From Candidatus Poribacteria bacterium (GTDB lineage: Bacteria; Poribacteria; WGA-4E; WGA-3G), in assembly GCA_022827625.1 (NCBI GenBank), contig JAJEIE010000018.1, forward strand, positions 1-64,000: 64,000 bases of DNA, in the 5' to 3' direction. The position numbers were made by a program, and so were the translations under genes. Below, piece after piece: positions 1 through 64,000 of the stretch. The notes beneath the pieces are model-generated. The model made no database searches, was not told the origin of the DNA, and saw nothing but the letters and a program-made list of their open reading frames with translations. Position 1 is the stretch's first letter; every line of letters starts with the position of its first letter.

Positions 1-25
1 ATCATCAAAGTTTACGGATTGGAAA

Positions 26-45
26 CCCAAGTCTTTAGACTTGGG
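26..45 (+). repeat. Left-end subterminal hairpin of the IS element
   Basis: Perfect 9-bp stem (cccaagtct/agacttggg) with a TT loop. It matches the right-end hairpin at 1446-1465. Confidence 0.8.
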
Positions 46-95
46 AGGAAAATCCGCCCTCGTGTGTAAGTCTATAACGTTTTTTGAAAAAACAC

Positions 96-124
96 TTGAC
101 ATTTTTAGTAAACTGTGGTTTAAT
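96..124 (+). promoter_or_regulatory. Sigma-70-type promoter of tnpB
   Basis: TTGACA at 96-101, a 17-nt spacer, then TTTAAT at 119-124. A start near 131 would begin the transcript exactly at the first base of the folded leader 131-216. Confidence 0.6.
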
Positions 125-130
125 AAACAT

Positions 131-216
131 ATCACGTTGGCAGACATTCACAGCGTCACCGCAAGGTGGCGTGTCTGCCTACCCACTGTGAAGGGGTTAA
201 AAGCGTGATACGTGAT
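131..216 (+). promoter_or_regulatory. Structured 5' leader of tnpB
   Basis: The leader can fold as a three-way junction. P1 pairs atcacgt (131-137) with acgtgat (210-216). P2 pairs ggcagaca (139-146) with tgtctgcc (172-179), and inside it cgtcacc/ggtggcg (154-160/165-171) closes a GCAA tetraloop. P3 pairs accc (181-184) with gggt (194-197). P1 closes six bases before the ATG at 222 and no normal Shine-Dalgarno lies next to that ATG, so the fold may control translation. Function is inferred. Confidence 0.45.
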
Positions 217-221
217 AGACC

Positions 222-1433
222 ATGAAACGAACCTTTAAATACCGTGCGAATCCGACGCAAGCACAGGAACGTTGGCTTTTTGCGGAGTTGCGCCATCAGA
301 AGCAGTTGCAGAACTATATGCTCCAGATGCGCAATCAGATGTGGGACTATGGACGTATCTCTGTATCGCTTTATGACCAGATTAACCATCTGAAGCACCT
401 GCGCGCTGCCACCTCTCACTATTCCGAACATCCCCAGGATATGCAGGTATCGACGATCAAGCGAGTTAACGCAGCCCATGAGCATTTTCAACGCCGTTGC
501 AAAGAGGGTGCGGAGAAAAAAGGATACCCGCGCTACAAATCCTCTGTGCGATCATTGACGTGGAGTTTGCGAAAACACAAGCTTAAAACAGGTGAACGTG
601 TTCGTCAGACCCCTATTCGTGAAACAGGGAGACGGCAGAACCTGTTGAAAGTGCCGAAACTCGGTGAAGTCAAAATCCGTCAGCACCGTCGGTTCATCGG
701 AGACCCGAAAGAGGTCACGTTGAAAAAGACGGCGCGGGGCTGGTATGTCTTTATCGTTTGCGAAGTGCCTGACACGTTGAAATGTGTTCCAAAATCCGCT
801 TGTGGTGTGGATGTCGGCACACACGACTTTCTGACGACTTCTGAAGGTGAAAAAGTCCCGAATCCTCGCTTTTATCGACAAGCTGAACGCAAACTCGCGA
901 AACTTCAGCGTGAGTTGTCGCGTAAGCAGTACCGAAGTCGAAGATGGTATAAGGCAAAAGACGCGTTGGCAAAACAGTCCGATATTGTTGCTTGTCAACG
1001 CCTTGACTTTATCGCCAAGACCGCCTACAAACTTTTTCACCACAACGGCTTTGACGCGGTCGTCGCCGAGAACCTGAAGCCAAGCAACATGGTCAAGAAC
1101 CGATACCTTGCCAAGTCTATTTCGGATGCGTCTTGGGGCATGTTCTTTGACTGGTGCAACTGGTTGGCAAAGCGCGATGGCAAACACTTCCATCAAGTGC
1201 CGCCGCAGAACACGAGCCAAACCTGTTCGGAGTGTTGTCAGAAATCGCCTATTACACTGAAGTTGTCTGAACGTCTGTTCCATTGTAAATCCTGTGGACT
1301 CAAACTCGACCGCGACCACAACGCGGCTTTAAATATACTTTATAGGGCGGCTTGCGCCCTTCGTGGAGAGGTATGGGCTACCATCCTCTATGAAACGAGA
1401 AATCAGTTGCTACAACTGGCTTGTTGGAGCTAA
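222..1433 (+). CDS. tnpB: TnpB, RNA-guided endonuclease of IS200/IS605 type
   Basis: A 403-residue protein with the full TnpB layout: an N-terminal OrfB helix-turn-helix region (MKRTFKYRANPTQAQ), a basic middle, a split RuvC nuclease and a zinc finger. The RuvC acidic residues are present: D197 in GVDVGTHDF, E283 in VVAENL and D365 in DRDHNAA. The zinc finger between RuvC II and III has CSEC and CKSC pairs (CSECCQKS, then HCKSCGLK). TnpB proteins cut DNA using a right-end-derived guide RNA and help retain the element after excision. All catalytic residues are kept, so it looks active. No tnpA partner is in the window. Confidence 0.93.
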   Translation: MKRTFKYRANPTQAQERWLFAELRHQKQLQNYMLQMRNQMWDYGRISVSLYDQINHLKHLRAATSHYSEHPQDMQVSTIKRVNAAHEHFQRRCKEGAEKKGYPRYKSSVRSLTWSLRKHKLKTGERVRQTPIRETGRRQNLLKVPKLGEVKIRQHRRFIGDPKEVTLKKTARGWYVFIVCEVPDTLKCVPKSACGVDVGTHDFLTTSEGEKVPNPRFYRQAERKLAKLQRELSRKQYRSRRWYKAKDALAKQSDIVACQRLDFIAKTAYKLFHHNGFDAVVAENLKPSNMVKNRYLAKSISDASWGMFFDWCNWLAKRDGKHFHQVPPQNTSQTCSECCQKSPITLKLSERLFHCKSCGLKLDRDHNAALNILYRAACALRGEVWATILYETRNQLLQLACWS

Positions 1434-1473
1434 TGCTCTACCAAGCCCAAGTCTTCAGACTTGGGTACTTGAC
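1330..1473 (+). ncRNA. Possible right-end guide RNA (omega RNA/reRNA)
   Basis: In characterised TnpB elements the 3' end of tnpB and the right end encode the guide-RNA scaffold, with the guide read from flanking DNA. Here that would be the end of tnpB plus the hairpin 1446-1465, with the guide starting near 1474. Placed by family knowledge only; the 5' boundary is arbitrary. Confidence 0.3.
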
Positions 1474-1493
1474 TTTTCTTTTCCACAAACTCC

Positions 1494-1521
1494 TTGAAAT
1501 TTTCAGGACTTCAGTTATAAT
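1494..1521 (+). promoter_or_regulatory. Sigma-70-type promoter upstream of the GlnT-type gene
   Basis: TTGAAA (1494-1499), a 16-nt spacer, TATAAT (1516-1521). It lies just outside the right end of the IS element and about 150 bases before the start at 1674. Confidence 0.5.
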
Positions 1522-1598
1522 AGTATCATGTTTTACATTTTGTAGTTATCATTTTTATATTAACGCGAGTTCTATAATAAAATCACTGGTCTCTACTC

Positions 1599-1653
1599 GT
1601 AGCGCAAACTGTTAGTTTGCGCAGCATACGTCACAAACTAACAGTTTGTGCTA
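1599..1653. repeat. Pair of short palindromic repeats, inverted to each other
   Basis: Two palindromes lie head to head. The first is gcgcaaact-gtt-agtttgcgc (1602-1622), the second cacaaact-aac-agtttgtg (1632-1650). A third copy of the family is at 62322-62348. They sit directly before the ribosome binding site of the gene at 1674 and so fall in its 5' leader. Confidence 0.65.
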
Positions 1654-1673
1654 CAATTTTGGAGAATCATTTT

Positions 1674-3008
1674 ATGACCCAGGACCAGGTCAAACGTTTA
1701 GTCGAAGAGAACGGCATTGAGTTTTTCATCTGCTCTTTCGTAGAGATGAGCGGTGCTCCGAAGGCGAAGGTCATCCCAGCAACGCACCTTAAGGATATGG
1801 CGGAAGAGGGGGCAGGCTTTGGAGGCTTTGCCGCTGGAGAGATAGGACAATACCCGCACGATCCTGAGATGGCGAGCATCCCTGACTTTAATTCGCTGAC
1901 AATCGTGCCGTGGCGGAAAAATTTAGCGTGGGTAGCGGGGGATATGTACGTTGAGGGACAATCGTGGCACTACTGTCCGAGGACCATTCTACGACAGCAA
2001 TTAGAGAAGACACGAGAAATGGGTTACACCTTCAATGTCGGTATCGAGGCGGAATTCATGCTTTTGAAGCAGGACGCAGCAGGACAGTATGCCCCATGGG
2101 ATAAACTCGATACGTTGGATAAACCGTGTTACGATCTAAGAGCGTTGTATCGCAATCTCGACATGATGACCACGCTCATCAAATATATGCAAGAATTGAA
2201 GTGGGAACCCTACGCGAATGACCATGAAGACGGAACGTGTCAGTTTGAGACGAACTGGACGTATGCGGACGCACTCACAACAGCAGATCGACATACTTTC
2301 TTTAAGTGGATGGTCAAAACAATCGCTGAGGAACGGGAACTGCTGGCAACATTTATGCCGAAACCATTCACAAATTTGACAGGCAACGGCGCACACTTTC
2401 ACATGAGTCTCTGGGATACTGATAATCAGACGAATCTGTTTCTTGACGCGAACGATAAAAACGGCTTGTCCAAACTCGCTTACTGGTTCACGGGAGGTAT
2501 CCTCAAACACGCGAAGGCGATAACAGCCGTCACGAATCCACTGGTGAATAGTTATAAACGTTTGGTTCGGAAACCCCCGCGTTCGGGTTCATCATGGGCA
2601 CCGGTTTATGTTACCTACGGCGCAAACAATCGAACGCAGATGATTCGGATCCCAGCACCTGGACGTATCGAAAACCGATTAAGCGATGGGGCAGCGAATC
2701 CTTATCTCGCAGCGACGGTGATGCTCGCCGCGGGTCTGTACGGCATCGAAAATCAGATTGCCCCGGGTGTACAAAACGAGGACAACCTTTATGAAGTGCC
2801 GGAAAATGAACTCGAAAGGCGAGGTATCGGTTCTCTACCGGCGACCCTCAGCGATGCTGTTGACGCTCTTGAAGAAGACGAAGTCATCAAAAACGCACTT
2901 GGAAACGAATACGCTGATTATTACATTCAGGTGAAACGTAAGGAATGGCGGGACTACCACTTGAGTATCAGCCAGTGGGAAACCGATAATTATCTGGAGG
3001 TTTACTAA
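1674..3008 (+). CDS. glnT: Type III glutamine synthetase-like protein (GlnT family)
   Basis: A 444-residue ligase of the glutamine synthetase fold. It should join ammonia or an amine to the gamma-carboxyl of glutamate using ATP. The catalytic domain shows NGAHFHMSLWD near residue 237, RKPPRSGSSWAP near 299 and NNRTQMIRIP near 318, followed by GRIENRLSDGAANPY. The N-terminus (FICSFVEMSGAPKAK) and overall layout match GlnT proteins, a family that includes gamma-glutamylmethylamide synthetases, so the amine substrate is uncertain. I start it at ATG 1674, preceded by GGAG with 9-nt spacing. The open frame extends 19 codons further upstream, but those lie inside a palindromic repeat. It stands alone, with a lipoprotein gene 21 bases downstream. 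Confidence 0.85.
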   Translation: MTQDQVKRLVEENGIEFFICSFVEMSGAPKAKVIPATHLKDMAEEGAGFGGFAAGEIGQYPHDPEMASIPDFNSLTIVPWRKNLAWVAGDMYVEGQSWHYCPRTILRQQLEKTREMGYTFNVGIEAEFMLLKQDAAGQYAPWDKLDTLDKPCYDLRALYRNLDMMTTLIKYMQELKWEPYANDHEDGTCQFETNWTYADALTTADRHTFFKWMVKTIAEERELLATFMPKPFTNLTGNGAHFHMSLWDTDNQTNLFLDANDKNGLSKLAYWFTGGILKHAKAITAVTNPLVNSYKRLVRKPPRSGSSWAPVYVTYGANNRTQMIRIPAPGRIENRLSDGAANPYLAATVMLAAGLYGIENQIAPGVQNEDNLYEVPENELERRGIGSLPATLSDAVDALEEDEVIKNALGNEYADYYIQVKRKEWRDYHLSISQWETDNYLEVY

Positions 3009-3029
3009 AGCAAAGGCTTCTTAACATTC

Positions 3030-3974
3030 ATGAAAAATTTATTTATACCCTTAGGTTTAATACTCACATGTCTGTTGGCTGTTTACACAATGAGTTGTGG
3101 AACGCGTGAAGAAGATGAGGAGAGTCCACCAGCAGAATTAGTGACCGCCGAGCCAGCAGCTGAACCCGTCTCTGAACTGCAACCTAAAATTCCGCTTGAA
3201 CCTGAACCCATCATTCCAGACGGAATGGTACTCATTCCAGAAGGCGAGTTTCAGATGGGGAGCAACGATGGTGATGCGGATAACGACGAACAACCGGTGC
3301 ATACGGTGCATCTCGACGCGTTTTATATAGACGCAAACGAGGTAACGAATGCGGAATTCAAGGATTTCGTGCTTGCGAATCCAGCGTGGCAAAAAGATCG
3401 TATTGACGGCAGATTCGCTGATGATAATTATCTGAACGATTGGAACGGAAACAACCATCCGCTTGGAGAAAGTGATCATCCTGTGCGTTATGTGAGTTGG
3501 TACGCTGCGATGGCTTACGCAGTCTGGGTAGACAAACGTTTACCAACAGAGGCGGAATGGGAGAAAGCAGCGCGCGGCGGATTAGAAAGAAAGCAGTACC
3601 CGTGGGGTAACGGTATTAATTTCAACAGGGCAAACTACGGCAAAAACATCGGTGAAACAACGCCTATCGGTGAGTATCCTTCTAACGACTACGGTGTGTT
3701 CGACATCGCTGGAAACGTCTGGGAGTGGTGCCTTGATGGATATGAGGTTGATTTCTATGCCAATTCCCCACGTCGTAATCCGACTGCAGGGGCGAATAAT
3801 GTTGCGGAGATTGTCAACGATTTCGAGAACATCATAGACTTTCGAGTCCTACGGGGTGGTGGATGGAACAGTGAACCCGCGTGGTTGCGTGTCTCAAACC
3901 GCCACGGCACGAGTCCTACGTATGCCGGTATCGGCGCGCTCGGATTCCGTTGTGCAAAGAGTATATCTCCATAA
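3030..3974 (+). CDS. FGE-fold (SUMF1) lipoprotein
   Basis: A 314-residue lipoprotein. The signal peptide ends in the lipobox YTMSC (Cys23), followed by a Pro/Glu-rich linker and then a formylglycine-generating-enzyme-fold domain from about residue 65 to the end. Family signatures are MVLIPEGEFQMGS, HPVRYVSWYAAMAYA, RLPTEAEWEKAARGG, GNVWEWCLDGY and VLRGGGWN. True FGEs use a cysteine pair near the C-terminus; here that region reads LRVSNRHGTSP, with no cysteine. Sulfatase activation is therefore unlikely, and the domain may bind ligand or act otherwise. It is paralogous to the C-terminal half of the protein at 61042-62250. The ribosome binding site is weak. Confidence 0.85.
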   Translation: MKNLFIPLGLILTCLLAVYTMSCGTREEDEESPPAELVTAEPAAEPVSELQPKIPLEPEPIIPDGMVLIPEGEFQMGSNDGDADNDEQPVHTVHLDAFYIDANEVTNAEFKDFVLANPAWQKDRIDGRFADDNYLNDWNGNNHPLGESDHPVRYVSWYAAMAYAVWVDKRLPTEAEWEKAARGGLERKQYPWGNGINFNRANYGKNIGETTPIGEYPSNDYGVFDIAGNVWEWCLDGYEVDFYANSPRRNPTAGANNVAEIVNDFENIIDFRVLRGGGWNSEPAWLRVSNRHGTSPTYAGIGALGFRCAKSISP

Positions 3975-4010
3975 TGCCTGCCTAAGTTTCAATACGCAAA
4001 ATTTTCTCCG

Positions 4011-4039
4011 TTGAAACAGAAATGTAAATCTGTTAGAAT
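4011..4039 (+). promoter_or_regulatory. Sigma-70-type promoter before the LamG gene
   Basis: TTGAAA (4011-4016), 17-nt spacer, TAGAAT (4034-4039). A second -10-like TATAAT at 4092-4097 has no good -35. Confidence 0.45.
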
Positions 4040-4131
4040 GTGATTGAGGTAGGTGAAGGCAATTGTTGTCCTTCGTTTTTTGGTATTCCAGTATAATGTT
4101 AGATTTTTCACTTTTTAGTTAAGGAGACCTA

Positions 4132-4917
4132 ATGAAAATCTTTTCAATAATCACCTTTTGCTTACTCTTATGTGCGGCATTCGTTCACGCTGATTTAATG
4201 GATGGGCTTGTTCTATATATGCCCCTTGATGAAGGCTCTGGTAGCGTGACACAAGACTTTTCGGCAAACGGCTTTGAAGGCGAAGTGATGGGCGGCGCAA
4301 CATGGATTGATGGGCAATTCGGCAAAGCACCCCAATTCGCGGCGGCTGCAGATCACGTCCTGATTGAAGACGATGCTGCGTTCCATCTCGAAGGCGCAAT
4401 TACACAGGCGGCATGGGTGCAGCTCGACAGACTCCCAAACGCACACGCTATTATTTTCGGTACGCGGGAAACCGGCGCAACTCGACACATCGGGTTCGGG
4501 TTCGGCATGAATCCCTCAAACGGTATTAAAGTCTGGACAAATGGTGCAGCAGGGGGATTCTTAGATATTAACGATAACGAAACAGAATTAGCGTTAGGCA
4601 GATGGTATTATCTCGCTTATACCCACACAGACGACAATAACGGCTTAGTAGAAATCTACGTCGATGGCGAAGTGACGTATTCCGAAGAATCCGGCAATCC
4701 GGTGGCTCCGGCTGAAAATACGAGTGCGGTGACCATCGGTACCTGGGGCGGCGAAGCCTGGACAGGGAGTGTAGACGAGGTTCGGCTTTGGGACCGGGTC
4801 CTCTCGGCTGACGAGATTAAAGCGAGCATGGACCAAGACGCATCGTCATTCCTGACGCCTGTAGAACCGGCAGGAAAACTCACTACGTCTTGGGCGAATA
4901 TTAAGTCGCATAGATAA
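4132..4917 (+). CDS. Secreted LamG/concanavalin A-like protein with W-x-x-IK tail
   Basis: A 261-residue secreted protein. The signal peptide MKIFSIITFCLLLCAAFVHA is followed by a LamG-type jelly-roll domain (about residues 24-235), with typical segments LVLYMPLDEGSG, IDGQFGKA, RWYYLAYTHT, EIYVDGEV and GSVDEVRLWDRVLSADE. Such domains bind carbohydrate or protein ligands. It ends in KLTTSWANIKSHR, the tail shared by six secreted proteins here. AGGAGA precedes the ATG. A paralog follows at 4979, 61 bases downstream. No catalytic motif is visible, so the ligand is unknown. Confidence 0.85.
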   Translation: MKIFSIITFCLLLCAAFVHADLMDGLVLYMPLDEGSGSVTQDFSANGFEGEVMGGATWIDGQFGKAPQFAAAADHVLIEDDAAFHLEGAITQAAWVQLDRLPNAHAIIFGTRETGATRHIGFGFGMNPSNGIKVWTNGAAGGFLDINDNETELALGRWYYLAYTHTDDNNGLVEIYVDGEVTYSEESGNPVAPAENTSAVTIGTWGGEAWTGSVDEVRLWDRVLSADEIKASMDQDASSFLTPVEPAGKLTTSWANIKSHR

Positions 4918-4933
4918 CTTGACTTCGATTTAT

Positions 4934-4970
4934 TACCGATAACCGACAACTGATAACTATTAAAAAAGGA
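4934..4970. repeat. Partial heptamer repeat (one arm)
   Basis: The gap contains taccgataaccgacaactg followed by ataac, matching the right arm of the intergenic inverted-repeat family. No left arm is visible. Confidence 0.5.
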
Positions 4971-4978
4971 GAATCACG

Positions 4979-5764
4979 ATGAACAGGTTACTCTTTTGGT
5001 TGGCTTTGTGTGCTGTCCTTGCATTTTCAGCAAACGTTGAAGCGATTCGGAACGACCCCGACCTACTAATCTATTACTCCTTCGATGAAGATGATGACAA
5101 AGAGGTTAAGGACGACACCGGTAACGGGTTTGATGCTGAAGTCGACGGGGCAGACTGGAGCAAGGAGGGCAAACTCGGTGGTGCAATGGAGTGTGATGGC
5201 TCGACAAGTGCTATTAAAACGCCACCAGAAGTCCCCGGTCTCACCGATGTTGAACTTACAGCAATGACCGTGGAACATTGGGTAATGATTAATGCACCGA
5301 CGGGTGATACACAGCAGATATGGGAATCATTGAATGCTGCAGGAGCGTGGCCCGCCGAAACCTTCATTGAAGGAGCTGCGGATATGGTGTTTTACATCTA
5401 CGATACCAAAAACACGGAACACCGTACCCCCATCCCAGTTCTACCAACTAAAAAGTGGGTGCACATCGCTGGCACTTATGATGGTAAAGTTCAAAAATCC
5501 TATCTCAACGGCAAAGTGGTAGGTGAAGACGCGTGGAGTGGAAAGTTTACAATCTTTGCCTCAGCAGCAGGTGCCATTGTCCTCTGCAAGGATAACGAAG
5601 CAGATATTCAATACCTCAATGGGTTTATTGATGAATTCGCCTTCTATACGCGTGCCTTGAGTGAGGATGAGATTAACGCTGATATGAACAAAGGTGTTCT
5701 ATTTGCCGTTGATCCTAAGGAAAAATTGAGTACCACATGGGCAAACATCAAGGCTGAATATTAA
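4979..5764 (+). CDS. Secreted LamG/concanavalin A-like protein with W-x-x-IK tail
   Basis: A 261-residue paralog of the preceding gene. A signal peptide ends near ANVEA, then a LamG domain with LIYYSFDEDDDKEVKDDTG, KKWVHIAGTYDG, KSYLNGKVVG and GFIDEFAFYTRALSEDE. It ends in KLSTTWANIKAEY. Domain sequence has diverged far more than the C-terminal tail, which points to separate selection on the tail. AAAAAGGAG precedes the ATG. Probably surface or exported; ligand unknown. Confidence 0.85.
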   Translation: MNRLLFWLALCAVLAFSANVEAIRNDPDLLIYYSFDEDDDKEVKDDTGNGFDAEVDGADWSKEGKLGGAMECDGSTSAIKTPPEVPGLTDVELTAMTVEHWVMINAPTGDTQQIWESLNAAGAWPAETFIEGAADMVFYIYDTKNTEHRTPIPVLPTKKWVHIAGTYDGKVQKSYLNGKVVGEDAWSGKFTIFASAAGAIVLCKDNEADIQYLNGFIDEFAFYTRALSEDEINADMNKGVLFAVDPKEKLSTTWANIKAEY

Positions 5765-5776
5765 CCGAAAAACGAC

Positions 5777-5800
5777 GGGACAGGCTCCAGGGCTTGTCCC
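5777..5800 (+). terminator. Hairpin after the second LamG gene
   Basis: gggacaggc pairs with gcttgtccc (9 bp, one G-U wobble) around a 6-nt loop. No U-run follows, so intrinsic termination is uncertain. Confidence 0.4.
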
Positions 5801-5821
5801 TTAAACATACCTGATCCTCCC

Positions 5822-6841
5822 TTGATAAAAACTGAAGTCCAATTAGAATCATATCTATCCGAACCGACAGATGAAGTGATAGCCGTACTCGCTGCACTCG
5901 AAGGAGATATCCTTATCCTCGGTGTCGGCGGAAAAATGGGACCGACACTCGCCAAACAGGCGAAACGCGCCATCGACTGTGCAGGTATCGCCAAAAGCGT
6001 GATTGGGGTTTCTCGCTTTTCGACACCCGGCGTACAAGAAAACTTACAAACAGCCGGTATCGAAACAATCGCCGCTGATCTGCTTTCGGAAAAGAGCCTC
6101 CAAGACCTTCCCGACACCCAAAACGTGATTCTGATGGCAGGTAGGAAGTTCGGTTCCACAGGGAATGAAAGTCTGACGTGGGCGATGAACGGCTATATGC
6201 CGGGACGTGTAGCAGAAAAGTTTCGCAACTCCCGACTGGCCGTTTTTTCAACAGGGAACGTCTATCCGTTGACACCAATTTCTCACGGTGGTGCAACTGA
6301 GAATTCACGGGTTGCTCCGATTGGTGAATACGCGCAATCGTGCCTGAGCCGTGAGCGGATATGCACCTATTTTTCATCGGAGTTCGGTACGCCGATGGCA
6401 ATTTTGCGACTGAACTACGCGATAGACCTCCGCTACGGTATACTGTTGGATATCGCTGAAAAAGTTTACGCCGAAGAACCAATTTCTCTGGAAATGGGAA
6501 ATGTAAATGTAATCTGGCAAGGCGATGCGAATGCGGTTGCTTTACGGGCTTTCGCACACTGTCAAAGCCCACCGTTGATTCTCAATGTGACGGGTCCGGA
6601 GACTGTTTCTGTCCGATACCTTGCCTCATGTTTTGGAATACGCTTTAACAAATCGCCGCGTTTTGAAGGTGAAGAAGCGGAAACTGCCCTATTGAGCAAT
6701 GCCTCTCGATGCCATCAACTGTTTGGATACCCTCGCGTCTCTTTAGGAGAAATGATTGAGTGGATAGCAGAATGGGTCAGGATAGGTGGCACAACGCTTC
6801 ACAAACCGACGCATTTTGAGGTACGCGACGGGAAATTTTGA
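5822..6841 (+). CDS. NAD-dependent epimerase/dehydratase-like protein
   Basis: A 339-residue Rossmann protein resembling extended SDR epimerases. The nucleotide-binding loop ILGVGGKMGPTLAKQ lies near residue 36, followed by VILMAGRKFGSTGNESLTW, the strand LAVFSTGNVYPLTP and the substrate-side segment LNYAIDLRYG. The classical active-site YxxxK is not clear; GEYAQSCLSRE may correspond, with the lysine replaced. The start is TTG at 5822 with no strong ribosome binding site, so the N-terminus is uncertain. It sits alone between secreted-protein genes. A sugar or sugar-nucleotide substrate is guessed from the family. Confidence 0.65.
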   Translation: MIKTEVQLESYLSEPTDEVIAVLAALEGDILILGVGGKMGPTLAKQAKRAIDCAGIAKSVIGVSRFSTPGVQENLQTAGIETIAADLLSEKSLQDLPDTQNVILMAGRKFGSTGNESLTWAMNGYMPGRVAEKFRNSRLAVFSTGNVYPLTPISHGGATENSRVAPIGEYAQSCLSRERICTYFSSEFGTPMAILRLNYAIDLRYGILLDIAEKVYAEEPISLEMGNVNVIWQGDANAVALRAFAHCQSPPLILNVTGPETVSVRYLASCFGIRFNKSPRFEGEEAETALLSNASRCHQLFGYPRVSLGEMIEWIAEWVRIGGTTLHKPTHFEVRDGKF

Positions 6842-6891
6842 TATGTGGCTATTGGTTGCCGGTTGTTGGAGTCGGGATTTGGAACAGGTAT

Positions 6892-6909
6892 GAATGCCAT
6901 AGGGCATTC
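6892..6909. other. Short intergenic hairpin
   Basis: gaatgcc and ggcattc form a 7-bp stem with a 4-nt loop. No U-run follows. Confidence 0.35.
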
Positions 6910-6960
6910 CCCGCCTCCTACAGTGGAATTGAATAACCCTTAAAAAAATATAGACAAAAA

Positions 6961-7920
6961 ATGCGAATTTTGTTAGTATGTCAGAGTGGTCTTTTTTTGG
7001 CGTTTGCCCTTTTAATCGATAGTGCTTTGTGCCAACCAGAGTCGCCTATAACGATCGCCTTTGCTTCGGACGTGAGCGGGAACTGGGAAATCTATCTGAC
7101 AGATACCGCCGGGAAACCGCCAGTGAATCTTACGCGTAATCCTGCGGCGGATTACTATCCGACGTGGGCACCCGATGGCACGCAGATTGCATTCTTTTCA
7201 AGGCGGGATGGAAATCACGAAATTTATGTGATGCAGGCAGACGGCGCGAATCAGCACCGATTAACGCATCATCCTGGAACAGATAAAGCTCCAGCGTGGG
7301 CGCCCGATGGTAAGCGTCTCGCCTTCACATCGAATCGCGGCGGGCATTTTGACATCTATTTGCTTGACCTCCAAAACGATGAGGTCATCCAGCTTACGCA
7401 AAACCCATTTGAAGATGAGATCCCCGCATGGTCACCCGATGGCAATGCCATCGCTTTCCACTCAAAGCGGTCATTCAACTGGGATATATACGTGGTCAAT
7501 ATCCATAGCCGAGTCGAGCAGCGATTGACACATCAACCGCTGATGGACATTTATCCGGCGTGGGCACCCAATGGCACACAGATTATATATGCCGCCATGC
7601 ACCGAAAGGAAGCCCTCGCCGACTTAGATTTGTACATCATGGACGCAGTGGACGGTGGAAACAAGAAAGCTCTGACGGATACACCCACAGACGAAGCCGT
7701 TCCCGCTTATGCATCTAATGGAGATATAATCGCTTTTCAATTTGAGAAGGACGGCAGATGGGTTATCCACCTGATGCGTGCTGATGGTAGCGCGCGCCGT
7801 GAATTAATTAACAATGGTGCATGGGCAGCACAACCGAAATGGCACACTGCTTCAGACGTGCTGCCAATAGAACCATCAGACTTACAGATTCAACAATGGG
7901 GCAAAATTCGATCCCCATAA
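6961..7920 (+). CDS. Secreted TolB-like (PD40) beta-propeller with C-terminal tail
   Basis: A 319-residue secreted protein. The signal peptide ends near ALCQ, then about six PD40/WD40-like blades follow, each with a variant of W-[AS]-P-[DN]-G and a D-x-Y strand (PTWAPDGTQIAFFS, PAWAPDGKRLAFTS, PAWSPDGNAIAFHS, PAWAPNGTQIIYAA, PAYASNGDIIAFQF). Such propellers bind proteins or glycans in the periplasm or on the surface. The last residues, LQIQQWGKIRSP, are a divergent version of the tail shared by six secreted proteins here. A longer version of the same architecture is at 24743. Confidence 0.85.
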   Translation: MRILLVCQSGLFLAFALLIDSALCQPESPITIAFASDVSGNWEIYLTDTAGKPPVNLTRNPAADYYPTWAPDGTQIAFFSRRDGNHEIYVMQADGANQHRLTHHPGTDKAPAWAPDGKRLAFTSNRGGHFDIYLLDLQNDEVIQLTQNPFEDEIPAWSPDGNAIAFHSKRSFNWDIYVVNIHSRVEQRLTHQPLMDIYPAWAPNGTQIIYAAMHRKEALADLDLYIMDAVDGGNKKALTDTPTDEAVPAYASNGDIIAFQFEKDGRWVIHLMRADGSARRELINNGAWAAQPKWHTASDVLPIEPSDLQIQQWGKIRSP

Positions 7921-7922
7921 CA

Positions 7923-8090
7923 AATAGTTGTCAGTTATCAGTGAAGAGGTCTTTATGTAACAATTTACCGATTCTCAGCGTATTCTCAAGAATGCAAAGT
8001 AAAGACAGACTGAGTCCTCCGCGTATAGGAAAAATTTGGGGTGATTCTCCCCAGAGAACTCTTAACCAACAACCAACAACTAATAACCCA
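7923..8090. repeat. Intergenic inverted repeat, copy A
   Basis: The left arm tagttgtcagttatcagtg (7924 on) and right arm ctcttaaccaacaaccaac (8059 on) are built of heptamers, with gtaacaattt inside the left arm. The centre is diverged compared with copies B to G. Confidence 0.6.
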
Positions 8091-8109
8091 AAAAAAGGAG
8101 ATGCGCTTT

Positions 8110-8760
8110 ATGCGTTTTACAACTTTAGTATTAGGTATACTTTTCACCTTTGGCTTACTCTTAATAAGCGGGACAAGTTACGGCTATGAACGGGCAATTG
8201 AAGCAGAAGAAGCAGATGTTATTGAAGAACCCATGATCATTGATGATGATCCGGATGCTTCCGGTGGGCAATTTGTATGGGCGGAAGGCCCTCCCTTGAC
8301 CGGTGGAGGGGACGCAGGTTCAGTAGAATTCATCATCCCTATCCCAGAAGCTGGCACTTACGCGCTTTGGGGAAAAGTTCTCGCATGGGATGGCAACAGT
8401 GACTCCTTCTGGGTGACTTGGCAACCCGCAGACCCTGACGAAAACGCACAAGAAACTGGGAATACACAGTTTCGCTGGGGGGTCGGACAAGGCGCCGAAT
8501 GGCATTGGGACCGCATCAACCACTGGCTTGATGGTGGTACATTTGAACGGGAATGGGAATTGGAGGCAGGCGAAACTACACTTCGTATTGCAGTTCGGGA
8601 AGATGCTACGATGCTGGATGTGATTTTTATCACCGACAATCTCTCCGAAGATGAAGCGGAAGTTGGTCCCCGCGACCCAATTCCATCGGATTCCTTAGTC
8701 CCGGTTGAACCGCAAGATAAACTTGCTACAACCTGGGGTAAACTCAAAGCAGCAAGATAG
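8110..8760 (+). CDS. Secreted CBM-like protein with W-x-x-LK tail
   Basis: A 216-residue secreted protein. I start it at ATG 8110 (GGAG at 8097-8100, 9-nt spacing); the frame is open upstream through the intergenic repeat. The signal peptide ends near GTSYG. The mature part begins AIEAEEADVIEEPM, as in CBM6/35-like carbohydrate-binding modules, and continues with YALWGKVLAWDGNSDSFWV, WHWDRINHWLDGG and LRIAVREDATMLD. It ends in KLATTWGKLKAAR. The gene at 8921 is a tandem duplicate. Sugar binding is inferred. Confidence 0.8.
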   Translation: MRFTTLVLGILFTFGLLLISGTSYGYERAIEAEEADVIEEPMIIDDDPDASGGQFVWAEGPPLTGGGDAGSVEFIIPIPEAGTYALWGKVLAWDGNSDSFWVTWQPADPDENAQETGNTQFRWGVGQGAEWHWDRINHWLDGGTFEREWELEAGETTLRIAVREDATMLDVIFITDNLSEDEAEVGPRDPIPSDSLVPVEPQDKLATTWGKLKAAR

Positions 8761-8766
8761 TTTCAA

Positions 8767-8897
8767 TAGTTGTCAGTTGTTAGTTGTCGGTTATCAGTCA
8801 AAGAGGATTTCTGCAACAATTCACCACTGTTTGGAACACCCCAAGTTTGGGAAGATTGTTACAAATCACACTTAACCGACAACTGATAACTGATAAC
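8767..8897. repeat. Intergenic inverted repeat, copy B
   Basis: A 131-bp imperfect palindrome between the two CBM-like genes. The left arm is tagttgtcagttgttagttg and the right arm ends ccgacaactgataactg. Inner elements are caacaattcacc and gattgttaca. Confidence 0.8.
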
Positions 8898-8920
8898 GAA
8901 AATAAGAAAGGAGGGTTGTT

Positions 8921-9592
8921 ATGAAATACGGCATAATTTTGATGCTGGTCATATTAACAGGATTTATACTTGGAACAGCAAGACTCAGTGCAGAGGTTGA
9001 AATTGCGCTTGAAGCGGAACTCGCGAATGAAATCGTAGACCCGATGATTATTGCGGATGATAAACTCGCCTCTGACGGAAAATTCATCTGGATGGAAGGC
9101 GCACCTGTCACTGGTGGTGGTGATAGAGGGCACGCTGATTTTATCATTAATATTCCGGAAGCAGGTGACTATGCACTCTGGGGACACGTCATTGCATGGG
9201 ATGGCAATAGTGACTCCTTCTGGGTGACTTGGCAGCCCGCAGACCCTGACGAAAACGCACAGCAAACCGGTAATACAGAATTTCGCTGGGGTGTTGCACA
9301 AGGTGCCGCGTGGCATTGGGACCGTATCAATCATTGGTTAGATGGCGGCACATTTGACAGGGAGTGGGAATTGGAGGAGGGCGAATCCCTCTTACGGATC
9401 GCAGTTCGAGAAGATGCAACGATGATTGACGCAATCTTCGTAACCACTAACGTGAAAGCCACAGCTCCAGATCAAGCAAACGTTCGTTTGCCAGACGATA
9501 ATGATCGGAAGATACAAGTTGAGGGGCTCGCCGTAAGTGCAAAAGGCAAAGTCGCGACCACATGGGGAACCCTAAAACGGGCGTATCAATAA
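8921..9592 (+). CDS. Secreted CBM-like protein with W-x-x-LK tail
   Basis: A 223-residue tandem paralog of the gene at 8110. The signal peptide ends near RLSA, then a module opens with VEIALEAELANEIVDPM and carries the near-identical core GNSDSFWVTWQPADPDENAQ and WHWDRINHWLDGGTF. It ends in KVATTWGTLKRAYQ after a more variable, charged stretch. The ribosome binding site AAAGGAGG is strong. Its last ~145 bases overlap the opposite-strand gene at 9447-10004. Carbohydrate binding is inferred. Confidence 0.8.
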   Translation: MKYGIILMLVILTGFILGTARLSAEVEIALEAELANEIVDPMIIADDKLASDGKFIWMEGAPVTGGGDRGHADFIINIPEAGDYALWGHVIAWDGNSDSFWVTWQPADPDENAQQTGNTEFRWGVAQGAAWHWDRINHWLDGGTFDREWELEEGESLLRIAVREDATMIDAIFVTTNVKATAPDQANVRLPDDNDRKIQVEGLAVSAKGKVATTWGTLKRAYQ

Positions 9593-10004
9593 AAAATGGT
9601 GGTATGAACTTGCATGTGCAGGTCTGACTACGAACATTCACGCGATACCTCGGTCGTAGATCTACACAAGGCGCAGATTTGATAAACCGGTTGTTCCGAA
9701 ATATATAGCACTGCTCCCGGTAATAGTTCACACGCCATAAATCGAATCCGCGTTCAAACTGAACAACACGCTCAGGCGGGCCAAGATGGAGTTGTAATCT
9801 CTCCACTGCCCGCCTGTCGCGTTTAATAAGAGTGTGCGTTGCATACGCAAGACCGGACAGAACCCCAGCCAACGCAATTTTCCCTCTTAATTTCACTGAA
9901 ATACTCTCCGCAGCCGGGGTCAACCCCCACATTAGACACAGAACAAGGGCAAAAGCGCAGATTTTTTTTCTTTTCTCAGAGAAAATTTGACATAAATTTC
10001 GCAT
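9447..10004 (-). CDS. Small exported protein of unknown function, C-terminus antisense to its neighbour
   Basis: A 185-residue reading frame. It has a basic N-terminus, a hydrophobic stretch (ICAFALVLCLMWGLTP) like a signal peptide, and then a soluble part, LQLHLGPPERVVQFERGF and WRVNYYREQCYIFRNNRF, which reads like a small conserved domain. From about residue 137 onward it is simply the antisense of the CBM-like gene, so the original stop may have been lost. It is transcribed divergently from nadA. I do not recognise a family. Confidence 0.5.
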   Translation of the reverse strand: MRNLCQIFSEKRKKICAFALVLCLMWGLTPAAESISVKLRGKIALAGVLSGLAYATHTLIKRDRRAVERLQLHLGPPERVVQFERGFDLWRVNYYREQCYIFRNNRFIKSAPCVDLRPRYRVNVRSQTCTCKFIPPFFIDTPVLGFPMWSRLCLLHLRRAPQLVSSDHYRLANERLLDLELWLSR

Positions 10005-10017
10005 TTTTGTCTTAACC

Positions 10018-10047
10018 TTGACAAAAAGAACAGTTTTCGGGTATCCT
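10018..10047 (+). promoter_or_regulatory. Sigma-70-type promoter of nadA
   Basis: TTGACA (10018-10023), 18-nt spacer, TATCCT (10042-10047), 41 bases before the start codon. Confidence 0.5.
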
Positions 10048-10087
10048 AATAGGAACGATTAAAATTGACCTGGAGCGTACCAAAAAG

Positions 10088-11215
10088 ATGACTGTTATAC
10101 GTTCTAACGGAGAAACCCCTCAGGCAACAGATACACCGGATTGTACAACCGACCTCAGTATTGAGGACGTTAAGCAAGAATTATACAAGCGACACCATCC
10201 GAGTTTAACGTTTCTTGATATAGAGGCACATGCTAAGACGATTCACAGGATACGCACACTCAAGCAGAAGCATGACGTTGTGATGCTTGGTCACAACTAT
10301 ATGGAACCGCTCGTCTTCGGACTGTCGGAAAAAGAAGAACAAGGCGATTCACTCGGCTTGAGCATGTACGCATCAAAAACGGAAGCACCTTATTTAATCT
10401 TCAACGGTGTGCCGTTTATGGCAGAAACAGCGAAAATCTTAAGCCCCGACAAGACGGTGTTAGTTGCAGATAAAACAGCAGGCTGCTCACTCGCCGATAA
10501 CTTCGGTGCGGCAGATGTCAGAGAGCTGAAAGACCTCTATCCCGGTGCCCCAGTGATGATCTATGTGAACAGTTACGCCGATGCAAAAGCGGAATCAGAT
10601 ATCTGCTGTACATCGGCAAACGCAGCGCACATCGCAAAAACGCTACCCGGGGATACAGTAATCTTTGTGCCGGACATCTTTTTCGCGCAGAATTTAGAGG
10701 AAGAGTTGAAAGACGAGAAAAAGGTCGTCTATCCCGGTAAAGATAATACTGCGCGCGGCGCCGTCTGTGAAGTTCATGAAAGATTCACACTCGCCGACCT
10801 TCTCAGCATCCGCGAATCCTTTGAAATTCCAAAGGGACATCCCAGCCGTAAACTCTATGCCCACTGGGAATGCCGTCCGAATGTTCTGCAAGAAGCGGAT
10901 TTTTACGGCAGTACGAGTCAGATTATGAAGGACATTGCGGCGCGTGTTGCGGCGAATCAGTTGGAACGTGCTTTTGTCGCCTCGGAGTGTGAATTAACCT
11001 CGAACCTGGCACAGGAGTTTCCAGGGGTCCAATTCTGGACAGCGTGTTCCGTCCGATGTTCACACATGGCAAAGGTAAGTTTGGGCAAGATTGCGAGTAT
11101 CCTGGAAGCGATTGATCAGAACGCGGATCTCAGCGAATACGAGGTTACACTCAGTGCTGAAGTGATCGATAAAGCCCGCGCACCGATCGAACGAATGCTT
11201 GAAGCGAGTGTTTAA
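10088..11215 (+). CDS. nadA: Quinolinate synthase
   Basis: A 375-residue NadA. It condenses iminoaspartate with dihydroxyacetone phosphate to quinolinate in de novo NAD synthesis and needs a 4Fe-4S cluster. Recognisable blocks are HNYMEPLVFG, GDSLGLSMYAS, FMAETAKILSPDK, LADKTAGCSLAD-like residues 132-145, MIYVNSYADAKAESDICCTS, HWECRPNV and TACSVRCSHMAK. The cluster-binding cysteines are expected among those in AGCS, ECR and VRC. The start has GGAG 12 bases upstream. It stands alone; no nadB or nadC is in the window. Confidence 0.95.
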   Translation: MTVIRSNGETPQATDTPDCTTDLSIEDVKQELYKRHHPSLTFLDIEAHAKTIHRIRTLKQKHDVVMLGHNYMEPLVFGLSEKEEQGDSLGLSMYASKTEAPYLIFNGVPFMAETAKILSPDKTVLVADKTAGCSLADNFGAADVRELKDLYPGAPVMIYVNSYADAKAESDICCTSANAAHIAKTLPGDTVIFVPDIFFAQNLEEELKDEKKVVYPGKDNTARGAVCEVHERFTLADLLSIRESFEIPKGHPSRKLYAHWECRPNVLQEADFYGSTSQIMKDIAARVAANQLERAFVASECELTSNLAQEFPGVQFWTACSVRCSHMAKVSLGKIASILEAIDQNADLSEYEVTLSAEVIDKARAPIERMLEASV

Positions 11216-11352
11216 TAGTTATCAGTTGTTGGTTGTCAGTTGTTAGTTCAGAGCCTTTGATGTAACAATTTACCACTCTTTGGAGTCCCAAGTTTGGGAA
11301 AATTGTTACAAACCGCTCTTAACCGAAAACTAAAGACCGATAACTGATAACC
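11216..11352. repeat. Intergenic inverted repeat, copy C
   Basis: A 137-bp imperfect palindrome that begins right after the nadA stop codon. Heptamers GTTATCA, GTTGTTG, GTTGTCA and GTTGTTA run in the left arm, with their complements on the right. The inner tgtaacaattt is mirrored by aattgttaca. Confidence 0.85.
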
Positions 11353-11354
11353 AT

Positions 11355-12332
11355 TTAGAACCGTGTAATGAAGGAGACACGATGCGCATTACCGACGTAA
11401 GCATCCGGTACGAAAGCGTAGTCGAATTGAAAATCAACATTCGCTAAGGCATCCTCACCACTGCGTCGGACACCAACACCGAGTGATAGCCCGTCACTCG
11501 GATTTTCGTTCATGCCGATGCGGTAGCCGATCCGTGCCGCTACACTGCCGTAGAACCAGCGCTCTGCCCCAATGTGAAAACTCGGATTTGTATCAATGAG
11601 CGGAAGGTGTGCATCAGCGACGAGTGCCCACATTTCACGTTCAGGCATCGATGCCTTCGACCCCGCTTCTGGCTCCTGCCACGCTCTATAAGCCAGACCT
11701 ACGCGGAGCGCCATCGGTAAGTTCTCCCCTCCATCTAAAACGCCAGCATTTTGGACAGCAACTCCGATACCGAGATGATTGTCAAGGAGCCGCAGGATTA
11801 AACCGACATCAGCGGCAGCACCGTAGACATTCTGAATATCCAGTTGCTCCGAAATTATCTTCGCCGTACCACCAATAGATATGGCTGCACCGAGCGGATA
11901 AGCAACAGATAAACCCGTAGCGAACCCACCGACAGTTACCGTGCTATCCGGGTCTTCCGTTGGTCCCTGTCGGCGCTCAATTTCTGTGAAACTGCCGAGG
12001 AAACTCGCACCCCAGACGAACCCGTTGACCCGTTGTGCGTACCCGATAGACTGATTGTTAATATCGGCGAACGAAAAATGCTGCATTGCCGTCAATTCCT
12101 GATCATGAACGGCGGTTAAGCCTGCAGGATTCCAAAAGATGGTGTTAACATCGTTAGCAAGTCCCGCAAATGCCCCACCCATCCCGACAGGACGACTCCC
12201 GCCTTCAATTTTGAGGAAAGCGGCACCTACAGTCCCAGCACCGTCGTGGATATCAACTGCCTTGGCAATTGGGACCCCTGCGGTCATTATGAGAAGCACC
12301 ATTACAATGAGAACGGCTCCCCTTTTCTCCAT
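11355..12332 (-). CDS. PorV/PorQ-like outer-membrane beta-barrel protein
   Basis: A 325-residue exported protein with a signal peptide ending near IAKA. The mature start, GTVGAAFLKIEGGSRPVGMGGAFAGLANDVNTIFWNPAGL, has the hallmark pattern of the PorV/PorQ family (FadL-like barrels). It then shows alternating strands and ends in aromatic VSFITRF, as barrel proteins do. PorV acts in type IX secretion as an outer-membrane carrier of substrates with C-terminal domains; related proteins occur in lineages without full T9SS. It lies directly downstream of a giant surface protein with a FlgD-like C-terminus, a likely client. AAGGAG precedes the ATG. Confidence 0.8.
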   Translation of the reverse strand: MEKRGAVLIVMVLLIMTAGVPIAKAVDIHDGAGTVGAAFLKIEGGSRPVGMGGAFAGLANDVNTIFWNPAGLTAVHDQELTAMQHFSFADINNQSIGYAQRVNGFVWGASFLGSFTEIERRQGPTEDPDSTVTVGGFATGLSVAYPLGAAISIGGTAKIISEQLDIQNVYGAAADVGLILRLLDNHLGIGVAVQNAGVLDGGENLPMALRVGLAYRAWQEPEAGSKASMPEREMWALVADAHLPLIDTNPSFHIGAERWFYGSVAARIGYRIGMNENPSDGLSLGVGVRRSGEDALANVDFQFDYAFVPDAYVGNAHRVSFITRF

Positions 12333-12351
12333 TATACATTCTCCTTTTTAG

Positions 12352-12497
12352 TAGTTATTGGTTATAAGTTATAAGTTATAAGTTAAGAGGACTTTAGTAA
12401 CAATCCACCCTCGTCTGGATCACTCTAATGCAGCGTGGATTGTTACTGGAAATTCTCTTACTAATAACTAATAACCAACCACTAATAACTAATAACC
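12352..12497. repeat. Intergenic inverted repeat, copy D
   Basis: 146 bp between the PorV-like gene and the giant gene. The left arm has gttattg and gttataa heptamers, the right arm ctaataactaataacc heptamers. Inner tagtaacaatccacc pairs with ggattgttac. Confidence 0.8.
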
Positions 12498-12502
12498 AAA
12501 AA

Positions 12503-15500
12503 CTATTCCACAACAAGTACTTTGCCGACAGCGTTTGCACTATTTCCAGCTGCGTTGATCGCTTCTAACCGGAAGATATAGAGTCCGCGCGCAACAGGAT
12601 TACCTGCTTGGTTCGCCAAATTCCATTTCACTAACTGGTCGTTCCGTTGCCCCGATACAACATCTGGATAGGTTTGCGAGAGGACCATATCTCCACTCCA
12701 ATCATAGATGCTCAAGGTAAGTTCAACAGTCTCTCCGAGGGGTACGTTAACATCAAAGGAAAAGAAAGCGACATCCCCTCTGGAGATCCTGAGTGGGTTC
12801 GGCCAACCAAACGTCGGTTCTCGGAATGTCAGAGATACCGACATGGTATATTCTCCGATGTCGTAAACTTCGTAGTTGCCCGCATTGTCTGTAACGCGGA
12901 CATCCAAATCGTATTCACCAGAACGCGTCGGCAAGAAATCGATCGACCAAATGCTCCACGGTTCCTGTTCGGCGTCACTATCATCAACAGCAGGGACCGG
13001 GTCAATCGGCTGATTATCGGGTCCAATCCCGACGATCTCAACAAGCCAGACACCGGATGCCGGAACAGAGATTTCGCCCTCCGCGACTTGTTGGGTGCCG
13101 GTTGGGTCAGCGGCTGTGCCTTCCAAAGGAAGTGCTGCATCGGTGAGTTCAGTCTCACCCCCATCACTTGTTACAGCGGCAGTAGGCACCGTCGTTTCAT
13201 AAAGGAATTCCGTTGTAATAGAATCGGTGGGTGCGAATCCGAGGAGTTCAGAGTCGTTTCCGACACTAATCACCGTAACTTGATAAATCCCTTGGGCTGT
13301 TAAACCATCAGATTTGAAGAGGAGCGTATCCACACCATTTTGTTGTGTGTTTCCCGAGAGTTCGGCACCATTGGGACCCCTAACGACAATTCTTGACTGA
13401 GCGAGGTTAACACCTAAGCCTGTATCAAACATACTTGCTTGTATGACGACGCCACTGGTCGTAGAAATCGCTGTCGGATAGTCTACTGCCTCAATATCAA
13501 AAAGTAAGGGTGCGTCATTGAGAAGCAAGGTCCCGGTATCAATCATCGGTGGACTGGTGTCGTAGGTAAAGATCTTTTCGTAAGACACATCACCGTTTCC
13601 TGCCTGATCTTTGGGAGTAACCGTAATTCGGTATTCACCATCAGCCGATCCGTTGTCTGCAAGCGGCACAGTGAGTACGAAACGGAGTACAGCTTGGTTG
13701 TCATCCTCAACACGTCCGTCAATTTTGGTTGGGTCGGGTGAAACGCGTTCAAGGACGAGCCATTCTTCATCAACGTTTTCCCAATCAATACCGGACTGTT
13801 CATCTGTAGGGTTAACCTGAATCTCTGTCAAGGAGTTATTAACCTCGGGGGATGCGACAATAAGACTAATCGCTTCAGGCTCAACTTCAGGGACTTCTGT
13901 GTCGTGAGTGAAGGTCAGTAGTTGAATATCCCCGGTTCGTCCCGATCCACTGATTGGTGTAAACTCAATGGTATAGATCCCGTCATCGGACCCGTCTACA
14001 GCGAGTGGACGGACGAGGTTATAAATCAACCGGTCAGCCTCACGGACTTGTTGTCCAGCAACGACTTGATTTGAAGCATTCAGCAATCGAAGCGTCGAGA
14101 GATGGTTCTCATCATCATTTTCGATTGTCACTTCTATCTGATCAATTTCCTCGTTGCTAAACGCCTCATCTGCGGGTGCTGTTGTTGGGGATGTTGAAAC
14201 AAGCGTCGGCAAACGCCTCGACAGTTGGAAACTGCGTTCAAAGACGGTTGCGCTTCCGTTACCCGCCCGGTCAACGGCTTGTACGCGAATGATGTAGCGT
14301 CCATCCTCAATGAGCTGATTGGTATTCAGCGTTAACTGTGTTGCTGCATTACTAACAAGTTCACCCGATATTTGCGTGCCATTCGGGTTAATTAACGTCA
14401 ATGCAGTCGCTTCCCAATCTATACCACTGCCACCCTCATCGTTAAGGGTAATCAGCACCTGTGTACGGTCCTCGGTCACAAGCGCGCCATCCGCGGGAAC
14501 AGTACTCACCAAGGTCGGTGCTTGCGTATCATAGACAATGAGATGTTCAACACTGAACGTATTCCCGGATTTATCCGCTAACTCGACACGTACCGTATAC
14601 TCTCCATCCATACTACCACTGCGAGATAAGGGTTCATCAAGCGTGAGAAAGATTTCGCTGCTGGTATCATTCGTGAGTTGCGCTGGTACTGGGTTTCCAC
14701 TTGCATCAAGCAGGTTAACTTTCTGCGCCGACAATTCGAGATCTGCAGGTCCAACATCTTGGACGCTGAAGTGAAACTGTGTCAAGTTGTCGCTGATATA
14801 TGAAACAGGCTGACTTAAGTCAACAGGATCCGCAAAAGTTATCTGCGGTTCTTGGGTATCATAGACAAACTCACGATAGACGGTGTTTCCCTGCCTTCCA
14901 GCCTTGTCAATAGGTACGACGTATACACTGTACCTGCCATCCGTGCTTCCATCAGAGGTGAAGGCTGCCGGTTCCCAACCAATCAAATCCACACTATTAG
15001 AACCGGTAAGTCCGGGAACAACTGCTCCATCAGGAGTCTGTACTTGAATGAGCGAGCCTTGCGTCCCAAAGGCTAATCCGGTTTCTGTTGGATCAAGGAG
15101 CGCAGCAACTATAACCATATTGCTGGCATTGACATAAGCGACCCCTTCCTCCTGCTCACCTATAATCACTCTATCAACACTTGGCAGCGGTATATCAATA
15201 ATGAATTCATAACTCGCTGCACCTGATGCCGCATTACCGGCTATATCTTGAGCTGTTACAGCTAAGGTATACGTCCCGACCTGAGACAATTCCAAGAAAC
15301 TGGCGACAACCTGAGACATACTATCGTCTTCTAACGTGAGTAGAATCGCCGCGCCATCAGGATCGAGCAACTCAATCACAGTATTGGAAAAATCAACGCG
15401 TGTTGAATCTTCAAATTTAAGGGTCATCCGACTGATAGGCTCTAAAATCTCGGTAACCTTGTTCGGTAGAAGCTCCATTGGTGAAGCAGTATTTATCGTG

Positions 15501-18500
15501 ACGGCCACCAATTTCGGTACCTGGGAATCATAAACCAATTTATGCTCGGCCTCAAGGCGATTCCCCGATTTGTCAATGAGAGAAAACTTTATCAGATAGT
15601 CCGCATCCGCGCTTCCATCCCGTGGGAAAGGCGTCTGAAAAGTAAAATAGAGCTGATTGTTTATCTCATCAGTAGTGAGCGTCCCAGCGACAGGGGCACC
15701 GCCAGCACCCAAGAGTTCAACCACTTGTTCTTCTAACTCTAAACCGGCGGGTCCCACATCTTCAATAGAGAACTGGAGTTGTGTAAGCATGCCACCGATA
15801 TAGGAGACCAGTTGTGTCAAGTTAACGGGGCTTGCAGCGGTTACGCGAGGTTCTTGTGTGTCAAAAACAAACTGTCGATAAACAATCTCGCCCTGTCTAC
15901 CATTCCGATCTCTCGGTGTGACAGTGACGGTGTAACGCCCATCCGCACTCCCATCGGTCGGTAGAACGATCGGAACCCATGTCAACTGATTTGTTCCATT
16001 GGATGTAGTGAGCCCGGGAGCAGGGAGGCCATTTTCGTTGGTGACAGCGATCGTTGAACCACCATCGCCTAAATCTAACCCAACACCGGTCGGATCCGCG
16101 AAGGTAGCAACTATTGCAGTAGCCTCACCACTGACGTAAACAATTGTACCGACCTTACCATCAATTAGAACCGAACTCACAATAGGCAGCGGAACTTCAA
16201 TCTGAAACCTATAGATAAATGGGGCTGTGCTTTGGTTGCCTGTTAGGTCTCTTGGCGTAATTGAGAGCGCGTATTCCCCGGGCTGTGTCAAGGCTCGGAA
16301 ATTTAGCGTTAGGATAGTCTGTCCATTATCGAAACGGTTGATAGGTATACTTTCGCCGTCTGGACTGGTAAGTGTAACACTTGTATTGGCAAAGTCAATA
16401 TCAGTCGAAACCTGTAAATTCTGTGATGTAGTTTGGAGAGACTCATCAAACGTTACAATGATTTGCGAGAAACCTACGTCGATATCTGTGGTACTATCCT
16501 TAGAAAGTACTAATTTGGATTCGGTTGCGACCTGGACACTTGCAATCGCTGGAAACTGTGTGTCTAAAATGATCGGAAATTCCTGTGCAAAACGCTTTCC
16601 ACTAAAATCAATGAACGTCGCAGCAATAATGTATGCACCATCTGCTGTGCCGTCGCGCGGAATTACTGCATCAGTGCTCCAGGTTAAGAGGTTACTTGTC
16701 GCATCCGTTTCAATTCTTCTCTCCGGAACAACAACACCTTGCGGATTCTTGACTATAATAGTTGATGCGTTGAGATTAACGCCTGGACCGATATAATCAA
16801 TAAGCTCCACGCCAACCCTCTCCAGATTACTGACAGTCGTCGTTTCAGGCGTTGTTAACAGCACCTCAACTTGGCTCTGGCTGACGAGATAGAATTCACG
16901 CCGAGCAGTTGCGCCAACATTACCAGCGCGGTCAGTCGGTGTAACTTCTATCGCATAGGTACCATCGTCAGAACCATCTAAAGCAATAGGCTCTAATACC
17001 GTTAAGGTAGCAGTATCCGTTCCGTTATTTGTGATATTAACGGGTACCTCAGTTTGGGTTTCGCCGACAGACCGCGTTAACCGGAAACTACTCTGAGTGA
17101 AATCAATGCCGCTGGTCACTTCATTCAGCACCACTTGTACTTGTGATAAGTTAGCAACAGTCTCATTGGCTGTTGGGAAGGTAGACACAAGGGTCGGCAG
17201 TTGGGTATCATAGAGAAATAGGAAGGTTTCGTTACCCATATTACCAAGTGTATCGGCGAACTGTATGTCAAGACTGTAGCGCCCATCTTGGCTGATGAGA
17301 GGTTCTTCCAAAACGTAGGTAATTTGCGTATTATTTTTATCTACAAAGGTACGACCCGCGAGCACTTCAGTCGTATTTCCATCTCCGATGGCACTAAACT
17401 GGATCCGCGTATTCTTCTCGAAATCGACTCCGACACCAGAACCGCCATCGCTAAAAGCGGCGACAATCTGGGTAAGCGGTTGATTGTGGTAAATAGTATC
17501 TCCTATTTGGTTAAAAGATCCGTCCCCCTGGGTTGGACTCAAAGCAGTTATCTCTGGTGCAAGGTTATCGTAAACAAAAGGAACAGAAATAACACTACTC
17601 TGGTTCCCTGCCTTATCCGTTCCAACAACTTCAATGGTATACTCACCATCATAAAGACCGTTTTTAGGTAATAAAGGTGATAGAAATACCCACCGCACCT
17701 TATCTTTTCCGGGAAATGTCTGTCGCCCTAAAATCTCACCTGCTGGACCCGTCAGGTGGATCGTCGAACCAGAGAGATTTACACCGTTCTCTAAATTATC
17801 CACAAGGGAAGCTTCAACAAAATCTAACTGTCCGCTAACACCGGCACCAGGGGAGATTGCACCGCTGCTGCCAGCGACCGCTGTTAAATTCGGAGCCACG
17901 TTATCAAAGGTAAATTCTGCCGTATCCTGAACAACATTACCGGCTTCATCAACGACGGTAATTGTTACCGTATAACGCCCATTTTCGGAACGGACATCTA
18001 AGGGGTCCCCTAAGTTAAAATTCAGTTGTGTTGTGTAAGTGAGGTAACCGCGACGCACAACCCCTCGTGCATTTTTTAAGACGATATTCGTCCGTTCCGC
18101 TCCCAAATCCACAGGACTTCCGTCATCAACGTCCGGTACGACTGTTATCGTCCGCATCGGCACATTTATAAAAGTGCCGTTAGTAAGCAATAGATTCGGG
18201 TCTTCGTTAGCAAATATGCTGGAGATGCGCGGCGGTCTGGTGTCTAAAATAGCGTCCCCGGATCTCTCCAATACTTCGCCGGGTGCAGCCTCCTTGTGGA
18301 GCGTAACGCTAATTGTGTAAGTTCCGTCTGGGAGCTGCCTATTGTTAATACGTCCGTTCCAACGGACACGAACCGACCCGTTTGCGGATACAGTTCCACG
18401 TCTAATCAGATGTTGATTTGCCGTAACAGTATAAGAATCTCCATCAGCGGCAGTGTTATCATCAACAGTAAAAACAATAGTTAACTGTTCCTGCCCCCCC

Positions 18501-18736
18501 TTGAAAATCGTATCACCCTCTGCATCAAGTGATAAACTTGTGAGACCTGCCCAAACATCAGTAGACACCATCAGAACTGCAAGACAGATAAAAACCTGCC
18601 ATTTGATAGCAAGTTTCAGCTTGCGGGCTTCGCTGAAAGGAACTTTCGGCGATCGGTTCTCGGCAGTCGGCTTTACAAGGGCTGCTGACAGCCGACGGCT
18701 GACAGCCGACCCCTCTTTATTTTTAATTCTTGGCAC
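12503..18736 (-). CDS. Giant secreted Ig-like repeat protein with FlgD-like C-terminal domain
   Basis: A 2077-residue surface protein. The GTG start at 18736 follows AGGGAG by 6 bases. A long basic n-region of about 45 residues precedes the signal core WQVFICLAVLMVSTDVWA. About 17 Ig-like (cadherin/Big-type) domains follow, each with a variant of DGxYTxxVTxxDxAGN and often a ...YDTQxP linker. Two stretches of roughly 345 residues are a duplicated three-domain super-repeat (PLPIVSSVLIDGK and PLPSVDRVIIGEQ mark equivalent points). The C-terminus (from PNPLRISRGD) is a FlgD-Ig-like domain ending GKVLVVE, like C-terminal sorting domains of PorV-dependent substrates. It probably forms a long stalk or adhesin. 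Confidence 0.85.
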   Translation of the reverse strand: MPRIKNKEGSAVSRRLSAALVKPTAENRSPKVPFSEARKLKLAIKWQVFICLAVLMVSTDVWAGLTSLSLDAEGDTIFKGGQEQLTIVFTVDDNTAADGDSYTVTANQHLIRRGTVSANGSVRVRWNGRINNRQLPDGTYTISVTLHKEAAPGEVLERSGDAILDTRPPRISSIFANEDPNLLLTNGTFINVPMRTITVVPDVDDGSPVDLGAERTNIVLKNARGVVRRGYLTYTTQLNFNLGDPLDVRSENGRYTVTITVVDEAGNVVQDTAEFTFDNVAPNLTAVAGSSGAISPGAGVSGQLDFVEASLVDNLENGVNLSGSTIHLTGPAGEILGRQTFPGKDKVRWVFLSPLLPKNGLYDGEYTIEVVGTDKAGNQSSVISVPFVYDNLAPEITALSPTQGDGSFNQIGDTIYHNQPLTQIVAAFSDGGSGVGVDFEKNTRIQFSAIGDGNTTEVLAGRTFVDKNNTQITYVLEEPLISQDGRYSLDIQFADTLGNMGNETFLFLYDTQLPTLVSTFPTANETVANLSQVQVVLNEVTSGIDFTQSSFRLTRSVGETQTEVPVNITNNGTDTATLTVLEPIALDGSDDGTYAIEVTPTDRAGNVGATARREFYLVSQSQVEVLLTTPETTTVSNLERVGVELIDYIGPGVNLNASTIIVKNPQGVVVPERRIETDATSNLLTWSTDAVIPRDGTADGAYIIAATFIDFSGKRFAQEFPIILDTQFPAIASVQVATESKLVLSKDSTTDIDVGFSQIIVTFDESLQTTSQNLQVSTDIDFANTSVTLTSPDGESIPINRFDNGQTILTLNFRALTQPGEYALSITPRDLTGNQSTAPFIYRFQIEVPLPIVSSVLIDGKVGTIVYVSGEATAIVATFADPTGVGLDLGDGGSTIAVTNENGLPAPGLTTSNGTNQLTWVPIVLPTDGSADGRYTVTVTPRDRNGRQGEIVYRQFVFDTQEPRVTAASPVNLTQLVSYIGGMLTQLQFSIEDVGPAGLELEEQVVELLGAGGAPVAGTLTTDEINNQLYFTFQTPFPRDGSADADYLIKFSLIDKSGNRLEAEHKLVYDSQVPKLVAVTINTASPMELLPNKVTEILEPISRMTLKFEDSTRVDFSNTVIELLDPDGAAILLTLEDDSMSQVVASFLELSQVGTYTLAVTAQDIAGNAASGAASYEFIIDIPLPSVDRVIIGEQEEGVAYVNASNMVIVAALLDPTETGLAFGTQGSLIQVQTPDGAVVPGLTGSNSVDLIGWEPAAFTSDGSTDGRYSVYVVPIDKAGRQGNTVYREFVYDTQEPQITFADPVDLSQPVSYISDNLTQFHFSVQDVGPADLELSAQKVNLLDASGNPVPAQLTNDTSSEIFLTLDEPLSRSGSMDGEYTVRVELADKSGNTFSVEHLIVYDTQAPTLVSTVPADGALVTEDRTQVLITLNDEGGSGIDWEATALTLINPNGTQISGELVSNAATQLTLNTNQLIEDGRYIIRVQAVDRAGNGSATVFERSFQLSRRLPTLVSTSPTTAPADEAFSNEEIDQIEVTIENDDENHLSTLRLLNASNQVVAGQQVREADRLIYNLVRPLAVDGSDDGIYTIEFTPISGSGRTGDIQLLTFTHDTEVPEVEPEAISLIVASPEVNNSLTEIQVNPTDEQSGIDWENVDEEWLVLERVSPDPTKIDGRVEDDNQAVLRFVLTVPLADNGSADGEYRITVTPKDQAGNGDVSYEKIFTYDTSPPMIDTGTLLLNDAPLLFDIEAVDYPTAISTTSGVVIQASMFDTGLGVNLAQSRIVVRGPNGAELSGNTQQNGVDTLLFKSDGLTAQGIYQVTVISVGNDSELLGFAPTDSITTEFLYETTVPTAAVTSDGGETELTDAALPLEGTAADPTGTQQVAEGEISVPASGVWLVEIVGIGPDNQPIDPVPAVDDSDAEQEPWSIWSIDFLPTRSGEYDLDVRVTDNAGNYEVYDIGEYTMSVSLTFREPTFGWPNPLRISRGDVAFFSFDVNVPLGETVELTLSIYDWSGDMVLSQTYPDVVSGQRNDQLVKWNLANQAGNPVARGLYIFRLEAINAAGNSANAVGKVLVVE

Positions 18737-18752
18737 TCGTTTCTCCCTTTAG

Positions 18753-18889
18753 TAGTTATCGGTTATCGGTCATCGGTCATCAGTTAAAAAGAGGCTCTGT
18801 ACCAATTTCCCTGACTTGGAACGCCCCAAGACATGGTTTTCAGTTAGGGATTCTCTTAACTGAAAACTGACAACTACAAACTGACAACC
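18753..18889. repeat. Intergenic inverted repeat, copy E
   Basis: 137 bp just upstream of the giant gene. Left-arm heptamers gttatcg, gttatcg, gtcatcg and gtcatca are mirrored by aactgaaaactgacaac on the right. Confidence 0.8.
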
Positions 18890-19087
18890 ATAAAAAACAT
18901 CCCCGTATTTCTTTATTGCTTCCCACTATTTGGCTTTATGTTCTCAGGGTAACAGCGGACATAAAAATCCATTGTATAGCAACCCGTTTTATATCTGTTA
19001 GACGCAAAAATCTCAATTAGGTTGATAAAAGTTGATAAAATCACAGAAACGACAGATAGATGACTATCGGCTGTCAGGGCGTTCCAC
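18890..19087. other. Intergenic stretch with no recognised feature
   Basis: About 200 bases between repeat copy E and the end of the oxidoreductase gene at 19088. I see no gene, clear promoter or strong hairpin. Any promoter of the giant protein should lie here or in the repeat. Confidence 0.5.
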
Positions 19088-20101
19088 TCAACCCAGATCG
19101 CCATTAGCAACCATCGTCAACAACGCCGAATCATCCACTGTCAGCGGTAAATTAATCTTCGCTCGTTGTCGGCTCGACTGATATGTTGCAAAGATAAGTT
19201 CAGTCGCCTGAATTGCCTTGCGTCCGCTGAGCTCCGGCTCACGTCCGGTTTTTACCCCGTGAACGAGATCCAGGACAGAGAGTATTGTTGCGTCGCGTTC
19301 AGCGACCAAGCCGGTTAAGTCGGGTTCTTCCCACCCGGTGCCACCCTCTCGAAGCATCCGCACCGGTGCCGCGCCCCTACCACCGACATCAATGATGCCT
19401 TTCGTGCCGATGAGACGATTCGCGAAGCCTCCTAAACCGGCGTCACCTGTCGCGAGCAACCCCTCTACACCATTCTTCCAGCGTATCCATGAAACGCCAC
19501 TCGTCTCCACTTGAACACCGAAAACGGTTTTTTCCTCGGCTACGTCTATTTGACCGATAACCCAATCAACAGGTTCGTCATTATTGTAGAAAAAGAACAT
19601 ATCAAACCAATGGGTTCCCCAGTCCAGTAGATTCGGGCAAGCCGCTTCAAGGCGGCTTAATTCCCCGATCGCGCCTTCGTTTACTAAACGTTTCGCTTTG
19701 ACGAACTGTGCACCAAAACGGCGCTGATGACAGAACGTTATGACGACATCGTTATCAAGGCAGGCTTGATAAAGTGCTTTAGCATCGCCCCATGTAGGTG
19801 CCATCGGTTTCTCACAATGGATGGCTCGAATGCCGCTGTTAGCGGCAGCAATTACCATGTCCTTGTGGAGTTCAATCCAAGTGCAGACACTCACGAAATC
19901 AAGCGATTCAGTATCCAACATTTCTTGATAGTTTTCGTAGGTGTTAGGCACCTCAAACTGCTCAGCAAAAGCGTTTCGTGCGTCTTCAATAGGGTCGGAA
20001 CAAGCGACAATATCAACATCTGGGGATGCCTGATACCCGCGGGCATGCGACCGCCCACGACCTCCACAACCGATAATACCTGCTTTAAAAGTGGTTTCCA
20101 T
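19088..20101 (-). CDS. Gfo/Idh/MocA family oxidoreductase
   Basis: A 337-residue NAD(P)-dependent dehydrogenase of the Gfo/Idh/MocA family. The N-terminal Rossmann domain has KAGIIGCGGRGRSHARG, with ACSDP at the end of beta2. The family EKP motif is in HCEKPMAPT and the substrate domain has NLLDWGTHWFDMFFFY. Members oxidise or epimerise sugars, inositols and related polyols; the exact substrate cannot be read from sequence. It is 25 bases downstream of a same-strand Ldh2-type dehydrogenase, so the two are probably one operon. A related gene is at 53143. Confidence 0.88.
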   Translation of the reverse strand: METTFKAGIIGCGGRGRSHARGYQASPDVDIVACSDPIEDARNAFAEQFEVPNTYENYQEMLDTESLDFVSVCTWIELHKDMVIAAANSGIRAIHCEKPMAPTWGDAKALYQACLDNDVVITFCHQRRFGAQFVKAKRLVNEGAIGELSRLEAACPNLLDWGTHWFDMFFFYNNDEPVDWVIGQIDVAEEKTVFGVQVETSGVSWIRWKNGVEGLLATGDAGLGGFANRLIGTKGIIDVGGRGAAPVRMLREGGTGWEEPDLTGLVAERDATILSVLDLVHGVKTGREPELSGRKAIQATELIFATYQSSRQRAKINLPLTVDDSALLTMVANGDLG

Positions 20102-20126
20102 TTTTTACTTATTCCTTGCGGTTCGG

Positions 20127-21092
20127 TCAAGTTAATTGATGGACAAGCGCGTCGTCTAAATGGATGCCAGAAACAAGGTGTGCCTCCCGCTGACGATATG
20201 CGCGTTCACCAGGGATGAGAATTTCCGCAACGCCTGTCTCGTGTCGATTTTCCTTGACCTGTTGGATGAGTTTATCAACTTCTGTTTTAAATTGTGCCAA
20301 AGGCACGAAACTTGTCGGGTTCAGTGCGATAATGAGCAAGCCATAGTCTGCGCCTGGCGGTGGAATTGTTGCGGCGTTTACCAAAGCCCCAGCAAGAACC
20401 TGTATGATGAGTGCAAGTCCAAAGCCTTTATGTCCACCAAAAGGACGCACACTTCCTTTCAATGCCGCGTCGGGGTCTATTGTTGCCACGCCGTCTGGGT
20501 CAAAAGCGAGTCCTTCGGCAATTTCAGCACCTTCTCGCATCGCGACGAGTAGATCGCCGTTGGTAATCGCAGCAGTAGACATATCAAACAAGAGGGGGAC
20601 AGTGTTAGACGGAATGCCGACAGCAAGCGGATTTGTGCCTAAAATAGCCTCGGTTCCGCCTTCGGGGGTAATGCGTGGCAAACAATCGGCAAAGAGGAGC
20701 CCTATAATATCCGCTTTTCGCGCCATATCGACGTAGTATCCCGCCATGCCACAATGCGATGTATTGTAAACACCAACAATGCTTGAACCCGTCTGTTTGG
20801 CGCGTTCAATCGCTATCTCCATTGCGCGATAAGCGACAAGGTAGCCGGACTGGTTTCCACCGTTAATTCGTACGCACTGTCCCTCTGCCTTATCAACTTG
20901 GATGTCAGTCCGCTCGCTCTGTTCATAGCGGCTTTTAATGCCGGGCAATCGGATAAACCCGTGCGTCTTACGTCCGCGGAGTTCGGCTTCTAAGAGAATA
21001 TCCGCAATAACGGCGGCATCTGTCGATGAAAACCCACTCTTCGCCAAAAAGGTTTCAGCGAGTTGTCGCGCATCAGCAATAGAAATATGCAA
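20127..21092 (-). CDS. Ldh2-family malate/L-lactate-type dehydrogenase
   Basis: A 321-residue NAD(P)H-dependent 2-hydroxyacid dehydrogenase of the Ldh2/MDH2 family, distinct from the Rossmann type. Motifs are GRKTHGFIRLPG with the catalytic His, NTSHCGMAGYYVDMA, GGTEAILGTNPLAVGIP, LFDMSTAA and PFGGHKGFGLALIIQVLAGAL. Family members act on malate, lactate, ureidoglycolate or sugar-derived 2-keto acids. The start is TTG at 21092, with GGAG seven bases upstream on the same strand. It leads an operon with the oxidoreductase at 19088, suggesting a sugar-acid or polyol pathway. Confidence 0.88.
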   Translation of the reverse strand: MHISIADARQLAETFLAKSGFSSTDAAVIADILLEAELRGRKTHGFIRLPGIKSRYEQSERTDIQVDKAEGQCVRINGGNQSGYLVAYRAMEIAIERAKQTGSSIVGVYNTSHCGMAGYYVDMARKADIIGLLFADCLPRITPEGGTEAILGTNPLAVGIPSNTVPLLFDMSTAAITNGDLLVAMREGAEIAEGLAFDPDGVATIDPDAALKGSVRPFGGHKGFGLALIIQVLAGALVNAATIPPPGADYGLLIIALNPTSFVPLAQFKTEVDKLIQQVKENRHETGVAEILIPGERAYRQREAHLVSGIHLDDALVHQLT

Positions 21093-21139
21093 GTTGCTGC
21101 TCCACTTCTCTGGAATAATAGAAAATTGTAGGTTAGATG

Positions 21140-21168
21140 TTGACTTCTATTCTTGGGTTTGTTATACT
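21140..21168 (+). promoter_or_regulatory. Sigma-70-type promoter of the 21280 gene and nnrE-nnrD
   Basis: TTGACT (21140-21145), 17-nt spacer, TATACT (21163-21168), in the gap divergent from the Ldh2-type gene. Confidence 0.6.
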
Positions 21169-21279
21169 TTAGCGCAAATTTGGTTGACTGTCAAGATGCA
21201 TTTGGCAAGGCACTTTTTTACCTTAGGTACTGTTAGGCGCGGCTTTAATCGCGTAGGAATACCCAAGGAGGTTCTACAG

Positions 21280-21687
21280 ATGGCGAATCAAAAACATGAC
21301 CTGGTTGAATATTCTATCCAGGATAACGTTCGATTAGAGACATACTGGCGTGATGATGCCGGTGGACGCGGTCCCGCGGCTTCTTTGTTCGTCTATGACG
21401 ATGAGATTATGCGCTTCGATTGCTTCGGCGGCGATAATGGGCACTGCCACTTCAATTTGCGACAGACGCGTGGTAGACGGTGGATGTACCCGGAAGGCTC
21501 TTTTCAAGACCACATTCATCAGAGCCTGTTCGATCTCCGCACAAATCTAAATTTCTGTCTCCAGACCCATCAAGACGAACGGGTTCAAGAAATTCAGATA
21601 GCGCGGGAGAGTTTAGAAGCGGCAATCCCACAAATGGAAGCACACCTGTTAGTGCTCGCTGACAAACTGCAGCGCGACACGGCATAA
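21280..21687 (+). CDS. Conserved small cytoplasmic protein of unknown function
   Basis: A 135-residue protein with no signal peptide. Start ATG 21280 follows AAGGAGG with 7-nt spacing; the frame is open much further upstream, but that part is antisense to the Ldh2-type gene. The sequence is compact and polar: VRLETYWRDDAGGRGPAASL, EIMRFDCFGGDNGHCHFNLR, WMYPEGSFQDHIHQSLFDLR, then a C-terminal helix ARESLEAAIPQMEAHLLVLA. The cluster of Cys and His residues could bind a metal. It is separated from nnrE-nnrD by only five bases, so they are co-transcribed. I do not recognise the family. Confidence 0.75.
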   Translation: MANQKHDLVEYSIQDNVRLETYWRDDAGGRGPAASLFVYDDEIMRFDCFGGDNGHCHFNLRQTRGRRWMYPEGSFQDHIHQSLFDLRTNLNFCLQTHQDERVQEIQIARESLEAAIPQMEAHLLVLADKLQRDTA

Positions 21688-21692
21688 AAAAG

Positions 21693-23267
21693 ATGAAAGT
21701 CGTGACCGCAGCGGAAATGCGCCAGATCGATCAGGACACTATTGAGGGTATCGGCATTCCCGGCATTGTTCTCATGGAGACGGCTGGGAGTGCCATCGTC
21801 CGTGCGCTTGAACAACACTATCCGACATGCAAACGGATCGGTATCCTTGCTGGCAAAGGGAACAATGGCGGCGATGGTATCGTTATTGCCCGCCAACTCG
21901 CCCATATAGGATACGACGTTTATCTTTTTTTGGTCTCTCCGCCAGAAAGTTTTACTGGCGAGGCAGCGGTTAATCTCCAAATTGCGAAAAACCTGAAGTT
22001 GCGGATTGAGGAAATTTTAACGGACGCAACACTCGAAACGAAAGAAAGCGTTTCTTTAAATCATATCACTCGTTGCGAACTCCTCGTAGATGCAATTTTC
22101 GGCACAGGACTGCGTGGCGAGGTGCGCGAACCCATCGCTCCCCTAATTAACACCATCAATAATCTTCCTATACCTATTCTTTCTGTCGATCTACCTTCAG
22201 GTCTGGATGCAGACACAGGGAATCCATTAGGCACTTGCGTGCGAGCAGATCGAACTGTGACAATAGGCCTACCCAAGAGAGGGCTGTTAGTACATCCCGG
22301 TGCGGAATTTTCTGGAAAACTGGAAGTTGTTGACATCGGTTTTCCAGAACAGGTCATAGATGCACAGAATATTAAGGTTCACTGGACAAGGGCAGCAGCA
22401 GCGTCAGAATGGGTGCCGTCGCGTCCATCAGCATCTCACAAAGGGAGTTACGGACGTGTTCTCGTCATCGCTGGTGCAACAGGCATGACGGGTGCAGCGG
22501 CACTCGCAAGTAAGGCTGCTTTGCGTGCGGGTGCGGGGTTGGTAACCCTCGCGACACCGAAGCATCTCAATCCAATTTTAGAAGGACTTTTGCCGGAGGT
22601 GATGACCCTGCCGCTACCAGAAACAGATGCAGGGAGCTTGGCAGTATCAGGGATTTCAACCATCCTTGAATTCGCTGAAAAGACGAAATCCGTTCTTGCG
22701 ATCGGTCCCGGACTCTCCCAAAACCCAGAGACAGTGACACTCGTCCATCAATTGGTTCGCGAGAATCAGGAGCAAGGATTGGGTCTACGGATGGTTATCG
22801 ATGCAGATGGATTGAACGCGCTCGCCCAAGCGACGGAACTTATCCCACGACTCGGTAAGGACGCAGTGCTGACACCACATCCGGGTGAGATGGCTCGGTT
22901 AACGAATACCTCGGTTTCAACATTAGAATTAGACAGAATTAGCACTGCACAACAGTTTGCAAGTGAACACGGTGTAACGCTTGTATTTAAAGGTGCCCCG
23001 ACTGTTACCGGAACGCCAAATGGAAATGTGTGGATCAATTCGACGGGTAACCCGGGTATGGCAACGGGAGGCATGGGAGATGTCTTGACAGGCGTAATCG
23101 CGGGTTTGATGGCACAAGGCGTATCAAGTGAAAGGGCAGGTGCGCTTGGAGTCTACGTCCACGGCTTAGCAGGGGACAGCGTATCAGAGAGATTGGGAAC
23201 GCACGGACTCATTGCGAGCGATGTCCTGGAGGCGGTACCGGAAGCGATTGCGTCGCTGATGGATTAG
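21693..23267 (+). CDS. nnrE-nnrD: Bifunctional NAD(P)H-hydrate epimerase / ADP-dependent dehydratase
   Basis: A 524-residue fusion that repairs hydrated NADH and NADPH. The N-terminal epimerase (YjeF_N, residues 1 to about 215) shows VTAAEMRQIDQ, GKGNNGGDGIVIARQL, LLVDAIFGTGLRGEV and SVDLPSGLDADTG. The C-terminal ribokinase-fold dehydratase (about 235-510) shows HKGSYGRVLVIAGATGMTGA, LAIGPGLSQ, VIDADGLNAL, LTPHPGEMARL, VFKGAPT and TGGMGDVLTGVIAGL. Both halves carry the family motifs, so both should be active. It follows the 21280 gene closely, and an SDR gene follows 45 bases later. Confidence 0.95.
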   Translation: MKVVTAAEMRQIDQDTIEGIGIPGIVLMETAGSAIVRALEQHYPTCKRIGILAGKGNNGGDGIVIARQLAHIGYDVYLFLVSPPESFTGEAAVNLQIAKNLKLRIEEILTDATLETKESVSLNHITRCELLVDAIFGTGLRGEVREPIAPLINTINNLPIPILSVDLPSGLDADTGNPLGTCVRADRTVTIGLPKRGLLVHPGAEFSGKLEVVDIGFPEQVIDAQNIKVHWTRAAAASEWVPSRPSASHKGSYGRVLVIAGATGMTGAAALASKAALRAGAGLVTLATPKHLNPILEGLLPEVMTLPLPETDAGSLAVSGISTILEFAEKTKSVLAIGPGLSQNPETVTLVHQLVRENQEQGLGLRMVIDADGLNALAQATELIPRLGKDAVLTPHPGEMARLTNTSVSTLELDRISTAQQFASEHGVTLVFKGAPTVTGTPNGNVWINSTGNPGMATGGMGDVLTGVIAGLMAQGVSSERAGALGVYVHGLAGDSVSERLGTHGLIASDVLEAVPEAIASLMD

Positions 23268-23311
23268 AATTGCAGCACCTGCCTACATCTATAAAAACAC
23301 AAGGAGAACTC

Positions 23312-24094
23312 ATGGAACTCGGATTGACTGGAAAAGTTGCCGTTATCACCGGCGGCAGTGAAGGGATTGGCAAAGGTATAGCACTTCGTCTGTGTGAAGA
23401 AGGTGCGAAGGTCGCAATTTGTGGCAGACGCGAAACGGTTTTAGAGGATGCCGCCGCAGACATCGGCGCACAAACCGGTGGTGAAGTCCTTGCCATCCCG
23501 GCAGATGTAACGGTCCCGGGGACGTTGGAGAATTTTATCGGGCAAACGGCAAACCACTATGGAAAGATTGATATTCTGGTGAATAACGCCGGTAGATCAG
23601 CGGGTGGCGACTTTGAAACGATGAGCGACCAAGCGTGGTACGAGGATTTGGATCTCAAATTGATGGGGGCTATTCGGTGTGCGCGATTGGTGATTCCACA
23701 CATGAAAGATAACGGTAGCGGTAGGATCATCAACATCACACATCCGGGTGGCAAACAACCGAGTGCCGGGTCGTGTCCGACTTCGGTCAGTCGAGCCGCG
23801 GGTATCGCCCTGACGAAAGCACTCTCTAAAGAACTTCTACCGCACAAAATCTTGGTTAACACCGTCTGCCTTACCTCAATTAAAAGTGCGCAAGGGGAAC
23901 GCGCATGGAAAGCAGCGGGGTCGCCCGGAACGCTTGAGGAATATTGGGAGGCGCGTGGCGCGGAGCATCCGCTCGGGCGTTTAGGTGAGCCGAGTGAAGT
24001 GGGCAATCTTGTGGCGTTTCTTGTCTCAGACTGCGCATCGTTTATTACGGGAACGGCTATCAATATTGATGGCGGACTCTCTGCAGTCGTATAG
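23312..24094 (+). CDS. SDR-family protein lacking the YxxxK catalytic pair
   Basis: A 260-residue classical short-chain dehydrogenase/reductase fold. Start ATG 23312 has AAGGAG upstream. It has the cofactor loop TGGSEGIGKG, NNAGRSAGG and the C-terminal SDCASFITGTAINIDGGLS. Where the family has YxxxK it has T-S-V-S-R (in PTSVSRAAGIALTKAL), so both the catalytic Tyr and Lys appear replaced. It may use another proton donor, catalyse a different reaction, or be non-catalytic. It probably shares the operon with nnrE-nnrD. Confidence 0.8.
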   Translation: MELGLTGKVAVITGGSEGIGKGIALRLCEEGAKVAICGRRETVLEDAAADIGAQTGGEVLAIPADVTVPGTLENFIGQTANHYGKIDILVNNAGRSAGGDFETMSDQAWYEDLDLKLMGAIRCARLVIPHMKDNGSGRIINITHPGGKQPSAGSCPTSVSRAAGIALTKALSKELLPHKILVNTVCLTSIKSAQGERAWKAAGSPGTLEEYWEARGAEHPLGRLGEPSEVGNLVAFLVSDCASFITGTAINIDGGLSAVV

Positions 24095-24123
24095 TAAAAC
24101 GACTTGGTAAATAGAAAAAAGAT

Positions 24124-24149
24124 GGGCGGTGCTTATTTTTTCACCGCCC
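24124..24149. terminator. Strong hairpin between the SDR gene and the next gene
   Basis: gggcggtg (24124-24131) pairs perfectly with caccgccc (24142-24149) around a T-rich loop. No U-run follows on the plus strand; an A-run precedes it, so a U-run exists only for minus-strand transcripts. It may end transcription or act as a leader hairpin for the gene at 24178. Confidence 0.45.
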
Positions 24150-24177
24150 TTACATCTTGCAATTCACGGAGGACAAC

Positions 24178-24588
24178 ATGGAGATCTACAAAATTTATCC
24201 TGTCCCAGCGGCAGATGCCTCGACCGCGTTCCAAGTAGAGTTGGATTCACGGGCAATTGCTGCTGCAGAAGAACTTGAAAACACGGGTGCGCAAGGCGCG
24301 GACAGAGAAGAAATCCTACAGAAACACCTCGGTTCTGACTACGAGAAAGGCTACCGAGGCACGGCGTGGGGTCTGCACGGTATCTCTGAAGGGTTGACAC
24401 CAGCACGCTTGGCAGTTCTCTTGGAAGCACACGGGGAATACCTTGACCCGTGTGCCGAACGCGAAACGTTTGACCACAGTCTGATGGTTAACGTCGAAGA
24501 GGAATTAGCATCGCAGTTGGAGGATATTCCTGAATCTGTTTTGGAAGCGATTGTCGAGGAATACAAAACCTATCTGTTAGATGCGTAA
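24178..24588 (+). CDS. Small acidic protein of unknown function
   Basis: A 136-residue acidic cytoplasmic protein. Start ATG 24178 follows GGAGG with 5-nt spacing. No signal peptide or membrane segment. The N-terminus MEIYKIYPVPAADASTAFQV is followed by mostly helical sequence (ELDSRAIAAAEELENTGAQG, LTPARLAVLLEAHGEYL, EEELASQLEDIPESVLEAIV). No catalytic motif is visible and I do not recognise the family. It follows the hairpin at 24124-24149. Confidence 0.65.
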   Translation: MEIYKIYPVPAADASTAFQVELDSRAIAAAEELENTGAQGADREEILQKHLGSDYEKGYRGTAWGLHGISEGLTPARLAVLLEAHGEYLDPCAERETFDHSLMVNVEEELASQLEDIPESVLEAIVEEYKTYLLDA

Positions 24589-24742
24589 TACCTATAACAA
24601 ACTTTTAGAAAATCGCCTGCACCTTCCACAAGATTTATTAACCCCATTATTTTTGAAACTTTTTTAGACGGAGAGTGTGTAATATTATATTACCCCAGAC
24701 TGTTCACTTCATTAACACAGAAGGCTTCATGGAAAAGATAAC

Positions 24743-25735
24743 ATGAAATCTATTTTTTATTTTCTCAGTGTACTTCTTTCTTTCGCTCTCTCCTCCTTTG
24801 CCTTCGCAAAAGCCCCGGCGACCGCCAAAATAGCATTCACATCAAATCGCGATGGCAATTTCGAGATTTATACGATGAACCCTGATGGGTCGGATCAGAT
24901 AAATTTAACGCAACACCGCGCCGCCGATCAGAGTCCTGTCTGGTCACGAACAGGTGAACAAATTCTTTTTGTCTCCGATCGACACGGAACGAAGGATCTC
25001 TACCTTATGGATGCGGACGGGACGAACGCGCGTAAGGTATTCGCAAACTTAGTAGGTAGACAACACCCAACGTGGTCGCCTGACGGAAAACAACTTGCTT
25101 ATCACCGATTCGACAAACTCGCCATCTATGTTGCTTTAAGCAACGGGGAAGGTGAGGAGAAATTGGTGAGTGGTTTGTGGCCCGCGTGGTCCCCGAACGG
25201 TTCCGAGATAGCATTCGTTGCCGATAAAAGTTTCGCGCTTATTGCTGACGGCGTACTCCAAGTCGAAGCACCTAAGATTCAGATTATCAATCCACAGACC
25301 AAGGCGGAAGAGGTACTTCTGCCAGGAAAGGATCTGATGTTTAATCCCGCGTGGTCACCCAACGCCGATAAAATAGCCTTTTCTTGGATAGATCTGGATG
25401 CTATCCCTGCTATAGGTAAAGATATAGCGGATAATGAGGCTGTCTATGTCGTCAACAGGGACGGTAGTGAACTCAAGCAGATTGCTGATGCCGAGGGTGG
25501 CGCGACATCCCACCCTATCTGGGCACCGCAAGGAGATGAACTCGTTTATGAAAAGCAGATCCGTGAAGCCGTACACCTCTTCAAAATCGCTTTGGATGGA
25601 GAGACTCCAGAAAAACTCACGGATCGTGGTGATAATGTAAGTGCGGATTGGTTCGATCCGGCGTTTGCGTTGCCAGTTTCGCCACAACCGCAGTTGCTAA
25701 CGACGGTGTGGGGAAAAATAAAGACTGGAAATTGA
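24743..25735 (+). CDS. Secreted TolB-like (PD40) beta-propeller with W-x-x-IK tail
   Basis: A 330-residue secreted protein with a signal peptide ending near FAFA. Propeller blades include IAFTSNRDGNFEIYTMNPDG, PVWSRTGEQILFVSDRHG, PTWSPDGKQLAYHRF, PAWSPNGSEIAFVAD, PAWSPNADKIAFSWI and PIWAPQGDELVYEKQ. It has the same domain family as the protein at 6961. The C-terminus LLTTVWGKIKTGN is the shared tail, with one extra residue between T and W. The next gene starts 19 bases later. Confidence 0.85.
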   Translation: MKSIFYFLSVLLSFALSSFAFAKAPATAKIAFTSNRDGNFEIYTMNPDGSDQINLTQHRAADQSPVWSRTGEQILFVSDRHGTKDLYLMDADGTNARKVFANLVGRQHPTWSPDGKQLAYHRFDKLAIYVALSNGEGEEKLVSGLWPAWSPNGSEIAFVADKSFALIADGVLQVEAPKIQIINPQTKAEEVLLPGKDLMFNPAWSPNADKIAFSWIDLDAIPAIGKDIADNEAVYVVNRDGSELKQIADAEGGATSHPIWAPQGDELVYEKQIREAVHLFKIALDGETPEKLTDRGDNVSADWFDPAFALPVSPQPQLLTTVWGKIKTGN

Positions 25736-25754
25736 ACAAAAAGGAACTTCAAAT

Positions 25755-27317
25755 ATGTCAAAAGCAATCTTAAAGTTGAAAACTCGCGACTCCATATTCA
25801 CGGTGCTTCTGGTCGCAATGCTATTGAATTTGAGTTCAGTCGCATTTGCGGATAAGAATCTACTCCTGTTTCATCCGACAGATATTAAAGACTTAGGGAG
25901 CTTAGCGGTGAAATTCCAAGACACTCGTGCTGCAGTATCTAACTTCATAGTCTCACAATTGTCTGATAAAACTCAGCAATTGCTAAGTGAATATAACGGC
26001 ATAAGTAGTCCCTCTTCTGCTCTTGAGCAAGCAGTCCTTACAGATTTGAATCGCTTACTTCAAGATGTCTCGCTCTATGATACCCAAACTTTCGCTAATA
26101 TTGAACTCAGTAAACAAACCCAAGCACTCATTGCCCAAAATCCACAAAGTGGAGAGGCACTGGTTCTCCTGAATCGTCTCCTCCTATCAGATGCCTATCC
26201 TTATGAACTCGCATCACCTTCGGAAAAACAAAACACTGGCGATTCAAAAGATATTGAAACATGTCGAGAAAATCTCCGACAGATAAAATTGGCACTCGAC
26301 AACTATCGTGCCAAAGCAAATGTAGAACCCCAGTGGCTTTCTGAACTTTCACCACAATATCTGGACGAAAAAATGCTCCGCTGCCCAGCAGATCTAACGG
26401 CAGGAGATCCCGGGGTTCTCACCGAAGGTGGATCTGACCCAACACTACCGTGTAGTTATCTTTATGAATTCCGCCCCGACCAGAAAGCAGGTCAGGAAAT
26501 TTTATTGGAAATAGAAGGCGACATGCTACCTATGGTGCGTTGTCAACACCATCTGCTCAATCTAAGCGTCAGTGGGAAACTCTATCGAAATGGGCCGCAA
26601 AGAAATATCTACAACAAAACCGCAAAAATCGTAAAAAGGTTTTCTATACAACCGCACTTGTCGGCAGACTTGCCCGAAGAAGTCAGGAAGCAAATGGAAG
26701 AGCAACTTCACAAGAACAGTAATAAAGCGGCAAAAACGACGATCTTCCAAATTGACCCATCGGACGACTTACACGCGAAACTTAAAGAACAATTCGGCGA
26801 GGCATTTCTTGAATCGCCAGAAGGAAAATCACTACTTAATCAATTAACACCAACATCCACAAAGCAAGAGGAATTGACCCATCTATTAGGCAAGTCAATG
26901 CCAGATGTGGCATTGATGAACCTTTCAGGGCAATCTGTCAAGTTAGAGACCCTCCGCGGTAAATTTACCCTTGTTAATATTTTTCCAACAGACCTTACCA
27001 CCCACGGACCCAAATTAAAACATCTTGAGCAGCTGCTTGAAAACTATGATGCTTCCCAACTGCAAATCGTTGGTATTAGCACCAGTGATGCCACGGCAAT
27101 TGAGGCGTTTAAGGAAAAACATCGCCTCTCAATGCCAATTTGGATTGACAAAAGCAGTCAGATACAAACACACCTTAATAGAGATACCGCTGAACCACAA
27201 ACCGAACTCATAACACTTTTTTTCAATCGAGAACTGATTGTTAAAGATGTGTTTATAGGCTTCGATCCACAGCCCTTCTCGCAAAAGGTCAAGAAGTTAC
27301 TTGAGTTCAAAGAATAG
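25755..27317 (+). CDS. Exported protein with pseudopilin-like and cysteine-less thioredoxin-like domains
   Basis: A 520-residue exported protein with a signal peptide ending near VAFA. The middle (about residues 168-285) resembles the extracytoplasmic part of type II pseudopilins: CRENLRQIKLALDNYRAKAN, PQYLDEKMLRCPAD, then LNLSVSGKLYRNGP. The C-terminal part (from LGKSMPDVALMNLSGQSV) is a TlpA/AhpC-like thioredoxin fold. The site where the family has CxxC reads FPTDLTTHGP with no cysteine, so a redox role is unlikely. It may be a binding scaffold. It precedes the first ABC permease gene and starts 19 bases after the beta-propeller gene. Confidence 0.7.
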   Translation: MSKAILKLKTRDSIFTVLLVAMLLNLSSVAFADKNLLLFHPTDIKDLGSLAVKFQDTRAAVSNFIVSQLSDKTQQLLSEYNGISSPSSALEQAVLTDLNRLLQDVSLYDTQTFANIELSKQTQALIAQNPQSGEALVLLNRLLLSDAYPYELASPSEKQNTGDSKDIETCRENLRQIKLALDNYRAKANVEPQWLSELSPQYLDEKMLRCPADLTAGDPGVLTEGGSDPTLPCSYLYEFRPDQKAGQEILLEIEGDMLPMVRCQHHLLNLSVSGKLYRNGPQRNIYNKTAKIVKRFSIQPHLSADLPEEVRKQMEEQLHKNSNKAAKTTIFQIDPSDDLHAKLKEQFGEAFLESPEGKSLLNQLTPTSTKQEELTHLLGKSMPDVALMNLSGQSVKLETLRGKFTLVNIFPTDLTTHGPKLKHLEQLLENYDASQLQIVGISTSDATAIEAFKEKHRLSMPIWIDKSSQIQTHLNRDTAEPQTELITLFFNRELIVKDVFIGFDPQPFSQKVKKLLEFKE

Positions 27318-27428
27318 CAAACAACGCGCCAGTCGGTGCAGATCGTGATAGTTGACGCTGTGAGTGTGGCGGGAAACCCCAAAGCGGCATTCTAACAAAA
27401 CCCTATAAATCTAAGGTGAGGCAAAAAC

Positions 27429-28841
27429 ATGCTACCAACACTAATTCAGAAAGAGATTATGCATCATATCTTGAGTGCCAGGTTCGTCGCACTCCTTTTG
27501 ATGTGCCTTTTGCTCATCCCTCTCACCCTTTCCATCAATCATCGTACTTACCGCCAAGACCTCGTTGACTATCAAGAGGCCGTTAAATTAGCAAACATTG
27601 AAGAAACTACAGTAAACCCAAAAATGCCATTGGAAACAGATTTAGAAGTTTCTAAACTCTTTCTCAAACCGACGCCGCTGAGCGTATTCGCAAAAGGATT
27701 AGGGGATTCACTTCCAAGTTATCTTGGGATGACGCGCAACGGCATTACACAGGGTCCGCCCTCTGTGGTTTCTGCCCCTCTCTCCCAACTCTTAGGACAT
27801 CTCGACTTTCTATTTGTCATAAGTACTGTTTTCAGTCTGCTTGCGTTACTGTTCACATTTGATGCGGTCGCCGGGGAGCGAGAAGCAGGCACATTGCGGA
27901 TTACCTTAGCAAATTCCTTGCCGCGTGATCTCTTTTTGTGGAGTAAGTTAATCGGTGGGTATTTTGTGTTTGTCGTGCCATTCTTGGTAGCGTTTCTATT
28001 CGGTTTATTCCTTCTTGTTTGGCAAGGGTTTCCGTTGGGTGAGTCAGAGATTTTTCCGCGAGTCCTGAGTCTGATGGCTGCCTCTCTACTCTACATCGCG
28101 GTGTTTTTTGTAATAGGCGTGGTGATTTCCACCTACTTAGACAGTGCCAAGACTGCGCTCATCGTGGCTTTCACTGTCTGGGTGTTCGCTGTGTTAATTA
28201 CACCACGCCTCGGTTTTCTCGCAGCCAAGGTCATCGTCCCGACCCGAACTTCACAGAGCGTCTATATGGAAAAGAAGGCTATGCGAGACGATTTCGATGC
28301 AGCACTCGAAGAACAAAAAGTGAAATTCATCATGGAAACGCCGCCGGATGGAAGCGGACGGATTGTTATTATGGGAGATGCTCAGGAAAAACTCGATGAA
28401 CGAATAAAACCCTTGGAAGAAGAATATCGCTCGGAATTTCAAGACCACGCTAATAAACTTGATCGAGATTACAAACGTGAAACAAAACGACAAGAACAGG
28501 TGGGTGAGACGCTTTCCCGAATCACGCCAACTTCTTCCCTCATCTATCTCACCACGAACTTGGCACAGACTGGAAAGGTAAAAAGGAACAAATACCTGCA
28601 AGCAGGCGAACATTATTACAATATGCTTCATACAGATTTGTTTAGCAAAATTTCTGATCACGTTTCCCGAAGAATGTACCACTCAGGTGATATTGTCCAA
28701 ATCACACAACCACCACCCTTGGAAACTACAACTTTAGCGGACGCTTTCCGTCAATCAGTCGTGGATGTGATGCTGCTCTGCTTTTTTGGGGTAGCGCTAA
28801 CAACCATAGCGTTCCTGAAATTCTTTAGGTTAGATATTTGA
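27429..28841 (+). CDS. ABC-2-type transporter permease with large extracytoplasmic insertions
   Basis: A 470-residue membrane protein. N-terminal IQKEIMHHILSARFVALLLMC forms TM1, followed by a roughly 100-residue soluble segment, a block of about four TM helices containing ALLFTFDAVAGEREAGTLR, a second soluble segment of about 170 residues rich in charged heptads, and a final TM helix. The TFDAxxGExExGTLR motif and layout match NosY-like/DUF3526-type ABC-2 permeases. Four paralogs lie at 32329, 33818, 42542 and 44151. The nearest ATPase is at 38021. Confidence 0.85.
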   Translation: MLPTLIQKEIMHHILSARFVALLLMCLLLIPLTLSINHRTYRQDLVDYQEAVKLANIEETTVNPKMPLETDLEVSKLFLKPTPLSVFAKGLGDSLPSYLGMTRNGITQGPPSVVSAPLSQLLGHLDFLFVISTVFSLLALLFTFDAVAGEREAGTLRITLANSLPRDLFLWSKLIGGYFVFVVPFLVAFLFGLFLLVWQGFPLGESEIFPRVLSLMAASLLYIAVFFVIGVVISTYLDSAKTALIVAFTVWVFAVLITPRLGFLAAKVIVPTRTSQSVYMEKKAMRDDFDAALEEQKVKFIMETPPDGSGRIVIMGDAQEKLDERIKPLEEEYRSEFQDHANKLDRDYKRETKRQEQVGETLSRITPTSSLIYLTTNLAQTGKVKRNKYLQAGEHYYNMLHTDLFSKISDHVSRRMYHSGDIVQITQPPPLETTTLADAFRQSVVDVMLLCFFGVALTTIAFLKFFRLDI

Positions 28842-28878
28842 TGCCCTATCGCACACCCAATTTTAGAGGTAAACAAAA

Positions 28879-28911
28879 AAGAAGATTTTCTCCGAATCTT
28901 CTTTTTTTTTT
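28879..28911 (+). terminator. Rho-independent terminator
   Basis: aagaagatt (28879-28887) and aatcttctt (28895-28903) form a 9-bp stem followed by a run of T to 28911. It ends the permease transcript just before the ECF-type promoter. Confidence 0.85.
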
Positions 28912-28920
28912 CAGAATTAT

Positions 28921-28946
28921 GCAACCATTTTCCCGTCGCTCGCGTC
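28921..28946 (+). promoter_or_regulatory. ECF-type promoter of the sigma factor gene
   Basis: GCAACC (28921-28926, within ATGCAACC), 16-nt spacer, CGTC (28943-28946, within CGCGTCACTATAAAC). The same pattern precedes 37287 and, on the minus strand, 51665. This suggests the sigma factor transcribes its own gene. Confidence 0.65.
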
Positions 28947-29023
28947 ACTATAAACCAATTCGGAGTTAATGCGAAAAATAGGACGATTGAACCTATACGA
29001 AAATCCGTCCCAGGAGGTGTCCA

Positions 29024-30373
29024 ATGCAAAATGATGCTGAATTAATTCGCCGCACACTTGATGGTGATGAAATCGCTTTCACTACGCTTGTGAGAAAATA
29101 CCAGAAACACGTTCATGCCCTCGCGTGGCGCAAAATGGGGGACTTCCATATCGCTGAAGACATTACACAAGAGACCTTCCTGAAAGTGCATCAGAACCTG
29201 GCAACGCTGAAAGAACTGGAGCGATTTCCGGGGTGGCTGTATGTGATTGCAACCCGGTGCTGCATTGCGCGACTCCGGAAGAAACGGATGCATGCCCAAC
29301 TCGTGGAGGACATCGACCTAATGACAAAAGGAAAAGATACGTATTCCCAACATGTGGCAGATGAGCAGGCAAAAATGACAACTGAGGTGCAGCGAGAAGT
29401 CGTCAAAAAGTTGCTTGCCAAGCTACAAGAGAGCGATCGCACGATCATAACGCTATACTATTTTGGAGAGATGACGTGTGAAGAAATCAGCAAGTTTCTG
29501 GGAGTATCGGCAAATACGATTAAGAGTCGGCTCAGTCGCGCACGTCAACGTTTGAAGAAGGAAGAACCCTTGATTCAAGAGGCACTCGGCACCTTCCAGA
29601 TTTCCCCAAATTTGACGCAGAACATCGTCCAAGCCGTAAAAGAAAAAGGCGGCAGCATCAAACCCGTGTCACCTAAAGGGAGCAAACCTTTGGTCCCCTG
29701 GGCAGCAGTCGCGTCAACCGCTATCGTAGCCCTGCTGATCCTCGGAACGGGCAATGAATACATAGCCCGCTTTCAGCAGCCTTATAGTTTGGAGGCGACT
29801 TCGGAGATGAAGGTCGATATTGTAGAGGCACCCATAATATCTATGAAGCAGGTCAAACCCGCCGTGAAAATCCAACAGTCAGCAATTAGCAATCAGCAGC
29901 CAGCAGTGTCCCGCAAGTCCACACGCGACGTGCGTAGCAGTCGGAAAGCGGACGCTGGTAACAATCCATTGACCCCTGATAGCCAACAGCCAATAGAAGA
30001 AACACAGCAGACGCAAATGGAGGTATTGGACTTCTTTCGGATGCCGGAAAGCGGGCACCTGGACTACACCGTCGTCTACATTGATGCCACAGCGTTTGAA
30101 GACGGCGGGACGTTAACGATTGACATTCGCGTCGGCAGCGGTGAAGCAGCGGGTTCATTCGATCTATTTGACGGTGACAGGAAACTCCCAACGGGAGGCA
30201 TACGCAGATCAAGCAATGCCCTCGCACATCAGTGGGGAATTCAACCCGGTGGCACAGGAACAATCACCTATCAGTTTGATCAAGGTCAAGTCTTTCGACT
30301 GGGGGCTGCAAGCGATTGGCAGAGCGAAAAAGGAAGTACGAACGCGTTTTACGCGCAAATTTCTATTCGATAA
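29024..30373 (+). CDS. ECF sigma factor with transmembrane anchor and extracytoplasmic C-terminal domain
   Basis: A 449-residue fusion. Residues 1-190 are an ECF sigma-70 factor: sigma2 has LVRKYQKHVHALAWRKMGD, DITQETFLKV and FPGWLYVIATR; sigma4 has ITLYYFGEMTCEEISKFL and VSANTIKSRLSRARQRLKKE. A TM helix at about 224-246 (WAAVASTAIVALLILG) would anchor it, with the rest outside. After a low-complexity linker (SAISNQQPAVS) comes a beta-rich domain of about 115 residues (FEDGGTLTIDIRVGSG, WGIQPGGTGTITYQFDQG) that recurs at the C-terminus of the selenoprotein-like gene at 30543. AGGAGG precedes the ATG. Sensing and gene control are apparently joined in one chain. Confidence 0.88.
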   Translation: MQNDAELIRRTLDGDEIAFTTLVRKYQKHVHALAWRKMGDFHIAEDITQETFLKVHQNLATLKELERFPGWLYVIATRCCIARLRKKRMHAQLVEDIDLMTKGKDTYSQHVADEQAKMTTEVQREVVKKLLAKLQESDRTIITLYYFGEMTCEEISKFLGVSANTIKSRLSRARQRLKKEEPLIQEALGTFQISPNLTQNIVQAVKEKGGSIKPVSPKGSKPLVPWAAVASTAIVALLILGTGNEYIARFQQPYSLEATSEMKVDIVEAPIISMKQVKPAVKIQQSAISNQQPAVSRKSTRDVRSSRKADAGNNPLTPDSQQPIEETQQTQMEVLDFFRMPESGHLDYTVVYIDATAFEDGGTLTIDIRVGSGEAAGSFDLFDGDRKLPTGGIRRSSNALAHQWGIQPGGTGTITYQFDQGQVFRLGAASDWQSEKGSTNAFYAQISIR

Positions 30374-30419
30374 ACCCCGACCTTACTTGTCCTTTTGTGG
30401 TAGACCTTAGAATTAATTA

Positions 30420-30496
30420 GACACTCAACGCCGGTGCGGTTAGAAACCGTGAAGAAACACCCAAGCAAAAACCCTACCAGGTTGGGGTAAAGTGTC
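30420..30496 (+). promoter_or_regulatory. Structured intergenic RNA or terminator before the selenoprotein gene
   Basis: The outer stem gacact (30420-30425) pairs with agtgtc (30491-30496). Inside, cggtt-aga-aaccg (30437-30449) forms a hairpin, and accc...gggt around 30471-30487 another. The U-rich tgtttatttttt follows. It could be a terminator, an attenuator or a structured leader. Confidence 0.35.
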
Positions 30497-30542
30497 TGTT
30501 TATTTTTTCGGCTTATCATAATTTCTGTACGGAGGTTTGAAA

Positions 30543-32204
30543 ATGAAGACATTCGGTATCGGTTGCCTGATTTCTGTCCTGTTTCTGCAATACGGATTTG
30601 CAAACGAGACATCCACTCCCAACAGCGTCGCTCTCACACTTGACAGCGACGCTAACGTGGTCGTTAAAGGCTTTATCGCTCCGATTGCGTACACCCAAAG
30701 CAACTTCCATGTAGCGTGGGAATCATTGGCGAATCTACGAGTCGCCGAGCCTGAAAAGCAGTATCCGACAGCGATCTTTCGGGCGTTTCTTCCGACAGAA
30801 GCAGGCTTGCGAAGAGGGAGAGGAGAAGGATTTTTCCAAAGACTGCAAAAACTCCTCCGCGAAAATCCGACATCACGCGGAAATAGCGTCTCCGTTGGCG
30901 AAGTCTGGCAGATTGAACGCTCAGGATTATTGGCGTTGCTGAAGCAACTTCACCCGAACCCGCATCTGGATATGCACATCAATTGGGGAGATTCCCGCGG
31001 AACATGGGCGTGTCTGCGTGCTTACAATGCCGAAATAGCCCACATCGTGTTTCGCGTTCATGCAGAGTTCAGGTTAGCGGACGGTTGGTTTACACCCTCA
31101 CTGTTTACTGGACATCTCGTCATCAACCGTACAGACGAGAAAGTCGCCTTCTTCCAGATGTACGTTCCGCAGGGTACACTCAACTTCGATGTCAACCGAT
31201 ACCATAACGACAGGAGCATCTTTACAACGGATGCAGGCTTTTGCCCGCAAATCGAACTTCGTGCCGGTACAGAAGCTATAATTCAAGATACCCAATTTTC
31301 TGAAGCAATACCGTTAGCGGAAGCCGAACGTATCTTAATACGACGTTTTTATAAATCACAGCAAATTAACTGGGTATCAGTGGACGCAGCCTTGGAAATG
31401 GCACGGTCAGAACAGAAACCGATTCACATTGTTTCAACAGATGGCCCACTGACTGACGAAGCGTGCTGAGGGAGCGGCAAGAGCCTGAGGGCAGTTGCTC
31501 TCTCTGATGACAAGAATATCAAACTCTTGAACGAAAATTTTATTAACACGTGGGTGCTCAATACCGATATGGAACGCTTGCGGGATGCAAAAGCTCTTGA
31601 CGACCTGCCGCCTTTGACACAAATCATCGTTCAAGGATGGAAAAGACACTCTCCGGTAGATTGTCTGATTATCTCACCTGCACTTGAACTCATGGGTAGG
31701 CAGCCTGTTAATGAGTTGCCCTTGCGCAATAAGGCGAAGCGGTATCGGCTGTTCCTTTCAGAATCGTTAGCAGGAAAACACCCCGGAGTCGGTGAGAGCA
31801 CCCCGATGCCATTATCAAGCAGTCGGGGGGTTGTTCTTGATCGGATACAACCCGCCGTGGAAGTATTGGATACTTTTCGTTACGCGACTGCCACTGAAGA
31901 CGACACTGTTATAAGAATTGACACGACTGCCTTTGAAAATGGTGGCACATTGACTATTGACATTCAAATCGGTAGGGGAGCCCTTGTCGGTTCGTTCGAT
32001 CTCTTCCCTGACGATAGTGCCCTTCAGACAGAAGGAACACCTCAGAACGCACTCGCCCAAGCATGGGGGATTCAACCCGGTGAAACGGGAACAATTACGT
32101 ATCGGTTTGACAAGGGGCAAATCTTTCAACTCCGTGCCACTGGCGGTTGGGTCAATCAGGAAGGAGGTATCAACGCTTTTCGAGCCCAAATCTCTGTTCA
32201 GTAA
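30543..32204 (+). CDS. Selenoprotein N-like protein with in-frame TGA (Sec) and sigma-linked C-terminal domain
   Basis: One frame runs from ATG 30543 (GGAGG 7 bases upstream) to 32204, interrupted only by TGA at 31467-31469. Read as selenocysteine, the site is A-C308-U309-G-S-G-K-S-L-R, then LLNENFINTW. This matches the selenoprotein N redox site (SCUGSGRTLRE, then LLNESFISTW). The protein has an N-terminal signal peptide, a SelN-like body with NPTSRGNSVSVGEVWQIE, then a beta-rich C-terminal domain (FENGGTLTIDIQIG, WGIQPGETGTITYRFDKG) shared with the sigma factor at 29024. A stem-loop directly after the TGA fits a bacterial SECIS. Split reading as two genes is less likely because the motif spans the stop. 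Confidence 0.8.
31467..31504 (+). promoter_or_regulatory. Candidate bacterial SECIS element
   Basis: Starting within the TGA, gagggagc (31468-31475) pairs with gctctctc (31497-31504) over 8 bp with one G-U pair. An apical gcc-ugag-ggc (31483-31492) places a G in the loop 17-20 nt after TGA, within the spacing known for bacterial SECIS hairpins. Confidence 0.6.
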
Positions 32205-32281
32205 CTCCCGATCAACTTCTCCGAGAAATTAAGCAACTTTTTCGTCCTTAGATTGTATCTTTAATTATAAAGACCTTTCAG

Positions 32282-32310
32282 GGTTGTCAGTTAACTGAAA
32301 ACCAATAACC
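32282..32310. repeat. Short heptamer-repeat remnant
   Basis: ggttgtcagttaactgaaaa followed by ccaataacc is a shortened palindrome of the intergenic repeat family, just before the permease gene at 32329. Confidence 0.45.
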
Positions 32311-32328
32311 AACACCGAGGCTTAGATT

Positions 32329-33804
32329 ATGTTACACACCCTAATACGCCAGGAGATTTTAGGCCATCTGATGAGCGCGCGATTCCTCGCCGCTGTCGTG
32401 ATTACACTTCTGCTCGTCGTCGCCAATACCGTTGTGCTGATCGACGCGCACGAAAATCGGGTGGCGAGTTACAGCCAACAAGCGAAAGTTCATCGTGAGA
32501 AAGCGGTAGCGGCGGAAACCTATTCGGAGTTGAAACTTTTTGTTGAACGCCCTCCGAACCCCCTCAGCCTTTTGAGTGCGGGTTTAGAAAAGCGTTTGGG
32601 GACAACCGTTGAGATTTATCACGGCGAAGTGCCGACGATTTCAAGTGTTTCCGCACGAAATTTAGAGAATCCCTATCTAAATCTTTTTTCACAGATCGAC
32701 CTCGTGTCCATCTTTCAAGTGGTGCTGAGCCTATTGGCACTGCTTTTCGCTTATGATGCAATCGCGGGAGATTGGGAAAGCGGTACCCTGCGTCTGGTTA
32801 TCTCACACCCGGTGGGACGCGGTGCTATTCTGTTAGGGAAATATATCGCTGCAATGATATGTCTGCTGCTCCCCGTGCTGATGAGCCTGCTGATAGTGAT
32901 GCTGCAGCTTTCCCTCGCGAGTTCGATTCAGCTGGGTACAACGGATTTCCTCAGGATTGGCGGAATCGTCGCCACTACAATTGTCTACCTATCTGTTTTT
33001 TACCTGATTGGGCTGTTGATCTCCACGATGACCCGCCGCACGGCTACCTCCCTGATGCTCTGTATGTTCTTATGGGTCATTCTGGTGCTTGTGTATCCGA
33101 ACTGGAGTCGGTTTACCCTTAATCCTGTAGGCGACATGCGTCCAGAAAGACAATCCGCATATCAACAGGTTGAGCAGATTTGGGAAGAAGTTGACAGGGA
33201 AGAACAACGGTTCTTAGCCAACAGTCCGCTTGAAGGGGAACCGCCAAGGTTTAATATAGGTTATTCCGGGAGCTCCTCCTCGAGCGGCAGAAGGTATGGG
33301 TTTAATATGACCAAAGTGAACGCCGATTCAGAACCGAGCCTCCCGCATTTTCAAGACTATCAAGCGTTCATTGGTACGACGCACATCCGCGCCGCAGAAA
33401 AGATTGGGTTGATAAACGAACAACGTTGGGCACGGACCAGCATTCGACAAGCAACATGGGATGAACGGTTGATGAAATTCAGCCCGGCAAGCCTCTATAC
33501 CTTTGCAACTTCCGCTTGGGTAGGTACGGATATAGATGGCATGTTAGATTTCGTCGGCGCAGTCCAAGCGTACCGCCAGATACTAATTGACTATTTGCAC
33601 GATAAAGATGCGTTTGCGAGTCGACGTTGGTTTGCTTCTGATCAAGGAGCAGTGGATTGGTGGGATTTGCCTCAGTTTCGCTTTGCGCCGGTGGATGTCT
33701 CCGAAAACGCACAACGCGCCCTGATGGATGTGTCCCTCCTTTTCGTTATGAACCTGGTGCTGTTTATGGTAAGCTTCCTAATTTTTATCAAAGTTGAAGT
33801 TTAA
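32329..33804 (+). CDS. ABC-2-type transporter permease paralog
   Basis: A 491-residue membrane protein with the same plan as the permease at 27429: N-terminal LIRQEILGHLMSARFLAAVV (TM1), an extracytoplasmic segment, a TM block with LLFAYDAIAGDWESGTLRLV, a second soluble segment of about 160 residues with a Ser/Gly-rich stretch, and a last TM (VSLLFVMNLVLFMVSFLIF). It overlaps the frame of the next permease closely (stop 33804, next start 33818), so the pair probably form a heterodimer. The ATPase at 38021 is the likely motor. Confidence 0.85.
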   Translation: MLHTLIRQEILGHLMSARFLAAVVITLLLVVANTVVLIDAHENRVASYSQQAKVHREKAVAAETYSELKLFVERPPNPLSLLSAGLEKRLGTTVEIYHGEVPTISSVSARNLENPYLNLFSQIDLVSIFQVVLSLLALLFAYDAIAGDWESGTLRLVISHPVGRGAILLGKYIAAMICLLLPVLMSLLIVMLQLSLASSIQLGTTDFLRIGGIVATTIVYLSVFYLIGLLISTMTRRTATSLMLCMFLWVILVLVYPNWSRFTLNPVGDMRPERQSAYQQVEQIWEEVDREEQRFLANSPLEGEPPRFNIGYSGSSSSSGRRYGFNMTKVNADSEPSLPHFQDYQAFIGTTHIRAAEKIGLINEQRWARTSIRQATWDERLMKFSPASLYTFATSAWVGTDIDGMLDFVGAVQAYRQILIDYLHDKDAFASRRWFASDQGAVDWWDLPQFRFAPVDVSENAQRALMDVSLLFVMNLVLFMVSFLIFIKVEV

Positions 33805-33817
33805 GGGAGAAAACACA

Positions 33818-35377
33818 ATGATCAAACATATCATTCAAAGAGAGTTCTTTGACCATCTCAACAGTCTCCGCTTCGCTTTGACTGTTATCATCATGGCAGC
33901 ACTCATGGTCACCAACGCAGTGGTGCATCTTCAGAGCCACCCAGATAAGGTTCGGAGTTATTCCGAGAACGTCGCCGGTGACCGCGACACATTGCAGTCG
34001 CGGACGGATCTCTATGAACTTTTGAGAAAGGGTCCCGGTAAACTTTATAAACAGCCATCCTCACTAACTTTCATTGCAGACAGTAGCGATGCCTTTTTGC
34101 CGGATCGCGGAACGCAAAATTGGGGGTCCTGGAGTAGAACTGTGGGATTCGGTACACAGGTAAAAAGTATCTGGTCGGCGGACTATCCCACCGCCAACCC
34201 GAATTCACGAGACTTACGTCCCAAGGCGACCAAGATAGATTGGGTCTTTATCATCACCTATCTGCTCTCTTTCATTCCACTCTTGTTTACGTTTGATGCC
34301 CTCTCTGGCGAAAGAGAAAACGGAACGCTTCGATTGTGTCTCGCCAACTCTATTTCGCGACCTGCTTTATTAACAGGGAAGTTCTTAGGCACGCTGATTG
34401 CTGTCCTGATTCCGTTCTATTTTGCGGTCCTATTGAATTTGGCGGTAATTTCCACCGATACTTGGACGCAGCTCGGGGCGGCAGATTGGGGACGTTTGGG
34501 GATGATTCTGCTGATTGCCTCAGGCTATGCGAGTATTTTCATTGCTGTCGGGCTGATGGTTTCCGGAGGAACGCGAGATACCCGCGTCAGCCTCGTCGTG
34601 CTGTTAATTATCTGGGTGGCGCTCGTCGTCTTTATGCCTTCCACCCTCGGGACGCTTTCCACAAAATGGATGTCCCCCGTCCAAACCGCTCACCAACGGG
34701 AAACGGCAAGGAGGAGCGCGCTTGATCAGATTAACGATGATTTCCAGAAGCGAATGACGGACAAACAAGTGGCGAAGTCACAAACAGGAAACCTCCTCAA
34801 TCAATTCATGGACCTTATGAAAACTTCGCCGAAAGCGGCGGAAAAATTGGCAAAGGAGAAAGAGGCAGAACTCAGGGCGGCGATGGCGAATTTAGAGTCC
34901 CAAAAGGCAGATGAGGAAGAATTGCGTATCAAGGCTGAGTTCGTCAACAAAGATGTCGAAATTCGGGAACGACTGAACCGAGCGCATCTACAGGCACAAC
35001 TTGCGCAGGTTCAGCGGGCGCGGGTCGTGACGCGGTTCTCGCCAGCAGCGATCGTCCAATACGCCCTTGAATCTATGACTGGCACCGGATTAAAACGGCA
35101 CTTGCAATTTCTTGACAGCGTGCACCTTCATATGAGACAGTTCCGAAATTTCATCACTGAAACCGATCGTGCCGATACAGAGAGCCTCCATATTATCGGA
35201 ATCCCCGAAGGAATGTCTAAAAAGCCGATTTCACCGCAGGCACTTCCAAGCTTTGCGGATAAAATCACTTTTAGCGATACCTTCAACGCAGCGATCGTAG
35301 ATATGCTGTTACTCCTCGGACTGCTCGGAATATCTCTTTTAGGAGCGTTCTTCGTCTTCAGTCGCTCAGATATATAA
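33818..35377 (+). CDS. ABC-2-type transporter permease paralog
   Basis: A 519-residue permease. Start ATG 33818 has GGGAG eight bases upstream; an in-frame TTG at 33794 overlaps the previous gene. N-terminal IIQREFFDHLNSLRFALTVI is TM1. The motif LLFTFDALSGERENGTLRLC marks the TM block. The second soluble segment (about residues 285-420) is a predicted coiled coil rich in Lys, Glu and Ala. The last TM is MLLLLGLLGISLLGAFFVF. It has the same family as its upstream partner, and the DUF3352-like gene follows ten bases later. Confidence 0.85.
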   Translation: MIKHIIQREFFDHLNSLRFALTVIIMAALMVTNAVVHLQSHPDKVRSYSENVAGDRDTLQSRTDLYELLRKGPGKLYKQPSSLTFIADSSDAFLPDRGTQNWGSWSRTVGFGTQVKSIWSADYPTANPNSRDLRPKATKIDWVFIITYLLSFIPLLFTFDALSGERENGTLRLCLANSISRPALLTGKFLGTLIAVLIPFYFAVLLNLAVISTDTWTQLGAADWGRLGMILLIASGYASIFIAVGLMVSGGTRDTRVSLVVLLIIWVALVVFMPSTLGTLSTKWMSPVQTAHQRETARRSALDQINDDFQKRMTDKQVAKSQTGNLLNQFMDLMKTSPKAAEKLAKEKEAELRAAMANLESQKADEEELRIKAEFVNKDVEIRERLNRAHLQAQLAQVQRARVVTRFSPAAIVQYALESMTGTGLKRHLQFLDSVHLHMRQFRNFITETDRADTESLHIIGIPEGMSKKPISPQALPSFADKITFSDTFNAAIVDMLLLLGLLGISLLGAFFVFSRSDI

Positions 35378-35387
35378 GGAAAAAATC

Positions 35388-37094
35388 GTGAGAAAAAAAA
35401 TTGTGAGAGGGGTTTGTAACCCCCAAACTTCAAAGCACTTGTGGCTTTTTGTGTCGGTCATCATCTTGACTGTCGTGCTTGTTTCAACAACGCACGCCCA
35501 AACGATAGAAACCGTCATCCCAGCGGATAGCCTCATCTATCTCAAACTCCAAAACCTACAAGAATGTCGTGAAGCGATTGAGAACTCCGAAAACTGGAAG
35601 ACGGCTGCAGGTATCATCTCCGCTGCCTCGCAGTGGCAAGATATTCAACAACTCATGCAGGCACTGCCGATGTTTACAGGGACAGACATCCACGGTTTAA
35701 TCGAGACGTTTTTAGGGGAACAAGTTGCAGTCTCAGTTTCGCCCGGCACAGAAGGCCTGATGGTGGGTGTCGTCATTGAAAACAGTGGAAACCATCTCGA
35801 AGAAGCCGAACAGACCTTGTTCCAAATCGTTGCAACCCTTAGCGGTATGGCAGGGAATCCCGTACAACCTCAGGCGCGGGACTATCAAGGCATCAGATAC
35901 CACACTGCACAACTTAACACAATGGAACTCACCTACGGACGTATTGATGAAACCCTCCTTCTGGTGGGTATCACCCCCGGCAGTTTTGAGAAAATGGTTG
36001 ATGTCTATAAAACGTCAAGAGCGTCAATTACATCAAACGCCTCGTATCGTTCCGTTGCAGAAAGATATGGGAAACGCGAAGTGTTCGCGTATGTGGATGC
36101 GGAGATAGGAAGCCCTTATTTGAAAGTGATTCTACCACCCCTTGTTGGCGAGCAATTGGACGCTTTCCAGACCTTGGTCTACAGTTGGGATCTGCTGAAA
36201 CCGGGTGGCAGCCAACAATTGTACGGCACTTTGAAGAATGGGGCACAAGGCACGCTTATCTCACTGTTCCAAGAGCCATCCAAAATGCAAGCCATTCAGG
36301 GCTTGTCAGGGGACGAAGAGCTCTTCCTTACGGTCGCGCCATCAAGTTCCCAGACGCTCTGGCAGATGATTCTTGGTTCCGAGAGGGATACACCCACCCC
36401 TGGGAACCTCAGAAGTTTTCTGATACCGGATGGGACCGATTTGCTTGGGGCAGTGACAGGCGAACTTGTCATCTCCGCAGATAGTTCCTTTACAAACTTC
36501 GTACCCAAACTGATTGTCAATTCAGACGCTGGGAAAATCAAGAGTTTCGGAGTCGAGTTCCCAGAAACGAATCTGGGTCTGATTTTCCATCCTGATTCCG
36601 TTGTGAAATGGCAGGCTCTTTTCAACGGTCTCCTCGAAAAACTCAGCACTGAACCACCGCAACAATTCGACTATAAAGACAAGACCTTTAACACTGTCTC
36701 TATACCGAGCACCGTCTATTACGGAAGTGTCAACGAACTGTTTGTGATTGCACTATCTGAAAAACAGTACAAATCCATCGTTGATAATCTCTTAGTTGGA
36801 AAACCAACACCCATCTTAAAAAAGAGATTGGAAGATTTACCCGCAAATCCGGCGTGTCTGTTCCAACTCGACATAGAAAAGTTTTTACCCCTTGTTGAAA
36901 CCGAGGGACTTCCGTGGTGGAGGCCGGAGTTGATTGCGTTCACAGAAAAAGTAGGGGTTTTGTTCGCTTCGCTCACTGTCGGAGCAGATACAGCATCGCT
37001 GGAACTGATACTCTCACCCGAAGAAAAACCGATTGATGCAATAGCAAGGGTCGCTCCTATCCTCTTTTTCGGGGCGATGTTAAGTCAGCAGTAA
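35388..37094 (+). CDS. Exported DUF3352-like protein
   Basis: A 568-residue exported protein. GTG start at 35388 after AAGGAA; the signal peptide hydrophobic core is LFVSVIILTVVLVSTTHA. The mature N-terminus, TVIPADSLIYLKLQNLQECR, and the repeated pattern of strands with SFEKMVDVYK resemble DUF3352-type proteins, which have no assigned enzyme activity. Nothing catalytic is visible. It is translated almost directly after the permease gene, so it is probably a periplasmic partner of the ABC system. Confidence 0.65.
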   Translation: MRKKIVRGVCNPQTSKHLWLFVSVIILTVVLVSTTHAQTIETVIPADSLIYLKLQNLQECREAIENSENWKTAAGIISAASQWQDIQQLMQALPMFTGTDIHGLIETFLGEQVAVSVSPGTEGLMVGVVIENSGNHLEEAEQTLFQIVATLSGMAGNPVQPQARDYQGIRYHTAQLNTMELTYGRIDETLLLVGITPGSFEKMVDVYKTSRASITSNASYRSVAERYGKREVFAYVDAEIGSPYLKVILPPLVGEQLDAFQTLVYSWDLLKPGGSQQLYGTLKNGAQGTLISLFQEPSKMQAIQGLSGDEELFLTVAPSSSQTLWQMILGSERDTPTPGNLRSFLIPDGTDLLGAVTGELVISADSSFTNFVPKLIVNSDAGKIKSFGVEFPETNLGLIFHPDSVVKWQALFNGLLEKLSTEPPQQFDYKDKTFNTVSIPSTVYYGSVNELFVIALSEKQYKSIVDNLLVGKPTPILKKRLEDLPANPACLFQLDIEKFLPLVETEGLPWWRPELIAFTEKVGVLFASLTVGADTASLELILSPEEKPIDAIARVAPILFFGAMLSQQ

Positions 37095-37157
37095 ACGTGC
37101 AGTAATCGGAACTTTTCTCTGCAAAAGGGGTGTAAAACATCGTTACTGAAAAATAAT

Positions 37158-37184
37158 GCAACCTTTTTGCCCTCAAAACGCGTC
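37158..37184 (+). promoter_or_regulatory. ECF-type promoter of the lipoprotein gene
   Basis: GCAACC (37158-37163, within ATGCAACC), 17-nt spacer, CGTC (37181-37184, within CGCGTCACCATAAAC). Nearly identical to the promoter at 28921-28946. Confidence 0.65.
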
Positions 37185-37286
37185 ACCATAAACATAAGTC
37201 AATATATCCCTCGGTAACCCGACCAAAAAGTAGAATGAAGGGATACAACATACTTCAGGTTACACAAACAAGGAGAGGCATTAAAA

Positions 37287-37949
37287 ATGAAAAATATTTT
37301 GTGCACCAGAGACGCTCCATCCAGACTTTCACTTTTCACAGTTTTTGGGCTCGCCATTTTTCTCAGCAGTTGCTCTAACTATTCGCACACGCAGAGATAT
37401 ATTTTTGAAAGCGAAATAGCGAATACCCAGTTACGCGAACATGTAGAATTCAACTGGTCAGCACCCGTTAACCATCAAAAGTATACCGGTCCCCGAAACG
37501 CACATGAACTTATGCAAGCATTGAATGCGGACTACAACCGGGGACATTCAAAAACTGAGGTGAATATCCATCGTAAAGGCGTTGGCATAAAAACTATAAA
37601 TTATGACAGTACCTATACAGAGCGCGAAATAGACGCCAGATACGGGCGAGAAGAATGGCTGCAACACCTTCTGGACGGAGGTGTTACCATAGAGAATTTC
37701 GGTGATTACGCACACTACCTATCAAAACGGCACACGTTGGCACTTCTCGAAGACAATCCGACGCTGCGACAGTTAGGAATTCTTGATATCCCACCGACAA
37801 CGGATTGGGAAACTTATAAAGCTGCTTATATTGATAAGTTAGTGCATCACCGTATCGAGATTCTGGGAACGAAAGAACAGTTTCATCGCAGCGAGAATGG
37901 ACCCTTCAGCGCGTCTGTCAATATCACTGAGACTTTTAACACCAGATGA
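37287..37949 (+). CDS. Lipoprotein, likely target of the ECF sigma factor
   Basis: A 220-residue lipoprotein with lipobox LSSC (Cys about residue 32). The mature part is polar and mostly helical: YIFESEIANTQLREHVEFNW, GPRNAHELMQALNADYNRG and ERREIDAR-like segments, ending near ASVNITETFNTR. I do not recognise a domain. An ECF-type promoter lies about 100 bases upstream. A good ribosome binding site (AGGAG) precedes the ATG. The ABC ATPase gene follows; its real start is 72 bases after this stop. Confidence 0.7.
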   Translation: MKNILCTRDAPSRLSLFTVFGLAIFLSSCSNYSHTQRYIFESEIANTQLREHVEFNWSAPVNHQKYTGPRNAHELMQALNADYNRGHSKTEVNIHRKGVGIKTINYDSTYTEREIDARYGREEWLQHLLDGGVTIENFGDYAHYLSKRHTLALLEDNPTLRQLGILDIPPTTDWETYKAAYIDKLVHHRIEILGTKEQFHRSENGPFSASVNITETFNTR

Positions 37950-38020
37950 CAAAGGTCTTCGTTGAAATGGCCTTAGATTTCTGGTATCATAAGAGGCGAA
38001 TCAACCATAGGAGAAACCCG

Positions 38021-38755
38021 ATGTTAGAAACCCGCGACCTCACGAAAGTCTATAACGAAAACGTTTTAGCCGTCAACAATTTGAACATGAAAGTAGACGA
38101 TGGCGAAATCTATGTCGTTCTCGGTGCGAACGGTGCTGGAAAAAGTACGACGATCTCCATGCTCCTGAACTTCATCGAACCGACGAGTGGCACCGCACTC
38201 GTAGATGACATCGAGATTCCGAAGTTTCCGCTGGAGGCAAAAAAGCACCTCGCCTACGTCTCAGAAAATGTTGAACTCTATAGGAACTTCACGGCACGGC
38301 AAAACCTGTCTTTCTTTGCGAAACTCGGTGGACGCAAGAAGGTATCAAATACCGAACTTGATGCGACGCTCGGACGTGTCGGCTTACCGGAGGAGGCGTT
38401 TACGCGACGCGTCAAGACGTTCTCCAAAGGGATGCGGCAACGCCTTGGTATTGCTATCGCGATTATGAAAAACGCGCAAGCCGTCCTGCTCGACGAACCG
38501 ACCTCCGGCTTAGATCCCAAAGGTGGTGCAGACTTCCTGAACCTGCTCCGTGAGTTAAAAGAGGAAGGGAAAGCCATCTTCATGTCTACGCACGACATCT
38601 TCCGTGCGAAGGAAATCGCTGACCGGATTGGCATCCTGGTACAAGGCAACTTGGAACGAGAACTCACGCGCGAAGAGATCCTGAAAGAAAACCTTGAGGC
38701 GTTGTATCTGCACTACGTCGCTGGATATGAACCTGAAGAAGACGCAAGTGAGTAG
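38021..38755 (+). CDS. ABC transporter ATP-binding protein
   Basis: A 244-residue ABC-2-type ATPase. Start ATG 38021 has TAGGAG upstream; the frame is open 25 codons earlier. Walker A GANGAGKST, signature FSKGMRQRLGIA, Walker B AVLLDEPTSGLDP and the switch His in MSTHD are all present. It should power export or membrane remodelling with one or more of the five permeases. It is the only ATPase in the window, and it is followed by membrane and TolC-like genes in the same direction. Confidence 0.93.
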   Translation: MLETRDLTKVYNENVLAVNNLNMKVDDGEIYVVLGANGAGKSTTISMLLNFIEPTSGTALVDDIEIPKFPLEAKKHLAYVSENVELYRNFTARQNLSFFAKLGGRKKVSNTELDATLGRVGLPEEAFTRRVKTFSKGMRQRLGIAIAIMKNAQAVLLDEPTSGLDPKGGADFLNLLRELKEEGKAIFMSTHDIFRAKEIADRIGILVQGNLERELTREEILKENLEALYLHYVAGYEPEEDASE

Positions 38756-38773
38756 AAAATAAAGGTGAAAAAT

Positions 38774-41140
38774 ATGGAAGGACGGAAGATATTTAGACGC
38801 AAGGATGGCAGGATGGAAGTGTGGGTGTCCCCCATCTTCCAATCCGCCAATCTTCCATTCCCGATGCTCGTGCTGATTCTTCTGAGTGCACTGGGGATGC
38901 TGCTGCTGCCTATACAGATACCGAGAATTTATGCAGAAGAGACCCAACCGGTTTCTGATGAGAACAGAGCAAAAACCAAAGAGGAACAGAGCCGCCAAAT
39001 CCAGATAGAGACCAAACGCTTGGAAATGGAACTCAAGGAACAACTAATGAAAAAGAAGTTGGTTGAACTTGAAAATCTCAAAGCGATGATGATGGAGGCA
39101 AATAACATCGTCACTGTCTCTCAAGTGAATAAAGCGGAGGAAGACTACGAAACCGCCGTCTCCGAATACGAACAAGCAAAACTGACGCTGCAAGACACCG
39201 AACTTAACTCGCTCAAGGATGAATGGCATATCACTGTCGAAAACACAAACTTATATGAATCCGCCGATGGAAGGGAACTGTTCTCAATCACGTTGCGGAA
39301 TAGCTCATCCCCCGTCACACTCGTCGAGAGCTCCAAAGTGCTGGGACGTGAAATTATCATCAGTGCACAGATTGACGACATCTTCGTGTCTATTAAAGAG
39401 CAGGAAGGTTACGGTACAAGCGGGGCAATTATCGCTGAACCTTATGAACAACTCATTGAAACACTCAAAGAGGGTGAAGCCGTTACGTTAGAGTTTGAAC
39501 TTATAAAAGAGGATGTCCGAGATGTCGTTGTAGAGTTGATATACTCGGGTGAAATTGACAATAAGAATATCCACCTAAAACAAGAGGACCCCTATATCTC
39601 GGTTGTGTCGACGAGACGTTACAAGAAGGGCGACCGACGGCGTTTGGAAGTTGTTCTCACCTACGGTGCAATAAAAGGTGAGATAAAAGAGACAGACACC
39701 ACAGATGCCACTGACTACTCGAATGGCGCAACAGCCCAAGAAATCAACAACGTCTATGTCTCCATCAGAGACGAGACAGACGCGATTATCGGCTTCCCCT
39801 ATGAATACCGTATCCCATCGCTGAAAGACGGGCAGGCGACAACTCTCGATTTTGAACTCCGAAGGAATGTCGATAGCCTTACGGTTCATATTCTATACCT
39901 CGACAAGCCATACCCGAAAAAAATCCATCTTGAGGAAGATACACGCCACATTTCTATCCTGAGTGCCAAGAAGTTTCGCGTGGACAACCAAATGATGGTG
40001 ACGCTCCAACTCAAAAACACCTCCACGACAGAGGCGATGCCGAGCAATGCAACCCCTGAAGAGATTGCGGCGGCGAACGAGATCCGAGCGATTTATGTCT
40101 CCTTACTTGATGTTACCGATGACACAAACATCGTCAAACCTTATGAAACGAAGATACCCGTGCTCGGCTACAATGAAATCGAGGAATTGACGTTCCAACT
40201 TCAGAAAGATGTCGAAAGTTTGAAAGTGTCGCTGAAATACCCTGAACTCCCTGAACCCGATACACGTCTCATCTATCTACAAAAAGAATCTGCCTTGGAT
40301 GTCGTAAACGTCAGTTCGCTACGATTTTCGCAGGAAGGAAATCTCGGCAGCAGCGTCACTTACGATTTGACACTCGATCGGTTGGCTGAAACAGAAAACA
40401 CTTTCCAGCTCCGCGTCATTAACCTACTCAACCGTCTCTCCTTTGAATTCCAAGACCCTGAGACGAAGTCTCGTCAGTCTCAGGTGAAGTTTACACAAGA
40501 ACAGTCGAAACGGAGTTTGTCCCTGATCGTCTACCTCCCCGAAGAGTTGGATGCCTCCTACCTCGACAGTACACTTGAGTTCTATGTCGCTGTCCTTGAT
40601 GAGACGGAGGCGAATGAACTCGGAGGGGTCAACAATCGTTTGGATTTACCTGCCGATAGGATTGCGGGCATACAAGGCGGTGTCGAGCGGTTTGAACTGA
40701 TTCCGAAAGGTGTTCCTGAGATTGAGGTATTCGTGCCGAACGCCTTCCAGACAATCAAAATCGGTGAAGAGGTCAACATGACGGCGACGCTAAAGAATAT
40801 CGGTACTCGCGACCTCGTCGATATTCGTATGATCATTGATGTCAACACGGATTGGAAATATACGGTTATCCCAGAGGTTATTGGCACGCTGGAACGGAAT
40901 GAAGAGACAGAGATACAGTTGACCTTAAGTCCGCCTACGGATATCGGGGTCGGAGAATATCAAGCGAAGTTAAATGCCGAAGTCACGGTTGACAATCGGA
41001 AGTTTGAGGCACGCGATCGCTCGATTACGGTGCAGATCGAATCGCAGACGCAAATGTCGGTAACGACGCTGCTCTTCGGTGCGTTGATCCTCCTTATGAT
41101 TGCGATTGTCGTTGTCACCATCCGTATTAGTCGTCGTTAG
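38774..41140 (+). CDS. Single-pass envelope protein with coiled coil and NEW3-like domain
   Basis: A 788-residue protein. ATG 38774 follows AAAGG by 8 bases. A repeat-like, basic N-region precedes a hydrophobic signal segment (MLVLILLSALGMLLLP). Then comes a charged coiled coil (about 55-130), three or four similar beta domains (each with a variant of YVSxRDETD or IYVSLLDVTD and a PLKDG-like turn), and a CARDB/NEW3-like Ig domain (FVPNAFQTIKIGEEVNMTAT). It ends in a TM helix, LLFGALILLMIAIVVVTIRI, with basic residues after it. It lies between the ATPase and TolC-like genes, so it is plausibly a periplasm-spanning adaptor. Confidence 0.65.
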   Translation: MEGRKIFRRKDGRMEVWVSPIFQSANLPFPMLVLILLSALGMLLLPIQIPRIYAEETQPVSDENRAKTKEEQSRQIQIETKRLEMELKEQLMKKKLVELENLKAMMMEANNIVTVSQVNKAEEDYETAVSEYEQAKLTLQDTELNSLKDEWHITVENTNLYESADGRELFSITLRNSSSPVTLVESSKVLGREIIISAQIDDIFVSIKEQEGYGTSGAIIAEPYEQLIETLKEGEAVTLEFELIKEDVRDVVVELIYSGEIDNKNIHLKQEDPYISVVSTRRYKKGDRRRLEVVLTYGAIKGEIKETDTTDATDYSNGATAQEINNVYVSIRDETDAIIGFPYEYRIPSLKDGQATTLDFELRRNVDSLTVHILYLDKPYPKKIHLEEDTRHISILSAKKFRVDNQMMVTLQLKNTSTTEAMPSNATPEEIAAANEIRAIYVSLLDVTDDTNIVKPYETKIPVLGYNEIEELTFQLQKDVESLKVSLKYPELPEPDTRLIYLQKESALDVVNVSSLRFSQEGNLGSSVTYDLTLDRLAETENTFQLRVINLLNRLSFEFQDPETKSRQSQVKFTQEQSKRSLSLIVYLPEELDASYLDSTLEFYVAVLDETEANELGGVNNRLDLPADRIAGIQGGVERFELIPKGVPEIEVFVPNAFQTIKIGEEVNMTATLKNIGTRDLVDIRMIIDVNTDWKYTVIPEVIGTLERNEETEIQLTLSPPTDIGVGEYQAKLNAEVTVDNRKFEARDRSITVQIESQTQMSVTTLLFGALILLMIAIVVVTIRISRR

Positions 41141-41150
41141 AGATAGATCT

Positions 41151-42536
41151 ATGAAAAATACAATGCGCAAAAAGTTGACGATACTTGCAGTGTGTCTGTT
41201 TTTCAGTGTTGCGGGTACCGTTTCAGCACAGCGGCTTGTCTCACTTCAACCCGCCCGCACAATAGAACTCGCTTTACAAAACAACGAAACAGTTAAAAAA
41301 GCGGAGAAGGTCGTCGAGCGCGCCACAGCAAACCTTCGCGTCTCGAAAGCCGTTTACCTTCCACAGGTAGGACTCACCGGTGAATATCAACGCCAAAAAG
41401 ATGGCGACATTGATGAACGGGATTATCTCACCCGCGCGCAGGCAAGTATGCTCCTGGCGCAATTCGGTGAAATCCCGCAAGGTCTTGATGACGCACAAGA
41501 AGAGGTCCGTAAAGCCGAGATTGAATACGAACGCGCGAAGAAGGAGATCGTCTACGCTGTCCGGAATCTCTGGCACAATATTATTCTCACACAAGAAGAG
41601 ATTAAAGAACGCGGTGCGATTGCGGTGGAACTCGAAAAAAAACTGGAAGGCACAAAAATTGAGCAGACCCAAAGACGGATCCCCTTCCTTCGCCAACTCA
41701 ACACAGAATTGGAACTCTCAGAACAGCAACTCGCACTCAACGAACTCCAACGACAACTCGACGTGGACACCGCTGAACTCATCAGTCTCACTGGACTTGA
41801 CCCACTCGCACAGGTTGTCCTTTCACGACCGCTTCCAGATGACGATGTGACGCTCGAAGCTGCCGTTGAACTCGCAATCGCCAACAGTCTCGACCTTCGC
41901 GACTTACAAGGCGATATGCTGCGTCAAGAACGTCTCGCCGGAGAGACCCTCTGGAGTCGCTTCCCTGAACTCACTGCCGAAGCACGCTATAAGGATCTCA
42001 GTGTGCTCCTGGAACAGCAGGAAGGGAACCAGACGTGGGACGCGAAAGCCGTCTACGATCCGGTGATACTCGACCGTGAACGAGATGGGGCGAGTCTTTT
42101 TGAGACAGATCCACGCACCCAAGACGGATGGGAACTGGGTTTTAAGTTCAACATCCCGTTATACGATGGGAATAAGACGAAGAACCTCCGCTCCCGAGAA
42201 GTCGCAGAACTCGAGCGAATGCAGTTGGAATACATCGAAAAAACGAAGTCAATCCGTGTAGAGGTGCGACGTGACTATCGTGAGGTGGCGAATGCGAGAG
42301 AACGGATGGAGATTGAAGAAAAGCGTGTGAGAATTTTCGAGCAGCAGCTGCGGACGATTGAGCGCGTGCTGGATGAAGTCACCGTCGAAATCCCCGGCTA
42401 CCAAGGTCTTACCTACAACGACGCCTTTCAAGCACAAGCGCAATTTACAGAGGCACAACGCGTCTACTATCAGACACGCCGAGATTACGCACAAGCGAAG
42501 GAAAAACTCCGAGAAACAATGGAGTGGATCGAATAG
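41151..42536 (+). CDS. TolC-family outer membrane protein
   Basis: A 461-residue TolC-type outer-membrane channel. Start ATG 41151, ten bases after the previous stop; the signal peptide ends near GTVSA. Two long helical repeats follow: TIELALQNNETVKKAEKVVE, VYLPQVGLTGEY, LRQLNTELELSEQQLALNEL, then LAIANSLDLRDLQGDM, GWELGFKFNIPLYDGNK and YYQTRRDYAQAKEKLRETMEW. This is the expected internal duplication of the family. With the ATPase and the single-pass protein it could form a tripartite export machine. Its stop is five bases from the convergent permease at 42542. Confidence 0.9.
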   Translation: MKNTMRKKLTILAVCLFFSVAGTVSAQRLVSLQPARTIELALQNNETVKKAEKVVERATANLRVSKAVYLPQVGLTGEYQRQKDGDIDERDYLTRAQASMLLAQFGEIPQGLDDAQEEVRKAEIEYERAKKEIVYAVRNLWHNIILTQEEIKERGAIAVELEKKLEGTKIEQTQRRIPFLRQLNTELELSEQQLALNELQRQLDVDTAELISLTGLDPLAQVVLSRPLPDDDVTLEAAVELAIANSLDLRDLQGDMLRQERLAGETLWSRFPELTAEARYKDLSVLLEQQEGNQTWDAKAVYDPVILDRERDGASLFETDPRTQDGWELGFKFNIPLYDGNKTKNLRSREVAELERMQLEYIEKTKSIRVEVRRDYREVANARERMEIEEKRVRIFEQQLRTIERVLDEVTVEIPGYQGLTYNDAFQAQAQFTEAQRVYYQTRRDYAQAKEKLRETMEWIE

Positions 42537-42541
42537 CTGCG

Positions 42542-43993
42542 CTACTTTACCTCACTCACTAAAAAAGAAACCTGGGCAATAATAAAGAAGAGCAGGTTAA
42601 ACAGGACCAACAAACCGACTTGGGATAACACATTCCGATACGAGATCTGCTCTGTAAATACCGGCACTGCCGCCGGATCCACCGGCTTCTGCGACAGCCC
42701 CTCCTTTACAGGATAGATATGAAGGCTTTCGGGATCGCTCTGATCTTCGGTTTTAATGAAGTCTATAAACGTCTCCCGATAACGCCGCGCCTGTTTGACG
42801 AAATTCATATAACCGACGATACCGGTATTCGCAAGCCCCTCCATCGCGTATTGGAAGGTCGTTATCGGTGAGATTTGGGTAATGTCTCGGGCGAGCTGCA
42901 CCTGTCCAAACTGCTGGTCGATCTGTCCATCATTAAATCGGGTTTTCGTCTCTATCTCCTTGGTGAAGTAGGTTGCCCAGAGGCGCGCCGCTTCGGGATT
43001 CTCGGCGGTTGCTGCCTGCCTTAACTTAGATTCTGACCCACCAAAAGGTCGGTATTCATCTCCCAACTGTTTTAACTGCGCCTCTCTCCGCATCGAAACT
43101 TCATCAACAGAAGGGATCGGATTCAGATTGCCGACAAAAGTCCCAAGCAGACTGGGAAATACGAACGCCAAGCAGACCCAAGTCAATAAGAGCCATACTA
43201 AACTTGTGATTGCGTTTGAGACGCGACTTGAGAAAAACAGCCCGAGAAAGATAAAAACAGAGATATGCAACGCAAACAACCCTACCATCCCCAAAATCCG
43301 CAACCACTCACTTGACGCAAACGGAATATTCCCGGAGATAAGGATCAGTAATAGGTTCATCAGGATACCAATTACAAGTGGCACCGTGAGGGTCAAAAAT
43401 GCCCCGAGGTATTTCCCCAACAACACCTGTCCACGCGAGACAGTGTTGGACATTATGAGACTCAGCGTGCCGCGTGCCCTTTCCCCAGCGATCGCATCGA
43501 AAGTGAACAAAATCGCAAAGAAACTCATGAGGACACCGATGAAGACCCAGTCAATCTTAATCCGCTGCATCGCGCTACCGACTTTACTCTGCAAGGGATA
43601 CTCCAGTGTCCACGGTGGTGTCCATCCGTAATCCTCAGTCCGATCCTGTCCGCTGCGGCTGGACGACCCACCACTAATCATCTTGACAGCACGCGGGACG
43701 AGTTCATCTGTTCCATCTGCACAGAAAGTCAATCGGCTCGGCAGCTTCGGGATCTCTCCAGGTCCCTTCAGTGCCAATTCTGCTAAACTTTTATCCGCTT
43801 GCGCTTTGATATGCTTCCTTTTTTCCTCAACTTGTCGGTTATGGGCATTGATTTGTGTGGTATAGCCGTGACCGCCTAAACTGTATATCAAAGCGTTCGC
43901 CAGAAACAGGAGCGGCAAAAGAATAATCATCAAGGCAAATCGGAGCGTCGTGAGGTTGTGGTATATCTCTTTTATCGTAATGTACCAAATCAT
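42542..43993 (-). CDS. ABC-2-type transporter permease paralog
   Basis: A 483-residue permease on the minus strand: WYITIKEIYHNLTTLRFALM (TM1), AILFTFDAIAGERARGTLSLI in the TM block, a soluble segment with DEVSMRREAQLKQLGDEYRP, and a final TM (NLLFFIIAQVSFLV). Closest in layout to the one at 33818. It ends the minus-strand cluster that begins with the sigma-peptidase fusion at 51665, convergent with TolC. Confidence 0.85.
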   Translation of the reverse strand: MIWYITIKEIYHNLTTLRFALMIILLPLLFLANALIYSLGGHGYTTQINAHNRQVEEKRKHIKAQADKSLAELALKGPGEIPKLPSRLTFCADGTDELVPRAVKMISGGSSSRSGQDRTEDYGWTPPWTLEYPLQSKVGSAMQRIKIDWVFIGVLMSFFAILFTFDAIAGERARGTLSLIMSNTVSRGQVLLGKYLGAFLTLTVPLVIGILMNLLLILISGNIPFASSEWLRILGMVGLFALHISVFIFLGLFFSSRVSNAITSLVWLLLTWVCLAFVFPSLLGTFVGNLNPIPSVDEVSMRREAQLKQLGDEYRPFGGSESKLRQAATAENPEAARLWATYFTKEIETKTRFNDGQIDQQFGQVQLARDITQISPITTFQYAMEGLANTGIVGYMNFVKQARRYRETFIDFIKTEDQSDPESLHIYPVKEGLSQKPVDPAAVPVFTEQISYRNVLSQVGLLVLFNLLFFIIAQVSFLVSEVK

Positions 43994-44005
43994 CTGTTTC
44001 TCCTA

Positions 44006-44147
44006 TGGCTGTCAGCCGTCGGCTATCGGTTGTCGGTAAAGAGTTTTTTCTGCAACAATCCACCTCTCTTTGATGTACTCCAAGTATGGATAAATTGTTA
44101 CAAATCCGGCTCTTAACTGATAACTAACAACTGACCACCGACAACTA
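44006..44147. repeat. Intergenic inverted repeat, copy F
   Basis: About 142 bp between the two minus-strand permease genes. Left-arm heptamers have gtcagcc, gtcggct and atcggtt; inner ctgcaacaatccacc pairs with aattgttacaa; the right arm has aactgataactaacaactg. Confidence 0.8.
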
Positions 44148-44150
44148 TTC

Positions 44151-45677
44151 CTAACTCATATCATACCGAAGGAAGGATACATAAGCCGCCATGAATAGAA
44201 CGATATTCCATGCCAACAATATCAAAATATCTATTGATGCCCGTGAAAAACTTTCGGAGAGGGTAAGTCGCCGCTGTTTGAAAACCGGTAAATCCGTTAA
44301 TTCTGCAGCACCCTTGTCCGTGGAAAACCACGCTCGCGACGAAAAAGCCTTCTTATCCTTCAAATACTCAACAATCTCGCGCTTATAGGCTCTGGAATCG
44401 GCAATAAAATCGTTATAACGCTGCCGATCGGTCCCTGCTATCGCACCGACAGCAAAGTGGTATGTATCTGCAAAAGAAATACGAGAGAGGGCATCTGCGA
44501 ACTTCGCATTCTGCTCTCGCGCTTCCGCAGGTTCCTTGAGAATTTCCTCTGCTTTATTCGCATACGCAATCCGAAGTTGTTCCTGATAGCCTAAAATCCC
44601 CTGGAAGATAGAGGTATCCGCCTTACTAACACTGCTGACGCTGTAACTCTCTGTCAAGAAATAACCGCCAGACATAGAACCGCTGCCCGTCCCTGTTGAA
44701 ACTGTTCCTGGTTCCCAAGTAATTGACTTTTTCAGATCGTCGTAACCCCGCTGTTTGACATAAGCATCTCGTTCCTTTCTGAACTGATCCCAGACATCAA
44801 AGGCGGGCTGAAGAACTGCCTGTTCAGATTTAGACGGATGTAGCGGGAACTTCTCCACTGCAAACGTCACGACATTTGAATGAACGCTCGTCAGAATCAC
44901 CCAGATAAACATCGAAAGGATTAACGTTGTTGCCGCTTCCTTCGTCCAAACAGATAGGACAAGCCCTAAAAGATACCACGTTGATACGTACAACAACGAA
45001 ACACCAAATATTAAAATGATATGTGCGATGTCGTTGCTATCAAAGCCGGTAACTGGTGAAGCGAAAGCGATGAGTAGTGCCACGAGTAAACTCACCAAAA
45101 TGATAGGGAACAGCGACAACATCCCACCGAGGTATTTCCCAAGTACGACTATATCCCTCGGTATCGCATTGGATAACACAAGCTTCAACGTACCATCCTC
45201 TCTCTCACCTGAAATTGTGTTATAAGCGAACAGAATCGCCAACGCGCTGAGAACGATTTTAAAGATGAAAACCACATCAACCGTCAGAAACATTGCAAGG
45301 AAGGGGTTGTCTGAACCCCGCTTCTGCGTCGGTGCCAACCAGATAGGAAAAGTGACGAATTCAAAGATGGGTTTTGAGAGTTCAACGGTGACAGTATTTG
45401 CGCCGAAGTTTTCCGTCCCTACGTTGAATATGCCGAGAGGGTTTGGCTTCCGATGCGCTTTCGGCTTGATGTCAACATAGAGCTCCCAGGTCCGAGTTTC
45501 CTCTTGCGCCTCCCGCACGGCGGTGTTATATCCTGACAAACGTTTTTCGTAATCGTCCACCTGGACGAAAACGGCAACAGCGGTTGAAAGCAGGCACACA
45601 ATAAACCCAATCATGAATCGGGATGTCAACACATTTGAGACGAATTCTCGTTGGATAACGAGCCAAAGTGTATGCAT
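44151..45677 (-). CDS. ABC-2-type transporter permease paralog
   Basis: A 508-residue permease: LVIQREFVSNVLTSRFMIGF (TM1), ILFAYNTISGEREDGTLKLV in the TM block, a soluble segment with a Gly/Ser stretch (VSTGTGSGSMSGGYFLT), and a last TM (LILLAWNIVLFMAAYVSFL). Closest in layout to the one at 32329. The 45686 gene ends eight bases before its start, so they are co-transcribed. Confidence 0.85.
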   Translation of the reverse strand: MHTLWLVIQREFVSNVLTSRFMIGFIVCLLSTAVAVFVQVDDYEKRLSGYNTAVREAQEETRTWELYVDIKPKAHRKPNPLGIFNVGTENFGANTVTVELSKPIFEFVTFPIWLAPTQKRGSDNPFLAMFLTVDVVFIFKIVLSALAILFAYNTISGEREDGTLKLVLSNAIPRDIVVLGKYLGGMLSLFPIILVSLLVALLIAFASPVTGFDSNDIAHIILIFGVSLLYVSTWYLLGLVLSVWTKEAATTLILSMFIWVILTSVHSNVVTFAVEKFPLHPSKSEQAVLQPAFDVWDQFRKERDAYVKQRGYDDLKKSITWEPGTVSTGTGSGSMSGGYFLTESYSVSSVSKADTSIFQGILGYQEQLRIAYANKAEEILKEPAEAREQNAKFADALSRISFADTYHFAVGAIAGTDRQRYNDFIADSRAYKREIVEYLKDKKAFSSRAWFSTDKGAAELTDLPVFKQRRLTLSESFSRASIDILILLAWNIVLFMAAYVSFLRYDMS

Positions 45678-45685
45678 AAACTCAC

Positions 45686-46537
45686 CTAATCAGCAGATTT
45701 GACTTTATACTTCTTTAATTCAAGGGTTTTGACTGTGGTTGCAGCCTTAAGTCCAGGGCGAGGGATCACTTTCAAAAGGACATCTTCCATTTTTTTGTGA
45801 AACTTGACAATCCCAATGTTGGGTGCCACCCATAGCGTCGTAACGGATTCGCCGGGTAGATGTAATTCCCCTTCCGGAGCTGGAGGGAATGCTGCGACCT
45901 CTGTTTTCGTCCTATATTCAATTTTCAAACAGTCTTCAAAAATGCCAGCCGGGGTCTCTACGTTTTCCGTGCCTAACACCTTACCTGTTTCAACAATAGT
46001 GAAATCAAGTGTTATTTCTTCAGGATCCCGCGGCGGATCAGGCCTCATTGTGACTTTGGCTTTTATCCGCATTGCGTCCCACGTTTTGTTGGAAGTGACA
46101 GATGTTGGAAGCACATAGAGCGGATCCTGTGTCTCTGCCTCAACGCTATAGAGGAGATCAAGACCCTCCGTTTGCAGTAGTTTGCGGAAGACCTCTACCT
46201 CTTTGGTAAAGCGTGCCTCGACTGCTTTCTTTACATCGTCAGCGACCCAGAACGTAACCCGCTCTTCACCAACTTGATAGAGATAAGGGTGGATGTGATA
46301 GTCATAACCTACCCAATCCGCTAAAGCAGGTTCATAACTGAAGGCATGATACGTCTCTCCGTCGATATCTTTGTTTTCAATGACACGACGTGTTAATTCG
46401 TTTCCATCTTGGTCTTCGTAAATCCAGTAACTTCCCTGCGTATGTGGGAAATAGGTGTCTGTTTTTTCTTTTCCCATCAGTGTTGCATTGAAACCCAAAA
46501 TGAGTAATAGACTAAAAACGACACAAAATTTTCTCAC
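45686..46537 (-). CDS. Exported protein sharing a module with the neighbouring peptidase
   Basis: A 283-residue exported protein. I start it at GTG 46537, ten bases after GGAGGA; an in-frame TTG lies upstream. After the signal peptide (VVFSLLLILGFNATLMG) comes a beta-rich module: YFPHTQGSYWIYEDQDG, VETPAGIFEDCLKIEYRTKT and VTTLWVAPNIGIVKFHKKME. The pattern (FP-x3-G-x2-W, then a V-x-T/S-x-AG-x-F-x-DCL strand and G-x-G-I-V) recurs twice in the N-terminal part of the peptidase at 46627. It is probably a periplasmic ligand-binding partner. Confidence 0.7.
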   Translation of the reverse strand: MRKFCVVFSLLLILGFNATLMGKEKTDTYFPHTQGSYWIYEDQDGNELTRRVIENKDIDGETYHAFSYEPALADWVGYDYHIHPYLYQVGEERVTFWVADDVKKAVEARFTKEVEVFRKLLQTEGLDLLYSVEAETQDPLYVLPTSVTSNKTWDAMRIKAKVTMRPDPPRDPEEITLDFTIVETGKVLGTENVETPAGIFEDCLKIEYRTKTEVAAFPPAPEGELHLPGESVTTLWVAPNIGIVKFHKKMEDVLLKVIPRPGLKAATTVKTLELKKYKVKSAD

Positions 46538-46626
46538 GATGATAGGTTCCTCCAATTTTTTCGCTACGTAAGCAGTAGGTCCACATTGCGTGCTGTTTGC
46601 TCTTGGTACTAACCTCGTCTGATAAA

Positions 46627-49182
46627 TTACCGTCCGATACCTAATATTCCCGACCAGATGTCCCGCTGCAATGTTGTACTATCGGCACTTTTCGTAATGG
46701 TAACATCAATAATACCCGTTTCCAGCGGCAGCTTTTCAGACGTGCCACCTAACGTAACAGGCAAAGTAATTTTTTCAGCATTCCGCTTAAGGGTTACCTC
46801 TACCACATCACCAGATTTCCAACCTTTGGCAACCCTTCCTATGTCATTAAACGTATCTACTGGTGTACCATTGATAGCAATCAGATCATCCCCATCCTGA
46901 TAAGTAGGGGATTTATGGATAATTAAATTCCCTACTGGCGTTTGCGTCAAGGACTGGATACCAAGCATCTCTTTGCGGACATAATCAATGTCGGGTAGCT
47001 CTTCTTCCACATGTACTTCCAGACCTGCACCTTCAAAATATTCGGCGAGTAGTAATCTCTCCGTGCCCGAAACATACTTGTGAAAGAACGGTTCAAAATC
47101 TGCGCCGGCAATGTCAGAAACGATTCGGATCACATCGTCCATCATATACGTTTCGCCCGTAGCACCAAATTCGCTATACATCCGCTTCATCACATCGTCA
47201 AGATTCTTCTGATTCTGTGTGAGTTTACGAATTTTCACATCCAAAGCGAGGGCAATTAGACTGCCGCCTTGGTAGACTAAACCACTATTGCTGCCCTTGT
47301 TTTTTCCTGCCTCGCGTATAGAGAGTTCACCCTGTTGGGACAGATACATTTCGCAGACGCGCTCAAGGTTCTGAAGAAAATCGCTTTCAGCGGTAAAACC
47401 GAGGCGTGCGGAGGCAATGTGTGAATAGTATTCAGTGAACCCTTCACTGAACCAATATTCTTGTTCTTTAAACTGGATAGGCCAGGCATGGAAAACTTCG
47501 TGTCCGACAAGCGGCACCCAAAAACGCTTGCTCGCCTCATCCAGTTTACCCCCTACCAGCACGCTGATGCTTCGTCCCCGTACACCCCCTCCTAAGCGTC
47601 CTGGGTCACCATAAGGATTCGCGACAAATAGCATTCTGCCCTTCGGCGTGCCGTTGAACACCCCTGAATACGTTTTCAGAAACGCTTCAACTATGCCCTG
47701 AACTTCAGCAGCATTCGCTTTAAAGCGTCCACCGACTGCCACCACAACTTCCGTTTCACCAGATTTTGCCACTTTCTCAGAATGCGTCCCAAGCACCATA
47801 TAGGCATGTATCAAATCGTTCTGATCTTTAATAGTGAAACGATGTCCTTCCTCCCCGATGCGGTGCCAAGGGGTTGAGACGTACCAGGAACTGGGAACAT
47901 TAACGCGCAGTTCAACGTCGTTCACTTTACCAATGACGAATAGCGCGTATCCGGGCAAGAAGATACAGTCTTCCTGAACGTAAGGTGTTTCAGATCTACC
48001 TGGGGGCCACCGTCTTTCATCGTGGTTTAGTAATACTTTGTAACTTAATATCACAGGCGAGGCATCCCCGACATTAACCGCCCAACGCGTTTTGCCGAGT
48101 TTCAGCATCGGTAATTCTTCTTGGTCAGCAGTGGTAACCGTTAAATCCTCAATATACTCGGCGTAGCCATTGTGGACCGTTTCAGTCCCAAAATGGCTCA
48201 TGGACAACGGAAGTATCTCCCCAGTGTCCTCTTTTGGGGTTAAAACGCACCTGACATGTGCCACACGCACCTCATCTGCCGCTATCGTAACTTCATATCT
48301 CGCTGAGGCAAGCATCATCCTCTCAGACTCAGGCACCGTCATATCGCCATCAGAACCCGGGTGCTTATCAGTATTCTCAACAACTTCACACTTTTCAATA
48401 ATGGCTTCGTCCCGATAGTCGTTTTGCCACTTGTATGTCCACGTGTTCCCTACCTGCAAAGGGAAGTATTCTGTAGTGTCTGTTGGACTCTTGTACGCCA
48501 GCAACTCGGCTTCCGTGATAGTGCCACTGGCATGTTCATAGCGCATCTTCACGATACCAACGCCTTTAGCGAACCACAAATAGCGCGTACCATTCACAAG
48601 TGAACTTCTTAGCGGAGTGCCTGCTTTAGCCTCTGTAATGACAGTTTTATGCTTGAGGCAGTCCGGGAAAGTTCCCGCGGAAACCTCTATCTGTTTAGAA
48701 CTCTCCACAGTCGTCTGTACTTGCGCCTCCCAGTGCCCCTCCTGTGTCCAAGTATCTCCCACAGTTAAAGGGAATCTGAAAAGATCGGTGTTATAATGGA
48801 GCATATAATACATCAACATGTACATCGGCGTTGGGTCACCTTTACCAGTCCCTTGCGTCCCAAAACCTGCAGCTATTAAAGCCGCATCCGTTTTCATCAG
48901 ATAGAAACTTCCGCTTGCTAAAGACTCTCCACTTTCTTCATTGGTGGTAGCACTAAGTGTAATGTAGCGATTCCCTTTATCAGCAGATTCTTCCGATTCA
49001 TCGGCGTATGCCACAGCGAATAAAACCGAATTCGCTATCCGGAGTATGGCTACAAGAACGATTGAAGCGGCGACTATCCACGCCCGCAGCGATTTGCTCT
49101 TATAGAAAGCAGAAGGTTTGATGCGGACAATTTTTAGCATAGTGTTTCCTATTAGATTTGCGAACAATGTTTGTTGAATCAC
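46627..49182 (-). CDS. Membrane-anchored M61-type peptidase with PDZ domain
   Basis: An 851-residue protein. GTG start 49182 follows AGGGAG; ATG 49140 is an alternative. An N-terminal TM/signal helix (WIVAASIVLVAILRI) leads to an N-terminal module (about 100-290) related to the 45686 protein. A glycyl-aminopeptidase (M61)-type domain follows, with the zinc-binding motif H-E-V-F-H in PLVGHEVFHAW and the third ligand in WFSEGFTEYYSH. A PDZ domain near residues 740-800 (DDLIAINGTPVDTFNDI) comes last. The C-terminal half is closely related to the sigma-fused copy at 49263. It probably cleaves N-terminal residues outside the membrane. Confidence 0.85.
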   Translation of the reverse strand: MIQQTLFANLIGNTMLKIVRIKPSAFYKSKSLRAWIVAASIVLVAILRIANSVLFAVAYADESEESADKGNRYITLSATTNEESGESLASGSFYLMKTDAALIAAGFGTQGTGKGDPTPMYMLMYYMLHYNTDLFRFPLTVGDTWTQEGHWEAQVQTTVESSKQIEVSAGTFPDCLKHKTVITEAKAGTPLRSSLVNGTRYLWFAKGVGIVKMRYEHASGTITEAELLAYKSPTDTTEYFPLQVGNTWTYKWQNDYRDEAIIEKCEVVENTDKHPGSDGDMTVPESERMMLASARYEVTIAADEVRVAHVRCVLTPKEDTGEILPLSMSHFGTETVHNGYAEYIEDLTVTTADQEELPMLKLGKTRWAVNVGDASPVILSYKVLLNHDERRWPPGRSETPYVQEDCIFLPGYALFVIGKVNDVELRVNVPSSWYVSTPWHRIGEEGHRFTIKDQNDLIHAYMVLGTHSEKVAKSGETEVVVAVGGRFKANAAEVQGIVEAFLKTYSGVFNGTPKGRMLFVANPYGDPGRLGGGVRGRSISVLVGGKLDEASKRFWVPLVGHEVFHAWPIQFKEQEYWFSEGFTEYYSHIASARLGFTAESDFLQNLERVCEMYLSQQGELSIREAGKNKGSNSGLVYQGGSLIALALDVKIRKLTQNQKNLDDVMKRMYSEFGATGETYMMDDVIRIVSDIAGADFEPFFHKYVSGTERLLLAEYFEGAGLEVHVEEELPDIDYVRKEMLGIQSLTQTPVGNLIIHKSPTYQDGDDLIAINGTPVDTFNDIGRVAKGWKSGDVVEVTLKRNAEKITLPVTLGGTSEKLPLETGIIDVTITKSADSTTLQRDIWSGILGIGR

Positions 49183-49262
49183 GAGTTTCTCCCTTTTTGA
49201 AAATCACTGTGTTCGGTAGAAACAACTCTTAATTACCTCCACCGATATATTTAAAAACCTGA

Positions 49263-51665
49263 TCATATCTTTATCATTTCTTCAAAGTGTCTGTGACCTT
49301 CCTCACCTAACATGCCTGTCCAGATCGCTCGCTGTGCGTCCGTGCTATCCGTTGTTTTTGTGATAGTGACATCAATAATCCCCACCTCCAAGGGCGGTTT
49401 TTCGGAAGATCCACCCAATGTAACAGGTAGGATAATTTCTTCCCCGCCTCGCATAAGAGCTAACATCACCACATCACCGAATTCCCAATCTTTGGCAACC
49501 TTTCTAATGTCGCTGAATGTCTTCACCCGTACGCCGTTGATGCCAATCAACTCGTCATCATCTTGATACTGTGGGGAACGATGGATGAACATGCCGTCAC
49601 CCGGGGGACCCCCAAGCGACTTGATTTGAAGCATCTCATGGACAACATACCGAAGACTTGGAAGTTTTTGGTCATATTCTATATTGACTTCCATACCCGC
49701 ATTTTTAAGATATGCCTCTAACGGTAATCGCTCTGTTCCCGCCACATACTTGCGGAAGAAGGGTTCAAAATCTTCCCCTGTAATTCGGCTGACGATTCTG
49801 ATGACATCTTTCATTGCATACGCGCGGCCGGTAAGTCCAAACTCCCGGTACATCTGCTGCATTACATCGTCTAAGCCGCTTCGATTTTGCGTGAGATTGC
49901 GAATCTGTATATCCAAAGCGGCAGCAACCAAACTCCCACCGTCATAGACGAGCTCACGATTGGCGGATTTATCTTCACCTGCCTCGTGGATAGAGAGCTG
50001 TCCCTGTCGGGATAGATACGCCTCCCAAGTACGTTCAAAATCTCTAAGAAAATCACTTTCAGCGGCAAGTCCAAGACGGACACAGACAACTCTTGAATAG
50101 TATTGCGTGAAACCCGCACAGAACCAGTACTCCTGTTCCTTAAAACCGATAGTTCCTGTTCCAATGCCGGTATCAATATAACTTCCATTCCAGAGATAGC
50201 CGACAACATGCGCTACAAGCGGCAACCAAAAACGTCTGTTTGCTCCATTTAACGCGTAATCTGTAAGGAGACTGATGCTACGTCGGGATACACCTCCGCT
50301 CCTGTATCCTTTTTTTTCATAGGGGTTTGCGACAAATAGCAGTTGATCTTTCGGCGTGCCGCCGAAAACCCGTGAATACGCTTCGAGAAGTGCCTCAACA
50401 GTCCCGTGTACTTCATTCATTGCTGCTTTAAAGCGTCCACCGAGAGCTATTACAATCTCTGCGGGTCCAACTTTTACGAGGCGTTCAGCATGTTCACCGA
50501 GTACAAGGTACGCATACATCAAATCATTCTGGTCTTCACAAACGAAATGGGATCTACTCCCCGAAATCCGTTTCCAAGGCGTTGAGATATGCCAGTTATC
50601 AGGCACATCAACTTTTAGTTCAACATCTTCCACCTCATCGACAATAAAGAGCGCATACCCGGGCCAGAAAATACAATCGTCTTGCGCATACGGTGCCTCA
50701 TCCCTCCCCCAATGCCACTCCCGTTCGTCATGATTGAGCAACACTTTGTAACACACTGTCACAGATCCGTCGTTCTCGGTTTCAACCAACCACCGCGTTT
50801 TGCCAATCTCCTTTACCTGCAAGGGTTTGTCGTCTGCGTCGGTAACTGTCAAATCTCGAAGGTAATGGGCATAACCATCACTCAGCCATTCAGTTCCAAA
50901 ACGGCTCATCGATAGCACCAACGGTTTTCGGTCTGTTTCAGCACCACTATCTACTTTCGGCGTTAGGAGACCCTTGACATGCGCTATCCGAGGTTCATGT
51001 GCCTCTATTTTGACCGTATATCTCGCGGCGGCAAGTTCTAAGGGGTTATCAGGATACTTAGACTCACTTTTCAATAGGTTTGGATTCAAGATTTTACGAA
51101 GCATCGATTCCTCCCGCTCCAACCTTTTTCGGGCGCGATACAACCGACTCTTTACCGTGTTCGGCGATATATCTAAACGCTCACTGACCTCTTCGCATGT
51201 CAAACCGTTAAAATAGTGCAAGACCATCACAGAACGTTCACCCGCCGGCAGCTTCTGGAGGAGACCTTCCACAACTCCCCGAAGTTCATCTATAGACGCT
51301 TGCATCTGCTCCTCCTCGAGATATTGCGTATAGAACAGTTGCTCTAATTCCGCTGCCGGCATCGCATCCAATGACTGCATCACAACCGGTTTTTTCCGTA
51401 ACCACTCAACACATTGACGTTTCGCTATTACATACAACCAAGCTGAAAAACGATTGGAATCCTTCAAATTCGGGAGCGATTTAAAAGCCTGAATAAAGGT
51501 GTCCTGCGTAATCTCTTGTGCTGCATGAAAATCACCGATTTCACGCCATACAAGCGAATGTACCCATTTTCGGTGCCTTTCCACCAACACAGTGAATGCA
51601 CTCTCGTCCCCTGACAAGATGCATTGAATCAGATCAACATCTTCATTTTGATAGATAAAAGCCAC
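49263..51665 (-). CDS. ECF sigma factor fused to an inactive M61-peptidase/PDZ domain
   Basis: An 800-residue fusion with no TM segment. Residues 1-190 are an ECF sigma factor (sigma2: LVERHRKWVHSLVWREIGD, EITQDTFIQAF, FSAWLYVIAKRQC; sigma4: MVLHYFNGLTCEEVSERLD, ISPNTVKSRLYRARKRLER). From about residue 215 the chain parallels the neighbouring peptidase, including a PDZ domain (DDELIGINGVRVKTFSDI). The peptidase active site is erased: HExxH reads HVVGY and the Glu of the third-ligand motif reads WFCAGFTQYY. GTG start after GGAGG. It may sense a peptide or partner through the dead peptidase fold. Confidence 0.88.
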   Translation of the reverse strand: MAFIYQNEDVDLIQCILSGDESAFTVLVERHRKWVHSLVWREIGDFHAAQEITQDTFIQAFKSLPNLKDSNRFSAWLYVIAKRQCVEWLRKKPVVMQSLDAMPAAELEQLFYTQYLEEEQMQASIDELRGVVEGLLQKLPAGERSVMVLHYFNGLTCEEVSERLDISPNTVKSRLYRARKRLEREESMLRKILNPNLLKSESKYPDNPLELAAARYTVKIEAHEPRIAHVKGLLTPKVDSGAETDRKPLVLSMSRFGTEWLSDGYAHYLRDLTVTDADDKPLQVKEIGKTRWLVETENDGSVTVCYKVLLNHDEREWHWGRDEAPYAQDDCIFWPGYALFIVDEVEDVELKVDVPDNWHISTPWKRISGSRSHFVCEDQNDLMYAYLVLGEHAERLVKVGPAEIVIALGGRFKAAMNEVHGTVEALLEAYSRVFGGTPKDQLLFVANPYEKKGYRSGGVSRRSISLLTDYALNGANRRFWLPLVAHVVGYLWNGSYIDTGIGTGTIGFKEQEYWFCAGFTQYYSRVVCVRLGLAAESDFLRDFERTWEAYLSRQGQLSIHEAGEDKSANRELVYDGGSLVAAALDIQIRNLTQNRSGLDDVMQQMYREFGLTGRAYAMKDVIRIVSRITGEDFEPFFRKYVAGTERLPLEAYLKNAGMEVNIEYDQKLPSLRYVVHEMLQIKSLGGPPGDGMFIHRSPQYQDDDELIGINGVRVKTFSDIRKVAKDWEFGDVVMLALMRGGEEIILPVTLGGSSEKPPLEVGIIDVTITKTTDSTDAQRAIWTGMLGEEGHRHFEEMIKI

Positions 51666-51700
51666 GACTATCCTCCAAAGTAAATTGCCTCACGATGTTA

Positions 51701-51728
51701 AGTCGTATTTTAAGAGCAGAAAGGTTGC
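51701..51728 (-). promoter_or_regulatory. ECF-type promoter of the sigma-peptidase fusion
   Basis: On the minus strand, ATGCAACC has its GCAACC at 51728-51723, with a 17-nt spacer and CGACT at 51705-51701. Same -35 as at 28921 and 37158; the -10 varies (CGAC for CGTC). Confidence 0.55.
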
Positions 51729-51754
51729 ATAAAATGAATTTTTATGCAACCTTT
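51720..51754. repeat. Palindrome overlapping the ECF -35 element
   Basis: aaaggttgcataaaa and ttttatgcaaccttt form a perfect 15-bp inverted repeat around a 5-nt loop, so each half holds a TGCAACC box. It may be an operator, or a hairpin that ends transcription from the gene at 51901. Confidence 0.6.
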
Positions 51755-51900
51755 TTTAATAGGACAGACACAAAGCCTCAACACATCCAAACTTAGCCAA
51801 AAACAGCAGCAATGCAACAACGGCGCATTGAGGATCTTTTCAAGACAAACCTCTGTGCCAAGCGGAACTTGACAATTCCCGTTAGGGCACGCTTAAAATT

Positions 51901-52998
51901 CTAATAATCAGCGATGGAACCGTCTGCTAACCTATTATCGGGCCAAGTGAAACGCCTTCCCGCCTCTTGACCGACTTCAATTACTTTCGTCTCGTCCACG
52001 GTAACGCCTAAGCCAGGTCCTTCAGGCAGTGAAACGTAGCCTTCCGCGTCCATCTCCCATGTCTTATGAGCAACGCCATCCGGCAGGACATTTTCATAAC
52101 CCTCGTGGATCAGGAAAAATGGTACTGCAGCGGATAAGTGGAAACTTGCGGTGAGACCGAGATAGGACATTGTGCAGTGCGGTGCGATCGGGACGTGATG
52201 CGCCTCGGCGAGCGCGGCAACCTTCTTGACCTGTGTAATACCGCCGCCGTGTCCGACATCGGGTTGAAGGATGTCAATCACCTGTGCCTCAAGGATTTCT
52301 CGGACCTCCCATATCGTGCGATCGCGCTCGCCTGTCGCCAGTGGAACGGGAACGGACTCTCGGATCTTGCGCATCACTTCAATATTGCCCGGTACCCACG
52401 CCTCTTCTAAAAAGAGCAGGTCATCGGGTTGCAGATAACTGGCGAACTGTTTGACGATAGGCGGTGGTAAGCAGCTATGCGCATCAAACATGACCGCACC
52501 ATCAGAACCGACTTTCTCCCGTGCATCCCGCACGCGTTGCACCAAGTCGGCGATCTCGTCAGGCGTGCCAGCAAACGGCTTTGAACCGCCGGGTCCCGTT
52601 TTTAGTGCTTTTGGACTCGGATATTTCCAAATCTTATCGCGGCAGGGACCCCCAAGCAGGCGATATACCGGTACACCCCACAATTTTCCGGCTATATCCC
52701 ACAACGCCATATCAATCGCGGAGAGGGTATGCACCATCAAGCCGCCGCCTCGGATGTTACGGTGTGCGCGGAAGAGGCGTTGCCAGTGATGTTCAATCCG
52801 CGTCGGATTTTCTCCGATAATTAATTCCGACAAGGAGTGCGCCAACGCACAGGTGACGGTTGTCTCCATGTTGTTAATCTCGCCCCAACCGGTAACACCC
52901 ATATTCGTTTCAATCTTGACGTAGGCTTTCACACCCATCGGATAAGCCTCAAGGTTTGTCACTCGAATCTGGGAACCTTTATCTTCATAATCTGCCAT
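51901..52998 (-). CDS. Mandelate racemase/enolase-family dehydratase
   Basis: A 365-residue enolase-superfamily protein. Metal ligands fit MFDAHSCLPPP (Asp), FLEEAWVPGN (Glu) and TGERDRTIW (Glu); the barrel His is in PIAPHCTMSY. The DALWDIAGKLWGVPVYRLLGG segment is typical of the D-galactonate/gluconate dehydratase branch. It should dehydrate a sugar acid, though the substrate is not readable. It lies next to the Gfo/Idh/MocA gene at 53143, transcribed divergently. Confidence 0.85.
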   Translation of the reverse strand: MADYEDKGSQIRVTNLEAYPMGVKAYVKIETNMGVTGWGEINNMETTVTCALAHSLSELIIGENPTRIEHHWQRLFRAHRNIRGGGLMVHTLSAIDMALWDIAGKLWGVPVYRLLGGPCRDKIWKYPSPKALKTGPGGSKPFAGTPDEIADLVQRVRDAREKVGSDGAVMFDAHSCLPPPIVKQFASYLQPDDLLFLEEAWVPGNIEVMRKIRESVPVPLATGERDRTIWEVREILEAQVIDILQPDVGHGGGITQVKKVAALAEAHHVPIAPHCTMSYLGLTASFHLSAAVPFFLIHEGYENVLPDGVAHKTWEMDAEGYVSLPEGPGLGVTVDETKVIEVGQEAGRRFTWPDNRLADGSIADY

Positions 52999-53142
52999 AC
53001 GAGAACTCCCTTTCGTTTTTCCTTATGTTTACACATTCCCGAAAGTTTGTCAAGATTTGAGATGGAGGCTGCCATAGTTTTCTATTGACCGAAAGGATAA
53101 AACTTGATAGAATTCTTGCTAATACAAAAGGAGGCGAAACAG

Positions 53143-54207
53143 ATGGCACATCAGACATACCGAATCGGAATTATCGGTTGTGGTGGGATGGGAAGATCCC
53201 ACTCCAGATCGTGGGAACCAATCCCTGATGCACAAGTCGTTGCAGCGATGGACATCTACGAGGAATCCGCGAAACGGGTTGCCGATGAATACGACATTCC
53301 GGCTACCTATACCGACGTTGACGAAATGTTGTCAAAAGAGGATTTGGACATTGTTAGCATCACAACGTGGCAGGGACCCCGAGCAGAAGCCACTGTCGCA
53401 GCAGCGAAGGCGGGTGTCAAAGGGATCATCGGCGAAAAACCGATGGCGGCTTCGCTTGGACAAGCCGATGCCATGATCGCTGCCTGCGAAGAGAACGATG
53501 TTAAACTCGTCATCGGTCACCAAGGTAGATATAGACCGGCAAACATAGAAATACGGCGACTCGTCGCTGCAGGGGCGATTGGTGAACCGACAACTGTCCA
53601 CCATCGCGCCAAACAGCACGCTGGACTGCTCAATACAGGCACACACGCCATTGACGGGTGGCGGTTCATGCTGTCTGACCCAGAAACGTTATGGGTTATT
53701 GGGCAGACCTCTCGGACGACTGACCGGTGGGAACGCCGTACGATCTGCGAGGATCTCTGTATGGGGTTAGTTTGCTTTGAAGGTGGAGCACGCGGTATCT
53801 ATGAAGGCGACCTTCCTGAACCACCCGTCTCAATGCCACAAATCGCTGGCACGGAAGGGCAGATTCGCAACGGTCCTGATGGTACGATCCTCCTCCAAAA
53901 TGGAGACGCGCAGGGATGGCAAACCATCACACCGCCACCAGAGCCTAAGAACCAGTTTCAAGAACTCATTGCGTGGATTGAGGGTGATATTTCTGACCAT
54001 CGCGGGAGTGGTGTCCAAGCACGTTATACGCTTGAAATTATGATGGCTATCTACGAATCCCTGCGGATTAAGAACGTCGTCACTATGCCGATGAAAATGA
54101 AAGAACTACCGCTTGAAATCATGGTTAACGACGGCACGCTACCTGTCCTTGAGGAGGGACGCTACGACCTGCGCACGCCGTTTGAAGGTCAAACGCGAAA
54201 ATCTTAA
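53143..54207 (+). CDS. Gfo/Idh/MocA family oxidoreductase
   Basis: A 354-residue dehydrogenase. Start ATG 53143 with AGGAGG; the frame is open 13 codons upstream. The Rossmann loop is IGIIGCGGMGRSHSRSW and the EKP motif is GEKPMAASL. Substrate-domain residues include HRAKQHAGLLNTGTHAIDGW. Probably acts on a sugar or polyol, in line with the adjacent dehydratase gene. A paralog is at 19088. Confidence 0.88.
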   Translation: MAHQTYRIGIIGCGGMGRSHSRSWEPIPDAQVVAAMDIYEESAKRVADEYDIPATYTDVDEMLSKEDLDIVSITTWQGPRAEATVAAAKAGVKGIIGEKPMAASLGQADAMIAACEENDVKLVIGHQGRYRPANIEIRRLVAAGAIGEPTTVHHRAKQHAGLLNTGTHAIDGWRFMLSDPETLWVIGQTSRTTDRWERRTICEDLCMGLVCFEGGARGIYEGDLPEPPVSMPQIAGTEGQIRNGPDGTILLQNGDAQGWQTITPPPEPKNQFQELIAWIEGDISDHRGSGVQARYTLEIMMAIYESLRIKNVVTMPMKMKELPLEIMVNDGTLPVLEEGRYDLRTPFEGQTRKS

Positions 54208-54236
54208 ACTATTAAATATTGATTAAGGGAAAACCG

Positions 54237-54707
54237 ATGGCAAAGAAGGAGAGTCGACGTTCATTTTTAGAGCTCGCAACAGCATTGATTGGTGGAATTC
54301 TGAGTCTTGCTGCTGGAATTCCGCTCATCGGTTTTGCGATCTCACCGGCTTTTAAAAAACCGGAGTCGAAATGGGTCGATTTGGGTCTCGCTGATCGGCT
54401 TAAAAACAGTCGCTTTAAAAAGGTAGATTATACCTTCATGGCGAAAGACGGTTGGGTCCAAGCAACGAAGAAACGTTCTGTCTATGTAACCGATGCTGGC
54501 AACGGAGAGTGGAGCGTTTTCTCGCGAACCTGTTCACATCTCGGTTGCCTCGTTCGGTGGGATGCGCAGGAGGAATCGTTCCTCTGTCCGTGCCACGGTG
54601 CGATATTTGATAAGACGGGAGCGGTTGTTGCGGGTCCACCGCCGGAGCCTTTGCAGAAACTTGAGACCAAAGTGGAAGCGGGTATTCTATATGTAAAGGA
54701 GACGTAG
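54237..54707 (+). CDS. Rieske iron-sulfur protein
   Basis: A 156-residue Rieske protein. Start ATG 54237 after AAGGG. The N-terminus has ESRRSFLELATALIGGILSLAAG, a Tat-type signal/anchor with a twin Arg. The 2Fe-2S ligands are in CSHLGC and CPCHG, with the Pro loop GPPPEPLQ. It ends with a stop directly before the ATG of cytochrome b. Electrons pass from quinol through it to a c-type carrier; none is encoded here. Confidence 0.93.
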   Translation: MAKKESRRSFLELATALIGGILSLAAGIPLIGFAISPAFKKPESKWVDLGLADRLKNSRFKKVDYTFMAKDGWVQATKKRSVYVTDAGNGEWSVFSRTCSHLGCLVRWDAQEESFLCPCHGAIFDKTGAVVAGPPPEPLQKLETKVEAGILYVKET

Positions 54708-55934
54708 ATGCGGCAATTTCTCAACGAGCGTCTCCCTTTATCGGAGTTCTCCGCACACTTACGCAAACCGCTGCCGAAACATATCAATCTGCTTTTCTCA
54801 CTCGGCAGTTTGGCGATGTTTCTGCTGCTCCTTCAAGCCGCTACCGGTGCTTTTCTTGCGCTATACTATTCCCCCTCACCCGAACACGCCCATAACGCCG
54901 TAACTTATATCAGTGAAGAGGTTCCCTTCGGCGCGTTTGTCCGCGGTCTACATCATTGGGGCGCGAGCGCGATGGTCATCATCGTGTTTCTGCATCTGCT
55001 CCGTGTGGTTCTCTACGGTTCATACAAAGCCCCGCGTGAACTCACCTGGATATTCGGCGTTCTTTTGCTATTGGTTGTACTCGGTTTCGGATTCACAGGC
55101 TACCTGCTTCCGTGGGACGAGAAGGCGTATTGGGCAACAGTTGTCGGTGTGGAAATCGCCAGCACTGCGCCTGTATTAGGCGATTTTGTGGCGAAGGTGA
55201 TGCGCGGTGGCGCAGAGATAGGCGCGGTGACGCTGTCGAGGTTCTACGCACTTCACACCATCTGGTTGCCGTGGTTAGCCTTCGGTTTGGTCGGTGTGCA
55301 TCTCTTCTTTGTCCGATATTACGGTTCGTCAGGGACGCCGGAAAACACACCTGAAGAGATGAAAACTGGGAAACCGTTCTATCCGGATCAGGTGTTTGAA
55401 GACGTCGTCGGCATGCTAATCCTCTTTGCAGTCCTGGCATCTGTCGCCCTGTTTGTGCCGGTTCCCCTCGAAGATGTCGCTGATCCGACGAATGCGGATT
55501 ACGACCCACGACCGGAATGGTATTTCCTGTTTCTGTTCCAACTCCTGAAATACTTCCAAGGTCCTTTTGAGATTATTGGGACGTTTGTGATCCCGACGGT
55601 GGGTATGGTGCTACTGCTTCTCCTTCCGTTTTTAGACAAAAGTGAGCGTGAGGTTCTTTGGAAACGTCCACTTGCGTTAACGGTCACAAGTGTTTCTGTA
55701 GCAGGGGTTGTGCTGTTGACGATCCTTGGCGCGAGTTCACCGAAACTCGAAACACAAGAGGCATCACAATCCACAGAGCAGACGCAAGATGCTGCGACCC
55801 CGGATATAGAGACAGAAACGGTTGAGGAAGGAGAAGAGGTTTTTGATTTTCAGTTGACGGAAGAAGAAATTGATGGAACGGGAGAAGCGGAAGAGGTTTT
55901 CGACTTTCAACTCACTGAGGAAGAACTGCAGTAG
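54708..55934 (+). CDS. Cytochrome b with duplicated acidic C-terminal motif
   Basis: A 408-residue, eight-helix cytochrome b (N- and C-terminal parts in one chain). Heme ligands fall in RGLHHWGAS, FLHLLRV, ALHTIWLPW and GVHLFF, and the Qo motif is RPEWYFLF. After the last helix comes an acidic tail of about 60 residues with VFDFQLTEEE twice. The two copies differ by seven nucleotides, all synonymous. It follows the Rieske gene directly, so they form one complex. No cytochrome c1 gene is adjacent, suggesting another electron acceptor. Confidence 0.93.
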   Translation: MRQFLNERLPLSEFSAHLRKPLPKHINLLFSLGSLAMFLLLLQAATGAFLALYYSPSPEHAHNAVTYISEEVPFGAFVRGLHHWGASAMVIIVFLHLLRVVLYGSYKAPRELTWIFGVLLLLVVLGFGFTGYLLPWDEKAYWATVVGVEIASTAPVLGDFVAKVMRGGAEIGAVTLSRFYALHTIWLPWLAFGLVGVHLFFVRYYGSSGTPENTPEEMKTGKPFYPDQVFEDVVGMLILFAVLASVALFVPVPLEDVADPTNADYDPRPEWYFLFLFQLLKYFQGPFEIIGTFVIPTVGMVLLLLLPFLDKSEREVLWKRPLALTVTSVSVAGVVLLTILGASSPKLETQEASQSTEQTQDAATPDIETETVEEGEEVFDFQLTEEEIDGTGEAEEVFDFQLTEEELQ

Positions 55935-56058
55935 CGAGTCTCATAATAACTTAGCATCATCCGATCTAATTCTATAAGGACGATATGTTATTCATGGAAA
56001 CTGTCCCTTAGCATCCGAATTATCTTTCTAAATATCACCATGATAGGAAACTTATCTC

Positions 56059-57189
56059 ATGAAAAATACATACCCTGAGAGAAGATTTTTACATCTGATG
56101 GATTACAGCGAAGAAACGAGATTGGTAAAGGATATTCTTAAAAGCCCACTTGGTCTTGCCTCAGACCTAATAACATCCCTTTTTGAGGAAAAATTGGCGG
56201 AATTGAAGGATGGTTTGGATGAGATAAAACTCTTCGCAGCCGGAATACAGCGAGCCGAAACACTTTCCATTTCCTATTCGCTTGCCTCCTACTATCCATT
56301 CATGTTTGCTTTTCATCAATATTTTCACAGTTCGTTTCGAGCGAGGCAAGGTAAAGTCCTTGAGCAAATGCTACAGCGCATCCTCCAACAGTATGGTAGG
56401 TGCGATAGCGTGCCAGACAAGAACACAGGTAGAATCGCGCTTTTGGGTGAAATCTTCAAGACTGATAAAATTCCAAACCTTGATGTTGATGTAATGGCAT
56501 CAGATCTCACGAACAAAAAGACACTTGTCATTCAACTTCGCTCAAGAGATGATACGGGTGGAACAACTGCTAAAGGCTCACTTGTTGACTTGCTGCGAGG
56601 GCTATTAAGGCTTAACAAAACCCCACAAAACAATATACTCTATCTCGTTTGTATTTGGGTTCCACGGGATTCACAGCAAAAGATTTCAGCAGTGAAAAAA
56701 ATGTTTTCGTCTTTGGAGGCAAATATTGTGGTAAGTGAGGAAGATTTTCACGAAATTGTTAAAAACGAAGTGAAATTGCAAGAAAACATTTCTTTAAGGA
56801 TGGTTTACGGCACAAATGAAATAGCAAGATCCCTTTTTGAATGGATAGGCAATGAAAATGAGGAAGTGTTGAATGCCATATCTGCTATTGTCGATTTGGT
56901 GAGTGACTGGGATGATTTGTGGATTGCTTACGCGATAGCTAGTTTAGAACTGGAAATTTCTGCACTCTCCGGCAAATCAAATATAAAGATATTAAACGAA
57001 AAATATGACAAAATAGGGATTAATTTTAATTACGCATCTTATCAAACTCTGACAGATTCAATTGACAACATCGTTCAAAAGATCATTCCTCTTTGGACAG
57101 AAGATAGTATCCCTTTAAACACGCTATCAGATAAAGCACAATACATCAGAGATTTACTGTTTTTGAAAGCATATTATGAAAAACCATAA
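56059..57189 (+). CDS. Possible restriction endonuclease of a type II-like system
   Basis: A 376-residue protein, AT-richer than its neighbours. The middle has PNLDVDVMASDL then TLVIQLRSRDDTGGTTAKGS, which fits a PD-(D/E)xK nuclease core (D-x-D, then Q-x-R-x-R-D-D). The rest is helical. It overlaps the methyltransferase gene at 57176 by 14 bases, the usual linkage of a restriction-modification pair. I do not recognise the exact family, and the assignment rests on the partner. Confidence 0.6.
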   Translation: MKNTYPERRFLHLMDYSEETRLVKDILKSPLGLASDLITSLFEEKLAELKDGLDEIKLFAAGIQRAETLSISYSLASYYPFMFAFHQYFHSSFRARQGKVLEQMLQRILQQYGRCDSVPDKNTGRIALLGEIFKTDKIPNLDVDVMASDLTNKKTLVIQLRSRDDTGGTTAKGSLVDLLRGLLRLNKTPQNNILYLVCIWVPRDSQQKISAVKKMFSSLEANIVVSEEDFHEIVKNEVKLQENISLRMVYGTNEIARSLFEWIGNENEEVLNAISAIVDLVSDWDDLWIAYAIASLELEISALSGKSNIKILNEKYDKIGINFNYASYQTLTDSIDNIVQKIIPLWTEDSIPLNTLSDKAQYIRDLLFLKAYYEKP

Positions 57190-58510
57190 TCCAACAGAAC
57201 AGATCACACTTTTTTCTCCAAATACCGAGCCTGAAATCCCAAAAGTCAACACTGCATCCGACGAAATAGAATTGGTTTCGTTCCGAGAACTCGTCCCTGA
57301 AATCAACGATACAGGTTACTTAACGCATGCCATCTTTGCTTATCCTGCGAAATTCATCCCGCAGATTGTTCGGTATGCGATTACGACCTACACAAAGCAA
57401 GGCGATTGGATTGTCGATCCGTTTGCGGGTTCTGGGACTGTGGGGGTTGAGGCGTATCTGTGTAAGCGTAACGCCTTTCTCCTTGATCTCAACCTTCTCC
57501 TGAATCACATCATGCCGTTGAAGGTATACAGTGGAAAAGAGCGGTTGCACGAAGCCGACCTGTTCAAACTATTGGAGGGCATGAAAGAAAGCAAGGAGCA
57601 GTTTATACCCGCTTGGTCAAATGTTGCTTATTGGTACGCACCCGAAATTTTAGAGATCTTATCGCACTATTGGGGTTTTATCAACAACACGAAGAATAGT
57701 GTCTATTGCGACATTATCAAATCAGGGTTGTTGAAGGCGAGCAAACGTTTCTCCTATACAGAAGACAGAACGCCTAAACTTGCAAGGTCCAAGCGTAAGC
57801 TGAAGGCTGTAGAGGAGTTGCTCAAGGAGAACTGGAGAGAACAATTAGATGAGATGGTTCAGAGCCTCTCCCTGAAGACCTTAAAAAGCCTCAATGACTT
57901 CGTGATGTACACACAGCAGCATCAAAATGATGTTGTTCCAGAGATACACTGGCAGGGCGGTGTGGACTCGTCTTATACGACTGTGCCGCGGGCGTGTGAC
58001 GCGTTAATCACATCGCCGCCGTATCTCCAAGCGCAAGAATACATCCGTTCGACGAAAATGGAACTGTTTTGGTTAGGACACACTGAGGAAGAGGTTAGAG
58101 GACTATCGCGACTCGAAATCCCGTATCGGAAGGCAGATCGGATAATTCAAACGGAAACTTTGGATAGAATCAGGGAGATGCTCACGCGGGCGGATCTCCG
58201 AAAACGGTTGGACTCCTATTTCTGTCATACGGTCAATGCGCTTGAAAACGCAATGAGCCAACTGAAACCGGGTGCTGCTGCCTGTATCTTCGTCGGCAAC
58301 CCACGGATTGACGGTATAACGGTCGAATTGTGGCGAATATTAGCGGAGTATTTTAGGGAGCGCGGGTTTATGTTTGAAAAGGTTTATGAAGATCGGATTC
58401 AGACCCGAAAGCTCTTCGGTGGGCGTAAAAATAAAAACCCGGACGGAATGAAGTCGGAATTCTTGTTGATTCTGCGGAAGCGCGCTATCTATCAAGCAGC
58501 CGCTCGGTAG
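57176..58510 (+). CDS. DNA methyltransferase
   Basis: A 444-residue SAM-dependent DNA methyltransferase. Motif I is VDPFAGSGTVGVEA near residue 82. After about 200 residues (a possible target-recognition region) motif IV is ITSPPYL, the catalytic SPPY of amino-methyltransferases (cytosine-N4 or adenine-N6). It overlaps the presumed endonuclease gene by 14 bases. It ends inside the convergent TPR lipoprotein gene (26-base overlap). Confidence 0.85.
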   Translation: MKNHNPTEQITLFSPNTEPEIPKVNTASDEIELVSFRELVPEINDTGYLTHAIFAYPAKFIPQIVRYAITTYTKQGDWIVDPFAGSGTVGVEAYLCKRNAFLLDLNLLLNHIMPLKVYSGKERLHEADLFKLLEGMKESKEQFIPAWSNVAYWYAPEILEILSHYWGFINNTKNSVYCDIIKSGLLKASKRFSYTEDRTPKLARSKRKLKAVEELLKENWREQLDEMVQSLSLKTLKSLNDFVMYTQQHQNDVVPEIHWQGGVDSSYTTVPRACDALITSPPYLQAQEYIRSTKMELFWLGHTEEEVRGLSRLEIPYRKADRIIQTETLDRIREMLTRADLRKRLDSYFCHTVNALENAMSQLKPGAAACIFVGNPRIDGITVELWRILAEYFRERGFMFEKVYEDRIQTRKLFGGRKNKNPDGMKSEFLLILRKRAIYQAAAR

Positions 58511-59321
58511 CGCGGACTTGCTCCTGAAGGTAAGGTACTCCCTTTGCACGCTCCAAGAAAATTTCCAGATAGCGACGCATCATGAGTGTATCACCGTTTT
58601 TTTCGTACGCCTGCGCGAGGCGATAGTATGCCTCTGCATCGCTGTTATCAAGAGATATACCTTTTTCGTAGGATTGGATGGCACGGAGGAATTCCCCGGT
58701 TTCCTCGTAAGCGAGACCGAGATTGAAATAGACATCGGCATCCCCGGCTTCTATTTCAAGGGCTGCTTCATACTGCTGAATAGCCTCCTGATACATCTCG
58801 CGGTAGAGATACGCATCTGCAAGATTGTTGTAGGCATCAACGAAGGTCGGATCTTCTTCAACTGCGGTGCGAAAGGCGGCGAGTGCTTCATCAAATTGGT
58901 CGGTCTTATCGTACGCATACCCGAGATTGTTATAGAAAGCAGGATTTCCGGGATCGAACTCAAGCGCGGCCTGGAACATATCAATAGCGAGGACATACAG
59001 ACCGAGATCAATGTGAACGAGACCGAGGTTATTGTAGGCGTGCGCGTGTTCGTCATCAAGTGCGATAGCACCTTGAAACGCGTCCATTGCTTTCTCATAT
59101 TCACCCAATTCGCGATAGATTTTTCCGAGTTGGATATACCCTTCCGCATCTGTTGGGTTGAGTGCCTGTCCCATTTCAAGTCTTAAAGCATCACGCTGAA
59201 GTTCGCGCCTCTGTTGCTGTGCTTGATCGGACGGATTACATCCCGACAGCAAATAGGTTAAGAGTCCGACTACGATGAAAAGCCTAATATTAATAGGAAA
59301 GAAAAAAACAGCATTATACAC
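58485..59321 (-). CDS. TPR-repeat lipoprotein
   Basis: A 278-residue lipoprotein with lipobox LLSGC (Cys28). It has about six TPR motifs in a row (GYIQLGKIYRELGEYEKAMDAF, AYNNLGLVHIDLGLYVLAIDM, FYNNLGYAYDKTDQFDEALAA and so on). It should be a scaffold at the membrane. Its 3' end overlaps the methyltransferase gene on the other strand. Confidence 0.88.
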   Translation of the reverse strand: MYNAVFFFPINIRLFIVVGLLTYLLSGCNPSDQAQQQRRELQRDALRLEMGQALNPTDAEGYIQLGKIYRELGEYEKAMDAFQGAIALDDEHAHAYNNLGLVHIDLGLYVLAIDMFQAALEFDPGNPAFYNNLGYAYDKTDQFDEALAAFRTAVEEDPTFVDAYNNLADAYLYREMYQEAIQQYEAALEIEAGDADVYFNLGLAYEETGEFLRAIQSYEKGISLDNSDAEAYYRLAQAYEKNGDTLMMRRYLEIFLERAKGVPYLQEQVRATERLLDR

Positions 59322-59497
59322 AGAAACGTCCCAATTAATCTTTTTTCAAACGTACGTTAAATTATGAACCTATTTTGGATTTCAAAATGTTTCTAAATTA
59401 ACCGAAAATCATCGTGAAACGAAATTCTGAGTGATCAGCGAAGAATTTGTCTTTGCTTTACATAGTGGAACGATGCCCAGGAGCAATAGTTAAAAAT

Positions 59498-60331
59498 ATG
59501 ATTATTGATACACATACACATTTCTATGACCCCACGCGCCCCGAAGGCGTGCCGTGGCCAAATCCGAACGATGAAGTCCTCTACCGACGCGTTATGCCCG
59601 AAGACTACAAAGCACTTGCAGTCCCTGAAGGCGTAACAGGCACGGTTGTCGTTGAGGCAAGCAAATGGCTTGCGGATAACCAGTGGATTCTTGATCTCGC
59701 TGCAGCAGAGCCTTTCATCGTCGGGTTCGTAGGACATTTGGAACCCACCGCCGATTTCGAGGACAATCTGAACCGGTTTTCCGCGAATCCACTTTTTCGC
59801 GGGATACGTCTCGGCAGCGGACACTTACGGGCAATCGGGGACCCAACGTTCTTGGCGAGCATTGAGAAGTTAGCAGCAAAGGCACTCACCTTGGATCTGC
59901 TGATTAACCCCGAAGCTCTATCTATCTTACCGACGCTGGTTGAGCATACACCCGAAATGAGGATTGTCATCAATCACATTGCTGGCGCGCGAATATCGGA
60001 GGAGCCGCCTGATGCAGCATGGGTCTCGGCAATCCGTGAGGTAGCGCGTTATCCGAACATCTACTGTAAGGTATCGGGGTTAGCAGAACACACTGGGCAG
60101 ATCCCCGCGCCAACCGATGTCGGCTATTACACCGCAACAATAGATGTCTTGTGGGATGCATTTGGTGAAGACAGGCTCATCTACGGGAGCAACTGGCCCG
60201 TGTCTGAACGCTTCGCTCCATACGGCGTCGTCCAAAAGATTGTAAATGACTATTTCAGCGCAAAAGGTGATGCAGTCAAGGCGAAGTTCTTCTGGCAAAA
60301 CGCCAAGGCAGCATACCAATTATCAGTGTAA
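59498..60331 (+). CDS. Amidohydrolase-2 family hydrolase (sugar lactonase-like)
   Basis: A 277-residue TIM-barrel hydrolase of the amidohydrolase-2 family. Start ATG 59498; the frame is open 17 codons upstream. MIIDTHTHFYDP is the N-terminal metal motif, with VINHIAGARI, YCKVSGLAEHTG and YGSNWPVSE as later signatures. Related enzymes are sugar lactonases or decarboxylases. In keeping with the sugar-acid enzymes nearby, a lactonase is likely. Confidence 0.8.
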   Translation: MIIDTHTHFYDPTRPEGVPWPNPNDEVLYRRVMPEDYKALAVPEGVTGTVVVEASKWLADNQWILDLAAAEPFIVGFVGHLEPTADFEDNLNRFSANPLFRGIRLGSGHLRAIGDPTFLASIEKLAAKALTLDLLINPEALSILPTLVEHTPEMRIVINHIAGARISEEPPDAAWVSAIREVARYPNIYCKVSGLAEHTGQIPAPTDVGYYTATIDVLWDAFGEDRLIYGSNWPVSERFAPYGVVQKIVNDYFSAKGDAVKAKFFWQNAKAAYQLSV

Positions 60332-60338
60332 TAGAAAT

Positions 60339-60378
60339 TAGCCATCGGCAGTTAGCAAATAGCTAACAGCCGATAACC
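60339..60378. repeat. Short heptamer-repeat remnant
   Basis: tagccatcggcagttagc and gctaacagccgataacc form a small inverted repeat of the same heptamer type between convergent genes. Confidence 0.45.
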
Positions 60379-60379
60379 A

Positions 60380-60949
60380 TTAAGCCACCCAGCGGATGAA
60401 CTCACCAGCGGGTTGCCGTTTTGGTGCGCCGATATCGGCGGGATAACCCGTGTAGAAGAAGCCGATGATATATTCCTGCGAAGAATCGATGCCGAGCAAT
60501 TGATAGGTATTCTCTTCCATCGTGATTCTGCCTGTGCTCCACTGCATTCCGACTCCGGCATCCCATGCGGCGAGTTGGACGTTTTGCATCGCACAGCAGG
60601 CGGCGGCATAATCTTCGCGTTTCTGTTGTTCATCACCTTCTTGGACACACGAAACGGCGATAATCGTCGGCTTCGACATAAATTTCTCGTAAGCGAGTTC
60701 ACCGATTTTCTTGAGATTTTCGGCATCCACGTGGTCGGGGGTATCCTCAATCTTAATATCGCGGTAGCGGTCTGCGAGGATGAGTTTCGTCTTTTCACCA
60801 ATCACAATGAATCGCCACGGCTCGGTGACATGGTGGTTAGGTGCCCATATCCCGTAACTGAAAACTTGTTCAATGACATCATCTGGCACCGGTTCGGGTT
60901 TGAACTTAAAAATGGTACGTCTTGAAAGAATCGCGTCTTTAACATCCAT
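60380..60949 (-). CDS. Nitroreductase-family flavoprotein
   Basis: A 189-residue FMN-binding nitroreductase-fold protein. Signatures are AILSRRTIFKFKPEPVPDDV, WAPNHHVTEPWRFIVIGEKTK, CAMQNVQLAAWDAGVGMQW and the C-terminal IIGFFYTGYPA. It uses NAD(P)H to reduce nitro or quinone-like compounds. The physiological substrate is not readable. Confidence 0.88.
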   Translation of the reverse strand: MDVKDAILSRRTIFKFKPEPVPDDVIEQVFSYGIWAPNHHVTEPWRFIVIGEKTKLILADRYRDIKIEDTPDHVDAENLKKIGELAYEKFMSKPTIIAVSCVQEGDEQQKREDYAAACCAMQNVQLAAWDAGVGMQWSTGRITMEENTYQLLGIDSSQEYIIGFFYTGYPADIGAPKRQPAGEFIRWVA

Positions 60950-61041
60950 AACTCAGAATCCTCCTTTATTGGAATTGAATTATAACGTATTAGGTGGTTA
61001 ATTGCAAGTTGCTGGTTCCTTCGCAACTCAGCAACTCCATA

Positions 61042-62250
61042 CTAATGTGTCACAGGCTTTACACAACGGAATCCACGCGCTTTATTTGTTATCCGAGGTG
61101 TGAACCGCGTCCGATCGGAAACTCGCACAAACTTAGCGGCACTAATCCAAGAGCCGCCGCGTAACACACGGACGGTTTTAACGTTTGTCCAATCGGATAA
61201 GATATTATCCATAGTTCCACCGGCAAGTGGATTATGACTTGGAGAAATAGCGTAAAAGTCGGGATTGTATTCATCAAGGCACCATTCCCAGACGTTGCCT
61301 GCCATATCGTATAAGCCGCTTGCGTCCGGAGGATACGTTCCGACGGGTGTCGTATCGCCGACATTTTCACCATAGTTTGCTTTATTGGAATCAAGCGAAT
61401 CGCCCCAAGTGTACTTTTTACCAACCAAGCCCCCGCGCGCTGCTTTCTCCCATTCTGCTTCCGTCGGAAGGCGTTTTTCTGCCCATTTCGCATACGCCAT
61501 CGCTGCATACCAACTCACATAGACAACCGGATGATCGCCCTTACTTTCCGGGTAATCGTTACCATTCCAGTGTTTCAGATAGTCTCCGTCATGGTACTTT
61601 TCGGGAATACGATCCTTTTGCCACTGCGGATTGGCATCAACAAACTTCTTATATTTGGCGTTCGTGACCTCATACTTGTCCATATAGAATGCCTCAACAT
61701 AGACAATGTGCATAGGCTTCTCGTCATCTTCTGCATTGTAGTCGTTGCTTCCCATCTGAAATTCGTCTGTGGGAATCAGAACCATGTTAGCGTAGGACGT
61801 ATGTAGCTTAAATTTAAAGGGTATCTCAACCTTCAGACTCACTGGTTTTCCGCCCTTCATAGCCGGGTGAAAAGTGGTTTTCTTTAACGCCTCAATTGCT
61901 GCCTCTTCAAGACAAAATCCAAGATTTGTGGATGACAAAATGCCTTGTGGTATCCCGTTCACATCAATAGTCGCCTGTAAAATAACTGTGCCTTCCTTTT
62001 CTCCTTGTTGAGCTTCCTTTGGATAATTAGGTTTCACGCGTTCCTTGTACCGAGGTGGAACAACTTCAACAGGCGGAATTTCGAGTAGTATGTTAGGTAC
62101 ATCAGGGACTTTTTTAGACACGCTCCCTTGCAGTGCAAAAACCACCCCCACTTGTTGTGCAAGTAGTTGTTGTGCGGAAACAACCTGATAACTCAAAAAG
62201 AGCATCAACAGACAAACGATAGCAGGGAAGATGCTCAGGTTTCTATTCAT
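61042..62250 (-). CDS. Exported TonB-C/FGE-fold fusion protein
   Basis: A 402-residue exported protein with a signal peptide ending near VVSA. A TonB C-terminal-like domain (about 68-150) has KPNYPKEAQQGEKEGTVILQ and AAIEALKKTTFHPAMKGGKP. It is joined to an FGE-fold domain (about 157-400) with MVLIPTDEFQMGS, RLPTEAEWEKAARGG, GNVWEWCLDEYNP and VLRGGSWISA. The catalytic cysteine region reads RVSDRTRFTP, without cysteine. The FGE part is close to the lipoprotein at 3030. Confidence 0.85.
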   Translation of the reverse strand: MNRNLSIFPAIVCLLMLFLSYQVVSAQQLLAQQVGVVFALQGSVSKKVPDVPNILLEIPPVEVVPPRYKERVKPNYPKEAQQGEKEGTVILQATIDVNGIPQGILSSTNLGFCLEEAAIEALKKTTFHPAMKGGKPVSLKVEIPFKFKLHTSYANMVLIPTDEFQMGSNDYNAEDDEKPMHIVYVEAFYMDKYEVTNAKYKKFVDANPQWQKDRIPEKYHDGDYLKHWNGNDYPESKGDHPVVYVSWYAAMAYAKWAEKRLPTEAEWEKAARGGLVGKKYTWGDSLDSNKANYGENVGDTTPVGTYPPDASGLYDMAGNVWEWCLDEYNPDFYAISPSHNPLAGGTMDNILSDWTNVKTVRVLRGGSWISAAKFVRVSDRTRFTPRITNKARGFRCVKPVTH

Positions 62251-62321
62251 ACTTTCTCCTTAACATTATACCATTTCCGAAAGCCCATATCGCATGCACG
62301 ACTTTCCTGAAGAGATACACG

Positions 62322-62348
62322 GTAGCACAAACTAACAGTTTATGCTAC
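62322..62348. repeat. Short palindromic repeat
   Basis: A 27-bp palindrome with gtagcacaaact and agtttatgctac arms around aac. Third copy of the family seen at 1599-1653. Confidence 0.6.
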
Positions 62349-62429
62349 AGGTAATTCTTCATAAGCGTACCTGCTATTGGCTACGGCACACGGAGCGTGC
62401 CTGATCCGGATTACAAATCCCTTCTACAA

Positions 62430-63218
62430 TTAATTCCAGCCAACCGATTGCAAGTACAAACGCCAGAGGCTATCTCCCCATAAAAGCACAAGCACGGCAG
62501 CACCGGCGAGAAAGGGACCATACGGGATAGGACTTTGACGATTTTTTATGCCAAAGATAATAAGGGCAGTCCCAACAATCGCACCACTGAAAGCAGAAAA
62601 AGCAATCACCATCGCCAGTTCGGGCCACGCACCGAGAAACAATCCGTTGAGTGCCATCAGTTTAATGTCTCCACCGCCCATCGCTGTTTTACGTAAGATT
62701 GCACTCCCAATCACGGCAATCAGCCATAACACCATCCCACCAGCAACAGCACCAATCAGTCGTATGAGCAGATACCAGACATCGCCGCGCTGATACGCAA
62801 TCCCAGAGACGATGCCGAAACCGAGAATTAACCCTGTAACAATTAGAACGTTTGGAATAATATAGTGCTGTGCGTCTATGACGGAAATCGGGACGAGCAG
62901 TGAAACAAAAACGAGCGCAAGTAGACCTTCGAGGGTTAACCCGAAGCGATAATACATTAGAAGAAATAGGAGTCCCGTTGCGAGTTCAACGCACGGATAT
63001 AACACCGAAATTCTCGCTTCGCAGTGCCGGCACCGTCGGCGTAAAAATAGGTAACTTAAAAGTGGGATGGTGTCAAAGGTTCTTATTGTCTTTTGACACA
63101 TTGGACAAAAGGAGCGACGCGGCGAATGAACCGATATGCCGTCGCGCGGGATGCGATAGATACAGACGTTGAGGAAACTACCGATGACCACACCCAGCAA
63201 AAAAATAAAGACCCACAT
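62430..63218 (-). CDS. pilD: Type IV prepilin peptidase (A24)
   Basis: A 262-residue membrane peptidase and methyltransferase with multiple TM segments. The cytoplasmic zinc motif is CPMC and CRHC near residues 38-69. Catalytic Asp residues are in SVIDAQHYIIP and MGGGDIKLM. It cleaves the leader of type IV pilins and pseudopilins. A pseudopilin-like gene lies next upstream across repeat copy G. Confidence 0.92.
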   Translation of the reverse strand: MWVFIFLLGVVIGSFLNVCIYRIPRDGISVHSPRRSFCPMCQKTIRTFDTIPLLSYLFLRRRCRHCEARISVLYPCVELATGLLFLLMYYRFGLTLEGLLALVFVSLLVPISVIDAQHYIIPNVLIVTGLILGFGIVSGIAYQRGDVWYLLIRLIGAVAGGMVLWLIAVIGSAILRKTAMGGGDIKLMALNGLFLGAWPELAMVIAFSAFSGAIVGTALIIFGIKNRQSPIPYGPFLAGAAVLVLLWGDSLWRLYLQSVGWN

Positions 63219-63227
63219 ATTCTTCTA

Positions 63228-63360
63228 TAGTTGTTAGTTGTTAGTCGTCAGTTAAGAGGTTTTGATGTAATAATTGACAGCCTCTTGAAGTACTCCAAAC
63301 TGCGGGAGATTGTTACCAGACGACTCTTAGCCAATAACCAACAACTAACAACTGATAACC
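63228..63360. repeat. Intergenic inverted repeat, copy G
   Basis: 133 bp between the pseudopilin-like and prepilin-peptidase genes. Left-arm heptamers run tagttgttagttgttagtcg; the right arm is aaccaacaactaacaactg. Inner tgtaataattgac pairs with gattgttacc. Confidence 0.8.
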
Positions 63361-63362
63361 AA

Positions 63363-63812
63363 TCACCACCAATACTTCTCACCGAGACGGGCGTCGGCAT
63401 GATAGACTCTACTGATCTCCGCGACACCACCGACGCGATACTTTTCTGGCACGCGGGGGTGGTCCCTCGCTATCCCAACCTTATAGATGTCTTGGAGCAG
63501 CACGTAGCTGCCTCCCCAAGGTGTTTCAGGGATAGACTCCAAGTAACTTCCACGCCAGCCTTCAAGACCAGGGTCTGTCATCAAGGCGTCCAAACTCGTT
63601 GGATAATGTTCCGTGTGTCTGAAATACTTTTTAATAGCAACAGCAATGGTTTCGACATCTATATCCGCCGTGCCGACCTTACGATATTCTAACCATGGTG
63701 GAAAAGAGAGTACCCCAATCACAACGACCATTACAACAAGAATAAGGAATTGAAGACGAGTTATTCCACTGTTTTCGCTGATGTGTTTCCGTAGCATCGT
63801 CAGTCTAAACAC
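63363..63812 (-). CDS. Pseudopilin-like protein
   Basis: A 149-residue protein. The N-terminus SENSGITRLQFLILVVMVVV resembles a prepilin leader and helix, with Gln in place of the usual Glu at +5. The rest has GspG-like features: IAVAIKKYFRHTEHYPTSLDALM and YLESIPETPWGGSYVL. Start ATG 63812, with 63797 as an alternative. It is adjacent to prepilin peptidase, its likely processor. Confidence 0.75.
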   Translation of the reverse strand: MFRLTMLRKHISENSGITRLQFLILVVMVVVIGVLSFPPWLEYRKVGTADIDVETIAVAIKKYFRHTEHYPTSLDALMTDPGLEGWRGSYLESIPETPWGGSYVLLQDIYKVGIARDHPRVPEKYRVGGVAEISRVYHADARLGEKYWW

Positions 63813-63869
63813 CCCATAAGTTGTTTAATTCGTATTCCAGCCTTAATCAACGGACGCAGCACCTCATAT

Positions 63870-64000
63870 TTAATCGTTAGAAATATTTGGGCGGGAAATG
63901 CCGTATTTGTTCATCTTTTTGTACAAGTTACTCCGCTCAACCTCTAACACTTCTGAAGTGCGCCGGATGTTCCACTTATTTTCTTCCAAAGCCGCAAGGA
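63870..64000 (-). CDS. NtrC-type sigma-54 activator, C-terminal end (partial)
   Basis: The last 43 codons of a minus-strand gene, cut by the window end. The frame reads ALEENKWNIRRTSEVLEVER followed by SNLYKKMNKYGI, a Fis-type helix-turn-helix as found at the end of NtrC-family response regulators. The stop codon is at 63872-63870. It may control the pilus genes next to it. Confidence 0.8.
   Translation of the reverse strand, partial: LAALEENKWNIRRTSEVLEVERSNLYKKMNKYGISRPNISND

Follow-up and report, generated by a model that had tools for sequence, protein, structure and literature searches.

A predicted SELENON-like selenoprotein gene with an in-frame TGA beside an ECF sigma factor gene in Candidatus Poribacteria

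In a 64,000-nucleotide stretch of Candidatus Poribacteria DNA (GenBank assembly GCA_022827625.1, contig JAJEIE010000018.1; hereafter the window), two open reading frames (ORFs) within 30543-32204 share one frame, and a single TGA is the sole break between them. We asked whether they constitute one gene whose TGA encodes selenocysteine (Sec), and whether the product is a bacterial relative of selenoprotein N (SelN; SELENON/SEPN1), as a first-pass annotation made from the sequence alone had proposed. SelN was long termed animal-specific (PMC2375036; Lobanov et al.), and rare algal members were added later (PMC7539508). A catalogue of 119 families of prokaryotic selenoproteins, dated May 2026, does not include it. 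Our search of the open-access literature, including papers on prokaryotic selenoproteomes, found no bacterial SelN, and no paper in the literature searched linked Poribacteria with selenoproteins.

One gene across an in-frame TGA

The proposed arrangement of two same-frame ORFs split by one TGA was borne out, and 30543-32204 is confirmed as one gene whose in-frame TGA is predicted to encode Sec (Table 1). Translated through the junction, the protein reads DEAC-U-GSGKSLR...LLNENFINTW. Across many genomes, roughly 190 distinct related ORFs carry the same single TGA at the homologous codon, which is far above chance; the genomes are related, and the loci are not independent. Among approximately 200 distinct related ORFs of Poribacteria, the equivalent of codon 309 was TGA in 191, Gly in 5, Ser in 1 and Cys in 0. 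Cys-containing homologs at this position, a suggested check of the Sec assignment, were thus not found, and non-Sec homologues carry Gly (or Ser) instead. Homologues continue past the TGA rather than ending at it, and dN/dS is ~0.2 upstream and ~0.2 downstream, indicating equal purifying selection on both sides. Copies with the TGA are also carried by single-contig chromosomes.

Table 1 Features of the SELENON-like locus in the window.
Feature	Position	Strand	Remarks
ECF sigma factor gene	29024..30373	+	hydrophobic segment at about residues 222-241
C-terminal domain of the ECF sigma factor	29978-30367		homologous to the beta-sandwich of the SelN-like protein
Possible ribosome-binding site, ggagg	~8 nt 5' of the ATG of the SELENON-like gene
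SELENON-like selenoprotein gene	30543..32204	+	553 aa, Sec309, TAA stop
N-terminal signal peptide, MKTFGIGCLISVLFLQYGFA	30543..30605	+	read from sequence
SelN-specific beta-rich N-terminal domain	30624..31268	+	residues 28-242; homologous to human SELENON; model
Thioredoxin-like domain	31350..31778	+	residues 270-412, with Cys308-Sec309; structural match
In-frame TGA, predicted selenocysteine	31467..31469	+	Sec309
Bacterial SECIS hairpin	31487..31502	+	31487-31492 pairs with 31497-31502; loop AGUU 31493-31496; 23 nt past the UGA; covariation
C-terminal beta-sandwich domain	31815..32201	+	residues 425-553; structural match; shared with the ECF sigma factor
Two ABC-2 type permease genes	32329..35377	+	directly downstream; mainly at window-type loci

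In five orthologues of the window gene (L010, L016, L017, L018 and L037), the Sec codon is replaced by Gly (GGA/GGC) while the remaining gene is intact; two of these, L016 and L018, have also lost the conserved G of the SECIS loop described below. Genomes G001, G009, G030 and G031 retain other Sec copies. The five substitutions imply that Sec is not indispensable for every paralogue. One further copy (G045:C27:12070-13029) contains internal TGA, TAG and TAA codons and is possibly a decayed gene.

The family was present in 65 of the 85 Poribacteria genomes examined, all belonging to three families of one order; within this set it was absent from a fourth family of that order and from other classes. 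A single contig scan with a close-relative query recovered relatives in Candidatus Poribacteria genomes, and no relatives were found on plasmids or viral contigs. The window's genome encodes five copies with one TGA each. In positive genomes, a 26-nt DNA pattern for the Cys-Sec motif matched 1-14 times (14 times in G032); its reversed control matched once across all 61 genomes. At four loci (L111, at 5.7-19.0 kb, and L059, L071 and L092), roughly six to eight SelN-like genes, each ~1.5-2 kb long and most of them lacking a signal peptide, follow one another head to tail; the longest run is the eight of L111.

Homology to SELENON and domain structure

The first-pass annotation had likened the junction to the redox site of vertebrate SelN and the helix that follows it, and this likeness was upheld. 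Against human SELENON, the window protein scored 121 bits in BLASTP (1e-34, 27% identity over ~250 aa), the reference being a hand-entered version of the human sequence, on which all scores against human rest. Sec aligned on Sec, the LLNE-FI-TW helix was aligned too, and similarity extended well past the junction. Human SELENON was likewise matched by 188 of 188 related copies at up to 163 bits, while shuffled human controls did not exceed 27 bits. The homology spans both the N-terminal and the thioredoxin-like domains (again with the hand-entered human sequence), which the two forms have in common together with the motif [SA]-C-U-G-S-G-[KR]-x-L-R, its Sec at the same place, and the near absence of Cys in place of Sec.

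Human SELENON is closest to a second, smaller group, to which the C26 copy of the window's genome belongs and in which identities reach 38%; the beta-sandwich is missing from several of these proteins. In a tree, human SELENON formed a long branch beside this group, and long-branch effects leave the direction of any transfer undecidable. Three members of the group (L042, L079 and L112) have lipobox-like N-termini (SLQSC, LLSC) and are possibly lipoproteins. Another second-group protein (L093:12066-13949, minus strand) is fused at its C-terminus to an AhpC/TSA-Redoxin domain, a hint at a redox partner.

The bacterial and animal forms also differ. SELENON of the vertebrate type contains a calcium-binding EF-hand, whereas a Pfam search with E up to 1 found none in the window protein, which we therefore class as a SELENON homologue and not as the ER calcium sensor of PMC7474598. 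Instead of the N-terminal type II ER membrane anchor of SELENON, the window copy has a signal peptide, and the arrayed copies have no hydrophobic N-terminus; an ER does not exist in bacteria. Reduction of SERCA or other client proteins is a further trait of the vertebrate type. Further distinctions are the SECIS, which lies in the 3'UTR in SELENON but is a bacterial element within the ORF here, the extra C-terminal beta-sandwich of most bacterial copies, and the many paralogues per bacterial genome. Neither Pfam nor NCBIfam contained a family that matched the SelN-like protein above its cut-off. Single-sequence and profile searches of the PDB returned no SelN homologue by sequence, and the structure of SELENON was unsolved as of PMC7474598.

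An AlphaFold2 model of the window protein (pLDDT 83) comprises three parts. Residues 270-412 adopt a thioredoxin-like fold, matching DsbH, ERp18 (TXNDC12), AGR2/AGR3, a UAS domain and others with VIA-align Z scores of 9.6-11.8 over 114-126 residues (9.8-11.8 for the proteins named). The model places Sec309 between strand 294-299 and a helix starting at 313, in the loop where the active site of these proteins would be expected, and this would put U309-G-S-G312-K in register with CxxC-K. Compared with the same proteins, the bacterial domain shows 12-16% identity, has C-U-x-x-G instead of CxxC and is attached to the SelN-specific domain. By structural comparison, residues 425-553 form a beta-sandwich resembling PliG, collagenase C-terminal and GOLD domains. 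The N-terminal domain, predicted alone, reached a pLDDT of 91.4; Foldseek's top matches included no clear solved relative (best Z 5.2).

Selenocysteine decoding

The window's genome encodes the complete set of Sec genes that the first-pass annotation had proposed to look for. A selB gene (348 bits) adjoins a tRNA-Sec gene (selC) with anticodon UCA on one contig, and both selA (595 bits) and selD (362 bits) were found. The selD gene (L119) has an in-frame TGA of its own, in the context C-A-G-U-A-S-K, and is itself predicted to encode a selenoprotein.

A SECIS element starting at the TGA had been suggested, and one is present downstream of this codon, albeit not as the long stem first drawn. The conserved element is a 6-bp hairpin (Table 1) with a folding energy of -8.6 kcal/mol in the window and a loop of the form A-G-[G/U]-U in 102 of 107 sequences. 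Across 95 sequences, 95.7% of the cells of this hairpin (+20..+25 / +30..+35) were paired, and three pairs had changed on both sides, giving 14 double-change cells vs 2.8 in shuffles; none of 500 shuffles scored as high, and all slid controls were beaten. Between the TGA and about +37, many third codon positions hardly vary; beyond it they are free to change. Relative to synonymous shuffles, the folding energy of the first 42 nt was lower (mean z -1.66), and that of the next stretch was not (+0.30). The hairpin agrees with the published bacterial SECIS consensus (PMC13188914), with no difference of note. With a covariance model of the element, whose training set had included these genes or close relatives, all five SelN genes of the genome scored E 3e-11 or better, and nothing else came near; of the weaker matches elsewhere in the genome, the two inspected (L138 and L139) revealed no convincing Sec gene.

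The long stem (31468-31475 with 31497-31504) with its apical gcc-ugag-ggc can form, and it belongs to the minimum-energy structure of the window RNA taken alone (-19.9 kcal/mol). It is not conserved: across the 95 sequences, one inner pair was formed in 17%, and the covariation score was not clearly above shuffles.

These observations bear on two other readings of the TGA. The locus could hold two separate genes, or a pseudogene created by a nonsense mutation, seeing that the TGA does break the frame and is a true stop elsewhere in the window. This is almost certainly not the case, given that the codon is TGA in ~190 paralogues and orthologues, that selection is equal on either side, and that complete single-contig genomes look alike. 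The TGA could also be translated as another amino acid, through a reassigned code or leaky readthrough, and selection on the downstream part would be expected likewise from non-Sec readthrough alone. However, TGA is the stop codon of 6 of the 37 long ORFs within the window, indicating that the code is not reassigned; moreover, all four sel genes are present, selD itself contains a predicted Sec, the TGA is followed by a covarying SECIS, and the codon aligns with the Sec of SELENON. We consider the chance of such a non-Sec reading to be minimal. Sec decoding and SELENON homology are, in contrast, well supported by computation, and the interpretation as a bacterial SelN-like protein is supported.

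Export, the ECF sigma factor and possible functions

The expectation of a distinct C-terminal domain and an ECF sigma neighbour also held, and the two proved to be connected: the beta-sandwich of the SelN-like protein recurs as the C-terminal domain of the neighbouring sigma factor with 54% identity. Some ECF sigma factors are known to carry C-terminal extensions anchored in the membrane. In the protein of 29024-30373, as in those, sigma regions 2 and 4 precede a hydrophobic segment and then another domain; unlike in other extended ECF sigma factors, this domain is homologous to that of a neighbouring selenoprotein.

Among the 102 copies with enough flanking sequence, N-termini were clearly either hydrophobic or not, and 38 had a hydrophobic, signal-type N-terminus. 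All 24 copies beside such a sigma gene are predicted to be exported, against 0 of 64 non-exported copies with that neighbour (Fisher p 7e-14, a nominal value because the loci are related). The non-exported copies lie mostly in head-to-tail arrays, and the majority retain the C-terminal domain in the absence of a sigma neighbour.

Taken as a whole, we regard it as very likely that the window gene encodes an exported SELENON-homologous selenoprotein, decoded through SelB and SECIS, that most likely works as an envelope thiol-disulfide oxidoreductase and is probably tied to an ECF sigma factor. SelB would bind the hairpin and bring Sec-tRNA (UCA) to the UGA, and the signal peptide would direct secretion. 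In the vicinal Cys308-Sec309 pair, Sec would stand where CxxC has its attacking cysteine, with Gly312 replacing the second cysteine, and the protein, acting on envelope proteins, would pass through a Cys-Sec selenenylsulfide in each cycle. The C-terminal beta-sandwich may be a docking or sensing module, common to the periplasmic tail of the membrane-bound sigma factor. Of these proposals, the envelope thiol-disulfide oxidoreductase role is the most likely function, and the protein is probably a reductase. Given the domain common to both, the selenoprotein and the neighbouring sigma factor are probably parts of a single envelope redox-response unit, a shared domain being no proof of interaction.

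Exported copies might instead serve chiefly as redox sensors for the adjacent sigma factor rather than as enzymes with many substrates. The common C-terminal domain and the strict tie of sigma genes to the exported class fit this idea, but most non-exported copies hold the same domain with no such neighbour, and up to 14 Sec copies per genome better suit an enzymatic or substrate-diversified role; we think the sensor role possible, if rather unlikely. The source of the gene invites another alternative, namely recent gain from a sponge host or host DNA contaminating the assembly, since Poribacteria are recognised sponge symbionts and SelN occurs in a sponge (PMC3473315). The bacterial gene context, the signal peptide and the in-ORF SECIS argue against this, as do the presence in three families of one order and an identity to human of only 27-38%; copies in single-contig chromosomes make contamination unlikely, and a host origin of either kind is highly improbable. 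An older transfer, in either direction, is conceivable. One form of it would have SELENON exchanged between early animals and Poribacteria (or their ancestors) by way of sponge symbiosis, perhaps in the direction from bacterium to animal. We view it as speculative and doubtful. If it were true, an animal selenoprotein of muscle disease would have its origin in an oxidoreductase of the bacterial envelope, and the in-ORF SECIS would have given way to one in the 3'UTR (or the reverse).

Enrichment of selA/selB has been reported in sponge symbionts, in a passage that names no clients (PMC5649159), and the bacterial SelN-like proteins are candidate clients. For a single family, such a number of Sec paralogues in one genome is an unusual investment in selenium. 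The alignment allows the N-terminal domain of SELENON, the product of a human muscle-disease gene, to be modelled with confidence, and its diverse bacterial homologues would probably be easier subjects for structural work and enzymology.
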